Assembly: GCA_024641305.1 (NCBI GenBank)
Contig: JAHEDI010000028.1
Coordinates: 1-43,825, forward strand
Direction: 5' to 3'
DNA length: 43,825 nt
Origin: a bacterium
GTDB lineage: Bacteria; Actinomycetota; Acidimicrobiia; Spongiisociales; JAENVV01
Shown here: positions 1 through 43,825 of the stretch, one piece after another
How the letters are laid out: every line of letters starts with the position of its first letter
Position numbering within the stretch: the first letter of the stretch is position 1
Made by a program: the position numbers and the translations under genes
Notes under the pieces: generated by a model
Databases searched by the model: none
Told to the model about the DNA's origin: nothing
What the model saw: the letters and a program-made list of their open reading frames with translations, nothing else

Positions 1-651
1 CCGACCGGTGATCTGATGGAACCTCTCGGACCGCTCACCCATGCCGAGGCTGTTGAAGTGTTCGCCGACCAGATGGAGGGCTTGATCGCCGGCGGTGCCG
101 ACGTGCTGTGGATCGAGACGTTGTCCAGCCAGGAAGAACTGGCCGCGGCCGTCGAAGCGGCCGACCGTTTTGAAACGCCGGTGACCGCCACGCTCAGTTT
201 TGACACCGTCGGAAAAACCATGATGGGTCTCAGTCCTGGTGCATTCGCTGATTGGGCGGCTGACACGCGGTTGACCGCAGTCGGGGGCAACTGTGGGATT
301 GGTCCTGGTGACAATGTCGTTGCCGTGCACGAGATGACCGAATCGCTGCGGCGTCAGCTGATCATTTCCAAAGGCAACTGTGGCATTCCTCTGTACAAGA
401 ACGAGGGCCTTGAGTATCCGGCCGGCCCCGAGACGATGGCTGACTACGTTGAGATAGCCCTGCGATCCGGAGTCAACATCATCGGTGCCTGCTGCGGTTC
501 GACCCCCGCCCATATCGCCGCCATACGGGCGGCGGTGGACGGCTACGTGCCCGGCGAACGGCCTAGCCGTGATGAAGTGATCGAACGTCTCGGTGTTCAG
601 ATTCGTCCAACCGCACCGGCGAGAGAGCGGACCAGGCGCCGCTCGGCTTGA
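1..651 (+). CDS. Homocysteine S-methyltransferase family protein (5' end missing)
   Basis: The reading frame is open from the first base, so the N-terminus lies outside the window; about 216 residues remain. The protein has the S-methyl_trans fold signatures: GGNCGIGP in the middle and GACCGSTP near the C-terminus, which supply the three zinc-binding cysteines that activate the homocysteine thiol in betaine-homocysteine methyltransferase and MetH/MmuM-type enzymes. The methyl donor cannot be told from this fragment. The C-terminal tail is Arg-rich. The next gene is convergent with a 5 bp gap. The family call is secure; substrate and role (methionine synthesis or methyl-donor catabolism) are open. 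Confidence 0.85.
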   Translation, partial: PTGDLMEPLGPLTHAEAVEVFADQMEGLIAGGADVLWIETLSSQEELAAAVEAADRFETPVTATLSFDTVGKTMMGLSPGAFADWAADTRLTAVGGNCGIGPGDNVVAVHEMTESLRRQLIISKGNCGIPLYKNEGLEYPAGPETMADYVEIALRSGVNIIGACCGSTPAHIAAIRAAVDGYVPGERPSRDEVIERLGVQIRPTAPARERTRRRSA

Positions 652-656
652 TTCGC

Positions 657-2711
657 CTAGCCCAGGTCGACCCGTCGTAGCAACATGGCGTTTATCGCCA
701 CGATGACGGTGGAGGCACTCATGAGCAGGCCGCCGACGGCCGGCGACAGGACGATGCCGGCGCTCACTGCAACTCCGGCGGCGAGGGGGAGAGCCACTAC
801 GTTGTAACCCGTCGCCCATCCCAGGTTCTGTACCATCTTGCGACGGGTGGCTCTGGCCAACTTGAGGGCCCGGGCGACGTCGGACGGGTCATCTTCGATC
901 AATACGAGATCGGCTGATTCGATGGCGACATTGGTCCCGGCCCCGATCGCCACGCCCAGATCAGCAGTCAACAATGCTGGAGCGTCGTTGATGCCGTCGC
1001 CGACAAATGCGGTTGGGCCGTTGGTCTGGAGTTCCTTGACGATTTCGGCTTTCTCGTGTGGCAAGACCCGGGCGTAGTAGCGTTCGATCCCCAGGTCGGC
1101 GGCCACCGAGCGGGCGACGGCTTCGGCGTCTCCCGTGATCATGACGGGCGTGATACCCATTTCCTTCAAAGTGTTAATCGCTTCCCTGGCGGAATCTCGT
1201 ACCTTGTCGTCCAGGGTGATGACCGCTCTGACCCGCTGGACATCCATGAGGACTACTGCGCTCGATCCGCGAGCGTCGGCGGCGTCGAGGGCTTCTTGTG
1301 CGGCAGGATCGATTGCGAGTCCAAGTTCATTGACCCATTCGGGCCGGCCCACTCGCCAGGCCCGGCCGTCGACGGAACCTTCAAGTCCATGTCCGGGAAT
1401 GGCTGACACATCGGCACCCCGTTGGTCCGTACCTTCGGCTGCGCTAACGATCGCCGCCGCAAGGGGATGCTCGGATAGTTGTTCAAGGGCTGCGGCGATA
1501 TCGAGCGACTCTGCTTGTGTCATGTCGACTGCGACGACCGATGAAACAACGAATCTCCCCTCGGTAAGGGTGCCGGTCTTGTCCATGGCGACGTATTTGA
1601 TTGAGCGGCCGCGTTCGAAGGACTCCCGGTTCCTCACCAGGATGCCGTTTTTGGCCGACACGGAAGTGGCGTTCATATTGACGAGCGGGATAGCCAGACC
1701 AAGCGCGTGGGGACAGGCGATAACGAGGACGGTCACTGCCCTTGCAACGGCGAAGCTGGTTCCTTCCGATCCGAACGCCAACCAGGCGGCCAAGGTGGGA
1801 ACCGCGACCCCGACCGCAACGAACGTGAGCCACTTGGCAGCTTGATCGGCAAGAACCTGGAACCGGCTGCGAGAAGCCTGAGCCTCCTCGACCAAACGCA
1901 TGATCTGGCTCAACGCCGTATCATCACCAACCCTGGTGACTTCGGCGGTCAGGGCACCGTCCCCGTTTACGGCCCCGGCTACAACTTCGTCGCCAACCTG
2001 TTTGGTCACCGGTCGGGATTCACCCGTAAGGAACGCTTCATTCATGGCGGAAGCACCTTCGACGATGGAGCCGTCGACGGGTACCTGCTCACCGGGTCGG
2101 ATGAGTATTCGGTCCCCGAGCTTGAGGGAAACTACCTGAACGTCGGTAACCGATCCTCCTGTCTCGACGAGGTGAGCAGTCGTTGGCACCATGGCAGCGA
2201 GGTCGTCTAGAGCCCGGCTGGCCGATTGAATCGACCGCATCTCGATCCAGTGGCCCAGGAGCATGACGTCGAGGAGTGTGGCGAGCTCCCAATAGAACGG
2301 ATCGCCGTCTACCCCGAGCGACACCGCCACGCTGTAGAAGAAAGCGACGCTGATCGCGATCGAGACGAGCGTCATCATTCCCGGCGCGCGGGCGCGAATC
2401 TCGTTGCGTCCGCCTTTGAGGAATACCGCCCCGGCATAGATATAGAGGAACGTGGCGAGGACGGGGTTGATCCATTCGACCCCGACGAAGTCGATGGCTT
2501 GGTAATTGAACCAGATTTGGAACTGTTGGGAGAAATACAGGATCGGGACGGTGAGCGCCAGGCTCACCAAGAGTCGGTCCCGGAACATCTCCGGATTGTG
2601 TCCCACATGCTTGTCGTGCTCGGAGCCCGCCCCGGCCGCATGCCGATCGTGTGCGTCGTGGTTTTGGTCCGTCGCTGGTGGTCCTGCCTGGTCCCGATGA
2701 TCATGGTTCAT
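657..2711 (-). CDS. copB: Copper-translocating P1B-type ATPase, CopB-like
   Basis: 684-residue heavy-metal P-type ATPase that would export copper or silver across the membrane. The first 40 residues are His-rich and replace the usual CXXC metal-binding domain. TGES is at 229-232, the CPH metal-site motif at 333-335, the phosphorylation motif DKTGT with Asp377, then an SEHPLA nucleotide-binding HP motif and GDGINDAP. CPH rather than CPC, together with a His-rich N-terminus, is typical of the CopB subgroup (Cu+/Cu2+/Ag+). A GAGGAGG ribosome site precedes the ATG. Divergent from the exonuclease gene. The MerR and thioredoxin-like genes nearby may share a metal-stress theme, but no shared operator is visible. 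Confidence 0.9.
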   Translation of the reverse strand: MNHDHRDQAGPPATDQNHDAHDRHAAGAGSEHDKHVGHNPEMFRDRLLVSLALTVPILYFSQQFQIWFNYQAIDFVGVEWINPVLATFLYIYAGAVFLKGGRNEIRARAPGMMTLVSIAISVAFFYSVAVSLGVDGDPFYWELATLLDVMLLGHWIEMRSIQSASRALDDLAAMVPTTAHLVETGGSVTDVQVVSLKLGDRILIRPGEQVPVDGSIVEGASAMNEAFLTGESRPVTKQVGDEVVAGAVNGDGALTAEVTRVGDDTALSQIMRLVEEAQASRSRFQVLADQAAKWLTFVAVGVAVPTLAAWLAFGSEGTSFAVARAVTVLVIACPHALGLAIPLVNMNATSVSAKNGILVRNRESFERGRSIKYVAMDKTGTLTEGRFVVSSVVAVDMTQAESLDIAAALEQLSEHPLAAAIVSAAEGTDQRGADVSAIPGHGLEGSVDGRAWRVGRPEWVNELGLAIDPAAQEALDAADARGSSAVVLMDVQRVRAVITLDDKVRDSAREAINTLKEMGITPVMITGDAEAVARSVAADLGIERYYARVLPHEKAEIVKELQTNGPTAFVGDGINDAPALLTADLGVAIGAGTNVAIESADLVLIEDDPSDVARALKLARATRRKMVQNLGWATGYNVVALPLAAGVAVSAGIVLSPAVGGLLMSASTVIVAINAMLLRRVDLG

Positions 2712-2785
2712 GAGCTTGCCTCCTCGGTTGCGAAGCGGCCCGGACTTGCCCGAAGGGCTGGTGGTTGCAACGCTACCCCGTCAGA

Positions 2786-2791
2786 TAGTCT
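2786..2791 (+). promoter_or_regulatory. -10 box (TAGTCT) of xth, leaderless
   Basis: TAGTCT lies 6 nt before the GTG at 2798 and no Shine-Dalgarno sequence is present, so transcription probably begins at the start codon. Confidence 0.55.
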
Positions 2792-2797
2792 GCCGCT

Positions 2798-3580
2798 GTG
2801 CGCTTTATTACCTACAACGTCAACTCGATCACGGCCCGACTTCCCAGGCTGTTGGCGCTCCTGGAGGAGGCCAACCCGGATATCGTCTGCGTGCAAGAAA
2901 CCAAAGTGGCTTCGGACGCCTTCCCGCACGTGGCGTTGCGCGCCGTCGGCTATGTGGCGGCCGACTATTCGGGGGGTCGTTGGAACGGGGTGGCGATACT
3001 CACCCGTTCGGAGATTGGATTTGATGATCTCAAGATGGGACTGAACGGGGAGGTCTCCACGGACGAGGCGAGATGGGTGGAAGCGTCTGTCGACGGTATC
3101 CGGGTGGTGAGTGCCTACGTACCCAACGGGCAGGCGGTCGGTTCGGAGCCGTTCGCTCAGAAATTGACGTTTCTGGAAGCAATGGGCCGACGCTCGCTAC
3201 AATTGGTCGATCAACCGGCCATCATTGCCGGCGACTTGAACGTGTGTCCCGCCGACCTTGACGTATGGGATCCGGCCGAGATTCACGGCGCCACCCATAT
3301 CACCGACGACGAACGGTCGCGCCTGGCTGCCGTGATTGACAACGGGTTCGTTGACACATTCCGCGCTCTGCATCCAGCCGATCCGGGATTCACCTGGTGG
3401 GACTACCGCTTCGGAGCCTTTCACAAGGGCCACGGCCTCAGAATCGACCATGTTCTGGCGAGTGCTCCACTCGTCGAGCGCCTTCGAACGGCCGGAATCG
3501 ACCGGGACTTTCGTAAGCCCTCGAAGGTGCCGGAGTCGAAGCCATCCGACCATGCTCCGCTGATCGTCGAGTTCGAATGA
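2798..3580 (+). CDS. xth: Exodeoxyribonuclease III
   Basis: 260-residue AP endonuclease/3'-5' exonuclease of the EEP fold, acting in base-excision repair. N7 and the catalytic E34 (VQETK) lie near the N-terminus, GDLNVCP in the middle, and SDHAPLIVEF ends the protein, the normal arrangement for XthA. The GTG start is chosen because the homologous N-terminus MRFITYNVNSI begins there and a -10 box sits 6 nt upstream. It converges with the thioredoxin-like gene after 16 bp. Length is normal. Confidence 0.92.
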   Translation: MRFITYNVNSITARLPRLLALLEEANPDIVCVQETKVASDAFPHVALRAVGYVAADYSGGRWNGVAILTRSEIGFDDLKMGLNGEVSTDEARWVEASVDGIRVVSAYVPNGQAVGSEPFAQKLTFLEAMGRRSLQLVDQPAIIAGDLNVCPADLDVWDPAEIHGATHITDDERSRLAAVIDNGFVDTFRALHPADPGFTWWDYRFGAFHKGHGLRIDHVLASAPLVERLRTAGIDRDFRKPSKVPESKPSDHAPLIVEFE

Positions 3581-3596
3581 GCCGCACGGATATGAG

Positions 3597-3890
3597 CTAC
3601 CGCGAGAGTGCTGCGCGAAGCATGCTGATAGTTGGCGCACCAGCGGGCCCCTCGGGAGTCTGATAAATACGACATGACAGCCCGAAGGGGTAGGTTGGCC
3701 GGGCAAACGGGTCGACCCCGTCGACGAGAACCGTCGGGGATCCGCCAAACCGCCAGGTCTCGGCCGCCTCGATCGTTTCAACTGTCTGATGAGTCACCGT
3801 GAAGTCGTATTCGGTGGCTAATGATGCAAGATCGGCATCGGTTTGTTTCCAGTTCGGGCAACCTTCGAAGTAGAGCAGCGTGATGTCCAT
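3597..3890 (-). CDS. Small thioredoxin-fold protein under MerR control
   Basis: 97 residues. It starts with a beta strand and YFEGCPNW (a lone Cys in the position of a thioredoxin active site), then GSPTVLVDGVDPF and GLSCRIY. This layout is seen in small thioredoxin-family proteins often annotated beside mercury or metal-resistance MerR genes; I recognise the family but not a proven function. Only one active-site cysteine is present, with a second Cys in the SCR motif, so a metal-binding or monothiol role is as likely as disulfide exchange. It is divergent from the merR-like gene and its start lies 6 nt after a MerR-type promoter. Confidence 0.7.
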   Translation of the reverse strand: MDITLLYFEGCPNWKQTDADLASLATEYDFTVTHQTVETIEAAETWRFGGSPTVLVDGVDPFARPTYPFGLSCRIYQTPEGPAGAPTISMLRAALSR

Positions 3891-3896
3891 GTGTTC

Positions 3897-3928
3897 ACCA
3901 TAAACCCTCCACCACAGTGGAGGGTCAA
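3897..3928 (-). promoter_or_regulatory. MerR-type promoter and operator between the thioredoxin-like and merR genes
   Basis: On the minus strand a -35 TTGACC (3928-3923) and a -10 TATGGT (3902-3897) are 20 bp apart, the over-long spacing typical of MerR-activated promoters. The spacer holds a perfect inverted repeat with 9 bp arms, ACCCTCCAC (3904-3912) and GTGGAGGGT (3917-3925), around a 4 bp centre. The -10 ends 6 nt before the ATG at 3890, so the activated transcript would be leaderless. Confidence 0.85.
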
Positions 3929-3932
3929 GGGC

Positions 3933-3938
3933 TAATCT
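3933..3938 (+). promoter_or_regulatory. -10 box (TAATCT) of the merR-like gene, leaderless
   Basis: TAATCT ends 6 nt before the ATG at 3945 and directly follows the MerR operator, so bound regulator would repress its own gene while activating the divergent one. Confidence 0.6.
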
Positions 3939-3944
3939 GACGCT

Positions 3945-4340
3945 ATGAGAATTGGCGAACTATCCGAGAGATCCGGAACACCGGTCCGAACCATCCGCTT
4001 CTATGAGGACAAAGGGGTCCTGCCTGCTCCGATCCGCACGCAGTCGGGATATCGCGATTACGACGACGACGCCGTCAACCGGTTGCGATTTGTTTCAGCC
4101 GCCCAGGGGGCCGGACTCCGGTTGGCTGAGATCACGAGCATCCTGGCGGTCCGCGATGCTGGAGAAGCTCCGTGCGAACACACGACCACGCTCCTGCGGG
4201 CTAAGCGGGACGAGATTGACGCCCGGTTGAAAGAGCTCCGTCACATTCGTAAAGAGGTCGCTTCGCTGTTGGACAGGAGTGCCACGCTGGACCCGGCTGA
4301 TTGCGATCCGGCTGGTATCTGTCAGGTGATTCGCAGGTAG
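3945..4340 (+). CDS. MerR-family metal-responsive transcription regulator
   Basis: 131 residues. The N-terminal winged helix reads MRIGELSERSGTPVRTIRFY followed by EDKGVLP, the hallmark of MerR. A long dimerisation helix spans about residues 80-110. Cysteines at 77 (APCEH), 120 and 126 (DCDPAGIC) lie close to the positions of the Hg-binding triad of MerR (82, 117, 126), so a thiophilic metal is a reasonable effector; zinc or cadmium sensing cannot be excluded. It is divergent from the thioredoxin-like gene across a single operator. It converges with the F420-type gene, whose true stop is only 16 bp away. Confidence 0.88.
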   Translation: MRIGELSERSGTPVRTIRFYEDKGVLPAPIRTQSGYRDYDDDAVNRLRFVSAAQGAGLRLAEITSILAVRDAGEAPCEHTTTLLRAKRDEIDARLKELRHIRKEVASLLDRSATLDPADCDPAGICQVIRR

Positions 4341-4356
4341 ATGCCCGCCGGGTGGG

Positions 4357-4778
4357 CTAACCGGGGAGCTGACCGTAGACCGTTGGACGCTCAGCCGGAT
4401 GACCAGGCGTTGATCGGCAACCATGGCGGCGAAGAACTCGTTCGGGTCGGGATGGGCAACGGGACTGATGGCGTTGTAGACCTCGAGTAGCTCCCGGCCG
4501 GCTGCGTCTCCTGGAGTAGTTGTAACCCGGCTGAGTTCGGCAGTTCCTTCGGCGACCACGAAGCGCCAGAAGTCTTTCGACGTGATATGAAGGCTGGCCC
4601 GCGCGTCCCGGCGAAGGTTTTTGGTCTTGGCTCTGGTGTCCGTTACCGAGATTCGGGCAACCCCATGGTCGTAGGTATACGAGATGTTGGACGCCTGCGG
4701 TCGGCCGTCACGTTTGATCGTCATCAGAACGCCATGGCTGTGTTCGCGTAAGAACGGATTTGCTATCTCAAGGTCCAT
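4357..4778 (-). CDS. PPOX-class F420/FMN-dependent oxidoreductase with a frameshift near its end
   Basis: The intact part (MDLEIANPFLREHSHGVLMT onward) resembles the Rv1155-like split-barrel flavin/F420 family: HGVLMTIKRDGRPQASN, a TRAKTKNLRRDARAS cofactor-binding segment, and VAEGTAEL. Near 4375-4383 the uninterrupted frame runs on for 88 odd residues antisense to the merR-like gene. Adding one base after SVQR gives VYGQLPG and a stop at 4357-4359, which matches how this family ends and gives 140 residues. I therefore annotate the shorter gene with a one-base deletion; sequencing error or a real mutation are both possible. Start ATG at 4778. Confidence 0.8.
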
Positions 4779-4784
4779 GCCCCA

Positions 4785-4790
4785 ACCCTA
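4785..4790 (-). promoter_or_regulatory. -10 box (TAGGGT) of the F420-type gene, leaderless
   Basis: TAGGGT on the minus strand lies exactly 6 nt before the ATG at 4778; no ribosome site is seen. Confidence 0.6.
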
Positions 4791-5110
4791 CGCGATTTGG
4801 TCGCTCCGGGTGGTTCGTGAAGATGCCCGATGATTGACAGCGATGCGGGTGGCTCCCCAATATGCCGGTGTGTCACCAAGAACTACGCCTTCATCAACGT
4901 GGCACGGGTTTCGGCCGTCGTCCTGCCGCTACAGCCTAACCCGGACGGTCATCGGATCAGTTTGTTGGTTGAGCTTTCGTAAACCGCCGACCGTCAAGCC
5001 CTTGACGCCCGACCATCGCAGCACGGAGTCGCTAGTGTCGAGTGTGATGCAAACGTTTGGCATATCCCCCGGGCTAGCCACCAACGTCAGACCGTAGGAG
5101 AGTGATTCCC
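4791..5110. other. Gene-free stretch before the dehydrogenase operon
   Basis: About 320 bp without a convincing gene. It holds a GTCAAG/CTTGAC inverted repeat (4993-5006), a possible -10 TAGTGT (5033-5038) and the LacI-type operator at 5048-5062. Short open frames here have no recognisable protein features. Confidence 0.5.
5048..5062 (+). promoter_or_regulatory. LacI-type operator before the dehydrogenase-bicupin operon
   Basis: TGCAAACGTTTGGCA contains the perfect 10 bp palindrome CAAACGTTTG. It is nearly the same as the 14 bp palindrome at 12860-12873 before the transporter operon. It lies just downstream of a possible -10 (TAGTGT), a good place for repression. The LacI-family gene at 14116-15150 is the obvious candidate regulator. 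Confidence 0.75.
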
Positions 5111-5998
5111 GTGGCGAATTCCAGTGTGTCGGTCCTCGGTATGGGTCGTATGGGCGCTGCCATGGCCAAGACGCTGTCGGAAGCCGGGTTTGAACTGACC
5201 GTATGGAACCGGAGTCCCGACACGGCCCGAACGGTGGCGAACTCCATCGGAGCCCGTATGGCAGGAACCCCTCGAGAAGCCGCCAGGTCGGCCGATGTCG
5301 TCCTGACCAGCCTGTCCGATGACGGGGCGGTCAGAGCGGTGTACTCGGGACCGGACGGTATTGCCGCCGGGGTGCGGCCGGGAGCCGTAGTTGTCGAAAT
5401 GAGCACCATTGATCCCTCGGTGGTGGATGAGATCGGGGACCTGGTCGACGCCACCGGAGCAGACCTGGTCGACGCCCCGGTGTCCGGCTCGGTGCAATTG
5501 GTCGAGCAAGGGAAGCTGACGATCATGGCGGGCGGTGACGCTCAGGCGATTGAGAGGGCCCGTCCAGTATTGGAAGCCTTATCGGCCCGACTGTTCAACG
5601 TCGGTGGGCGTGGTTCAGGGGCCACCATCAAACTGGCCGTGAATGCGCTGGTCCACGGAATCAATGGTGCCTTGGCCGAGGCACTGGTCCTTGCCGAAGC
5701 AGCCGGCGTCGACCGGACGGCGGCCTACGAAGTGTTCGCTGCCGGAGCGGGTGGAGCTCCCTTTGTGCACTACAAACAGGCGGCGTATCAGGATCCCGAT
5801 ACGGCTCCGGTGGCGTTCAGTCTCGACCTCGTCGCCAAAGACCTTGATCTGATCACTGGACTAGGGGAGCGGGTTGGGGTGGAAATGCCGGTCTCGCTCG
5901 CCAACCTTGCGCTGGCGCAGCGGGCCATCGAGGCAGGTCTTGGCGGCCGTGACATGAGTGCGTTGGCCGTCTTTCTCAGAGACAGTGCTCACCAGTAG
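5111..5998 (+). CDS. 3-hydroxyisobutyrate dehydrogenase-like NAD(P)-dependent enzyme
   Basis: 295 residues of the beta-hydroxyacid dehydrogenase family (3-hydroxyisobutyrate dehydrogenase, tartronate semialdehyde reductase GlxR/GarR). VLGMGRMGAAMA is the dinucleotide fold, DAPVSGS the substrate loop, and GSGATIKLAVNAL carries the catalytic Lys; KDLDL follows near the end. The usual NN after the Lys is NA here, so substrate preference may differ. GTG at 5111 is preferred over GTG at 5102 because the TAGGAG site (5095-5100) would almost touch the earlier codon. A bicupin gene follows after 41 bp with its own ribosome site, so the two are likely co-transcribed under LacI control. Confidence 0.85.
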   Translation: MANSSVSVLGMGRMGAAMAKTLSEAGFELTVWNRSPDTARTVANSIGARMAGTPREAARSADVVLTSLSDDGAVRAVYSGPDGIAAGVRPGAVVVEMSTIDPSVVDEIGDLVDATGADLVDAPVSGSVQLVEQGKLTIMAGGDAQAIERARPVLEALSARLFNVGGRGSGATIKLAVNALVHGINGALAEALVLAEAAGVDRTAAYEVFAAGAGGAPFVHYKQAAYQDPDTAPVAFSLDLVAKDLDLITGLGERVGVEMPVSLANLALAQRAIEAGLGGRDMSALAVFLRDSAHQ

Positions 5999-6039
5999 GA
6001 CCGGCCGGTCCGAACGACAAGAAGGCGAGGAAGGAATAG

Positions 6040-6930
6040 ATGTCACACCACATTGTGCGCCCGGCGGGGGACCTCGCCTACCAAACGCCGATCGAGTTCG
6101 CTGGTCGGTCATCGGGATTTACCAGAGCCGCCGCAGTCGACGAAGCGGGCGGATCGGTACAGATGGGCTTTGGTCTTTGCTTGTTGGAGGCTGGAGGGAC
6201 TATCGATACGCACCTTCACTCGTTCGAGGAGAGCTTCTACGTCCTGGAAGGCGAAGTGATTGTCGACACCAACGAGGGCTCTTTTCGCCTGCAAAGGGGT
6301 GACTACGGCGTAGTGCCAGTTGGCGGTCCGCACGCCTGGAGAAATTTGTCCGACGAACCGGCTCGCTGGGCCGAGATGCAAGCCCCGATGCCCCGGGAAC
6401 GCTTCGGAAACGACACCTACTTCCCATCGCCAATCGTGACCAGGGAGCCCATCGGTATCGATGCGCGAGATCCACGGACCCTTTCCTTCGGACACATTGC
6501 CGATTCCAACATGGATCCGAAGAAGCAAACCCAGGACATGCTTGCTGTGTCGGCCAGCATGCGAACTGCGCTACTCGTCTACAGCGGAATTACGGTCAAG
6601 ATGATGGTGGACACAGATCTGGGTGCTCAGCTGTCAACCATGTTTATGGTGCAATACGAGCCGAATGGGCTAGCCGGAGCCCATGACCACCCCCTTGAAG
6701 AGGCGTACCTCATCCTTGAAGGCGAGGTCGAAGCCTCATTCGATGGTCAGCCGTACCGTCTGGTGCCAGGAGACATCGCATGGGCAGGCGTCGGCTGCGT
6801 GCATTCGTTCACGAACGTTGGCAATGGCATAGTTCGCTGGCTGGAAACCCAGGCCCCAGCTCCACCGCCCCGACACTCTTATCGGTTCTCCCGCGACTGG
6901 GTATACCTATCAGATCAGTTGGAGGATTGA
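6040..6930 (+). CDS. Bicupin protein A
   Basis: 296 residues with two cupin domains. The first has HLHSFEESFYVLEGE and GGPHAW, the second HDHPLEEAYLILEGE and GCVHSFTN, so both keep the His-X-His, Glu and distal His metal ligands. General layout and length resemble (S)-ureidoglycine aminohydrolase (AllE) and other bicupin hydrolases or isomerases, but sequence identity to AllE is not obvious by eye. The C-terminus ends in a tryptophan-rich RDWVYL segment. AAGGAA precedes the ATG. It converges with bicupin B, a related protein of almost the same length, which suggests the two act on the same or successive compounds. Confidence 0.8.
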   Translation: MSHHIVRPAGDLAYQTPIEFAGRSSGFTRAAAVDEAGGSVQMGFGLCLLEAGGTIDTHLHSFEESFYVLEGEVIVDTNEGSFRLQRGDYGVVPVGGPHAWRNLSDEPARWAEMQAPMPRERFGNDTYFPSPIVTREPIGIDARDPRTLSFGHIADSNMDPKKQTQDMLAVSASMRTALLVYSGITVKMMVDTDLGAQLSTMFMVQYEPNGLAGAHDHPLEEAYLILEGEVEASFDGQPYRLVPGDIAWAGVGCVHSFTNVGNGIVRWLETQAPAPPPRHSYRFSRDWVYLSDQLED

Positions 6931-6933
6931 ACG

Positions 6934-6948
6934 AAACCCCCGGGGTTT
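6934..6948. terminator. Palindrome between the two convergent bicupin genes
   Basis: AAACCCC and GGGGTTT flank one base. The palindrome sits in the 16 bp gap between the two stop codons and ends in TTT on both strands, so it could serve as a weak bidirectional terminator. Confidence 0.4.
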
Positions 6949-7810
6949 ACGGGTGGCCGTCGGCATCGGTATGCCAGTCGTCTGGGAAGAACGTCGCACC
7001 GTGGGGGGGTGGGGCCGGTGACTGCACCTCTATCCAACGCATGGGTTCGTTGCTTGTAACCGAGTAGCCGTGCAGGTCGTTTACACCGCAGAAGACCAGG
7101 TCTCCTGCAGCGACCGGGATATCTTCGCCCTCGAGATGGGCGATAGCGGACCCGGCCGTGAAGTAATAGGCCTCCTCGAACGGATGAAAGTGGTCTCCGG
7201 CGGGTCGGCGATCGCCGCCGGACTCGAACTCCACGATGAACATCGTGTGGTGGATGGCCCCGACCAGTTCGTCGACCAGCATCCAGATAGACACCCCGCC
7301 GATTCGAGGCCCGCGATAGCCTTTCATGTTCAGCGGTCCCGGGGGTGGGAGCTGGCTCGACTCGAAACGCCCGACCGGACGATGCGGAGCTGCCACCGCT
7401 CGGGGCGGCTCGATACCGGACCGCGGCGGTTTGACATCGCCGCTGAGAAAGTATGGACCCTCGCCACGCATGTGACGTGGCTGGGGCGCCCGGACCCTCA
7501 GAACGCGAAGCGGTCGATCGGTCAAGTTCGTCCAAGCGTGTGGTGCGCCGAGCGGCGCCAGCCCGAAGTCATCGGCCGTCACTTCATACGTCGACGTCCC
7601 GATGGTGACGACTCCGGTCCCATCTAGAACATAGAACGACTCTTCAAAAGGGTGTCGATGGCCCGGGATTTCCGCCAGGCCAGCGATCGTCACCTCGCTG
7701 ACTTCGAGATGGACAGCGCCCGAATGGCGACCGACCAGGATTCGTTCCGTAGTGCCAGGTAACCCGGCCTTGGCTTCAGTCTCGCCCTTGCGAACAACCC
7801 TCCAGGTCAT
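6947..7810 (-). CDS. Bicupin protein B
   Basis: 287 residues, two cupin domains, last gene of the ABC transporter operon. Domain one has HRHPFEESFYVLDG and GAPHAWTN, domain two FHPFEEAYYFTAG and VNDLHGYS. The C-terminus RWIEVQSPAPPP, then FFPDDWH, closely parallels RWLETQAPAPPP and RFSRDWVY of bicupin A, so the two are paralogues. Its place 11 bp after the second ATPase links its substrate to the imported compound. In the second domain the usual HxH is reduced to a single His before PFEEA (DHFHPFEE), so metal binding may differ. Function unknown; a hydrolase, isomerase or dioxygenase is possible. Confidence 0.8.
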   Translation of the reverse strand: MTWRVVRKGETEAKAGLPGTTERILVGRHSGAVHLEVSEVTIAGLAEIPGHRHPFEESFYVLDGTGVVTIGTSTYEVTADDFGLAPLGAPHAWTNLTDRPLRVLRVRAPQPRHMRGEGPYFLSGDVKPPRSGIEPPRAVAAPHRPVGRFESSQLPPPGPLNMKGYRGPRIGGVSIWMLVDELVGAIHHTMFIVEFESGGDRRPAGDHFHPFEEAYYFTAGSAIAHLEGEDIPVAAGDLVFCGVNDLHGYSVTSNEPMRWIEVQSPAPPPHGATFFPDDWHTDADGHP

Positions 7811-7821
7811 CGAGAACGCTC

Positions 7822-8526
7822 CTACATTCCGAAATAAGAAGCTTGGAGCTCCTTATCGTCCAGAAGATCGGCGGCTGGCCCCTCACGCACAATCCGGCCC
7901 TCTTCTAGTACATATCCGCGGTGTGCCAGTTCCAAACCCTCGACAACGTTCTGCTCGACCAGGAGGATGGAGGTGCCGGTTTTGTTGATTTCCCTGATGA
8001 CGTCGAAAATCGCCTCGACGATGACCGGCGCCAGGCCAAGAGATGGTTCGTCAAGGAGCAGAAGTTTCGGCCGTGACATCATGGCTCTTCCGATGGCGAG
8101 CATTTGCTGTTCTCCGCCGCTGAGGCTGCCCGCGAGTTGTTGGGCACGTTCGGCGAGCCTGGGGAATATCTCGCAGACCTCGGCATAGGTTTCGTCACGG
8201 TGACGGCGCGCCTCGCGGTGGTAGGCGCCCATGTCGAGGTTGTCGGAGACGGACATCTCGGGGAAGACCCGCCGGCCCTCGGGAACCACGGCCACGCCGG
8301 AGGCGCACACCCGATGGGTGGCCAGGTTGGTGAGCTCGACCCCGTCAAGATCTATGCTGCCTTGCCAGGCCGGTTGAAGACCGCCGATCACGTTCACGAG
8401 GGTTGATTTGCCGGCACCATTCGGGCCAACGATCGTGACGATCTCGCCCACGGAGACAGTCAATGACAGACCCCACAATGCTTGAGCCTTGCCGTAGCCC
8501 GCGGCTACATCTCGTACTTCAAGCAT
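7822..8526 (-). CDS. livF: ABC transporter ATP-binding protein, LivF type
   Basis: 234 residues. Walker A GPNGAGKST, signature LSGGEQQML, Walker B LLLDEPSLGL and a switch His in LLVEQNV identify a cytoplasmic ATPase of the branched-chain-amino-acid (HAAT) uptake family; EGRRVFPEMSV is characteristic of LivF. The ATG overlaps the preceding LivG-type gene by 8 bp. With its partner it powers import of the ligand bound by the lipoprotein encoded at the head of the operon. Confidence 0.93.
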   Translation of the reverse strand: MLEVRDVAAGYGKAQALWGLSLTVSVGEIVTIVGPNGAGKSTLVNVIGGLQPAWQGSIDLDGVELTNLATHRVCASGVAVVPEGRRVFPEMSVSDNLDMGAYHREARRHRDETYAEVCEIFPRLAERAQQLAGSLSGGEQQMLAIGRAMMSRPKLLLLDEPSLGLAPVIVEAIFDVIREINKTGTSILLVEQNVVEGLELAHRGYVLEEGRIVREGPAADLLDDKELQASYFGM

Positions 8527-9250
8527 GTTTCCACCTCGACCCCAGATAGGCTCTCACGACTTCAGGGTCCTTCATCACGTCTTCTGGAGCCCCCTCGGCG
8601 ATCACCAAACCCTGGTTGAGGGCCATGATTCGGGTCGACAGGGCGTTGACCACTCGCAGAACGTGCTCGACGATGACGAGGCTTATGCCGAGATCGTGAA
8701 TGCGTCTGATCATGAGGATCGACTCTTCGATTTCGGTCGGGTTCAAACCGGCCAACACTTCGTCGAGGAACAGGACGCGCGGTTCGGAAGCGAGCGCTCG
8801 CGCCAGTTCCAAGTACTTGAGCTGGTGAAGGTTCAGTTCCGAAACTGACTGATCGGCGAAGCCTGCCAGACCTGCGAAGTCGAGCCATTGCAAGGCTCGG
8901 TCGGTGGCATCGCTCGGGTGAAGTTTCGTCTTCCCAAAAATAAGCGAGACGGCGACATTGTTGCGGGCGGTCATGCTCGAGAACGGTCGGGGAATTTGGT
9001 AGGTGCGGGCGATTCCTGCTTCAAACCGATGGTGGGCTTCGGTGTCGGTGACATCGACTCCTGCGAACGTGATCTGACCCTCATTGGGTTCGGCGAATCC
9101 ACTCAGAATGTTGATCAGCGTCGATTTGCCGGATCCATTCGGGCCGACCAGACCCAGGATCTCTCCCTCTTCGAGGGTACCGCTGACTCCGCCGAGAGCG
9201 GCGACTCCGCCGAACCGTTTGTGGATGCCATCGAACTGGAGGAGCTTCAT
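8519..9250 (-). CDS. livG: ABC transporter ATP-binding protein, LivG type
   Basis: 243 residues. Walker A GPNGSGKST, GIARTYQIPRPF (typical of LivG), a signature region written SELNLHQLKYLELARAL in place of the canonical LSGGQ, and Walker B VLFLDEVLAGLNP. The divergent signature motif is a known variant in part of this family. The start overlaps the permease stop as ATGA, showing translational coupling. Confidence 0.92.
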   Translation of the reverse strand: MKLLQFDGIHKRFGGVAALGGVSGTLEEGEILGLVGPNGSGKSTLINILSGFAEPNEGQITFAGVDVTDTEAHHRFEAGIARTYQIPRPFSSMTARNNVAVSLIFGKTKLHPSDATDRALQWLDFAGLAGFADQSVSELNLHQLKYLELARALASEPRVLFLDEVLAGLNPTEIEESILMIRRIHDLGISLVIVEHVLRVVNALSTRIMALNQGLVIAEGAPEDVMKDPEVVRAYLGSRWKHA

Positions 9251-10452
9251 CGGGAAGCTCCCACACCAGGTCGGTCCGAAGGCGCGTCTGGAGACCCGGT
9301 GGTCGAACGCCAGTTTCGCCAGCGGTCGATCACCTCTGACGAAGGGAGCAAGATGACTACGGCCCCAAGTTCTCCAGCGACGAATTGACCGATCAGGGAC
9401 ATCTCAGGCGCCCAGAGCCGGGCTACGAGAATGCCCACGATGAACGCCCCGGCGCCCACCCATTTACGCCGGACCAGCCGTGGCCATAATCCATCTTTGA
9501 CGGCCAGCACCATCAGAATGAGGAGCAGGCCAATGATGATGTCATTGAGGTGGTCAAGGGAGACGGTTACGTTGCCGCCGAAGAGCTCGAGGTCGCTGGC
9601 CCGGTTGAGCCGATCAGTCAAGGTGTGGATGATGGTTGCTCCGACGATGGGTCCCATCCAATGGCGCATCCCACCCAGGACACTCATAACGATCACAAAC
9701 AGCGGGATGCGAATACTGAAAACGTCCTCGATAGTGATGTAGCTGATCTGGATGGCGTGTACGGCCCCGGACAGTCCGGCAAAGAAGGCCGACAGCCCGA
9801 AAGCCATCATCTTGTGTCGAAAGGTGGGAACGCCAAGGCTTTCGGCGACTGCTTCGTCATCGTTGATGGAAAACAGACCCCATCCGAGCCGGGAATGTTG
9901 GATGGTGGCGGCCGCAAATATGGTCACAGTGGCGATGATCAAACCGAGGCGGAACATCATCGATGGGTATGCGCCGAGAAACTCAGGGAGTTGCACATTG
10001 TTGAGGGCGATTCCGCTTCCCCCGTCGATGGTTGAGCTGACCCGGGCGATGGCGGCGACCACGAAGGCGACTGCCAGGGTTACGAGGGCAAAGATCTCTC
10101 CTTGAAGCCTTCGCAGTCGGAACACGACGAATCCTAGGGACAGGCCGAGGACCGCAGCCAGTACTCCAGCCACCGGAATGGCGGCGATCAGGGGCCATCC
10201 TTGCTTTGAGGCCAGTACGCCGGTCGTGTACACCCCGACGCCGTAGAAGGCCCCCTGACCAAAACTGAAGTATCCGGAGAACCCGGTGAACATATTCCAC
10301 GAGGAGGCCTGGGCGAACCAGAAGAGCAAGCTGTAGCCAAAAAGAAGGTAGAAGATCGGGAAGCCGAGGGGACCTTGCAAGGCGGGGAGGAACCACAGGG
10401 CGAGTGCCAGCACCGAGAATCCGGTGAGTCGGACGACGGTCGGGCGATTCAT
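9247..10452 (-). CDS. livM: ABC transporter permease, LivM type
   Basis: 401-residue integral membrane protein with about ten hydrophobic segments. WNMFTGFSGYFSFGQGAFYGVGVY is the LivM signature region and the GALSGLAGAVHA-like stretch occurs here as FFAGLSGAVHA. The ATG at 10452 (MNRPTVV) is chosen because it overlaps the LivH-type stop as ATGA; an upstream in-frame extension would lie inside that gene. The C-terminus carries extra hydrophobic helices after residue 330, longer than usual for LivM. Confidence 0.9.
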   Translation of the reverse strand: MNRPTVVRLTGFSVLALALWFLPALQGPLGFPIFYLLFGYSLLFWFAQASSWNMFTGFSGYFSFGQGAFYGVGVYTTGVLASKQGWPLIAAIPVAGVLAAVLGLSLGFVVFRLRRLQGEIFALVTLAVAFVVAAIARVSSTIDGGSGIALNNVQLPEFLGAYPSMMFRLGLIIATVTIFAAATIQHSRLGWGLFSINDDEAVAESLGVPTFRHKMMAFGLSAFFAGLSGAVHAIQISYITIEDVFSIRIPLFVIVMSVLGGMRHWMGPIVGATIIHTLTDRLNRASDLELFGGNVTVSLDHLNDIIIGLLLILMVLAVKDGLWPRLVRRKWVGAGAFIVGILVARLWAPEMSLIGQFVAGELGAVVILLPSSEVIDRWRNWRSTTGSPDAPSDRPGVGASR

Positions 10453-11321
10453 ACGGACGCTTTTCTGGTGAAGAGGCCCTCGGGTCGGAACAAGAGGGTG
10501 GCGATGAGAATGACGAACGTGGCGAGCGGCGCGTAGGAAGGACCCCACGCCACCGATGCAATGGCGGCTGCGACCCCGATGACCACCCCGGCTCCGAGTG
10601 CTCCCAACGTGCTGCCAAGCCCGCCCAGGATGACCACCGGGAACACAATTCCAAACCACTCGACCGCCAGTCCGGGAAACAGTGCTTGAGACATGGCGAT
10701 GAATACGCCGGCGATGGCGGCGGTCGCCGCTGCCAGTCCGGAAAGTATGACCGCTACTCGCCGATGATCCACTCCAAAGGCTCTGGCCATGTCACGGTCT
10801 TGAGCCAGGGCCCGCACGGCCTTCCCGAAGTAGGTTCGGTCGAGGAGGTACTTCATCAGCAGTCCGATGACGATAGCGGTGAGGAAGGCCGAAAGTTGCG
10901 GGGTCGGAAACGCGAAATCACCGATCTTCAGGGAACTGGAGGCGTAGGGATTGGCGGTTGAGGGGATGCGACGGAAATCGGCTGACCAGATCGAGCGGGC
11001 GACGCTCTCAAGCATGATGAGTAGACCGAAGGTCACAAGGAGGGACTCGAACTCTCCGATCTTTACCTTTTCGAAAAAGAGTTGCAGGAGGGCTCCGACG
11101 ATTACTACCACCGGTACCACGGCCAAAACGGTTACAAACGGGTCCCATCCGTGGCTGGTAGCCAGTTCATAAGATCCATATCCCGCCAGCAGGATGAATG
11201 AAAAGTAGGCCAGGTTGATGATCTTCAGGACGCCCCAGCTGAGGGATACGCCGAGGGACATCATGGCGTACAGGCCACCGGCCAGAACTCCCGAAATGAT
11301 GGCTTGTCCGTAGAGCGTCAT
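10449..11321 (-). CDS. livH: ABC transporter permease, LivH type
   Basis: 290-residue membrane protein, partner of the LivM-type permease. GGLYAMMSLGVSLSWGVLKIINLA and GGLGSTLGALGAGVVIG are typical LivH segments. The ATG at 11321 (MTLYGQAI) is preferred because homologues begin there and a GGGAA site precedes it; the open frame extends 30 bp further. It is separated from the binding-protein gene by 112 bp containing a strong stem-loop. Confidence 0.92.
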   Translation of the reverse strand: MTLYGQAIISGVLAGGLYAMMSLGVSLSWGVLKIINLAYFSFILLAGYGSYELATSHGWDPFVTVLAVVPVVVIVGALLQLFFEKVKIGEFESLLVTFGLLIMLESVARSIWSADFRRIPSTANPYASSSLKIGDFAFPTPQLSAFLTAIVIGLLMKYLLDRTYFGKAVRALAQDRDMARAFGVDHRRVAVILSGLAAATAAIAGVFIAMSQALFPGLAVEWFGIVFPVVILGGLGSTLGALGAGVVIGVAAAIASVAWGPSYAPLATFVILIATLLFRPEGLFTRKASV

Positions 11322-11366
11322 CGAGCGTTCCCAACATCCGTGGTTGGCCACTGCCGGTTCGATCCG

Positions 11367-11397
11367 GATCGCGGTCGGCTGGAAACCGACCGCGATC
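11367..11397 (-). terminator. Stem-loop between the binding-protein and permease genes
   Basis: A perfect 12 bp stem (GATCGCGGTCGG with CCGACCGCGATC) and a 7 nt loop, with no U-tract after it. In ABC operons such hairpins stabilise the binding-protein mRNA or partly stop transcription, giving an excess of binding protein over membrane parts. Confidence 0.7.
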
Positions 11398-11433
11398 TCG
11401 AATCAAACCGGAGAGGTTCAGTCCTGCAGAGGT

Positions 11434-12792
11434 TCATCCCCCCGGCGAGTATTGCACGCTCACGCCGTCGGGAGCGCCGTTGGCGGGCCAGACGACCACC
11501 CAATCACCGTTCTGGATCTGCTTTACGTACGACAGGTCGCCGTAGTAATTGTTCTGGTCTGGATCAAAGTCGATTGGACCGAACACGGTGTCGATCGTGT
11601 TGTTCAGTAAATAGTCGCAGTCTGCGGCTTGGTCGAGACTCCCGGCACCTTCGATACCAGCAATGAGAATCTGCCATGCAGCCCATGAGGCCGAAGCCTG
11701 GGTTTCAAATGCGGTGTATGGCAATCCCGCCGCGGCGGCCGCATCCGTGAAGGCCTGAGCGATTGCCGCGTAGGCCGGATCATCGGTAAACGGTGGATGT
11801 GGTTCGAACGCCGTCACCGACATGGCACCGTCGGCAGACGGACCGGCTCCCAACATGGGTCCTGGGGCGGGCCACTGGAGGAACATGCCCGGTACCTGGT
11901 AGTCGAGGGCGTCCATTGCAGCGATCAGGTTCGGTCCGTCGACCCCGAGTGCTCCGAGGAACAAGAAGTCAGGGTTGGCATCACGTACCTGGGCGGCAAT
12001 CGGGCCCCAGTCGCTGGTTGTGCTCGGGTACTGAATGTCGAGTACGACATCGTAACCACGGTCTTTGGCAATGGAGACTGCGCCACCCTCGTCGGTGTCA
12101 GGCTGACCGTAGGCGACATACATCGTTCCAGGGAACTGGTTGATGACGAATGCAATCGTGGCCGGCGGAGTGCCCGTCGATTCGAGAGCGTCAAAGACCA
12201 GGTTGGAGTTTGTGATGTTCGGATTACGGCCGGCCGGCCAAGCGGGGAACTGACAGTCATACCCGTAGGTATAGGTGAGGCTTCCGGTGTGCTGGGGCAT
12301 CACGTACCCGTAGCGTTCGGCCACCTGCATGGCGGCGGTGATGGTTCCGGTTCCGTATGGTCCCATAATGGCGTCAACGCCGTCTTCGGTGATGAGACGC
12401 TCATAGAGCGCCGCTGCCTGGTCTGGCACGGATTCATCGTCGAGGACGACCCATTCGACTGGTCGGCCAAGTAGGCCGCCGTTGGCGTTCAATTGTTCAA
12501 CGAACAGATCCCCGGCAACCTTGTGGATTGCGGCAGTAGGTGCCAGGAAACCGGTAAGGGCCAGCGTGCTGCCAATGATGATCGGATCACCACTCGGGGT
12601 GCTGGGTGCGGCCGTCGTGTCCGGCGTGGATGGGGCGGCGGTGGTGTCGGGAGTGTTTGGTGCAGTCGTAGTGCCAGGACTTGCGGCGGCTGTTGTATCA
12701 CTCGTTGAGCTTCCGCAGGCGGCGGCGATCATGGCAAGCACGACGAGCAGAATGATTCCTCGTAGAAACTGACTTTGAGATGATCTTGTCAT
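11434..12792 (-). CDS. ABC transporter substrate-binding lipoprotein (Peripla_BP_6, LivJ type)
   Basis: 452 residues. The signal peptide ends in the lipobox AAAC with Cys26, followed by a Thr/Ala/Pro linker containing copies of DTTAAPSTP, then a two-lobe domain starting PIIIGSTLALTG with NANGGLLGRPVEWVVLDD and GPYGTGT. It captures the transported solute outside the cell. ATG 12792 is chosen over an earlier in-frame start because GGAGGAGGAAC lies 7-8 nt upstream. Promoter and LacI-type operator lie upstream at 12860-12873. The ligand is unknown: family members take amino acids, amides, urea or short carboxylates. Confidence 0.9.
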   Translation of the reverse strand: MTRSSQSQFLRGIILLVVLAMIAAACGSSTSDTTAAASPGTTTAPNTPDTTAAPSTPDTTAAPSTPSGDPIIIGSTLALTGFLAPTAAIHKVAGDLFVEQLNANGGLLGRPVEWVVLDDESVPDQAAALYERLITEDGVDAIMGPYGTGTITAAMQVAERYGYVMPQHTGSLTYTYGYDCQFPAWPAGRNPNITNSNLVFDALESTGTPPATIAFVINQFPGTMYVAYGQPDTDEGGAVSIAKDRGYDVVLDIQYPSTTSDWGPIAAQVRDANPDFLFLGALGVDGPNLIAAMDALDYQVPGMFLQWPAPGPMLGAGPSADGAMSVTAFEPHPPFTDDPAYAAIAQAFTDAAAAAGLPYTAFETQASASWAAWQILIAGIEGAGSLDQAADCDYLLNNTIDTVFGPIDFDPDQNNYYGDLSYVKQIQNGDWVVVWPANGAPDGVSVQYSPGG

Positions 12793-12810
12793 GTCTTGTT
12801 CCTCCTCCAT

Positions 12811-12833
12811 GCCCGGAACAGGTTGCTCCGGGC
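12811..12833 (-). promoter_or_regulatory. Hairpin in the 5' leader of the transporter mRNA
   Basis: GCCCGGA and TCCGGGC form a 7 bp stem around 9 nt, directly before the GGAGGAGG ribosome site of the binding-protein gene. It may affect translation or mRNA stability. Confidence 0.4.
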
Positions 12834-12859
12834 CATTAACCTAACGTTCCCAGACATCA

Positions 12860-12873
12860 TGCAAACGTTTGCA
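12860..12873 (-). promoter_or_regulatory. LacI-type operator before the transporter operon
   Basis: TGCAAACGTTTGCA is a perfect 14 bp palindrome with the CG centre typical of LacI/GalR operators. Its minus-strand right half is TTGCAT, a candidate -35, with GTTAAT or TAGGTT as candidate -10, so binding would block RNA polymerase. It also lies about 90 bp before the divergent SDR gene. Confidence 0.8.
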
Positions 12874-12962
12874 CTAACCTACCAGAACCGTTTCGCGCCC
12901 GTCGGAGCGATCGGCGAAAATCGATTCCGAGCGGACACAAGCAGATGTGAAGGGTGGTTGTC

Positions 12963-13661
12963 ATGGCTGGAGCAGTTCTAGTTGTCGGAGGTTCATCCGG
13001 TCTTGGCCTAGACGTTGCCAGGCATTACGCGGATGCCGGTGAGCAGGTGTACGTCACGAGCCGGGACCTGGCACGGGCCCAAGCGGCGGCAGCCGATGTC
13101 GGTGGCAACACATCCGGTATCAGCCTTGACCTCGCTCAACCGGAGTCGATCGCTGCCAGCCTGGCCGATCTCGGGCCAATCAAGTATCTCGTCATTACCG
13201 CGGTGCTGCGGGACGAGAACACGGCCAAGGATTTCAAGATCGAAGGGGCCACGGCGCTCGTGACGATGAAACTCATTGGGCCGCTTGAACTCATCCGGGT
13301 CCTCGGTGATCGCCTGGGCGATGGCAGTTCCATTGTGATCTTCGGTGGTCTTGCCAAGGAACGTCCGTATCCAGGGTCGACCACGATCACCACGGTCAAC
13401 GGTGGCGTCAGCACGATGATTCGTTCGCTGGCTATCGAGCTGAGCCCCGTGCGGGTCAACTCCATTCATCCGGCGGTCGTTGGCGACAGCTGGTACTGGG
13501 CCGACAAACCGACTGCCATGCTTGAAGGTCTCAAGGCACGGACGGCCAGCGGTCGACTGATCACCACCGAAGACGTGGTTGGAGCGACTGTGTTCTTGCT
13601 CGAGAACCCGGGCATGAATGCTCACAACCTCAACATCGACGGCGGTTGGTTGGTCACCTAA
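12963..13661 (+). CDS. Short-chain dehydrogenase/reductase
   Basis: 232 residues. VVGGSSGLGLDVA is the NAD(P) glycine motif. The catalytic region is atypical: after SSIVIFGGLAKERPYPGSTTITTVNGGVSTMI I see no YxxxK, and the Tyr position appears to be Thr or Val, so a classical oxidoreductase mechanism is doubtful. The protein ends with LNIDGGWLVT, normal for SDRs. ATG 12963 is chosen because GAAGGG lies 8 nt upstream. Divergent from the transporter operon and likely sharing its operator region, so it probably belongs to the same pathway. Confidence 0.75.
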   Translation: MAGAVLVVGGSSGLGLDVARHYADAGEQVYVTSRDLARAQAAAADVGGNTSGISLDLAQPESIAASLADLGPIKYLVITAVLRDENTAKDFKIEGATALVTMKLIGPLELIRVLGDRLGDGSSIVIFGGLAKERPYPGSTTITTVNGGVSTMIRSLAIELSPVRVNSIHPAVVGDSWYWADKPTAMLEGLKARTASGRLITTEDVVGATVFLLENPGMNAHNLNIDGGWLVT

Positions 13662-13670
13662 CCCGGGTTA
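13659..13670. repeat. Palindrome made of two convergent stop codons
   Basis: TAACCCGGGTTA is a perfect 12 bp palindrome whose outer triplets are the stop codons of the SDR gene (plus strand) and the RidA-like gene (minus strand). Confidence 0.6.
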
Positions 13671-14102
13671 TTCGGGAACCGCTGCCACGATTCGCAGTTC
13701 CAGGACGAGGCGAGGATCGGTCGCCAAACGGACCACCTCAACCGTGGTACTGGCCGGTCGATGATCCCCGAATGCCTGCCCGAGAACCCGGTTGATGGCG
13801 TCCTGATTGTCGGCGATGTCGACGATGTAGCGGGTCATCTCAACAACGTGTTCGAGTCCACCACCGGCGGCGACCAATACCTGACGGATTGCTTCGATGG
13901 CCATGAGTGCCTGGTCGCCGGGATCGAGTGGGATGTCGTCGAATTCGGCGGCGATATGGGGATGGCTGTGATAAACCGGAGCAGCGGTAATCCCGGCGAG
14001 AAACACCATTTTGCCCGAGTGGACCTTGACTGCTGGTGTGTACGGCATGTTGAACCGCGGCTCGTTCTCACCGGTGTGGATCATTTCGAACGGTTGTTCC
14101 AT
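13668..14102 (-). CDS. RidA/YjgF-family protein lacking the usual catalytic arginine
   Basis: 144 residues with the YjgF trimer fold: VHSGKMVFLAGITA near the start, QVLVAAGGGLEHVVEMTRYIVDI in the middle and RPASTTVEVVRL toward the end. RidA deaminases of enamine/imine intermediates have PARSxVEV with a key Arg; here the aligned sequence is PASTTVEV, so that Arg is absent. This places it among the other Rid subgroups, which are often found in catabolic loci of nitrogen compounds. The ATG at 14102 has AGGAAGG upstream. It follows the LacI gene by 13 bp and is likely co-transcribed with it. Confidence 0.8.
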   Translation of the reverse strand: MEQPFEMIHTGENEPRFNMPYTPAVKVHSGKMVFLAGITAAPVYHSHPHIAAEFDDIPLDPGDQALMAIEAIRQVLVAAGGGLEHVVEMTRYIVDIADNQDAINRVLGQAFGDHRPASTTVEVVRLATDPRLVLELRIVAAVPE

Positions 14103-14115
14103 TGCTAGACCTTCC

Positions 14116-15150
14116 TTACTCAAGTGCTCTGGTGGATTCTCTGGCAACGAGTTGCGGGGTGAGCGTATGGCCTTCTACCTGTTCGCCTCCGAGCAGTCGC
14201 AGGATCATCTCGCCGGCGAGGCGTCCCACGTCCATGCCGGGATATTTGACCGTCGTGAGTGAGGGGGTTACGTGGCCGACCATCGGAAGGTCGTTGTAAC
14301 CAACCAGCGAAACATCGTCGGGGACTCGTACGCAATCCTGGCGCAGACGTGACAGTGCGCCGAGTGCCATAAGGTCGTTGTGAGCAAAGATGGCGGTGGG
14401 CATGCCAGCTGCCAGGTTGATCAGGGCGTCCATGATTCGCCGGCCTTCGGCGATAACGGGCACGGTGGCAGTTTCCGGAACGAGCACCTGCTCAAGTCCT
14501 CGTTCACGGCAGGCGTCCGAGAAGCCCTGATCTCGTCGGGGGAAGTTGGCCACATCGACGGGACCGCGGAGTTGGGCGACCGTGCGATGACCCAGGTCGG
14601 CGAAGTGCTCGGCGATCAGGCGCCCGCCGGCGTGTTCATCGACAACCACTTCGGGAAGTGTGGTCCCTTCGAGCGGGCGACCGGCCACGACGATCGGGAG
14701 AATTCGGCCGGCTGCCTCGAGAATATCCCGGTCTGCTGATCTGGCACTCATGACCACCATGGCGTCGACCCGCCTGCTCAACATGTGGTCGAGGATGTTG
14801 GCAAAGCGATCGCTATTGTCTTCTGTCTCGGCAATCATCGGCATCATGCCGGCTGCCTCAACCGCGGCGGTCAGGCCGTGGATCACCGGTGTGATGAACG
14901 TGTTGCCGAGGTCGGCGACAATGACTCCGACCGTGGCGGTGCGTCCGCTTTTCAGACCCCGAGCCACCATGTCGGGCCGGTATCCGAGCCGGTCGGCGAC
15001 TGCTTCGATGTGTTGGCGGGTGGCTTCTTTCACCCGTGCGTGGTGCGCTGGATCGAGTGCCCGGGACACGGTTGAGACGTGAACCCCGGCCTCCCTGGCG
15101 ACGTCGAGCAGGGTCACGCTGCCCGCGTTGAGGTTTTGTCTCTTGCTCAT
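14116..15150 (-). CDS. LacI-family transcription regulator
   Basis: 344 residues. The N-terminal HTH reads VTLLDVAREAGVHVSTVSRAL and the hinge region RLGYRPDMVARGLKSGRT, followed by a periplasmic-binding-protein-like effector domain (VGVIVADLGNTF onward). It should bind CG-centred palindromes like those at 5048 and 12860 and release them upon binding a small molecule. ATG 15150 is used because the HTH starts 12 residues later and the length fits; upstream in-frame codons would add a non-homologous extension. Divergent from the amidohydrolase. Confidence 0.92.
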   Translation of the reverse strand: MSKRQNLNAGSVTLLDVAREAGVHVSTVSRALDPAHHARVKEATRQHIEAVADRLGYRPDMVARGLKSGRTATVGVIVADLGNTFITPVIHGLTAAVEAAGMMPMIAETEDNSDRFANILDHMLSRRVDAMVVMSARSADRDILEAAGRILPIVVAGRPLEGTTLPEVVVDEHAGGRLIAEHFADLGHRTVAQLRGPVDVANFPRRDQGFSDACRERGLEQVLVPETATVPVIAEGRRIMDALINLAAGMPTAIFAHNDLMALGALSRLRQDCVRVPDDVSLVGYNDLPMVGHVTPSLTTVKYPGMDVGRLAGEMILRLLGGEQVEGHTLTPQLVARESTRALE

Positions 15151-15186
15151 GTGTCCATCATCTGTTTGCTTCGTCTCGACCCGGGC

Positions 15187-15227
15187 GGAGTCGTAGGAAA
15201 TCCCGACTCCCGCATGAACCCTACGAC
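15187..15227. promoter_or_regulatory. Overlapping inverted repeats between LacI and amidohydrolase genes
   Basis: GGAGTCG (15187-15193) pairs with CGACTCC (15204-15210), and GTCGTAGG (15190-15197) pairs with CCTACGAC (15220-15227). The two pairings exclude each other. The site could be an operator or alternative RNA structure; no TGCAAACG-type LacI box is seen here. Confidence 0.35.
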
Positions 15228-15339
15228 TATTGGCGGTTCCCTGACGGGCGGATAATAGGATGCGGAACCAGCGTGCCTCAACTGATGGCGTACGGTGAGG
15301 GTGACACAAGGGCAGATCCGGCGAGAGAAGGAACAATCC

Positions 15340-16944
15340 ATGATGGCTGAGCACGGCGATCGACTACTCGTAAACGGGCGGATTTGGACGGGTGACGAAC
15401 ATGTCGAGGCGCTGGCCATTCGAGACGGAAAGATCCTGGCCACCGGGTCCGGTGAGGCGGTTCGAGAGATTGCCGACCGGGGCGCAGACATCCTGGATCT
15501 CGACGGGCGGCGGGCCATTCCTGGTCTTATCGATTCACACATTCACTTTTTGCGTGGTGGACAGACCTGGAATGACATCGTCCGGTGGGATGGGGTCCCT
15601 AGTTTGGAGGAGGGGCTCGGGCGTATTGCGGCCGCCGCGTCTTCGACTTCACCGGGCACCTGGCTGCGGGTCCTGGGCAGCTGGCATCCCGGGCAGTTCT
15701 CCGAGGGCCGCGGACCCACGCAAGCCGAACTCGACCGGGCCGCTCCCGATCACCCGGTCTACGTCCAGTTGCTCTACGAATGGGCAATTCTCAACTCGAG
15801 GGCCGCCAACCTGGCCCTTGGAGAGTCCGACCCGCCCGGCGGTTCAATCGAACGCGATGCGACCGGCGCTCCGACCGGTTTTATCCGCGGGCCGGGTGCC
15901 TTTGGCATGGTTCTCGGACAGATCCCACCTCCCACCCGGGCGGCCCAGGTGGCCTCGACGAAGGCTTTCATGGCTGATCTCAATGCGACCGGTATTACCG
16001 GCGTGATCGACCCGGGGGGCTTCGGCGTGATCCCCGAGTCGTACGGAGCGCTCTTTGACACCTGGAGGGCCGAAGAGATGACGTTACGGGTTGGCCTGTA
16101 TGTCGTTCCAGGCGGGCGCGGGACCGAGGTCGAAGACTTGCGCCAATGGGTCCGATACGTTCAGCCCGGCTTTGGAGACGACATGCTCCGATATGTCGGT
16201 GCAGGCGAGATCCTTACCTTCGGCTGCCACGACCTTGAAGGGGTCAGGCCGTTCGAGGTATCGAAGGAGGCCAAAGCCGATCTCACCGAGATCACCCGTA
16301 TGTTGTCCCTGGCCGGGTGGCCGATCCATATGCATGCGGTCCTCGACCCGACCATTGGAGCTGTTCTGGATGTGTTTGAGGAGGTTGCCGCCGACATTGG
16401 CCTCCGGGGTCGGATATCGCTGGCGCATGCCGAACCGATCGGGCGCCGCAACCTGGAACGGGTCAAGGCGTTGGGGATCGGAATTGCGATCCAGGATCGG
16501 ATGATCATGCGGTCAGCTGACTCGGCCGCTTTCTGGGGGTCAGAGGTCGCCATCGACTCGCCACCTCTCCGCGACATCCTCGACTTGGGAATCCCGTTGG
16601 GTGCCGGTACGGATGGGACGGTGGTTGCTTCCCATGATCCCTGGCAGTGCATCCACTGGCTCGTGACCGGCCAGTCGGTCGATGGCGCCCCGCCCCGTTC
16701 GGAACGGCATCAGTTGACCATCGAAGAAGCGCTGGCCGCCTACACGTCCGGGAGCGCCTGGTTCTCGCTCGACGAACATAAGCGGGGTGCGCTTCGTGCT
16801 GGCATGCTTGCCGACATAGCGGTTCTGTCCGACGATGTCTTTTCTATAGACCCTGATTCACTTATCAGTGTTCGGTCGGACCTAACGATGGTCGGTGGTG
16901 TCGCTGTCCATGCTGCTGGACCTTTTTCGGGGACCATGGCCTGA
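15340..16944 (+). CDS. Amidohydrolase family 3 protein (YtcJ-like)
   Basis: 534 residues. The N-terminal beta domain (LLVNGRIWTGDEHVEALAI, GRRAIPGLIDSHIHF) is followed by a TIM barrel with metal-binding HxH in DSHIHF, a His in WPIHMHAV, SLAHAEP and GAGTDGT with the catalytic Asp. These are the usual Amidohydro_3 positions. Family members hydrolyse N-acyl or cyclic amide bonds. ATG 15340 has AGAAGGAA 6 nt upstream. It is divergent from the LacI gene, so it is probably part of the same catabolic locus; substrate unknown. Confidence 0.88.
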   Translation: MMAEHGDRLLVNGRIWTGDEHVEALAIRDGKILATGSGEAVREIADRGADILDLDGRRAIPGLIDSHIHFLRGGQTWNDIVRWDGVPSLEEGLGRIAAAASSTSPGTWLRVLGSWHPGQFSEGRGPTQAELDRAAPDHPVYVQLLYEWAILNSRAANLALGESDPPGGSIERDATGAPTGFIRGPGAFGMVLGQIPPPTRAAQVASTKAFMADLNATGITGVIDPGGFGVIPESYGALFDTWRAEEMTLRVGLYVVPGGRGTEVEDLRQWVRYVQPGFGDDMLRYVGAGEILTFGCHDLEGVRPFEVSKEAKADLTEITRMLSLAGWPIHMHAVLDPTIGAVLDVFEEVAADIGLRGRISLAHAEPIGRRNLERVKALGIGIAIQDRMIMRSADSAAFWGSEVAIDSPPLRDILDLGIPLGAGTDGTVVASHDPWQCIHWLVTGQSVDGAPPRSERHQLTIEEALAAYTSGSAWFSLDEHKRGALRAGMLADIAVLSDDVFSIDPDSLISVRSDLTMVGGVAVHAAGPFSGTMA

Positions 16945-17135
16945 TTGGTGAAGAGTTGAGCGGACTGGCGCTACGGCGTTAGCTGCATCGTGCGCAGAGT
17001 CCCTGAGTGGACCCCACCGAGGAGATGCAGAGTTCCACCGTCATGGCTTGACGCGTCCCGATAGGCTCGGAATCCGTAAGGGGGTTCATGGCACGTAGGC
17101 CGTGGGCTGGATCTGTTGAAAGAGAGGCACGGGCG

Positions 17136-17921
17136 ATGGGACGAACGGCACGCGGGTTGGTTACGACCATATTTATTCTGGTGGCGGCATGTGGTGGCAG
17201 CACGGACACCGGGGCATCGGAAACGACAGCGACCTCCGTCGCACCTTCAGGATCAGATCAAGGTTCGGCCACCACCATGGCGGCGACTCCGACGACTGCC
17301 GGTGAATCCAACACAGACGAGCCTGCCGATCAGGCGTCCCAGGGTGATTCAGCTGGTTCGATCGATGGGAGCGACATCAACTGGGCCGCTGTCGATCTCA
17401 CGACCATCGATTGGGCGAACATCGACATGGCGACCGTTGACATGAAGGCGATCCGCGACAACCCGACCGCTGCTGACCTTGATGAGGCGACGACGACCCT
17501 GATCGCGTCTCGCATCTTTCCCGGTTCGGCGACACTGACGATTGGAAACGAAGTGTGGGAGTTCGCAAGTTTCGACTGTGCGTTCGGACATGACAATACC
17601 GAGAGCACCGTTTATTCCTTCACCTCCAACTCGTTCGGAGAACACTCCGATGGCACCCGGGTCCAGATGCAGGCCAACGTGCGTAACGAATCGGGGGATG
17701 GTCGAGTTGAAGGCGACGGTCTGACCCATGAGGTCTTCATCAACGATATCGAAGACTTCGAAAATCCCGTCGTTGACTGGCAAGCTGGCCCGCCGGTCGG
17801 GATCACCCTCAATGGCGACAGCGTGACGTTCTCGGGAGCTTTCGACAATGGGCTTACCGATGAAGTGGAAGCCGTTCCGGGCACCCTCGAAGCCGAGTGC
17901 TCAACCACCAGCCGCCGATAA
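17136..17921 (+). CDS. Lipoprotein with short pentapeptide-like repeats
   Basis: 261 residues. The signal peptide ends VAAC with lipobox Cys19, followed by a Ser/Thr/Gly-rich linker to about residue 78. Residues 81-106 show a five-residue period with the pattern [IV]-D/N-[WLM]-x-x (NWAAV, DLTTI, DWANI, DMATV, DMKAI), like a short pentapeptide-repeat helix. The rest is a beta-rich domain with Cys pairs (SFDCAFGHDN near the middle and AECSTTS near the end) and acidic composition. ATG 17136 is preferred because AGAGAGG lies 8 nt upstream and the signal peptide then has normal length. I do not recognise the domain. Confidence 0.75.
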   Translation: MGRTARGLVTTIFILVAACGGSTDTGASETTATSVAPSGSDQGSATTMAATPTTAGESNTDEPADQASQGDSAGSIDGSDINWAAVDLTTIDWANIDMATVDMKAIRDNPTAADLDEATTTLIASRIFPGSATLTIGNEVWEFASFDCAFGHDNTESTVYSFTSNSFGEHSDGTRVQMQANVRNESGDGRVEGDGLTHEVFINDIEDFENPVVDWQAGPPVGITLNGDSVTFSGAFDNGLTDEVEAVPGTLEAECSTTSRR

Positions 17922-18043
17922 GGCAGCGGGTTGGCCTTGGTCCGACTGCAAAATGGTCCAATGGCCGAGTCGGGCCGATACTACCGAGGCCCCTGCCAGA
18001 CCAAACCCTTCGTTACTAGAGTGTGACCAACTCAGGAGGCAGT

Positions 18044-18496
18044 ATGGGCAGTCGTATGGTTGGGACGTTGGGCGTAGATATCAATCGGCCCGCCACCGAC
18101 ATCTTCGAATATCTGCGCGATGTGCATCGCCATGACGAATGGTCTCCGAAACCGTACCGGGTGGAAGGCATCGAGGGTCTCGTCGATGCCGGCAGCACCT
18201 TCGTTTCCTACGGGTGGTTGCCAGGGAAACCAGAGAATCGCAACGACGTCGAGGTAACCGCCTTTGAACCAGGACGCAAAATTGAGTTCACGGCTACTCA
18301 GGACGGCCATGCCTTCCTGAACACTTTCACTCTCACACCGAATGGCGACTCGACAAGGGTCGAAAAGACGATCGATTTTTACAAGCCGGGCGGTCCGATG
18401 GGTCTCCTTGTCATGCCGGTGCTGTTCGCTCGGCTCATCAAGCCGGCGACCCAAAAGGCGATGGCTATGTTGAAAGATCAACTCGAAACTTCGTGA
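18044..18496 (+). CDS. SRPBCC-family (polyketide cyclase/START-like) protein
   Basis: 150 residues. INRPATDIFEYLRDVHRHDEWSP is the typical opening of the START/Bet v1-like fold, and the closing long helix LFARLIKPATQKAMAMLKDQL fits. Such proteins bind hydrophobic ligands; no catalytic role can be assigned. ATG 18044 follows AGGAGG by 4 nt. An SDR gene begins 15 bp downstream in the same direction. Confidence 0.8.
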   Translation: MGSRMVGTLGVDINRPATDIFEYLRDVHRHDEWSPKPYRVEGIEGLVDAGSTFVSYGWLPGKPENRNDVEVTAFEPGRKIEFTATQDGHAFLNTFTLTPNGDSTRVEKTIDFYKPGGPMGLLVMPVLFARLIKPATQKAMAMLKDQLETS

Positions 18497-18511
18497 AAGA
18501 GCAGTCATAGG

Positions 18512-19246
18512 ATGACGTTGACCTCAGAAACCTGGGTCGTGACCGGTGCATCCCGGGGGGTTGGCGCGGCCATCGTCGATGGTTTGTGGGACCGGGGAGC
18601 CCGGTTGGTTCTCAACGCCCGGAAGGCTGCGGCTCTTCAGATCAAGGCCGATGAGCTTGGCGACCCGGATCGGGTGCGGGTGGTGGCCGGTGACATCGGG
18701 TCGGCTGAAACCGCGCTCCATATCGCAGCTGCAGCCGTCGAACTCGGCGGCCCGTTTGGGGTCATTCACAACGCGGCGGTTGCCGGGGCCGGCCCGATGA
18801 TTTGGGAAACCACAGCTGGTGAGTCTGGCGCGATTCTCGGCGCAAGCCTCGGTGGTGGCTTGCATCTGGTCAGGGCCATGGTCCCGGCGATGCTTGAGCA
18901 GGGTACGGGGTGTTTTGTCTTCGTTGGGTCTGGCATCGCCGAGCGGAATCTGATCGGCGTCGGGTCGTATGGGATAGCCAAAGCCGGCGAAGAGTATCTC
19001 GCTCGCCAGCTGGCCCTTGAGGCTCCCGGACTCGTCAGCTTCGTTTGGAGGCCCGGGGTAGTTGACACCGACATGCAGACCGAAGCACGGTCGGCTCCCA
19101 CTGAAGTCAGCAAGGTGTTCAAGTCGTTTCAAGACGATGGCATGCTGGTCACCCCGGCCGAGGCGGCCGCCGACTTGTTGCGCCATCTGTCGGGGAATCG
19201 GTCTGTCCTGAGTGGCACGATGGTGTCGGTTCCTCGCAGGGGCTAG
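18512..19246 (+). CDS. Short-chain dehydrogenase/reductase
   Basis: 244 residues. VVTGASRGVGAAI is the NAD(P)-binding motif, HNAAVAG the structural Asn-Ala-Ala motif, SGI with YGIAKAG the Ser and YxxxK catalytic residues. An intact classical SDR fold, unlike the SDR at 12963. It is probably co-transcribed with the SRPBCC gene. Substrate unknown. Confidence 0.88.
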   Translation: MTLTSETWVVTGASRGVGAAIVDGLWDRGARLVLNARKAAALQIKADELGDPDRVRVVAGDIGSAETALHIAAAAVELGGPFGVIHNAAVAGAGPMIWETTAGESGAILGASLGGGLHLVRAMVPAMLEQGTGCFVFVGSGIAERNLIGVGSYGIAKAGEEYLARQLALEAPGLVSFVWRPGVVDTDMQTEARSAPTEVSKVFKSFQDDGMLVTPAEAAADLLRHLSGNRSVLSGTMVSVPRRG

Positions 19247-19300
19247 CCGTATTTGCCGGTTGGGTTAGTTGGCATCCGTCTTCCCGATCCGGGGCTTCGC

Positions 19301-19306
19301 TAGTCT
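19301..19306 (+). promoter_or_regulatory. -10 box (TAGTCT) of the HIRAN gene, leaderless
   Basis: TAGTCT ends 5 nt before the ATG at 19312; the same hexamer precedes xth at 2786. Confidence 0.5.
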
Positions 19307-19311
19307 TCGTG

Positions 19312-20295
19312 ATGGAGGAACTGGCATGGCAACAGTTCGGAAATTCGGTGTCTGAGCCCTCCTTTTCGCCCTACCAACCGGAAATTCTCGTTCTGGGAGG
19401 CCGGGAATCGATTGAGGTAGTTGGCGAATCGCGGCATCAGGATGCGCTGTGGCATATCGTCGGCGAGCATCCCGGGGGACCCGACCGCATCCGTCAGAAC
19501 GTGATTGCCGCTCTGCGACCCGACCCCAACAACCCATACGATGAATACGCCGTAGATGTAGTTGTTACAGACCATCGGGTCGGTCACCTATCCAGGGAGG
19601 TTGCGGCTGACCTGCAGCATGCCATCATGCGTCTCGAGCGTCAGCACGGAAGATCGATCGCCTTGCATGGGGTGATCGTCGGTGGTGGCCGACGAGCGAA
19701 CGGCCCGGGACAATTGGGGGTGTTTCTCTCCTATGACCCGACCGATTTTGGTTTGCCCCCGGCTGGCGATATCGCTACGACCCGGCGAACGGGTCGTCGG
19801 TCGGTGAGGACCGGATTGACCGTCGCCGCTTTAACCGACCGGGACGACACCCGCTATGACCTCTCCTGGACCGATGGGTTCGCCAGAGACTCGGTACGGC
19901 GCATCGGGCAGGTGCGCAAGCTTTTGGAGACGGAGACCCATCCGATCGATCGGCACTTCATGTTTGCGCAGTTGGAGAAGGATCTCTACTACTGTCGGGA
20001 CACCTTTGAGTCCGCCTTGGCGGAGTATGACGAGGCTTGTGTTCTCCACGACTCGGAAATGGATTCGATCCAGCCTGCCCTGGTCGAGAAGTTCGGCAAG
20101 GTTCCGATGCTCGAGACCTATCGACAGATGTGTATCCGGCAGCAGAAAGCCAAGAACTCGGATTCGGGCCTGCTGTGGGCCGAACGCGGCATCGCCCTGT
20201 ATGGATCTGAGGCTGCCAACGGCGAATGGGTGGCCGACCTCGCCGACCGCGCCACCCGGTTCCGCCGGAAAATCGCGGAGAGGGAACACGCCTAG
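19312..20295 (+). CDS. HIRAN-domain protein with a helical C-terminal region
   Basis: 327 residues. Residues about 30-140 fit a HIRAN domain: SIEVVGESRHQDALWHI, NVIAALRPDPNNPYDEYAV and VGHLSREVAADL, the motif set that in eukaryotic HLTF binds 3' DNA ends. A basic linker (TTRRTGRRSVRT) follows, then a helical region from about 175 that resembles TPR-like repeats (LEKDLYYCRDTFESALAEYDEAC, LLWAERGIALYG). No nuclease or helicase motif is visible, so this is a stand-alone HIRAN protein, perhaps a DNA-damage or processivity accessory. Starts at ATG 19312, or at GTG 19309. Confidence 0.75.
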   Translation: MEELAWQQFGNSVSEPSFSPYQPEILVLGGRESIEVVGESRHQDALWHIVGEHPGGPDRIRQNVIAALRPDPNNPYDEYAVDVVVTDHRVGHLSREVAADLQHAIMRLERQHGRSIALHGVIVGGGRRANGPGQLGVFLSYDPTDFGLPPAGDIATTRRTGRRSVRTGLTVAALTDRDDTRYDLSWTDGFARDSVRRIGQVRKLLETETHPIDRHFMFAQLEKDLYYCRDTFESALAEYDEACVLHDSEMDSIQPALVEKFGKVPMLETYRQMCIRQQKAKNSDSGLLWAERGIALYGSEAANGEWVADLADRATRFRRKIAEREHA

Positions 20296-20307
20296 CGTCG
20301 ATCACCT

Positions 20308-20324
20308 CTGAGTCCATCACTCAG
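20308..20324 (+). terminator. Stem-loop after the HIRAN gene
   Basis: CTGAGT and ACTCAG form a 6 bp stem with a 5 nt loop, 12 bp past the stop codon. No U-tract follows, so termination is only a suggestion. Confidence 0.4.
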
Positions 20325-20415
20325 GGTCCTCGCGACTTTATTGGAGCGAGTCGCACTAAGTGCATTCACGGAAGCTTTTCATGGGAAGTGTCTTCGGGCT
20401 TATGGCCCGGGGGTT

Positions 20416-21744
20416 TTAGGGTGGTTGGGGTTGGTTGGTGTAGGTGTGGCCGAGGTGGCTGGTCCACTGGTGGGTGCCGTCGGGTTGTTGTTGGTAGGTC
20501 CAGCCGCATTGGTGTTTGAGTCGGTGGTCGTGTCGGCAGGTGGGGGCTATGTTGTTTGGGACGGTTGGTCCACCTTTCGCGTAGTCAACTGTGTGGTCGA
20601 GGTCCGAATGGGTGGCGTGGATCCGGCATCCGGCCATGACACAGTGGGGATTGTTGGCTCGGATGATGCGTTGTTGTTGGGCGGTGGGACGCCGTCGGGT
20701 GGTCCCGGCGGCGATGGGTTGGCCAGTGTCGGGGTCGGTGACGACCCATTCCCAGATGCCAGATGCTTGCTGGTCAGCAGTCTGTCTTGCGAGGTCGGCG
20801 ATGACGGGTCCGTAGCCGGCCAGGTCACCTGGATGGTCAGCCAGACCGGTCAGGGTTTTGAGGTCAACGGTGATCATCACCCCACCAGCGCGGCGGGACC
20901 TACCGTTCGTTTCCTTATCGGTTTCTGACTTGTGGGGGTTGTTGCACAGGAGGTCGAGGAACACGTCTGCCCGGAGTTGGTCGATGGTACGACTCTCATG
21001 TTGGGTCTTGAGTTGTTGAGCAATGCGGTTGATCCGATTGGCCGCCTGGCTTGCCCGGTCGGGGGGCAGAGCCAAACCGACGAGTTGGGCGGTCCCGTCG
21101 GGGTCGGGTCGTAGTTCGACATGCCGATCCTGCACGGCTGTTTCATAGCGGTCAGTGGCGTCAGCCGGGTCGATATCGATGCACAGTTTGCGAAGCCGGG
21201 CAGCGATCTGACCGGTTGTCAACGAGACCGCCTCGGGAAGGATCACCGCCGCCACCTGGCGGGCGGCGTCTTGGGTGAGGTGTTCGGTGCCGTAGGCGAT
21301 GGTACGAGCCCGCCGCACATCCACATCCCCGGCATTGAGTGCCGACCAGACAGCCGGCAGCCGGCGTCGGAGCGTGACGGCCAGGTCCAGTTCGACATCG
21401 GCCGCTCGCCGGGTCAGATTGAGTGCCGCCCGGATTTCGGCTGAAGTGGCCATCGTGGCGATTTCCAGGTCGCCCGCAAAGTCCGCCTCGAGAACATCGG
21501 CCACCGCCGCCATATCCGCATATACGTTGGCCTGATAGTGCGACGCCATCCGTTGGCGGGCTCGTAACACGACCACCCGATCACGCCCTGACAACTCGGT
21601 CATATCAATTGACGACAATATCGCCGCCAAAAACGGACCCGGGGCCATCACGTCGAGTCCGGCGGGGATATCGGCACCGCCACGAGCAGCTTCAACCGCG
21701 TCCAACTCGTCCTCAAATGTGACGTCTTCAAAATCCACTTTCAT
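20416..21744 (-). CDS. DUF222 / HNH endonuclease domain protein
   Basis: 442 residues. The N-terminal two thirds match the DUF222 (13E12-like) family: LRARQRMASHYQANVYADMAAV, RRAADVELDLAVTLRRRLP, and WSALNAGDVDVRRARTI. The C-terminus is an HNH domain: CVMAGC, then HSDLDHTVDYAKGGPT with the catalytic His and Asn, and CRHDHRLKH. Multi-copy families of this type are common in Actinobacteria and behave partly like mobile genes. ATG 21744 is supported by a leaderless -10 TATGTT. The tail is Gln/Pro-rich (YQQQPDGTHQW, TNQPQPP), giving G/T-rich DNA on the plus strand. Confidence 0.9.
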   Translation of the reverse strand: MKVDFEDVTFEDELDAVEAARGGADIPAGLDVMAPGPFLAAILSSIDMTELSGRDRVVVLRARQRMASHYQANVYADMAAVADVLEADFAGDLEIATMATSAEIRAALNLTRRAADVELDLAVTLRRRLPAVWSALNAGDVDVRRARTIAYGTEHLTQDAARQVAAVILPEAVSLTTGQIAARLRKLCIDIDPADATDRYETAVQDRHVELRPDPDGTAQLVGLALPPDRASQAANRINRIAQQLKTQHESRTIDQLRADVFLDLLCNNPHKSETDKETNGRSRRAGGVMITVDLKTLTGLADHPGDLAGYGPVIADLARQTADQQASGIWEWVVTDPDTGQPIAAGTTRRRPTAQQQRIIRANNPHCVMAGCRIHATHSDLDHTVDYAKGGPTVPNNIAPTCRHDHRLKHQCGWTYQQQPDGTHQWTSHLGHTYTNQPQPP

Positions 21745-21750
21745 ACACCC

Positions 21751-21756
21751 AACATA
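21751..21756 (-). promoter_or_regulatory. -10 box (TATGTT) of the HNH gene, leaderless
   Basis: TATGTT on the minus strand ends 6 nt before the ATG at 21744. Confidence 0.5.
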
Positions 21757-21950
21757 CGACCTAGGTATGACAAAAAGCCGCATGAGATTGTGACCCTGCC
21801 AAGCCTTTTCAGAGTCGGTGATAGACAACTAGCGGACGACTGATCAGAGGGGAAATCAGCCGCGCTTGCGTGCTCGAAGAAGAGAACCAGCGGCGATTAC
21901 CTGGGAGGGAGCCTTGACATACGAGTCGGAGGATGCCACCTTGGCCGACC

Positions 21951-22712
21951 ATGTCTGTCGTTCGCGTACGCCGTGCTCCGCCTCCATTGTTGCCAATCAC
22001 GGTCACCGCCCGGGTCGAGCTGTCACCGCGGATGCTGCGCCTCTCAATCGAGGGCGAGGTCGTGCGCGGCCTCGTGGTGCCCGATCCGGCCGCCAGCGTG
22101 CGGCTTCTCGTTCCGACGTCCGGCACAACCGATCTGGTGATTCCTACCTGGAACGGCAACGAGTTTCTCTTGCCCGATGGCTCTCGGCCGGCGTTGCGGA
22201 CGTTTACCCCGCTGCACATAGACGGAGCTCACATGGAACTGGAGATCGTCCGTCACCCCGGCGGAGCCGTATCGACCTGGGCTGAAACCGCCACGCAAGG
22301 GGCCGAGGCGGCCCTGTCAGGACCGGGGAGTGGCTACGAGATCGATCCGGACGCTACCCGTTTTGTGCTACTCGGGGACGAAACCGCCCTCCCTGCCATC
22401 CGTAACCTCCTCGAAGTGCTTCCCGAGCACACCGAGATCGAAGTGCACATCGAGGTGTTGGACTCTGAAGCTGAGCTGGAGTTGCCGTCGCATCGACGAT
22501 CGACGATTGCCTGGCATGTCGCGGACCGCCAATCAGATCAGTCACCGCTCGTCGGGGTTGTAAGCGATTGGTCGAGCGTCGACCGGGAGACCCGCATCTG
22601 GGCGGGCGGCGAAGCCTCCACGATGCAGGCAATCCGTAACCACCTCCACCAGACGCTTGGTGTAGATCGGGACCAGACCAGCATTCGAGGGTATTGGAAA
22701 CCTCCTCGATGA
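21951..22712 (+). CDS. Siderophore-interacting protein-like FAD/NAD(P)H reductase
   Basis: 253 residues. RPALRTFTPLHIDG is the FAD-binding R-x-[YF]-T motif, a SIP C-terminal domain starts with RFVLLGDETALPAIRNLLE, and the protein ends RGYWKPPR, where SIPs usually have GYWR. These cytoplasmic flavoproteins reduce ferric siderophores. I use ATG 21951 because homology begins with SVVRVRRAPPP; ATG 21933 is also possible but its GGAGG would abut it. No siderophore transporter is close by. Confidence 0.78.
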   Translation: MSVVRVRRAPPPLLPITVTARVELSPRMLRLSIEGEVVRGLVVPDPAASVRLLVPTSGTTDLVIPTWNGNEFLLPDGSRPALRTFTPLHIDGAHMELEIVRHPGGAVSTWAETATQGAEAALSGPGSGYEIDPDATRFVLLGDETALPAIRNLLEVLPEHTEIEVHIEVLDSEAELELPSHRRSTIAWHVADRQSDQSPLVGVVSDWSSVDRETRIWAGGEASTMQAIRNHLHQTLGVDRDQTSIRGYWKPPR

Positions 22713-22785
22713 CCGCCCGCTTCAAGAATCTTTAGCGTCAGCGATTCGTCCGCTCCAGACATGCCGGGGGATCAGAACCCGATCC

Positions 22786-23748
22786 TCAGGCGAGGTTCAC
22801 CCGGTCCCCGGGGTTGACCGTACCTCCATTCACCACGCTGGCGTACCAGCGCGACTGGCCAGGGTGTTTGTCATGGGAGAGCCGGGAGAAGTCGCCATCG
22901 GAAAAGAATGGCGTGTTTTGTGAACAGGGGACGGCCGGGGCGGTCAAACGGCAGAGCACCTCACCGATCTTGATTTCCAGACCGGAGCGAAGTTTCGACC
23001 AGTCGATCCCCCGGATCGTGATGTTCTCGCCGGCAGACCCGTAGGAGATCGGGTGGCCCTGCGCTTGCAAGTCGTCAACAACTTCGGCGCTGAACAGGCA
23101 GAGTGCCTGAAACGGGGCACCGTGATGTCGGCGGGTGGCTTGACGGTCGCCCATCACACCCGTCTTGTCAATGGTGCCCGTCAGTAGCGGAAGCTTGGGG
23201 AGGCCGCCGCCCGATCCGGACACCTGGACAACTTCTCCGGTGCCTAGCTCCACGAGATCGCCGAGCGCGATTCGGATGGCGGCGATGGTGGCTTGCTGAT
23301 GCAGGACAGCGTGGGCCAGATGTCGGACGGCGAGGCCAACCGTTTCGTGACCGGTGTTGGCTTCAGGTACTGATCCGCTCAACCCCGCCGGGGTCAGGTC
23401 TCGCAGAACAGCCATGGTCAGGTCCATTTCGTGACCGAGTGACTCGAGTACTGGTTGGAATGAGCTCTCCCGGTCCTCGTCGGTCGGCTCAGGACCGCCG
23501 GTGGCGTGAACAATCATTGCTCGAACCGTGTGGAGAAACTCCGAAAGGCCAATGATCTGGTCGGCGATCGATGCCGACGCGTCGGCCGGGTGTTGATCCA
23601 ACAACTCAGGCCGCATCGACTCGCAGGCCAGGTCGACAAAATCGGTGGCGTGGCCGATGGTCCTGATGGCGTCGGGCATGTCCCAGGTTTCGATGTCGAA
23701 CCCGCACTCAGCGCAATCGGCCACAAATGGATAGAACGATGTGATCAT
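22786..23748 (-). CDS. DinB-like and MOSC two-domain protein
   Basis: 320 residues. Residues 1 to about 165 look like a DinB/mycothiol-dependent four-helix bundle, with HATDFVDLACESM, His-rich spacing (HTVRAMIVHATGG, LAHAVLHQQATI). Residues about 175-320 are a MOSC domain: TGVMGDRQATRRHHGAPFQA, YGSAGENITIRGIDW, IGEVLCRLTAPAVPC with the conserved Cys, then RWYASVVNGGTVNPGDRV. MOSC domains handle sulfur or molybdenum-cofactor chemistry; the fused bundle might bind a thiol. ATG 23748 is supported by TAGGTT 7 nt upstream. It follows the MFS gene by 26 bp. Confidence 0.8.
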   Translation of the reverse strand: MITSFYPFVADCAECGFDIETWDMPDAIRTIGHATDFVDLACESMRPELLDQHPADASASIADQIIGLSEFLHTVRAMIVHATGGPEPTDEDRESSFQPVLESLGHEMDLTMAVLRDLTPAGLSGSVPEANTGHETVGLAVRHLAHAVLHQQATIAAIRIALGDLVELGTGEVVQVSGSGGGLPKLPLLTGTIDKTGVMGDRQATRRHHGAPFQALCLFSAEVVDDLQAQGHPISYGSAGENITIRGIDWSKLRSGLEIKIGEVLCRLTAPAVPCSQNTPFFSDGDFSRLSHDKHPGQSRWYASVVNGGTVNPGDRVNLA

Positions 23749-23774
23749 CGGGAAAAACCTAGCGCGGTATCGAG

Positions 23775-24992
23775 TCAACCTTGCACTGTGTCTTGAACGG
23801 TCGGGCTGACCCGGAGGAGCAGGGCGGTGGCGATGATGGCGAGAGCGGCTCCGGTGCCGAATGCTGCTGCCGGTCCGAGAGTGGTGTAGAGGACACCAAA
23901 CAGGAGGCTGGCCGGGAGGGCGGTGAGCCCGACCGAACCGTGATAGAAGCCGAAGGCTCCACCGCGAGCTTCGGCCGGTGCCAGGGCGGCGACCCACGCC
24001 CGCTCCACGGGTTCGGTCAATCCGAAGTAGATTCCGTAGACCATAAACAGGAAGATCAGACTGGCTGTGTCGGTTGTCAATCCGAACCCGAGATAGATGA
24101 CCGCATAGAGAATCCATCCAGCTCCAATCAGCCCGCGGCGGCCCACCCGATCAGACAGTTGGCCGCCATACAAGTTGGCAACCAGCTTCACTACATGGTG
24201 TAGCGACCAGAGCACTGCCACCCAGGCAGGAGCGAACCCGACGTCGGTGAGACGAAGTAACAAGAAGGCGTCGGTACTGTTGCCAAGGGTGAAAATGATG
24301 ACGGCAAACAGCAACCGCCGAAACGACGAGTCTGTGGCTCGCCAGCCTTCGATGAGAGACTGAGGCTCCCCGGTGGCGACCGGTCGGTCGCCAGGTTCTT
24401 TAACCACGTATACCAGCACCAACATGACGATGACTGCCGGGACTGCCGCAAGCAGGAATACTTGCCGCAGTCCGATCCCAGGAATCAACAGGAGGCCGGC
24501 CGCTACGAGTGGACCGGCCACCGCGCCGGCGTGGTCCATGGCCCGGTGCAAACCATAGGCGGCGCCCAGGCGAGCTGGGGGAGTCACATCGGCGATGAGG
24601 GCGTCGCGAGGAGAGCTTCGAATTCCCTTACCGATGCGATCGGTGAATCGGAGCACAACGACGGCTGGCCAAGCCACGACGAGTCCGATCAGCGGTCGGG
24701 CGATCCCTGATATGCCATAGCCGGACACGACGAGCGGTTTGCGGCGTTGCATTCGGTCCGCCCATCGTCCGGAGAAGACCTTGAGTACGGCGGCCGTGGA
24801 TTCGGCAATGCCTTCGATCGTCCCGAGGGCCAACGCCCCGGCTCCCAGAACCGTCACGAGAAATGCCGGTAACAGTGGGTAGATCATCTCACTCGACAGA
24901 TCCGTAAAGAAGCTCACGAAGCCGAGTGCTACGACAGTTCTTGGCAGGGTTCGCAACGAAGTCCGGAGCGAGATCCGGGACTCCTCAGGCAC
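23775..24992 (-). CDS. Major facilitator superfamily transporter
   Basis: 405 residues with about 12 hydrophobic helices. GRWADRMQRRKPLVVSGY is the loop 2-3 MFS motif A, repeated as GQLSDRVGRRGLIGAG in the second half. FTDRIGKGIRSSPRDALIAD and GLHRAMDHAGAVAGP are typical of a bacterial subfamily of predicted multidrug-type permeases. It starts with GTG; no clear ribosome site precedes it. Substrate unknown. It lies between the histidine kinase and the MOSC gene on the same strand. Confidence 0.85.
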   Translation of the reverse strand: MPEESRISLRTSLRTLPRTVVALGFVSFFTDLSSEMIYPLLPAFLVTVLGAGALALGTIEGIAESTAAVLKVFSGRWADRMQRRKPLVVSGYGISGIARPLIGLVVAWPAVVVLRFTDRIGKGIRSSPRDALIADVTPPARLGAAYGLHRAMDHAGAVAGPLVAAGLLLIPGIGLRQVFLLAAVPAVIVMLVLVYVVKEPGDRPVATGEPQSLIEGWRATDSSFRRLLFAVIIFTLGNSTDAFLLLRLTDVGFAPAWVAVLWSLHHVVKLVANLYGGQLSDRVGRRGLIGAGWILYAVIYLGFGLTTDTASLIFLFMVYGIYFGLTEPVERAWVAALAPAEARGGAFGFYHGSVGLTALPASLLFGVLYTTLGPAAAFGTGAALAIIATALLLRVSPTVQDTVQG

Positions 24993-25048
24993 GGGCGGTG
25001 GTGTTCAAGACCAAGATGTTGATCGCCGTCTCCTTTTCGGTCAGGAGG

Positions 25049-26809
25049 CTAGCGACGCGCGGGGTGCAGTGACGGATTTGGCGGCTGATCGAGTGTTGTT
25101 TGGAGAGCGGCCCGCAGCGGTGAGGGCTTCTGATCGAGGCACCGATCAGGAAGATTGATCCGGAAGCAAGCACCTCCCAGGATGTCGGAATCTTCATAGG
25201 TGGCGCGGCCGCCGTGCGAGCTTGCGACGGTGGCCACAACGGCCAGGCCGACTCCGGACCCGGGGATAGCGGCGTTGTACCTATGGGCGCCGCGCTCGAA
25301 GCGTTGCCAGACGATATGCCGGTCATGTTTTGGGACACCCGGTCCATTGTCGTGGACTTCGATCATCAGGTCGCCACCACGATTTTGTGCCACGATGGCG
25401 ATCTTGCCGTCACCGTATCGAACGGCGTTCTCGACGAGGTTGACCAACACCTGTTGAACCCGAACCCGATCGAAGGTCGCCACAAGGTCTTCCTGCGCCA
25501 TTACGTCAACATGGGCGCCGTCGGCTTCGATGGTAAGGAGAGTCTCTTCGATGACTCTGATGACGGGGGTGGCCTCCTCAACCAGGGCGACTTCGTCGGG
25601 TTCGAAGCGGGTAAGCAGGACGACGTCGGCCACGATGCGAGACATTCTGTTCGCTTCGCGAGACGTTACTGCGACCAGTTCTAAGCGTTCCTCGTCGGTA
25701 AGGCCACTGTCGGGGTCATTCATCAGATCGAGGAAACCGACCACTGCCGTGAGTGGGGTGCGCAGCTCGTGAGAAATGGACGAGACGAGGTCGCTTCGTT
25801 TCTGATCGACGTGTATGCGGTTGTCGTGGATGGCCAGGCTCTGGCGGACGATGACGAGTACCCCGACGACGAGTGTGGCCGCGGTCAGGAGTTGTGTGGT
25901 GGACGCGAAGCCGGCATACGGGAGGGAGAAGAGGGTGACTGTCGCCAGCGTCAGCGCAACGCCGTACGGTGCAGCGGCGGCCAGGTAGTGGATGGTTCGT
26001 TCGGTATATTCCCGGGGTTTCGGCGCCGCGTCGGCGAAGTAGGCGCTGCCGGCCAGGCATCCGGATGCGGCGATGAAGATCGGGTATACAGGATGAGAGT
26101 CACCGAAACTCGATCCGATGCCCGATGTCAGAAACGTCAAGTCGGCGATAACTTGAAAGGTTGCCCCAAACGCAAGAAGTGAGAGACGGAGATCCAAACG
26201 GTATTGGGATCGACGGCTCAGGAGTGTCACAAAGAGGATGATGGTCAAGATGTCGAAGAACGGATACGCAGTACCTAGCCAGCGAGCCCACGAACTGGCG
26301 GTGTTGAAGTAGTCGACGAGGTCGCCGACCACCAGGATCCATCCCAGGGCGCCGACTGAGATGGCTCCCACGATTCCGTCGATTACGGTGCGGGCCAGAT
26401 CGCGGCGGCCGGAGAATGCGTTCGGGAGCGAGGCGGCTCCTGCCAGGACGCCGGCGTAACCGGCGATGAAGAATACGTCGATCGGCCCAAAGGCTGGAGG
26501 GTGTACCCCGATTGATTCCAGGAGAAAGAGCAGAATGACCCCGGTGGCCGCAGACGAGAGGCCTGCTCCGATGAGGCGCCAAACAAGCCGCTCCCGGCCC
26601 TCTTTGGTTCTGGAATGGCGCAGAGCAACCAGGCCACCGGTCGTGTAGCCAATCAGCAGAGCGAGGGCGCCGGTAATGTCGGCTATCGGCGGGAAGAGGA
26701 TCGTCGAAGCGGCGAGCCCGGCCAGGGTCGCCACGAATCCGATCGGCTTCCACATCGCCGACTGCTGGTCTGTAGCCAACCGACCTGTGCGGGGCACCGT
26801 GATTTGCAT
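25049..26809 (-). CDS. Membrane sensor histidine kinase, about 10 TM segments
   Basis: 586 residues. Residues 18-325 hold about ten predicted membrane helices with short loops and no PAS or periplasmic domain. A HisKA domain follows, SSISHELRTPL with phospho-accepting H347, then the ATPase domain: NLVENAV (N box), DNGPGVP (G1), WQRFERG (F box) and GSGVGLAV (G2). No receiver domain is fused and no response regulator gene lies next to it. It starts 67 bp after the alpha-oxoamine synthase gene on the same strand. A multi-helix sensor with no soluble domain fits detection of a membrane-soluble small molecule. Confidence 0.88.
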   Translation of the reverse strand: MQITVPRTGRLATDQQSAMWKPIGFVATLAGLAASTILFPPIADITGALALLIGYTTGGLVALRHSRTKEGRERLVWRLIGAGLSSAATGVILLFLLESIGVHPPAFGPIDVFFIAGYAGVLAGAASLPNAFSGRRDLARTVIDGIVGAISVGALGWILVVGDLVDYFNTASSWARWLGTAYPFFDILTIILFVTLLSRRSQYRLDLRLSLLAFGATFQVIADLTFLTSGIGSSFGDSHPVYPIFIAASGCLAGSAYFADAAPKPREYTERTIHYLAAAAPYGVALTLATVTLFSLPYAGFASTTQLLTAATLVVGVLVIVRQSLAIHDNRIHVDQKRSDLVSSISHELRTPLTAVVGFLDLMNDPDSGLTDEERLELVAVTSREANRMSRIVADVVLLTRFEPDEVALVEEATPVIRVIEETLLTIEADGAHVDVMAQEDLVATFDRVRVQQVLVNLVENAVRYGDGKIAIVAQNRGGDLMIEVHDNGPGVPKHDRHIVWQRFERGAHRYNAAIPGSGVGLAVVATVASSHGGRATYEDSDILGGACFRINLPDRCLDQKPSPLRAALQTTLDQPPNPSLHPARR

Positions 26810-26876
26810 GCATCAAATGTCGGCCGAATTCCCGGGTTACTTGATGAAAATGTCTGTCTTTGTCACCTAATGGCAG

Positions 26877-28145
26877 TCATGCGGAGGTCGTGCCGACCGC
26901 GGCGGTTTCGGTGGACTCGGCTGTCAGGTCGATCATGTCTGGCAGGTTGAGGTACTTCGCCAGTGTTGTGATCATTGCCTCGATCTCCGCCGACGAATGG
27001 CTGGCGGTCACCGTGAAGCGCAGGCCCCCCTCTCGCAACGGTACGGCGGGGTATCCCGCCGCGTTCAGAAAAAACCCGTTGGTCATCATGACCTTGGTCA
27101 TCCGAATGACGTTGTCTGGGCTTCCAACCCGCACGAAGGTAATCGGAGTTCTGTCAAGTGATGGCACGGGAAGGCCGTGCTCTACAACCAGACGGTTGAC
27201 GAGATCGATGCGCTCATAGAGCAAGGTTTGACGTTCGGCATGCTCCGGGCTGAGATGAAGGTCGGCTGATCGGACTGCAGCTCCGAGGACTGCAGGGTGG
27301 ATTGGCCCGCCAAAGGTCAGCGTTCCACCCATCAGGATGATAGTTCTGGCCAAAGCGGGATCACCGACGGCTAGCGCGGCTCCACCGGCACCGAATGACT
27401 TCGATAGCGAAACGGCCACGATCATGCGATCACTCAGCTTGGTGTTCTCAAGGACGTAGCCAACTCCGTTTGGTCCAGCCCATCCAAAGCCATGGGCGTC
27501 GTCGTAATAGACGAACAGGTTCTCGAACTCGTCCATCAGGCGGTCGATCTCACCGACCGGAGCGACGTCGCCGAACATCGAATAGACGCCATCGAGCAGA
27601 TACCAGACCTTCTCGTAGTCCGGTGCCATTTTGGTCAGCGTCGCCCGAAGGCCTGTCATGTCGCTGTGCCTGACGACTTTCACCTGAATGCCCTGTCCCC
27701 GCAGGACGTCGGCAGCCAGATGGAGTGAGGCGTGTGCACGAATGTCGATAACCACAAGATCGTCTCGGGAAACCAGCACGGGGAGGGCGGCCAGATGAGC
27801 CAGGGTGGTAGTTGGCGCAGGAATGACGGTATGCCCACCGAACATCTCCATGAGGCGGGTTTCGAGGTGGGTGTATAGATCAATGGATGCGTAGGCGACC
27901 GACGAGGAGTAGCTCGGCCCGAAACGGTTGACCGCGTTCGAAGCGGCCTCTTTGAGGCGATCATCCTGCCCGAGTCCGAGATATGAGCACGACCCGAAAT
28001 TGACGAGGTCTCGACCATTGACCCTGATGTTGGTTCCACTCAACTCGTCATCGGTGATACGCACCCGAATGACGCCGGCGTCGACGCCGGCTTGCATGGT
28101 GGCCTGAATCATGGCCAATAGCTTTGTCTCCCGATCGCCACCCAC
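26877..28145 (-). CDS. Alpha-oxoamine synthase family PLP enzyme
   Basis: 422 residues, fold type I PLP enzyme related to 8-amino-7-oxononanoate synthase, serine palmitoyltransferase and CqsA/LqsA. VNFGSCSYLGLG opens the catalytic domain, AHASLHLAADV contains the ring-stacking His, VYYDDAHGFGWAGPNG the Asp and His of the cofactor site, and SLSKSFGAGG the PLP-binding K249. The GTG at 28145 is chosen since AAAGGAG lies 8 nt upstream. Such enzymes condense an acyl thioester with an amino acid. No biotin or sphingolipid genes are close; the neighbour downstream is a histidine kinase, which makes a signal-synthase role worth testing. Confidence 0.85.
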   Translation of the reverse strand: MGGDRETKLLAMIQATMQAGVDAGVIRVRITDDELSGTNIRVNGRDLVNFGSCSYLGLGQDDRLKEAASNAVNRFGPSYSSSVAYASIDLYTHLETRLMEMFGGHTVIPAPTTTLAHLAALPVLVSRDDLVVIDIRAHASLHLAADVLRGQGIQVKVVRHSDMTGLRATLTKMAPDYEKVWYLLDGVYSMFGDVAPVGEIDRLMDEFENLFVYYDDAHGFGWAGPNGVGYVLENTKLSDRMIVAVSLSKSFGAGGAALAVGDPALARTIILMGGTLTFGGPIHPAVLGAAVRSADLHLSPEHAERQTLLYERIDLVNRLVVEHGLPVPSLDRTPITFVRVGSPDNVIRMTKVMMTNGFFLNAAGYPAVPLREGGLRFTVTASHSSAEIEAMITTLAKYLNLPDMIDLTAESTETAAVGTTSA

Positions 28146-28200
28146 CCGATTCGCTCCTTTGTCGCAATTTGTCAGATTTTGTCCGCAAACGATAGTGGTT

Positions 28201-28254
28201 GCAGAGTTGTTCTGCGAGGCAATCGATCGGCCGATCGTGATCGGCACTGCCGAT
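28201..28254 (-). promoter_or_regulatory. Three consecutive inverted repeats before the synthase-kinase operon
   Basis: GCAGA/TCTGC (28201-28215), the perfect palindrome CGATCGGCCGATCG (28224-28237) and ATCGGCA/TGCCGAT (28240-28254) lie between the pirin stop and the synthase start. They may be operators of the synthase or a terminator of pirin; no U-tract is present. Confidence 0.45.
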
Positions 28255-28264
28255 GGTGAGCCGG

Positions 28265-29209
28265 TTATCGGTCGTTCGGTGAGATCCAGGGAGGAGGCGG
28301 TGCCTCGATCCGGGTCAGGCTGGAATTGACCGATCCGAAGCGATCGGTATTGTCATCTTGCCAGTCCTGCCAGGCTTGGGTGAGTTCGTCTCGGGTCCGG
28401 GCCACAAAGTTCCACCACATCTGGATGCGCTCGCCGAGTGGGGCCCCACCGAGAAGCATGATCCGGCCGCCGCCCGATCCGACCTCGATCGAAAGGGATT
28501 CTGCACCGAGCGGCACCATGCCGAGCCAACCCGGTTCGACGACGGCTTCCCCAACTTTGACGGATGCATCGATGGGGACGATGGCGTACTCAAATCGGCG
28601 GTCGGCCGGGATGACGGTACAGCCCGACCGCATCTTCAACTCGGTGCCGACCAATTCAGAATCGACCACGGCGGTCGAACTCACCGATCCGAGCGCGCCG
28701 AGGATGACGGTTGCCTCGGTGTTTCCGATGGTGAGGGTCGGCAACTCGTTGTGGTGCTCGAAGCGCGATTCGCCATGGCGGGTCGACTCAGGTTGGGCGA
28801 GCCACATCTGGAATCCGCGCCCAGCCGGGGTCACCCCGAGTTCGGCGTGGGCAATGCCGCGTCCGGCGGTCATGAGATTCAGCTGACCTGGTTTGATCAG
28901 CTGTTGGGTACCAAGCGAGTCTCCGTGCAAAGCCTCTCCTTCAAAAAGCCAGGTGACCGTGGCGAGGCCGGTGTGTGGGTGAGGGCCGACCTCCATGGGC
29001 TTGGGTTCTGAGAACTCGTCGGGGCGGAAGCAGTCCACAAAACACCACGGTCCGACAGTGCGCCGGCCCTTCGTGGGAAGCACCCGGATGACTCCCATCC
29101 CACCAACGGATGCCTGCCGCCCCTGGGTGACCTCGACGCGGCTGGGCACGCCGTCGAGCGATTGGCCCCTGGGAGTTGTCACGGTCTGGTCGTGTTGGGA
29201 TTGCTCCAT
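28265..29209 (-). CDS. Pirin family protein
   Basis: 314 residues, bicupin of the pirin family. PHPHTGLATVTWLFEGE with the metal-binding His pair, GRGIAHAE with the third His and Glu, and FQMWLAQP are the family signatures. The C-terminal cupin ends with LLGGAPLGERIQMWWNFVARTRDEL. Bacterial pirins may have quercetinase or regulatory roles. The ATG at 29209 has a leaderless -10 TAGACT. Confidence 0.9.
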   Translation of the reverse strand: MEQSQHDQTVTTPRGQSLDGVPSRVEVTQGRQASVGGMGVIRVLPTKGRRTVGPWCFVDCFRPDEFSEPKPMEVGPHPHTGLATVTWLFEGEALHGDSLGTQQLIKPGQLNLMTAGRGIAHAELGVTPAGRGFQMWLAQPESTRHGESRFEHHNELPTLTIGNTEATVILGALGSVSSTAVVDSELVGTELKMRSGCTVIPADRRFEYAIVPIDASVKVGEAVVEPGWLGMVPLGAESLSIEVGSGGGRIMLLGGAPLGERIQMWWNFVARTRDELTQAWQDWQDDNTDRFGSVNSSLTRIEAPPPPWISPNDR

Positions 29210-29215
29210 TCAGGG

Positions 29216-29221
29216 AGTCTA
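29216..29221 (-). promoter_or_regulatory. -10 box (TAGACT) of the pirin gene, leaderless
   Basis: TAGACT on the minus strand ends 6 nt before the ATG at 29209. Confidence 0.5.
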
Positions 29222-29268
29222 CGTGACCCCGCAGTCGGTGCCTGCATGCCCGTGATGGTTGGGGTGGT

Positions 29269-30354
29269 TTAGACGGCCAGCTGTGCGGCGACGACTTCGT
29301 GGACGATCTGACCGTGGCGAACGTTGAGGCCGCCGGCTAATTCGGGTCGGCGGTCGATGGCGGCATCGAGGCCTTCGCTCGCCAGCAGCCTCAGATAGGG
29401 CGTCGTCACGTTCGTCAGGGCAAAAGTCGACGTACGAGGTACGGCACCAGGGATGTTTCCGACGGCGTAATGGACGACGTCGTCAATGATGTATGTGGGG
29501 TCGGAATGTTTGGTTTCGCGACTGGTTTCGAAACAGCCGCCCTGGTCGATGGAAATGTCTACGAGTACTGATCCGGGCCGCATCTTGGTGACATCCTCCC
29601 GATTCAAGAGTCTCGGGGCCCGAGCACCAGGGAGCAGCACGGCGCCGATGATGAGGTCGGCATTGGCGGCTGCGTTCTTGATGTCGAACGGGCTAGCCAC
29701 CCGGGTCTTGACTGCCCCGTGATATTGCCGGTCGATGGAGCGGAGCGGAACGGGACTCATGTCAAAGACATGGACGTCTGCCCCCATGCCGTAAGCCATC
29801 TGGGCCGCGTTGGATCCAGCCACGCCTCCGCCGATGATCACGACGGTGGCGGGTTCGACTCCGGGGACCCCGCCAAGCAGGATGCCGCGGCCTCCTGCGT
29901 AGCTTTCCAAGAATCTGGCCCCGACCTGGACGGACATGCGGCCGGCAACTTCGGACATCGGAGCCAGCAATGGAAGCGATCGATCAGGTAATTGGACGGT
30001 TTCGTAGGCGATGGCCGTCGTACCGCTGTCGGTCAGCGCCTTGGCCACCTCCGGGTACGCCGCCAGGTGAAGATAGGTAAACAACGTGAGGTCATCCCTC
30101 AGGTACTCGAATTCTGTCTCCTGCGGTTCCTTCACCTTGACGATGATGTCGGCGCCACCCCAGACGTCACCGGCTGAATCAACAATGAGGGCCCCGGCTA
30201 GCTGGTACTCGGCATCCCCGATGCGAGAACCGGACCCGGCTCCGCTCTCGACGATTACGTCGTGACCATCCTCAACGAGGGCGTGGGCACCCGATGGCGT
30301 CAGAGCAACCCGGTTCTCGTCGATCTTGGTCTCACGGACGACTCCGACTCGCAT
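29269..30354 (-). CDS. ald: Alanine dehydrogenase
   Basis: 361 residues. MRVGVVRETKIDENRVALTP is the Ald opening, KVKEPQ and YLHLA follow, and GGVPGVEPATVVIIGGGVAGSNAA is the NAD-binding loop. The catalytic K (KVKEP) and H (LHLA) are in place. It interconverts alanine and pyruvate plus ammonium with NAD. GGAGG precedes the ATG by 7 nt. The promoter carries the same paired operator as the aminotransferase gene, so its job is most likely to regenerate pyruvate from alanine formed by that enzyme. Confidence 0.95.
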   Translation of the reverse strand: MRVGVVRETKIDENRVALTPSGAHALVEDGHDVIVESGAGSGSRIGDAEYQLAGALIVDSAGDVWGGADIIVKVKEPQETEFEYLRDDLTLFTYLHLAAYPEVAKALTDSGTTAIAYETVQLPDRSLPLLAPMSEVAGRMSVQVGARFLESYAGGRGILLGGVPGVEPATVVIIGGGVAGSNAAQMAYGMGADVHVFDMSPVPLRSIDRQYHGAVKTRVASPFDIKNAAANADLIIGAVLLPGARAPRLLNREDVTKMRPGSVLVDISIDQGGCFETSRETKHSDPTYIIDDVVHYAVGNIPGAVPRTSTFALTNVTTPYLRLLASEGLDAAIDRRPELAGGLNVRHGQIVHEVVAAQLAV

Positions 30355-30403
30355 CTGTCTACCTCCACGCGCGGGCTACCTATCGTCCCAGGGACGCTCA
30401 TTA

Positions 30404-30463
30404 AGGTACACCGTGGTTGGTATCACGTAAAGAGCCAGAACCGTCGGTGTGGCAGGTACCAGG
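30404..30463 (-). promoter_or_regulatory. MocR-type promoter/operator of ald
   Basis: On the minus strand, direct repeats CTGGTACCTGCC (30463-30452) and CTGGCTCTTTAC (30439-30428) begin 24 bp apart. The second overlaps a -35 TTTACG, and -10 TACCTT (30409-30404) lies 17 bp further. The arrangement equals that at 31998-32057, base spacing included. Confidence 0.75.
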
Positions 30464-30470
30464 GCGGGGC

Positions 30471-31937
30471 TTATCGGAGTCGATCGATCACGCGGGCGAT
30501 GATCGCCAGTCCTGGCTCGATGGCCCCGAGTGGAGTTGATGCATATCCCAGCTTGAAATGATTGCGCGGGATCGGCGGGGTAACGAAGCACGGTCCGCCG
30601 GCTTCGACGACCACCCCTTCTTCGATGGCCAGTTCCGCCATCGTGGTGGCGTCGAAGTCGGCTGGTCCGCCGACCCAGATCGAGAGGCCTCCGGTCGGGA
30701 TCGGGACGGGCCACGGTATATGCTTTTCCACCGCCTCTGACATGGCGATCCACTTCTCCTTGTACACGTTGCGGATTCGTCGGACCGAGCGGTTGTAGTC
30801 ACCACTTTGGATGAACAGGGCCAGGGCCCGCTGGAGAATGCCAGGCGGATGACGAAGTTGATAGCGGCGCAGGTCTCTTAAGTGTTCAATGAGAGTGGGT
30901 TCCGCAACCACAAATCCCAGGCGGAGTCCGGGAGCGAGAAACTTGGAGAAGCTACCCAGGTAGATCACCCGCCCGGAGTTCTCGATGCTTTTCATGGCTG
31001 GTGTCGATTGGCCCAGATATCGGAACTCTGAGTCATAGTCATCCTCGACAATGACGAAATCATCTCTCGACGCCTGGTTCAGCAAGGCGTGGCGACGCCC
31101 GATCGACAAGGTCGTATTGGTGGGGTATTGATGCGATGGCGTGACGAACACGAGGTCGACCTTGGAGAGATCGGACGGAATCACCGCACCCTGCTCATCG
31201 ACCGGCAAGGCCTGAATGCTTGCCCCACGCGAGCGAAACATATGACGGGCGTCGGGGTAGCCAGGTTCTTCAATAGCCACCGTTGATTCGCCGTTCAGCA
31301 ATGCTGTGGCCACCAGACCGAGACCGTGCTGAGAGCCGAGTGTTATGAGAATTTCCTCGGGTTGGGCAGTGATCCCTCTCGCCCGCAGGATGTGACGGCG
31401 CAGCATCTCGACGAGGAGCGCATCGTCTCGATCTACGAGATCATGGAGGCTTGTTCCGGCGTGTTCCTCCGTCAATGCCAGGCGCATGGCCCTTCCCCAG
31501 GACTTGGTGGGGAACATAGCCGTCTCGATCTGCCCGGCAATGAACGGGTACGGATATGAAGACCAACCGGCTGGCTTCCACACATGACCTTCGTCGCTTG
31601 GTGGGGTCGAGAATCGACTCTGCCATTCCAGGTGCTCGACTCTTGGACGAGGGGTGTCATCGAGGTGGGCTTGGAATTCAGGGTTGACCATATGTCCGAT
31701 ACGAGCCACCGAGGTGATGTACCCGTCGGACATGAGGTATTGCAGAGCCAGATTGACCGTGTTCCTGGACAGGCCGAGGTCCGTTGCCAGGGTCCGCGAC
31801 GATGGCAGCAACTCGGTGGTGTCGAATTGACCTTGTTCGATCGCTTCGATCAACGCCTTGGAAAGCTGCTTATACAGTGGCTCCCGAGAGTGGGGATCGA
31901 GACCGATCGGGACCTGGCTAATCGGTTTTCGACTCAT
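30471..31937 (-). CDS. MocR/GabR-family regulator (GntR HTH plus aminotransferase-like domain)
   Basis: 488 residues. The N-terminal GntR winged helix contains LYKQLSKALIEAIEQG and LPSSRTLATDLGLSRNTV. The remainder is a fold-type I aminotransferase domain with EDDYDSEF and GSFSKFLAPGLRLGF, where the Lys binds PLP. Known relatives (GabR, TauR, PdxR) bind direct repeats and sense PLP with an amine or amino acid. ATG 31937 has GGAGGAGGC upstream; the longer open frame covers the operator. It is divergent from the aminotransferase gene and presumably controls both that gene and ald. Confidence 0.9.
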   Translation of the reverse strand: MSRKPISQVPIGLDPHSREPLYKQLSKALIEAIEQGQFDTTELLPSSRTLATDLGLSRNTVNLALQYLMSDGYITSVARIGHMVNPEFQAHLDDTPRPRVEHLEWQSRFSTPPSDEGHVWKPAGWSSYPYPFIAGQIETAMFPTKSWGRAMRLALTEEHAGTSLHDLVDRDDALLVEMLRRHILRARGITAQPEEILITLGSQHGLGLVATALLNGESTVAIEEPGYPDARHMFRSRGASIQALPVDEQGAVIPSDLSKVDLVFVTPSHQYPTNTTLSIGRRHALLNQASRDDFVIVEDDYDSEFRYLGQSTPAMKSIENSGRVIYLGSFSKFLAPGLRLGFVVAEPTLIEHLRDLRRYQLRHPPGILQRALALFIQSGDYNRSVRRIRNVYKEKWIAMSEAVEKHIPWPVPIPTGGLSIWVGGPADFDATTMAELAIEEGVVVEAGGPCFVTPPIPRNHFKLGYASTPLGAIEPGLAIIARVIDRLR

Positions 31938-31997
31938 GCCTCCTCCAATCCCGACCGTCCAGGCACCTTCCCTGGAGAATTGGTCGCTCAATCCAAC

Positions 31998-32057
31998 TTG
32001 GTACTGCCCAACGGGGCGATTCTGGCACTTTACCTGGGTCCAACCGACAGGTATCGT
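31998..32057 (+). promoter_or_regulatory. MocR-type promoter/operator of the aminotransferase gene
   Basis: Direct repeats TTGGTACTGCCC (31998-32009) and CTGGCACTTTAC (32022-32033) start 24 bp apart; the second overlaps a -35 TTTACC, and -10 TATCGT (32052-32057) follows after 17 bp. The flanking CCAACC is also shared with the ald promoter. Confidence 0.78.
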
Positions 32058-32082
32058 CTCAGCAACTTTCTCAAGGAGCATG

Positions 32083-33411
32083 ATGGGCGTCAACAAGGCG
32101 GATCTCCGCCACATGATCTTGCATTTCACGAGTGGCAAGGCCTGGGCCGAGGGGACCGTCCCGATGTATGTGAGGGGCGAGGGCGTTCACCTCTGGGACG
32201 ATGAAGGCACCAAGATCTTTGACGGGCTGGCCGGGTTGTTCGTTGTCCAACTCGGTCACGGTCGCTCTGACCTGGCCACTGCCGCTGCTAAGCAGATGGA
32301 GCTGCTCGCCTATACCCCCACCTGGGCGGCCGTCCATCCAACGTCGCTTGAGTGCGCCAAGCTCATCAGTGATTTGGCTCCGGATGATATGAACTCGGTG
32401 TTCTTTGTCAGTTCTGGTTCAGAAGCCGTCGAGTCGGTGATCAAGTTCGCCCGTCAATACCATCACACCCGGGGGAATCCGACGAAGACGGGGATCATCA
32501 GCCGTAACGTTTCCTATCACGGCACCACGATGGGAGCTCTGTCTCTCACCGGCCTTGAAAGTATCCGGACGCCCTTCTATCCGCTGCTGCCGAACACCCA
32601 CAAGGTCCCCAATACGCTGGAGCCAGGGGGCGGCGCCGACGCCTTTGAGGAGGCGGTGCTGCGTCTCGGACCGGAGAACATCGGACTGATTGCGGCCGAA
32701 CCGGTCCAGAACAGCGGCGGCGCACTGGTGCCGCCGGATGGCTACTGGCAAGAGTTGCGCAGGATCTGCGACAAATATGACATTCTCCTGCTCGCCGACG
32801 AAGTGATCACCGGGTTCGGGCGGCTCGGCGCCTGGTTCGGGTCCACGATGGTCGGAGCAGAGCCCGATTTCATAACCTTTGCCAAGGGGGCAACTTCCGG
32901 CTATGCCCCGATTGGTGGTGTGGTGATTCGCGACGCACTGGTCAACGAACTGCTCGTGGAACACGATGGATCATTTACCCATGGGGCTACCTGGGGCGGA
33001 CATCCGGTCGTAATGGCCACCTCGATTGCCAATATCACCGCCATGCAGTCCGAGCGAGTCGTTGAGAACGTCGCGGCGAATGAGGGATACTTCAAGGCCA
33101 AACTCAAGGAACTTTCCGAGACCTATGACGTCGTAACCGATGTGCGAGGGATGGGTTATTTCTACGCGATCGAACTCGGACGGAGCCGTGAGCGGGCCGA
33201 ACAATTGACCGCTGACGAAACCGCTCTCTACGTCAAGGACCGGCTGCCGAAGTACATCAAGGATGCCAAGCTGCTGATTCGGGCTGATGACCGCGGCAAT
33301 GCAAAATTGATGTTGTCGCCCCCGCTCATCTGTGAGCCGCACGACCTTGACCAACTCATGGCGGGAGTCGACCAGGTGGTCGGCCGATTCTCAGAAGACC
33401 TCGCCTCCTAG
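32083..33411 (+). CDS. Class III pyruvate-type aminotransferase
   Basis: 442 residues. DGLAGLFVVQLGHGR and FFVSSGSEAVESVIKFARQY are typical of omega-amino acid/amine:pyruvate aminotransferases. LLADEVITGFGRLG carries the cofactor Asp, ITFAKGATSGYAPIGG the PLP-binding Lys, and HGATWGGHPV the phosphate-binding Thr region. ATG 32083 is preferred to 32080 as AAGGAG ends 4 nt before it. Substrates in this family include beta-alanine, GABA, taurine and putrescine. The shared control with ald argues for pyruvate as amino acceptor, giving alanine. Confidence 0.9.
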   Translation: MGVNKADLRHMILHFTSGKAWAEGTVPMYVRGEGVHLWDDEGTKIFDGLAGLFVVQLGHGRSDLATAAAKQMELLAYTPTWAAVHPTSLECAKLISDLAPDDMNSVFFVSSGSEAVESVIKFARQYHHTRGNPTKTGIISRNVSYHGTTMGALSLTGLESIRTPFYPLLPNTHKVPNTLEPGGGADAFEEAVLRLGPENIGLIAAEPVQNSGGALVPPDGYWQELRRICDKYDILLLADEVITGFGRLGAWFGSTMVGAEPDFITFAKGATSGYAPIGGVVIRDALVNELLVEHDGSFTHGATWGGHPVVMATSIANITAMQSERVVENVAANEGYFKAKLKELSETYDVVTDVRGMGYFYAIELGRSRERAEQLTADETALYVKDRLPKYIKDAKLLIRADDRGNAKLMLSPPLICEPHDLDQLMAGVDQVVGRFSEDLAS

Positions 33412-33494
33412 GTCGGAGGATGAGGGCGACACGGGCTGGTCGATGCTGGGTACTACCGGGTAGCGCTCTTTGAAGCATGTGGCACAATGTCGAA

Positions 33495-33740
33495 GTGAAT
33501 TCGACTGAAACTGACATCCGACCAGAGACGACCGATACCGACGGCGACCACGACCGCTTTTCTCACTATGTGAAGAAAGACGACATCGTTCGCGCCAACA
33601 TCGAGGGCGTGCCCGTGATGGCCCTCTGCGGAAAGGTCTGGATTCCGAATCGCGATCCACAGCGGTACCCGGTCTGCAAGACCTGTGAAGAGATCATGGC
33701 GGTGATCCGCAAGGCGGGCGGCGGCGGTTCCTCCTCATGA
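33495..33740 (+). CDS. DUF3039 protein
   Basis: 81 residues. DRFSHYVKKDDI, VMALCGKVWIPNRDPQRYPVCKTCEEI is the DUF3039 signature with three cysteines (ALCGK, VCKTC) that may bind zinc. It is a conserved actinobacterial protein of unknown function. Family members usually start with a short acidic segment, so GTG 33495 is taken; an ATG at 33477 is in frame. No ribosome site is evident. Confidence 0.85.
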   Translation: MNSTETDIRPETTDTDGDHDRFSHYVKKDDIVRANIEGVPVMALCGKVWIPNRDPQRYPVCKTCEEIMAVIRKAGGGGSSS

Positions 33741-33775
33741 GGCGATCGGTGTTGCCTTCGGCCAGGAGGTAAATT

Positions 33776-34396
33776 ATGGCCCGCACCCACGTCAGAGCTG
33801 AGAACACCGGGTTGGCGTCCGGCTGGCGGGTGTGGCGGGTTGTTCGTCACGAGGAAGACGGCCTGCCGGCACTGGCATCCACCGAACGTGACTTTGTGTG
33901 GCGGGATCGCTCGGCCCGGGCGCGATGTCTACCGCCGAGCCTTCATTTTGGAGTATCAGAGTGGTACCGGGATCATCGCCGTACCCCCGATCATGCTTCC
34001 CCGGCCTCGGTGTGCGGATGTGGGATTCATGCGTATTGGGAACGATCTGACGCATTTGGAGACTCCACCCTCGGGAGGGGCACCCTGCGGGCGATCGGGC
34101 CGGTGGAACTGTCGGAGCGGATGATTGTGACCGACGCGGGGGTCAGGGCTGAGGCTGCCCGGATCGTCGGGCCCATCTGGCTGGTTGGCGAGTGTGGGAT
34201 TACCCGGCGCGATCTGTCGGTCTGTGGGAGTGTCACAGCCATGGACCGCGACACGTTTTCGCTTCGTTGCTCCGACCATGCCCCACCCGGATGGTCAGAT
34301 GCCGAGCCGGCCATCTGGGCGCTCCAGCAAAGACTGGAAGGCCGGTATCAAATCGAGGTCCACAGCACGGTGAAGATCTCCGAGAGGCTCGACTGA
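33776..34396 (+). CDS. Uncharacterised protein with a CxCGIHA motif
   Basis: 206 residues with no domain I can name. Features: Trp-rich N-terminus (SGWRVWRVV), central HASPASVCGCGIHAYW, GPVELSERMIVTDAGVRAEAARI and WLVGECGITRRDLSVCG. The four or five cysteines in CxCG and ECG/VCG suggest a metal site. A GGAGG site lies just before the ATG. It sits between DUF3039 and a small membrane-protein gene, all on the plus strand but not tightly coupled. Confidence 0.65.
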   Translation: MARTHVRAENTGLASGWRVWRVVRHEEDGLPALASTERDFVWRDRSARARCLPPSLHFGVSEWYRDHRRTPDHASPASVCGCGIHAYWERSDAFGDSTLGRGTLRAIGPVELSERMIVTDAGVRAEAARIVGPIWLVGECGITRRDLSVCGSVTAMDRDTFSLRCSDHAPPGWSDAEPAIWALQQRLEGRYQIEVHSTVKISERLD

Positions 34397-34414
34397 CAGC
34401 TGGCGGGGCGGGCG

Positions 34415-34420
34415 TAGGAT
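34415..34420 (+). promoter_or_regulatory. -10 box (TAGGAT) of the small membrane-protein gene
   Basis: TAGGAT lies 7 nt before ATG 34428 and overlaps the in-frame ATG at 34419, which favours the later start. Confidence 0.4.
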
Positions 34421-34427
34421 GGCTGTG

Positions 34428-34877
34428 ATGCTTCCCGTTGTCACCCTGGTCTTTGCTGCGGTCATCCTGACCCTTCCTCCTCTCTTGCTCATGAGCATGA
34501 GCCGATCACCCAGGTTGCGGGCTCACCTTTGGCTGGTGGGAGCTGCGTTGGCGGTGGCCATCTCGTGGGATCTGCCGAGCCCGTGGTTCAGCGAATATAC
34601 GGCCACCTTCTCCCAGCACCTGGTCGGAGGCGGAACGACGTCGGCCTTGGTCGCCATGTATTTCATCTCCCACGCGTCCGCCCCAACATGGAGACATCGG
34701 CTTCTGATAGTCGTGGCGGTGACATCCATTCTCGGGGTATCCAACGAGGTTCTGGAACTGGGCCTCGACCTGTTGCGTGGCACGGCGCTGCGTCGTGATG
34801 CGTCGTTTGATTTGCTGGCCAACATGATCGGATCGTTCGTCACCTGGTTGGGGATCGAGTTCATCCGGAAGCGCTAG
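34428..34877 (+). CDS. Small VanZ-like membrane protein
   Basis: 149 residues, about four membrane helices. SNEVLELGLDLLRGTALRRDASFDLLANMIGS resembles the E-x(n)-D-x-x-x-N-x-x-G pattern of VanZ-like and DUF2238-type membrane proteins. Function unknown. Confidence 0.6.
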   Translation: MLPVVTLVFAAVILTLPPLLLMSMSRSPRLRAHLWLVGAALAVAISWDLPSPWFSEYTATFSQHLVGGGTTSALVAMYFISHASAPTWRHRLLIVVAVTSILGVSNEVLELGLDLLRGTALRRDASFDLLANMIGSFVTWLGIEFIRKR

Positions 34878-34920
34878 AGCGGTCACGGCGATACGATTGG
34901 ACCCTCACGAGGAGTTTGAG

Positions 34921-35721
34921 ATGATCGATCGGCGTCTGTTTCTGAAAGATCTCGGCAAATTTGGAATCGCCATGGTCGTGGTTTCGGCCTGCGGGTCCGG
35001 CACAACCAGTGATCCTGCCTCCACCACATCGTTGTCGGTTACCGCAGGGTCAAACACGACTCCGCCGGTTCCTGGATCTTCCTCAACCCTGGCGTCGTCA
35101 ACAACGCCCCCGCTGGGAAACGGGTTGGGGGCCTCGACCATTTGGGAGCGGGTCAACTTGGGATCGGTTTCCGCCTACATCTTGGCCAGGGGTGGTGAAG
35201 CCGCCGTCATCGATACGGGGACGGCAGGTAGCGCCCCGGCCATCGCCACGTCGCTCGGACAGGTCGGTCTTGGCTGGGAAAATGTCTCTCATGTGGTCGC
35301 CACCCATCTCCACCCCGATCACATCGGGAGTTGGGCAGCCGTGATGGATGGGGCTGCCGATGCGTCTGGGTACGCCGGACGGGCCGACTTGCCATCGATC
35401 CGATCGCCTCGTCCACTCGTCGGTCTCAGTGACGGAGACTCGGTGTTTGATCTTCGGGTTATTGCAACGCCAGGACACACCCCAGGCCACATCTCCCTTC
35501 TCGATGAATCGGCCGGGATTCTCGTGGCGGGCGACTCGCTAAACGGTACGGACGGCGCCGGTTTGACCGGTGCCAATGCGCAATACACTTCGGATATGGC
35601 GGCGGCCAACGAGTCGATCGCCAAGATGGCGGGCTTCGACTTCTCGGTGGTCCTGGTGGGTCACGGAGAACCGGTCGTCGAAAACGGTTCGGCGCTGGTC
35701 CAGGCTCTTTCGTCAGGTTAG
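34921..35721 (+). CDS. Exported metallo-beta-lactamase-fold hydrolase (lipoprotein)
   Basis: 266 residues. MIDRRLFLKDLGKFG is Tat-like, and the hydrophobic stretch ends VVSAC (Cys24), so it may be a Tat-exported lipoprotein. A Ser/Thr/Pro linker follows. The MBL domain has HLHPDHIGS (metal site), GHTPGHISL, AGDSLNG and VGHGEPV. Substrate unknown; lactonase-like or thioesterase-like activity is possible. GAGGAG lies upstream of ATG 34921. Confidence 0.83.
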   Translation: MIDRRLFLKDLGKFGIAMVVVSACGSGTTSDPASTTSLSVTAGSNTTPPVPGSSSTLASSTTPPLGNGLGASTIWERVNLGSVSAYILARGGEAAVIDTGTAGSAPAIATSLGQVGLGWENVSHVVATHLHPDHIGSWAAVMDGAADASGYAGRADLPSIRSPRPLVGLSDGDSVFDLRVIATPGHTPGHISLLDESAGILVAGDSLNGTDGAGLTGANAQYTSDMAAANESIAKMAGFDFSVVLVGHGEPVVENGSALVQALSSG

Positions 35722-35724
35722 GGT
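35719..35724 (+). promoter_or_regulatory. -10 box (TAGGGT) overlapping a stop codon
   Basis: TAGGGT begins with the stop codon of the MBL gene and lies exactly 6 nt before the ATG at 35731. Confidence 0.5.
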
Positions 35725-35730
35725 CCGTCC

Positions 35731-35907
35731 ATGGCTCGTTCTCGAAGCCCGGTGGTTTTCGTGGTTCGCCTTGTCATCGTGCTGGCGATTGGCTTCGGTT
35801 TGTTCGTGGTCCTGGCGCCGTTGGCACCGACTGGATCATGGTTCGAGACGGCCGGGTTGAGTCTTCGCGACATCATGGCCGCCTGGTGGGGTCAACCGCT
35901 CCGCTGA
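35731..35907 (+). CDS. 58-residue single-pass membrane protein
   Basis: An unreported short frame: ARSRSPVVFVVRLVIVLAIG then FGLFVVLAPLAP, one strong membrane helix after a basic start, and a C-terminal AAWWGQPLR. Its ATG has a leaderless -10 (TAGGGT) with the spacing seen elsewhere in the window. The positive N-terminus suggests an N-in topology. Function unknown. Confidence 0.55.
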   Translation: MARSRSPVVFVVRLVIVLAIGFGLFVVLAPLAPTGSWFETAGLSLRDIMAAWWGQPLR

Positions 35908-35963
35908 GCGAGCGGCCTACGGTCGAATGCAAGTAGCGGCCGAACTTTGGCAGACTAGGACTA

Positions 35964-36524
35964 ATGGGCACCAGACCACTGATCCCGATCCTTTTGTTTT
36001 CCATGCTGCTGGCAGCCTGCGGCGGTGATGAGCAGGTCGCCGAGGTTGCGTCTATCGAATCTACGACCACCACGTCGACCACGGTGGTGGGCGCCGTCAA
36101 TGGCCAGGAAGCCGAAGCAGCCATGCTTGCATTCACCGCATGTCTTCGCGCAGAGGGCGTCGACGTTCCCGACCCATCCGTCGACGCCGATGGAAACCCC
36201 CGGTTCACCCAACCCCCTGATTTATCGGCCGTCACCCCCGATGAACTCAACGCAGCGGTCGGCGCATGTCGCGACGAACTTGAACAGGTCACGATCGGCT
36301 TCATCGGCACCGACCTCACCGGGATCGAGGATGCCTTACTTGAGTACGCCCAATGTATGCGGGCGAACGGCTTTGATCTCCCCGATCCCAAGCTGGATTT
36401 CAATTTTGGCGGTGAGGGCGGTTTTCAAGGTCCGTTTGGAGAGATCGATTTCAACGATCCTGACTTCATCGCCGCCGACGAGCAGTGCTCCCAGATCATC
36501 GAGAGCCTGAATATCAACGGCTAA
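35964..36524 (+). CDS. Lipoprotein with duplicated CxRxxGxDxPDP motif
   Basis: 186 residues. Lipobox LAAC with Cys19 and a Thr-rich linker. Two similar units follow: FTACLRAEGVDVPDPSVD with a later Cys, and YAQCMRANGFDLPDPKLD with a later Cys, giving two likely disulfides. Similar secreted proteins are widespread in Actinobacteria without known function. The stop codon directly abuts that of the convergent SLH gene. Confidence 0.75.
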   Translation: MGTRPLIPILLFSMLLAACGGDEQVAEVASIESTTTTSTTVVGAVNGQEAEAAMLAFTACLRAEGVDVPDPSVDADGNPRFTQPPDLSAVTPDELNAAVGACRDELEQVTIGFIGTDLTGIEDALLEYAQCMRANGFDLPDPKLDFNFGGEGGFQGPFGEIDFNDPDFIAADEQCSQIIESLNING

Positions 36525-37517
36525 CTAGCTCCTGATACGCAGCGTCAGCGTGGTCGAGTAGAGGACCTGGCCATCCCAGGCCCACTGGCCTTTGAACACG
36601 TACGTTCCCGGGTTGAGGGACCCGATGGTTGCGGTGTACGAGCGACGGGTCGTGCCGCCAGTCGTCACGTCGGCCCCAACGTTCAGAGGTACCGGTGTGT
36701 TGTTCATGGTTACGGAGAACGTCGCCTCTTCAAACAGGATGTCGTCGCCCGGAGCGAAAGGACCCTGATAGAACCACCCCTCATTGATGAGGTATTCGTC
36801 GAGGCGGGGATAATCGATCGTTTTCAGGCAGGCCACTTGGAGTGGATCACACACGCCCGAAAATGGCAGGGAGAACAAGAGGGTGTCTCCCCGGGGTGGA
36901 ATCGGGAGGGGAATCGCTCTGGTGAGGAAGGTGGCCATTTCGGCCCGGCTCACCGGTCTCGATGGGCAGAAGGTCTGGGGCCCACAGCCGAGGGTGATGG
37001 CGGCCTGGGCAAGGGCATTGATGTTTGCTTCGAAGATGCTTCCCGCATCATCGGTGAAGTAATCCGTTCCCGACGGCGCAAGGCGAAACGCTCTGACGAG
37101 AAATGCCGCCATCTGGTCGCGGGTGACCGGATCGTCAGGACAGAATCGGTCGCCCGCCGGACTACAACCGGACGTGATGTTCGCCCGCCGCAGGGCGTTG
37201 ATGGCGGTTTCGTGGATGCTTCCCTCGTCGTCGGTGAAGTAGTCGGCACTGGTCGCCGGCAAGTCGAGGGCCCGCACGAGGAACGTTGCCATTTGGGCTC
37301 TCGTGATGCTGCTGTTCGGGCAGAACCACGTGTTCGCCGGAGGGTTACAGCCATTCGTGATTTGGGCTGCCCGGAGGGCGTCGATGTTGCGTTCATGAAC
37401 GCTGCCGTCGTCGTCGGTGAAGTAGCCATTGGGCGGAATATGATCGGCCCCCGCCGGCAGGCCGGACAGGAGCAAAGCGCCTATCAGGGCGAGGGTACCC
37501 AGAAGTCGTCTCGTCAT
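36525..37517 (-). CDS. Secreted protein with three SLH-like repeats
   Basis: 330 residues. Signal peptide to about residue 24 (ending PAGADH). Three repeats follow, each starting YFTDDxGSxxExxINAL, then a Cys pair (NGCNPPANTWFC, SGCSPAGDRFC, LGCGPQTFC) and ending ITRAQMATFLVRA. This is the actinobacterial variant of the S-layer homology domain with a disulfide. The C-terminal 130 residues form an unknown beta-rich domain (GTYVFKGQWAWDGQ). It may be surface-attached. The start overlaps the previous gene as ATGA, so it belongs to the Mau-like operon. Confidence 0.82.
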   Translation of the reverse strand: MTRRLLGTLALIGALLLSGLPAGADHIPPNGYFTDDDGSVHERNIDALRAAQITNGCNPPANTWFCPNSSITRAQMATFLVRALDLPATSADYFTDDEGSIHETAINALRRANITSGCSPAGDRFCPDDPVTRDQMAAFLVRAFRLAPSGTDYFTDDAGSIFEANINALAQAAITLGCGPQTFCPSRPVSRAEMATFLTRAIPLPIPPRGDTLLFSLPFSGVCDPLQVACLKTIDYPRLDEYLINEGWFYQGPFAPGDDILFEEATFSVTMNNTPVPLNVGADVTTGGTTRRSYTATIGSLNPGTYVFKGQWAWDGQVLYSTTLTLRIRS

Positions 37518-37990
37518 GCGAGGCTAATCGTGCTGAGGACGTCGTTGACCTGGGAGACCAGGGCATCGGCGTTACGACCCGAACCCAGGACTACGAACAG
37601 GCAGAACGGCCGCCCACTGGTGGACGAAAAGAACTGTTGTAGGCCGGCCTGTCCCGGCAGGGGCCGCTGAAGGCGGTTGGCGTCGAAGTCGCTCGATCGA
37701 AGCGGCCAGGGGACGGTGGTGCTCGAAAACAACTCCGTGCCGCGCTCGGCATCGCCGTACTCGAAAAGCACGATCAGAATGTCGTCGAGGCGCATTAATT
37801 CGACCGCCCCACCTCCGAAGTCGCCCCGTTCTGTCGGGAGAGGCCAGTTGGCAAAGTGGGCGATCGTCGTCGTCACCTCCGAAGGGTGACCCACGGCGAG
37901 CGGGGCTGCATGAGCGGTGCGTCGATAGAAATCTGCCTCCCACCCCGCAGGGAGATCGACCGTGATTCCGCGATCGCTGATCTGAGTCAC
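37514..37990 (-). CDS. Uncharacterised protein of the Mau-like operon
   Basis: 158 residues. ISDRGITVDLPAGWEADFYRR at the start, DDILIVLFEYGD in the middle, RPFCLFVVLGS and a C-terminal helix VSQVNDVLSTISLA. No signal peptide or catalytic motif. The opening resembles the PsbP-like/'GWE' beta fold common in actinobacterial unknowns, but I cannot assign it. Starts at GTG 37990 within a GTGA overlap with the preceding gene and ends in an ATGA overlap with the SLH gene, so all three are translationally coupled. Confidence 0.7.
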   Translation of the reverse strand: MTQISDRGITVDLPAGWEADFYRRTAHAAPLAVGHPSEVTTTIAHFANWPLPTERGDFGGGAVELMRLDDILIVLFEYGDAERGTELFSSTTVPWPLRSSDFDANRLQRPLPGQAGLQQFFSSTSGRPFCLFVVLGSGRNADALVSQVNDVLSTISLA

Positions 37991-38577
37991 AGGAGCCCGC
38001 CGATTGTCGACAAGCCTGCCGCCACAACTCCTATGCGGACTAGCCATTCGGCGCGAGGCGCCAGAGCTTGCATCCGCCGATGATATGTCCGCAGCGCTTC
38101 GCCTGACCCGATTCGGCCGACGGTCAGAATGGGAAGAGCTCTGACGAGGCCGAACACGCCTCCAATGATCGCCCCGGAAACCGGAGAGGCGGCCAACCCG
38201 GCTAATACCACCATGGCGTACGTGGCTGCGGTTGTCACGATGGTCACGACCCCCAGGCCGAGTTGAAAGCCGAATCCTCCGCCGTATACCCAGTTCCGAT
38301 ACATTCCGAGCCAATCCTCGTTGACTTGTCGACGAATGGTCGGAATCGCAAAACCGGACACATCCAAAACAAGAGCCGTAAGCAATACAGCCGTGATTAC
38401 CGCCGCAGACGACGCCGGGGTCGGGGCCCACCATTGCAGACCCAACCAGCCCACTGCGCCCGCCAGAGCGCCGATAGTGAGCCCACCGAGCAGGCCTCCG
38501 ATCAGGTAGTAGGCGACCGTGAGTGGCCATTTGTTGTTGCGGGTCCGCTCACCGAGCGGATGAATGCTGGACAGCAT
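37987..38577 (-). CDS. Polytopic membrane protein of the Mau-like operon
   Basis: 196 residues with about five hydrophobic helices (YYLIGGLLGGLTIGALAGAVG, AAVITAVLLTALVLDVSGF, VVTIVTTAATYAMVVLAGLA, SGAIIGGVFGLVRALPIL, VGVVAAGL near the end). A basic segment RTYHRRMQALAPRAEWLVRIG lies before the last helix. Not recognised; placement suggests a role in handling or anchoring the exported MauA-like protein. GAGGGGAG precedes the ATG. Confidence 0.7.
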   Translation of the reverse strand: MLSSIHPLGERTRNNKWPLTVAYYLIGGLLGGLTIGALAGAVGWLGLQWWAPTPASSAAVITAVLLTALVLDVSGFAIPTIRRQVNEDWLGMYRNWVYGGGFGFQLGLGVVTIVTTAATYAMVVLAGLAASPVSGAIIGGVFGLVRALPILTVGRIGSGEALRTYHRRMQALAPRAEWLVRIGVVAAGLSTIGGLL

Positions 38578-38586
38578 CGACTCCCC

Positions 38587-38652
38587 TCAGGGAGACCAAC
38601 TGGAGCGGATCGCCGCGCCGATGCCGACGATGATTCCTGCTGTCAGGATCAT
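38587..38652 (-). CDS. Possible 21-residue membrane peptide
   Basis: The frame reads MILTAGIIVGIGAAI then RSSWSP, a single hydrophobic helix. Its ATG comes 2 nt after the stop of the MauD-like gene, and its stop comes 9 nt before the next ATG, so it fills the only gap in an otherwise coupled operon. It is too short to prove by sequence alone. Confidence 0.4.
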   Translation of the reverse strand: MILTAGIIVGIGAAIRSSWSP

Positions 38653-38654
38653 GC

Positions 38655-39374
38655 TCAGGCCTCGGGTGCTTCGGTTGGGTACAGGGACGGGTCTCCCGGC
38701 TCGATCCCGGCGGCGCGGAGTTCATGGTCGGCGTGTTGTTCGCGGTCGGCACCCGCCCGACGGGTCCTGGTGCGAACGGTCGAGTCACTGTACGCCTGGG
38801 TGAGCAACGATCGAATCTGTTTCCACGATCCCGCTGATCCCTCTCCGACGATCTTGCCCGAGTCGATGAGAATGAAATACGGCGAAACCGGGATCTTGTA
38901 CTGATCCCAGGCTTGCGAATTCATCACGATCGGATGATGGCGGGGTGCCAGTTTCTCCAATCGCGATTCGCTTTCGTGTTCCAGGTCTTTGGTGACGATG
39001 ACGAGGCGGGTATCGACCCCGGGTAGGTCGAGTTCGCGGCGCTCGCCGAACTCCTTCCAGAACGTCTGACAGGTTGAACAGCCGGTGGTCATAAAAGCCA
39101 GCAACGTTGTGTGATCGGTCCCCAGAACGCCGACGTGGCGGGTGGATCCGTCGGGTTTGGTGCCGGTGATATCGAAAGCGGGAGTCGTCTCGGAACGTGG
39201 CTCGGGGATACCTTCACGGGTCTTGAGTGCGGGATTGCGGGTCGCCCGACCCCCTTCACCGACGCCAAGTTCATGGAGCGATCTGAGGATTTCAGCATGA
39301 CTACGCAGGAGTCCGGCGACCAGAATTGCCAGGAGCGCAACCACGATGGTGAGCGTCACGATGAGGACGGTCAT
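38655..39374 (-). CDS. MauD-like membrane-anchored thioredoxin
   Basis: 239 residues. An N-terminal membrane anchor (VLIVTLTIVVALLAILVAGLL) is followed from about residue 70 by a thioredoxin fold with LLAFMTTGCSTCQTFW, whose CxxC is the active site, and YKIPVSPYFILID with the cis-Pro. MauD is needed for forming the disulfides of the methylamine dehydrogenase small subunit; here the position directly after the MauA-like gene supports the same role. The C-terminal 40 residues are charged and probably disordered. Start overlaps the previous stop by one base (TGATG). Confidence 0.82.
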   Translation of the reverse strand: MTVLIVTLTIVVALLAILVAGLLRSHAEILRSLHELGVGEGGRATRNPALKTREGIPEPRSETTPAFDITGTKPDGSTRHVGVLGTDHTTLLAFMTTGCSTCQTFWKEFGERRELDLPGVDTRLVIVTKDLEHESESRLEKLAPRHHPIVMNSQAWDQYKIPVSPYFILIDSGKIVGEGSAGSWKQIRSLLTQAYSDSTVRTRTRRAGADREQHADHELRAAGIEPGDPSLYPTEAPEA

Positions 39375-40759
39375 CAGATAAGCCTGGTTCCATCATCGGT
39401 CTCGGGCACCGGGAGTTCGGGCATGGCAGTGGGGCTGGCTGACCAGACCAACGGGGTACCCGGTGGCATTTCCAGCGAGATGTTTGCACCGCCGGTCCAG
39501 TTGCCGTTGCGCAGTAGCCAGGTGGTCCCATTCCGGATGACCCCGGGGGTGTCTGAGCCGTTGCCATCCCAGTCGCCGACAATCGGGGTGTCCGTGGGCA
39601 GGCCGTAGTTGAAGACGATGTCGGGCTGGCCGGCGGAGTTGGAGTTGCGCAGGTACCAGGTTCCGTTGCGGACATAACCCGGCGTCGCAACACCGTCTCC
39701 GTCCCAATCCCCAACGATGAACTGGTCGCCTACCTGGCCAAACGTGAAGACATTGTCGGGCTCGCCCGTGCCGTTGGCGTTGCGAAGCCTGAACTCGTTC
39801 CCGCGAATGACACCGACGGTTTCGACGCCGCTTCCATTCCAATCGCCCACAATCGGGATGTCCCCTGGCCTTCCGTAGGAGAAGATCAGGTCGGGCTGGC
39901 CACCACCGACCGAATTCTTGAGACGCCACCAGAGCACTTCGTCTCCCAGGCGTCCGAACCGGCTGTTCCTGACCACTCCGGGAGTTCGGGTGCCGTCCCC
40001 GTTCCAGTCGCCCACGACGGGTATCTCGTTGGATAGGCCGTAGGAGAAGTTGGTGTTTGGGGAGGCGGTCGAGTTGCCATTCTTAAGTGTCCAGTCGCCT
40101 GCGGTGTACACGCCGGGGAGTGCCGGATAATTGATTGATCGGTGCAGGCAGGGGGCATCGTGGAACCGGGTGTTGTTGTCGGTGGCGCTGGTGGTCGAGC
40201 AACTCGAGTCCCACACCCAGGGCGGAGTGCAGGTGATGACCCGGCAGATGATCGGGCCAAGACAGGTGACATCGTTACCGCACTGGCCGTACCGGAAGGA
40301 CGTGCAGCAGGCTTTGCGGTTCTTGCAGCTCTTGTTTCCGCACTCACAATTACAGCTCGCACACGACCGGGAACAAAGTCCGGAGCCGCCGCAGGTGCAG
40401 CCGTTGCACGATGCATTGCAGTCGATGTAGTAGCGCGGTTGGCCGACCCCGTCGACAGTGCAGAATCCCGAACCGTCGGCTTTCCACCATCCCGCCGCCG
40501 TCGAACCAGGCGGGCAGCCGTTCTCGCCGGTCAGTGTGCAACAGAACTCGGTGTAACCGTCACAACACAGATCTGAGCAGTTGCAGGAAGACCCGGAGCA
40601 TGAACAGATGGCTGCATAGGCGCTCACCGGCTGCATCGTGAACTTGAGAGGTGACACCACCAATGCCGTTCCCACCATGGCGGCCCGGCGCAAGAATCCC
40701 CGGCGATCAACTTTGCGATCCAGCAATACGCTGGTTTTGTTAACGAGCCAGGTACTCAT
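39374..40759 (-). CDS. Tat-exported MauA-like protein fused to GDWNGDG repeats
   Basis: 461 residues. DRRGFLRRAAMVG (18-30) is a twin-arginine signal. Residues about 51-205 have 28 cysteines and resemble the methylamine dehydrogenase light chain: GCPPGSTAAGWWKADGSGFC (81-100) matches the region around the quinone-bearing Trp of MauA. Residues 215-440 carry four clear repeats with GDW[ND]G at 250, 305, 350 and 395, spaced 55, 45 and 45, each with a TPGVxR strand and LRNxNxxGxPDxxFxYG, like FG-GAP/VCBS-type blades. Neighbouring MauE and MauD-like genes support a disulfide-matured periplasmic protein. The second cofactor Trp seems replaced (see findings), so TTQ formation is uncertain. Confidence 0.75.
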   Translation of the reverse strand: MSTWLVNKTSVLLDRKVDRRGFLRRAAMVGTALVVSPLKFTMQPVSAYAAICSCSGSSCNCSDLCCDGYTEFCCTLTGENGCPPGSTAAGWWKADGSGFCTVDGVGQPRYYIDCNASCNGCTCGGSGLCSRSCASCNCECGNKSCKNRKACCTSFRYGQCGNDVTCLGPIICRVITCTPPWVWDSSCSTTSATDNNTRFHDAPCLHRSINYPALPGVYTAGDWTLKNGNSTASPNTNFSYGLSNEIPVVGDWNGDGTRTPGVVRNSRFGRLGDEVLWWRLKNSVGGGQPDLIFSYGRPGDIPIVGDWNGSGVETVGVIRGNEFRLRNANGTGEPDNVFTFGQVGDQFIVGDWDGDGVATPGYVRNGTWYLRNSNSAGQPDIVFNYGLPTDTPIVGDWDGNGSDTPGVIRNGTTWLLRNGNWTGGANISLEMPPGTPLVWSASPTAMPELPVPETDDGTRLI

Positions 40760-41277
40760 GAAGGCCGCATCGCGGTGAGGGTTTGGGGAAGGGCCGTCAA
40801 CGTCAGGTAGAGCAGATAGACAGTAAGGGCCGTCACCATGACGAGCGGCACTCCTGCGCCCGGTTGGTTGGCGAGCAACCGATCGAGCGACGGGATCGGT
40901 GACCGGGCGACGAGGGCCGAGATCAGGGCGGCGCTCAGGTTGACGATCACGTGGATGAGAGATGGTGGTGTTTCGGTCTTTCCGAAACACCCGCAAGATT
41001 GAACCGGCGTGTCGGAATGGCGAGCCAGCAGCACGAACCCGGCAAAGCCGAGATACGCCAATCCGGTGAGACCGGCGGCCAGACGACTGGCCGTCGCCAG
41101 GGCTGCCAAGCCGATCGCCAATTCGGTAATTCCCAAGGTCCGGACGAAGGCGGGATGGGAAGGTAACCGGAGTGCGGCGAGTGCATTGCCGGTTTCGGCG
41201 GGTCGAGCCACTTTGAGAAGACCACCGAGCGCGAGCAAGGCGGTCACGGCAAGGTAGGGTCCAGCGAGACTCAGCAT
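40756..41277 (-). CDS. MauE/DoxX-like membrane protein
   Basis: 173 residues with five hydrophobic helices. LALGGLLKVARPAETGNALAAL and the tight QSCGCFGKTE motif are MauE hallmarks; MauE is thought to pass electrons to or oxidise MauD/MauA cysteines at the membrane. ATG 41277 follows a possible leaderless -10 (TATCCT, 41291-41286). Its stop overlaps the MauA-like start as ATGA. Confidence 0.82.
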   Translation of the reverse strand: MLSLAGPYLAVTALLALGGLLKVARPAETGNALAALRLPSHPAFVRTLGITELAIGLAALATASRLAAGLTGLAYLGFAGFVLLARHSDTPVQSCGCFGKTETPPSLIHVIVNLSAALISALVARSPIPSLDRLLANQPGAGVPLVMVTALTVYLLYLTLTALPQTLTAMRPS

Positions 41278-41328
41278 CCGAAAAGAGGATAGCCCCACCC
41301 GGTGAGCAGCCGACCAGTCCGACCGGGG

Positions 41329-42012
41329 TCATTCCCGGCGGCCCGAGATCCTTTCAAGGATTGGGGCGTCTTGCACCCTGATGAGACGACACCTGGTATT
41401 GATTGCCCCGGAGCTGCAGAGTTCCCCAAGCGCTTCGTTGACGGTCTGGCGACTTGCTCCGAGCAGGTCGGCGATCGAAACTTGAGAGTGGTGAACCTCT
41501 CCCCGCTGGTCGGCCTCATCCAGCATCAATTCGGACACTTGATCGAGGACCGTCCGGTGCATCAGTCCGAGAACCCGGCGTTGGTTGATTCGAGTTGGGT
41601 GAGCCCGGAAACGAGCCATCGAAAACTCAGGACGGGCCGTTGGATGAGGACCGGCATGAGCTTATCCCGGTCGAACCCGAAGGTGGTAACGGCGTTTACT
41701 GCCCGCACCGATGACTTGTATGGCTCGTCTCTGTACGTGGCGATATCGCCAAGTACCGAACCTGGATGGGCCCGGCCGATCACCCGTCGCTTCGCACTAA
41801 CCCCGCGGGTACAACTCAACCTGCCCGCTTTCGATGACGTATGCCGATAGTGCCTCTTGGCCGGCCCGGAACAGATGGGTGCCGGGATACTTGTCGATGA
41901 CTTCGCCGGTCCCGGCCAGTGCTCTCAGGTCGCTGGGACGCAGGGGGAGATACTCGGTTCGGCCGAATGTGCTGGCAAGCCAGGCAAAGTGTTGTGCGTT
42001 CTTGTTGTCCAT
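41329..42012 (-). pseudogene. Crp/Fnr-type regulator split by two frameshifts
   Basis: Three pieces in different frames read as one Crp/Fnr protein of about 227 residues. First, LFRAGQEALSAYVIESGQVELYPRG (cyclic-nucleotide-binding start) ends at 41797. Next, AHPGSVLGDIA and VTTFGFDRDKLM in a second frame from about 41815 to 41600. Last, SIADLLGASRQTVNEAL (HTH) in the first frame again. The breaks fall at the C run 41801-41804 and near 41600. Sequencing error and true decay are both possible. It is the nearest candidate regulator of the Mau-like operon, 51 bp upstream. Confidence 0.75.
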
Positions 42013-42040
42013 GCGGCTCGACACTGACCACCGGCCGACG

Positions 42041-42371
42041 TCACTTCTGTTCCCGCCAGAAGGGAGAGATCGCCAAACCGAGCAGGCCGCCCAGCGACGC
42101 GAATACGTATGCCTCGCGGGCGGCCCCGCCGGCCGGTAGACGGGAAGGACCCCGAGCCCACCGGTCAGCGGGGCCCGAGGCCGACACCTATCCCGGCCAG
42201 GGCGATTCGATGGCTCATGGGCAGGGATGGATTCTCGAAGGTCGATCCGAATAATGGCCAGGCGCCGAGAATGACCGGTGCGAGATGCAGGGTGCGGGTG
42301 GGGGAGATACTGGCAAGGGCTATCCATATGACTACAAACATTGCAACGATTGGCCAGGGTTGTCGTCTCAT
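42041..42371 (-). pseudogene. Small membrane protein split by two frameshifts
   Basis: RRQPWPIVAMFVVIWIALA opens a frame that ends early at 42165. Adding one G near 42174-42176 continues as PLTGGLGVLPVYRPAG, and one more G in the run 42124-42127 gives AAREAYVFASLGGLLGLAI then SPFWREQK and a stop. The repaired protein has 110 residues and about four helices. Family unknown. Confidence 0.55.
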
Positions 42372-42453
42372 GAACCCCTCAACCGGTTGCCTCCGAATAA
42401 CGGTGCAGATTTGTCGCTCATCCGACACTTGGCCAGCGCCGGTCTCGACCGGT

Positions 42454-43119
42454 TCAGCCCGCCAGGAGGGCTGCGACGATCGGGGCGTACATGACCTTTT
42501 TGATCTCCCCCAGAGTTACCGGGTCTTTGCCGGCGAGAACCTGTGCCCTGGCGATGGATTGGGAGACAACGTCGCCTTCGGCTGCCGTAGCATCGACGAT
42601 ACCGGTCAGGAATGCCTCTTCACCACCAAAGCGGTACGCGGTGGTCATGGCCCGGTGGGCGGCCTGTTTGCTGAGGCGGCTTTGGATGAGGGCGGCCATT
42701 CCGGGCGTAAATGGAATGCGGATGTCGACTTCGGGTAGACCCCAGAACCCCCGGTCGGCGCGCATGATGCGGAAATCATGGGCCAGCGACCACATGGCTC
42801 CGGCGGCCATGCAGTGCCCGTTGATGGCCGCGACGATCGGACGGGGGAATGCGAGGGTCCTGGCCAACAGTTGCTGGGTTGCCCTGGCGATTTCGGCTAT
42901 GCCCCAGTCGTAGTCGACGCTCATGGCTTTCTCAAGGTCGAGACCGTTGGAGTAATACTTGCCCGTGCCGGTGGTGACCAGTGCCGCCGGACCCTGGTGG
43001 CGCTCGACGGTGTCGAGGGCGTCGTTGATGAGGGCCAGTGAGTCGGGGTTAAATCGGTTGTCGTCGATGTCCATCGTAAGCAGGAAGACAGCGTCATGCT
43101 GGGTGAGCTCAAACGTCAT
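42454..43119 (-). CDS. Enoyl-CoA hydratase/isomerase family protein
   Basis: 221 residues, shorter than typical 260-residue crotonases. NRFNPDSLALINDAL, TGTGKYYSNGLDLEK and AINGHCMAAGAMWSLAHDFRIM give the two oxyanion-hole segments; PEVDIRIPFTP follows. YYSNGLDL resembles delta3,delta2-enoyl-CoA isomerases of the ECI group more than hydratases, and the hydratase Glu at GHCMAAGA is absent. Likely beta-oxidation of unsaturated acyl-CoAs. Divergent from the SDR gene. Confidence 0.85.
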   Translation of the reverse strand: MTFELTQHDAVFLLTMDIDDNRFNPDSLALINDALDTVERHQGPAALVTTGTGKYYSNGLDLEKAMSVDYDWGIAEIARATQQLLARTLAFPRPIVAAINGHCMAAGAMWSLAHDFRIMRADRGFWGLPEVDIRIPFTPGMAALIQSRLSKQAAHRAMTTAYRFGGEEAFLTGIVDATAAEGDVVSQSIARAQVLAGKDPVTLGEIKKVMYAPIVAALLAG

Positions 43120-43125
43120 CAGGTC

Positions 43126-43131
43126 ACCCTA
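43126..43131 (-). promoter_or_regulatory. -10 box (TAGGGT) of the enoyl-CoA hydratase gene, leaderless
   Basis: TAGGGT on the minus strand lies 6 nt before the ATG at 43119. Confidence 0.55.
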
Positions 43132-43169
43132 CTATGGGCGTGAACGAGCGTTAACAAGGGAGTAAACGC

Positions 43170-43825
43170 ATGGCGGGTCTGGCAGGAAAGACGATCTTCA
43201 TGTCCGGGGGAAGCCGCGGGATCGGCCTGGCCATTGCCCTGCGAGCGGCTGTCGACGGGGCCAACGTGGCCATGATCGCCAAGACGGCCGAGCCGCATCC
43301 ACAACTGCCGGGTACGGTCTATGCAGCCGGCGAGGAGATCGTGCGTGCCGGCGGGCATGCCTTGCCGATCGTTGGTGACATACGTTACGAAGAGTCGGTC
43401 AACTCGGCTGTCGAAGCGACAGTTGAGCGGTTTGGTGGCATCGATATCGTCGTCAACAACGCCTCAGCGATCAATCTCAGCGGGACTGAGTCTCTGTCGA
43501 TGAAGGCCTATGACCTCATGCAGAACATCAACACCCGGGGCACGTTTCTCGTTTCAAAAGCGTGCATTCCCTATCTCAAAGAAGCTTCGAATCCGCACAT
43601 TCTTACCCTGTCGCCGCCGCTGAATATGGCCCAGCACTGGTTCCAGAACCACGCCGCCTACACCATCGCCAAGTACGGGATGAGCATGTGCACCCTTGGT
43701 ATGTCAGCCGAGTTTGCTGGTGACGGCATCGGGGTGAACTCGCTGTGGCCTCGTACATTGATAGCCACCGCGGCGGTTCAGAACCTGCTCGGAGGCGACG
43801 CTGCCATGTCACGTTCGCGGCGGCC
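43170..43825 (+). CDS. Short-chain dehydrogenase, HSDL2-like (3' end missing)
   Basis: 218 residues to the window edge. MAGLAGKTIFMSGGSRGIGLA is the cofactor motif, VVNNASAINL the NNA motif, and LSPPLN with AYTIAKYGMSM supplies Ser and YxxxK. The YTIAKYGMS and SLWPRT segments resemble the HSDL2-type peroxisomal SDR group acting near fatty-acid metabolism, which fits the enoyl-CoA neighbour. AAGGGAG lies 7 nt before the ATG. Confidence 0.85.
   Translation, partial: MAGLAGKTIFMSGGSRGIGLAIALRAAVDGANVAMIAKTAEPHPQLPGTVYAAGEEIVRAGGHALPIVGDIRYEESVNSAVEATVERFGGIDIVVNNASAINLSGTESLSMKAYDLMQNINTRGTFLVSKACIPYLKEASNPHILTLSPPLNMAQHWFQNHAAYTIAKYGMSMCTLGMSAEFAGDGIGVNSLWPRTLIATAAVQNLLGGDAAMSRSRR

Follow-up and report, generated by a model that had tools for sequence, protein, structure and literature searches.

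A putative TauR-type regulator with one three-box operator at an aminotransferase gene and at ald in a genus of Acidimicrobiia

Does the MocR-type regulator encoded in this stretch of acidimicrobial DNA serve the genes on both sides of it and, if so, on which amine does the circuit work? The window, by which we mean the whole stretch analysed (43,825 nucleotides of contig JAHEDI010000028.1, assembly GCA_024641305.1), carries mocR between ald and a class III aminotransferase gene (Table 1). An earlier note on this DNA had described matching repeats at the two enzyme genes and had predicted that one regulator acts on both, as TauR does. The two sites were found where the note placed them, in separate intergenic regions on either side of mocR: the composite TGGTAC-N18-TGGC[AT]CTTTAC occurs at 30461-30417 (-) for ald and at 31999-32043 (+) for the aminotransferase gene. 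The claimed repeat spacing of 24 bp holds when counted from TGG to TGG; if the count from TGGTAC ends at the C of CTGGC instead, it is 23. The remaining measurements agree with the sequence, namely a -35 (TTTACC or TTTACG) within the second repeat, spacers of 17 bp and a -10 at 30 bp past CTGGC.

The CCAACC said to be common to the two spacers is present in both, and is moreover a third operator box in inverted orientation, GGGTCCAA (aminotransferase) and GATACCAA (ald) being inverted copies of the half-site TTGGWC. Each site thus comprises two direct boxes and one inverted box, the most frequent of the published MocR layouts (PMC5320631). The direct half-sites at both genes, [CT]TGGTAC and CTGGCWC, resemble the R. 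capsulatus TauR consensus CTGGACYTAA (PMC5320631). A scan of the region with the sigma-70 consensus found no promoter, and the -35 and -10 hexamers are weak at both genes.

Table 1. Genes and putative regulatory elements of the mocR locus, in window coordinates.
Feature	Position	Strand	Remarks
ald, alanine dehydrogenase, 361 aa	29269..30354	-	TIGR00518, 487 bits (cut-off 392)
ald -10-like hexamer TACCTT	30403..30408	-	position kept in five genus genomes; weak consensus match
ald operator box 3, inverted half-site GATACCAA	30417..30424	-	kept in G002-G005
ald operator box 2 CTGGCTCTTTAC	30427..30438	-	overlaps -35-like TTTACG (30431-30426)
ald operator box 1 TGGTAC	30456..30461	-	TGG to TGG 24 bp
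mocR/tauR-like regulator, 488 aa	30471..31937	-	GntR-type winged helix and class I aminotransferase-like domain
aminotransferase operator box 1 TGGTAC	31999..32004	+	
aminotransferase operator box 2 CTGGCACTTTAC	32022..32033	+	overlaps -35-like TTTACC (32029-32034); kept in three families of the order
aminotransferase operator box 3, inverted half-site GGGTCCAA	32036..32043	+	
aminotransferase -10-like hexamer TATCGT	32052..32057	+	TACATT/TAGATT at almost the same place in relatives
class III aminotransferase, Tpa-like, 442 aa	32083..33411	+	PF00202; best NCBIfam model PRK06541

The pattern TGGTAC-N-CTGGCWCTTTAC has two exact matches in the 3.42 Mb assembly, one on each side of mocR, where base composition predicts about 0.0004, and no third copy was found in this genome with up to three mismatches over the downstream boxes. 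Within the window, two matches at up to three mismatches compare with 0.02 in dinucleotide shuffles. A matrix trained on the sites of other genera only places the two window sites at the top (53.1 and 30.4, the next best reaching 5.3). Orthologues of the regulator, sought in 395 genomes of the class, were found in all five genomes sampled from the genus and in another 19 of the order. All five genus genomes keep both operators, although the sequence between the boxes varies. Across the 24 mocR-bearing genomes the 45-base operator yields 18 matches with no more than three mismatches, distributed over 12 genomes (reversed control, 0), and every one of them lies at the aminotransferase, ald or pta-xsc genes of the mocR locus. 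The search for the composite motif that the note had proposed for the genome and its relatives therefore recovered two copies in the former and, in the latter, matches at the mocR locus only; its occurrence at many unrelated promoters, which the note had held would count against its reading, was not seen. Between them, the excess of exact genomic matches and the retention of both sites amid varying sequence reduce to a negligible level the probability that the two promoters are alike by chance, a reading for which no supporting point was found and which conservation already refutes.

The 12 genomes with no match all belong to one family, f7, in which the operator is degenerate. Since all that its promoters retain is the -35 portion of box 2, either the operator has diverged in this family or its xsc genes are outside the regulon; no strong matrix match was obtained upstream of the distant xsc genes of f7. 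Boxes 1 and 3 are degenerate at the f7 aminotransferase genes (loci L151-L161), where the start codon follows a -10-like hexamer by some 6-10 bases, suggesting that these transcripts are leaderless or nearly so. The spacing of the direct boxes is not peculiar to the window locus: in the upstream regions of 58 other MocR genes, 24 bp is the commonest TGG-TGG distance for pairs that have an inverted box downstream (14, against 0.8 in shuffles).

In most of the mocR-bearing relatives in the order, the aminotransferase gene and ald, separated by 0 to about 140 bases, form a single operon that diverges from mocR. Several of these operons stand behind the same operator and are followed by xsc or by pta-xsc; xsc comes next in genome G357, pta and xsc in G338. 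The operator occurs twice in G258, at aminotransferase-ald and, 7 kb away, at pta-xsc adjoining mocR. The genus of the window has ald on the other side of mocR from the aminotransferase gene, under an operator of its own. Identities to relatives fall in parallel for Ald, the aminotransferase and the regulator, which is consistent with a single inherited set that was rearranged. The idea that one MocR acts on transaminase and alanine dehydrogenase together thereby gains comparative support. A large gene for an FAD-dependent oxidoreductase, by eye similar to dimethylglycine or sarcosine dehydrogenases (13684-16158 in locus L143, 11465-13939 in L144), follows xsc in G357 and stands directly after the aminotransferase gene in G244, with no ald or xsc nearby.

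No close second copy of ald exists in the genome, the next match being 33% identical. Downstream of ald and on the same strand lie a pirin gene and then a gene for an alpha-oxoamine synthase of the serine palmitoyltransferase/BioF-like kind (window 26877-29209, -), an order shared by three more genomes of the genus (L107, L108, L110) and by no other genus examined. The aminotransferase reaches 541 bits with PRK06541, below that model's cut-off of 574. Its orthologues, 56-66% identical, are located in aminotransferase-ald(-pta-xsc) operons, and its class III fold, its catalytic motifs and the encoding of these orthologues with ald and xsc/pta mark it as a candidate Tpa. Among 123 alignment columns invariant in 19 orthologues from outside the genus, only 10 vary in one or more members of the genus, and none of these lies in the catalytic motifs checked.

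The regulator itself combines PF00392 (residues 21-83) with PF00155 (residues 152-468) and so possesses the N-terminal winged helix and the fold-type I aminotransferase-like domain of the MocR subfamily; the PLP lysine also typical of it lies in an SFSKF motif and is kept in all aligned orthologues. In a FastTree phylogeny of 77 MocRs, with no experimentally characterised TauR among them, the window group (support 0.99 by itself) forms a clade of 22 with ten plasmid MocRs, among them the tau-linked ones of Paracoccus and Caballeronia. The other 55 fall outside and no outsider enters; support for this key node is moderate (0.81). The closest named orthologues are about 47-50% identical. That of Streptomyces diacarni is encoded within 10 kb together with aminotransferase, ald and xsc genes, that of Paeniglutamicibacter sulfureus with aminotransferase and pta genes and that of Amycolatopsis with ald; xsc and pta were recognised by eye in these loci, the xsc calls being corroborated by 61-63% identity to loci that match TIGR03457. 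Among plasmid-encoded homologues the best reach 38-41% identity; where annotated or checked, their genes adjoin tauABC, xsc and pta in Paracoccus, Caballeronia, Limimaricola and Burkholderia, and TauE genes, with no Xsc, in Azospirillum (tauAB, SDR) and Novosphingobium (aldehyde dehydrogenase); no xsc was seen in the unannotated loci of Sinorhizobium (L198) and Paraburkholderia (L205). Promoters of the tau-linked plasmid loci bear CTGGACY-type direct repeats 22-23 bp apart, similar to the R. capsulatus consensus. The tree and these neighbourhoods group the regulator with MocRs encoded beside tau, xsc and pta genes and, with the operon shared by both enzyme genes beside mocR in relatives, support the TauR-like co-regulation that the note had proposed.

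Two of the named loci show further peculiarities. An alanine-racemase-like gene separates mocR from the aminotransferase gene in Paeniglutamicibacter (7627-8808 of L004), with no ald nearby. Amycolatopsis has two weaker operator copies (L005, 4728 and 7466, +). One precedes ald; the other precedes an amidohydrolase-like gene that has a sodium:solute symporter-like gene after it, and this locus may serve a different substrate. The position aligned with Arg386 of aspartate aminotransferase (NHF[R/K]LG) was considered as a guide to effector specificity and rejected, since it is K in the window and R, K or Q in xsc-bearing relatives and therefore does not discriminate effectors.

Neighbourhood, operator and tree together indicate that the regulator is best read as TauR-type, controlling Tpa and Ald. 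Its automatic name would be another, for the NCBIfam PdxR model (NF052282) gives 367 bits, above the cut-off of 320, in favour of a PdxR in charge of PLP synthesis, for which the sites described here would be secondary. The same model, however, passes its cut-off for five of six MocRs encoded beside tau, TauE or xsc genes (338-379 bits; loci L197, L199, L203, L204, L206 and L003, the five being those of two Paracoccus, Caballeronia, Novosphingobium and Streptomyces), while two Bacillales homologues reach 471 and 552 bits. Covering tau-linked MocRs as well, it does not separate the two kinds; the name PdxR is therefore uninformative here, and automatic assignments of it in this branch are unreliable. 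Nor does the operator, at up to three mismatches, occur in the genome anywhere other than at ald and the aminotransferase gene, with none at pdxST or pdxK as a PdxR would have. We regard a PdxR as very improbable.

The circuit we propose is probably as follows. The TauR-type regulator would bind the direct TGGNNC boxes, two in number with a spacing of 24 bp, and the inverted box in the -35/-10 spacer, with box 2 overlapping the -35, in front of both the aminotransferase gene and ald. PLP in its aminotransferase-like domain would capture an amine, most likely taurine, and this capture would rearrange the head-to-tail dimer on the direct repeats in such a way that the regulator helps RNA polymerase to use two weak promoters. 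The taurine:pyruvate-type transaminase would then pass the amino group to pyruvate, yielding alanine, and Ald would deaminate the alanine to ammonium and regenerated pyruvate. Activation upon binding of the amine to PLP appears the most likely mode on the grounds of site position and family precedent, TauR and GabR both having been described as activators (PMC6677901). Control mainly by repression, with the unliganded protein blocking both promoters until the amine lifts the block, would be compatible with taurine as the signal, and boxes 2 (over the -35) and 3 (in the spacer) do encroach on the core promoter of each gene; repressors of MocR type are known, EnuR being described as one (PMC8739950). 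Against this stand the precedents of TauR and GabR and hexamers too weak to score alone as promoters, and we consider repression rather unlikely.

If the TauR-type reading is correct, what happens to the carbon skeleton of the substrate? Xsc (TIGR03457), the standard next enzyme for taurine, is encoded in 15 of the 19 mocR-bearing genomes of the order outside the genus and is absent from all five within it (best match in the window's genome 317 bits, cut-off 676); this makes it uncertain what becomes of the aldehyde and, in turn, which substrate is used. A change in the active site of the aminotransferase was entertained as the cause of the loss of xsc and discarded, the catalytic motifs checked being intact. 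The three TauE paralogues of the genus were likewise considered as signs of a route through isethionate or sulfoacetate and set aside: none has an evident aldehyde reductase or dehydrogenase for a neighbour, and Isf/Saf-type genes are not evident next to them either.

The same regulator and its two targets may have stayed together in the genus while the substrate or inducer ceased to be taurine and became, for example, hypotaurine, beta-alanine or another omega-amine, with xsc lost as a result. The absence of Xsc in the genus, as against its frequency in the mocR-bearing relatives, fits such a change, as does the position of ald outside the aminotransferase operon and ahead of pirin and alpha-oxoamine synthase genes, unique among the genera examined. 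Class III transaminases, furthermore, often accept several omega-amines. The enzyme nevertheless retains the catalytic motifs checked and nearly all the columns invariant in xsc-linked orthologues, and the Azospirillum and Novosphingobium loci are tau-linked and Xsc-free, so that loss of xsc need not mean a change of substrate. A changed substrate is accordingly a credible but minority possibility. More broadly, we judge the chances evenly balanced that either the genus runs an Xsc-free route, in which TauR, Tpa and Ald would obtain nitrogen from taurine or from a similar sulfonated amine and a not-yet-recognised enzyme would remove the C2 sulfonate aldehyde, or the whole circuit has moved to a different amine.

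The putative TauR-type circuit belongs to a known kind, since TauR regulons have been reconstructed in Rhodococcus and Proteobacteria and the Rhodococcus set already includes tpa and ald, along with pta (PMC5320631). It shares with them a MocR-type regulator, direct CTGG-type half-sites and the predicted targets tpa and ald (as in Rhodococcus), and the xsc and pta targets of those regulons are matched in relatives of the window (PMC5320631). It differs in that the genus has no xsc, the aminotransferase gene and ald form separate units, each with its own operator, the half-sites are TGGTAC/TGGCAC rather than CTGGACYTAA, a third box is inverted, and, although TauR regulons often cover uptake, no tau transporter gene adjoins ald, mocR or the aminotransferase gene in the window. 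The loci of Azospirillum (MocR, tauAB, TauE, SDR, class III aminotransferase) and Novosphingobium (MocR, class III aminotransferase, aldehyde dehydrogenase, TauE) resemble it in having no Xsc alongside, but have beside the transaminase a candidate reductase or dehydrogenase and an exporter, none of which was found at the window locus. In GabR/gabTD of Bacillus subtilis, too, a MocR with a PLP domain activates an aminotransferase gene through repeats near the promoter, as would the window regulator; the transaminase and its partner are different there, GabR controlling succinic semialdehyde dehydrogenase and not ald. With PdxR regulons there is a common MocR subfamily and the NCBIfam assignment, whereas the window operator is at no other genes of the genome, and neighbours and tree point to taurine genes. 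A literature search on taurine metabolism in Acidimicrobiia returned nothing on this circuit.

The locus would thus extend the TauR-type taurine regulon to a new lineage, within which the highly specific operator offers a handle for finding genes of taurine use. It also illustrates that proteins annotated as 'PdxR' can include taurine regulators. A genus without Xsc, finally, poses the concrete question of what becomes of the aldehyde.
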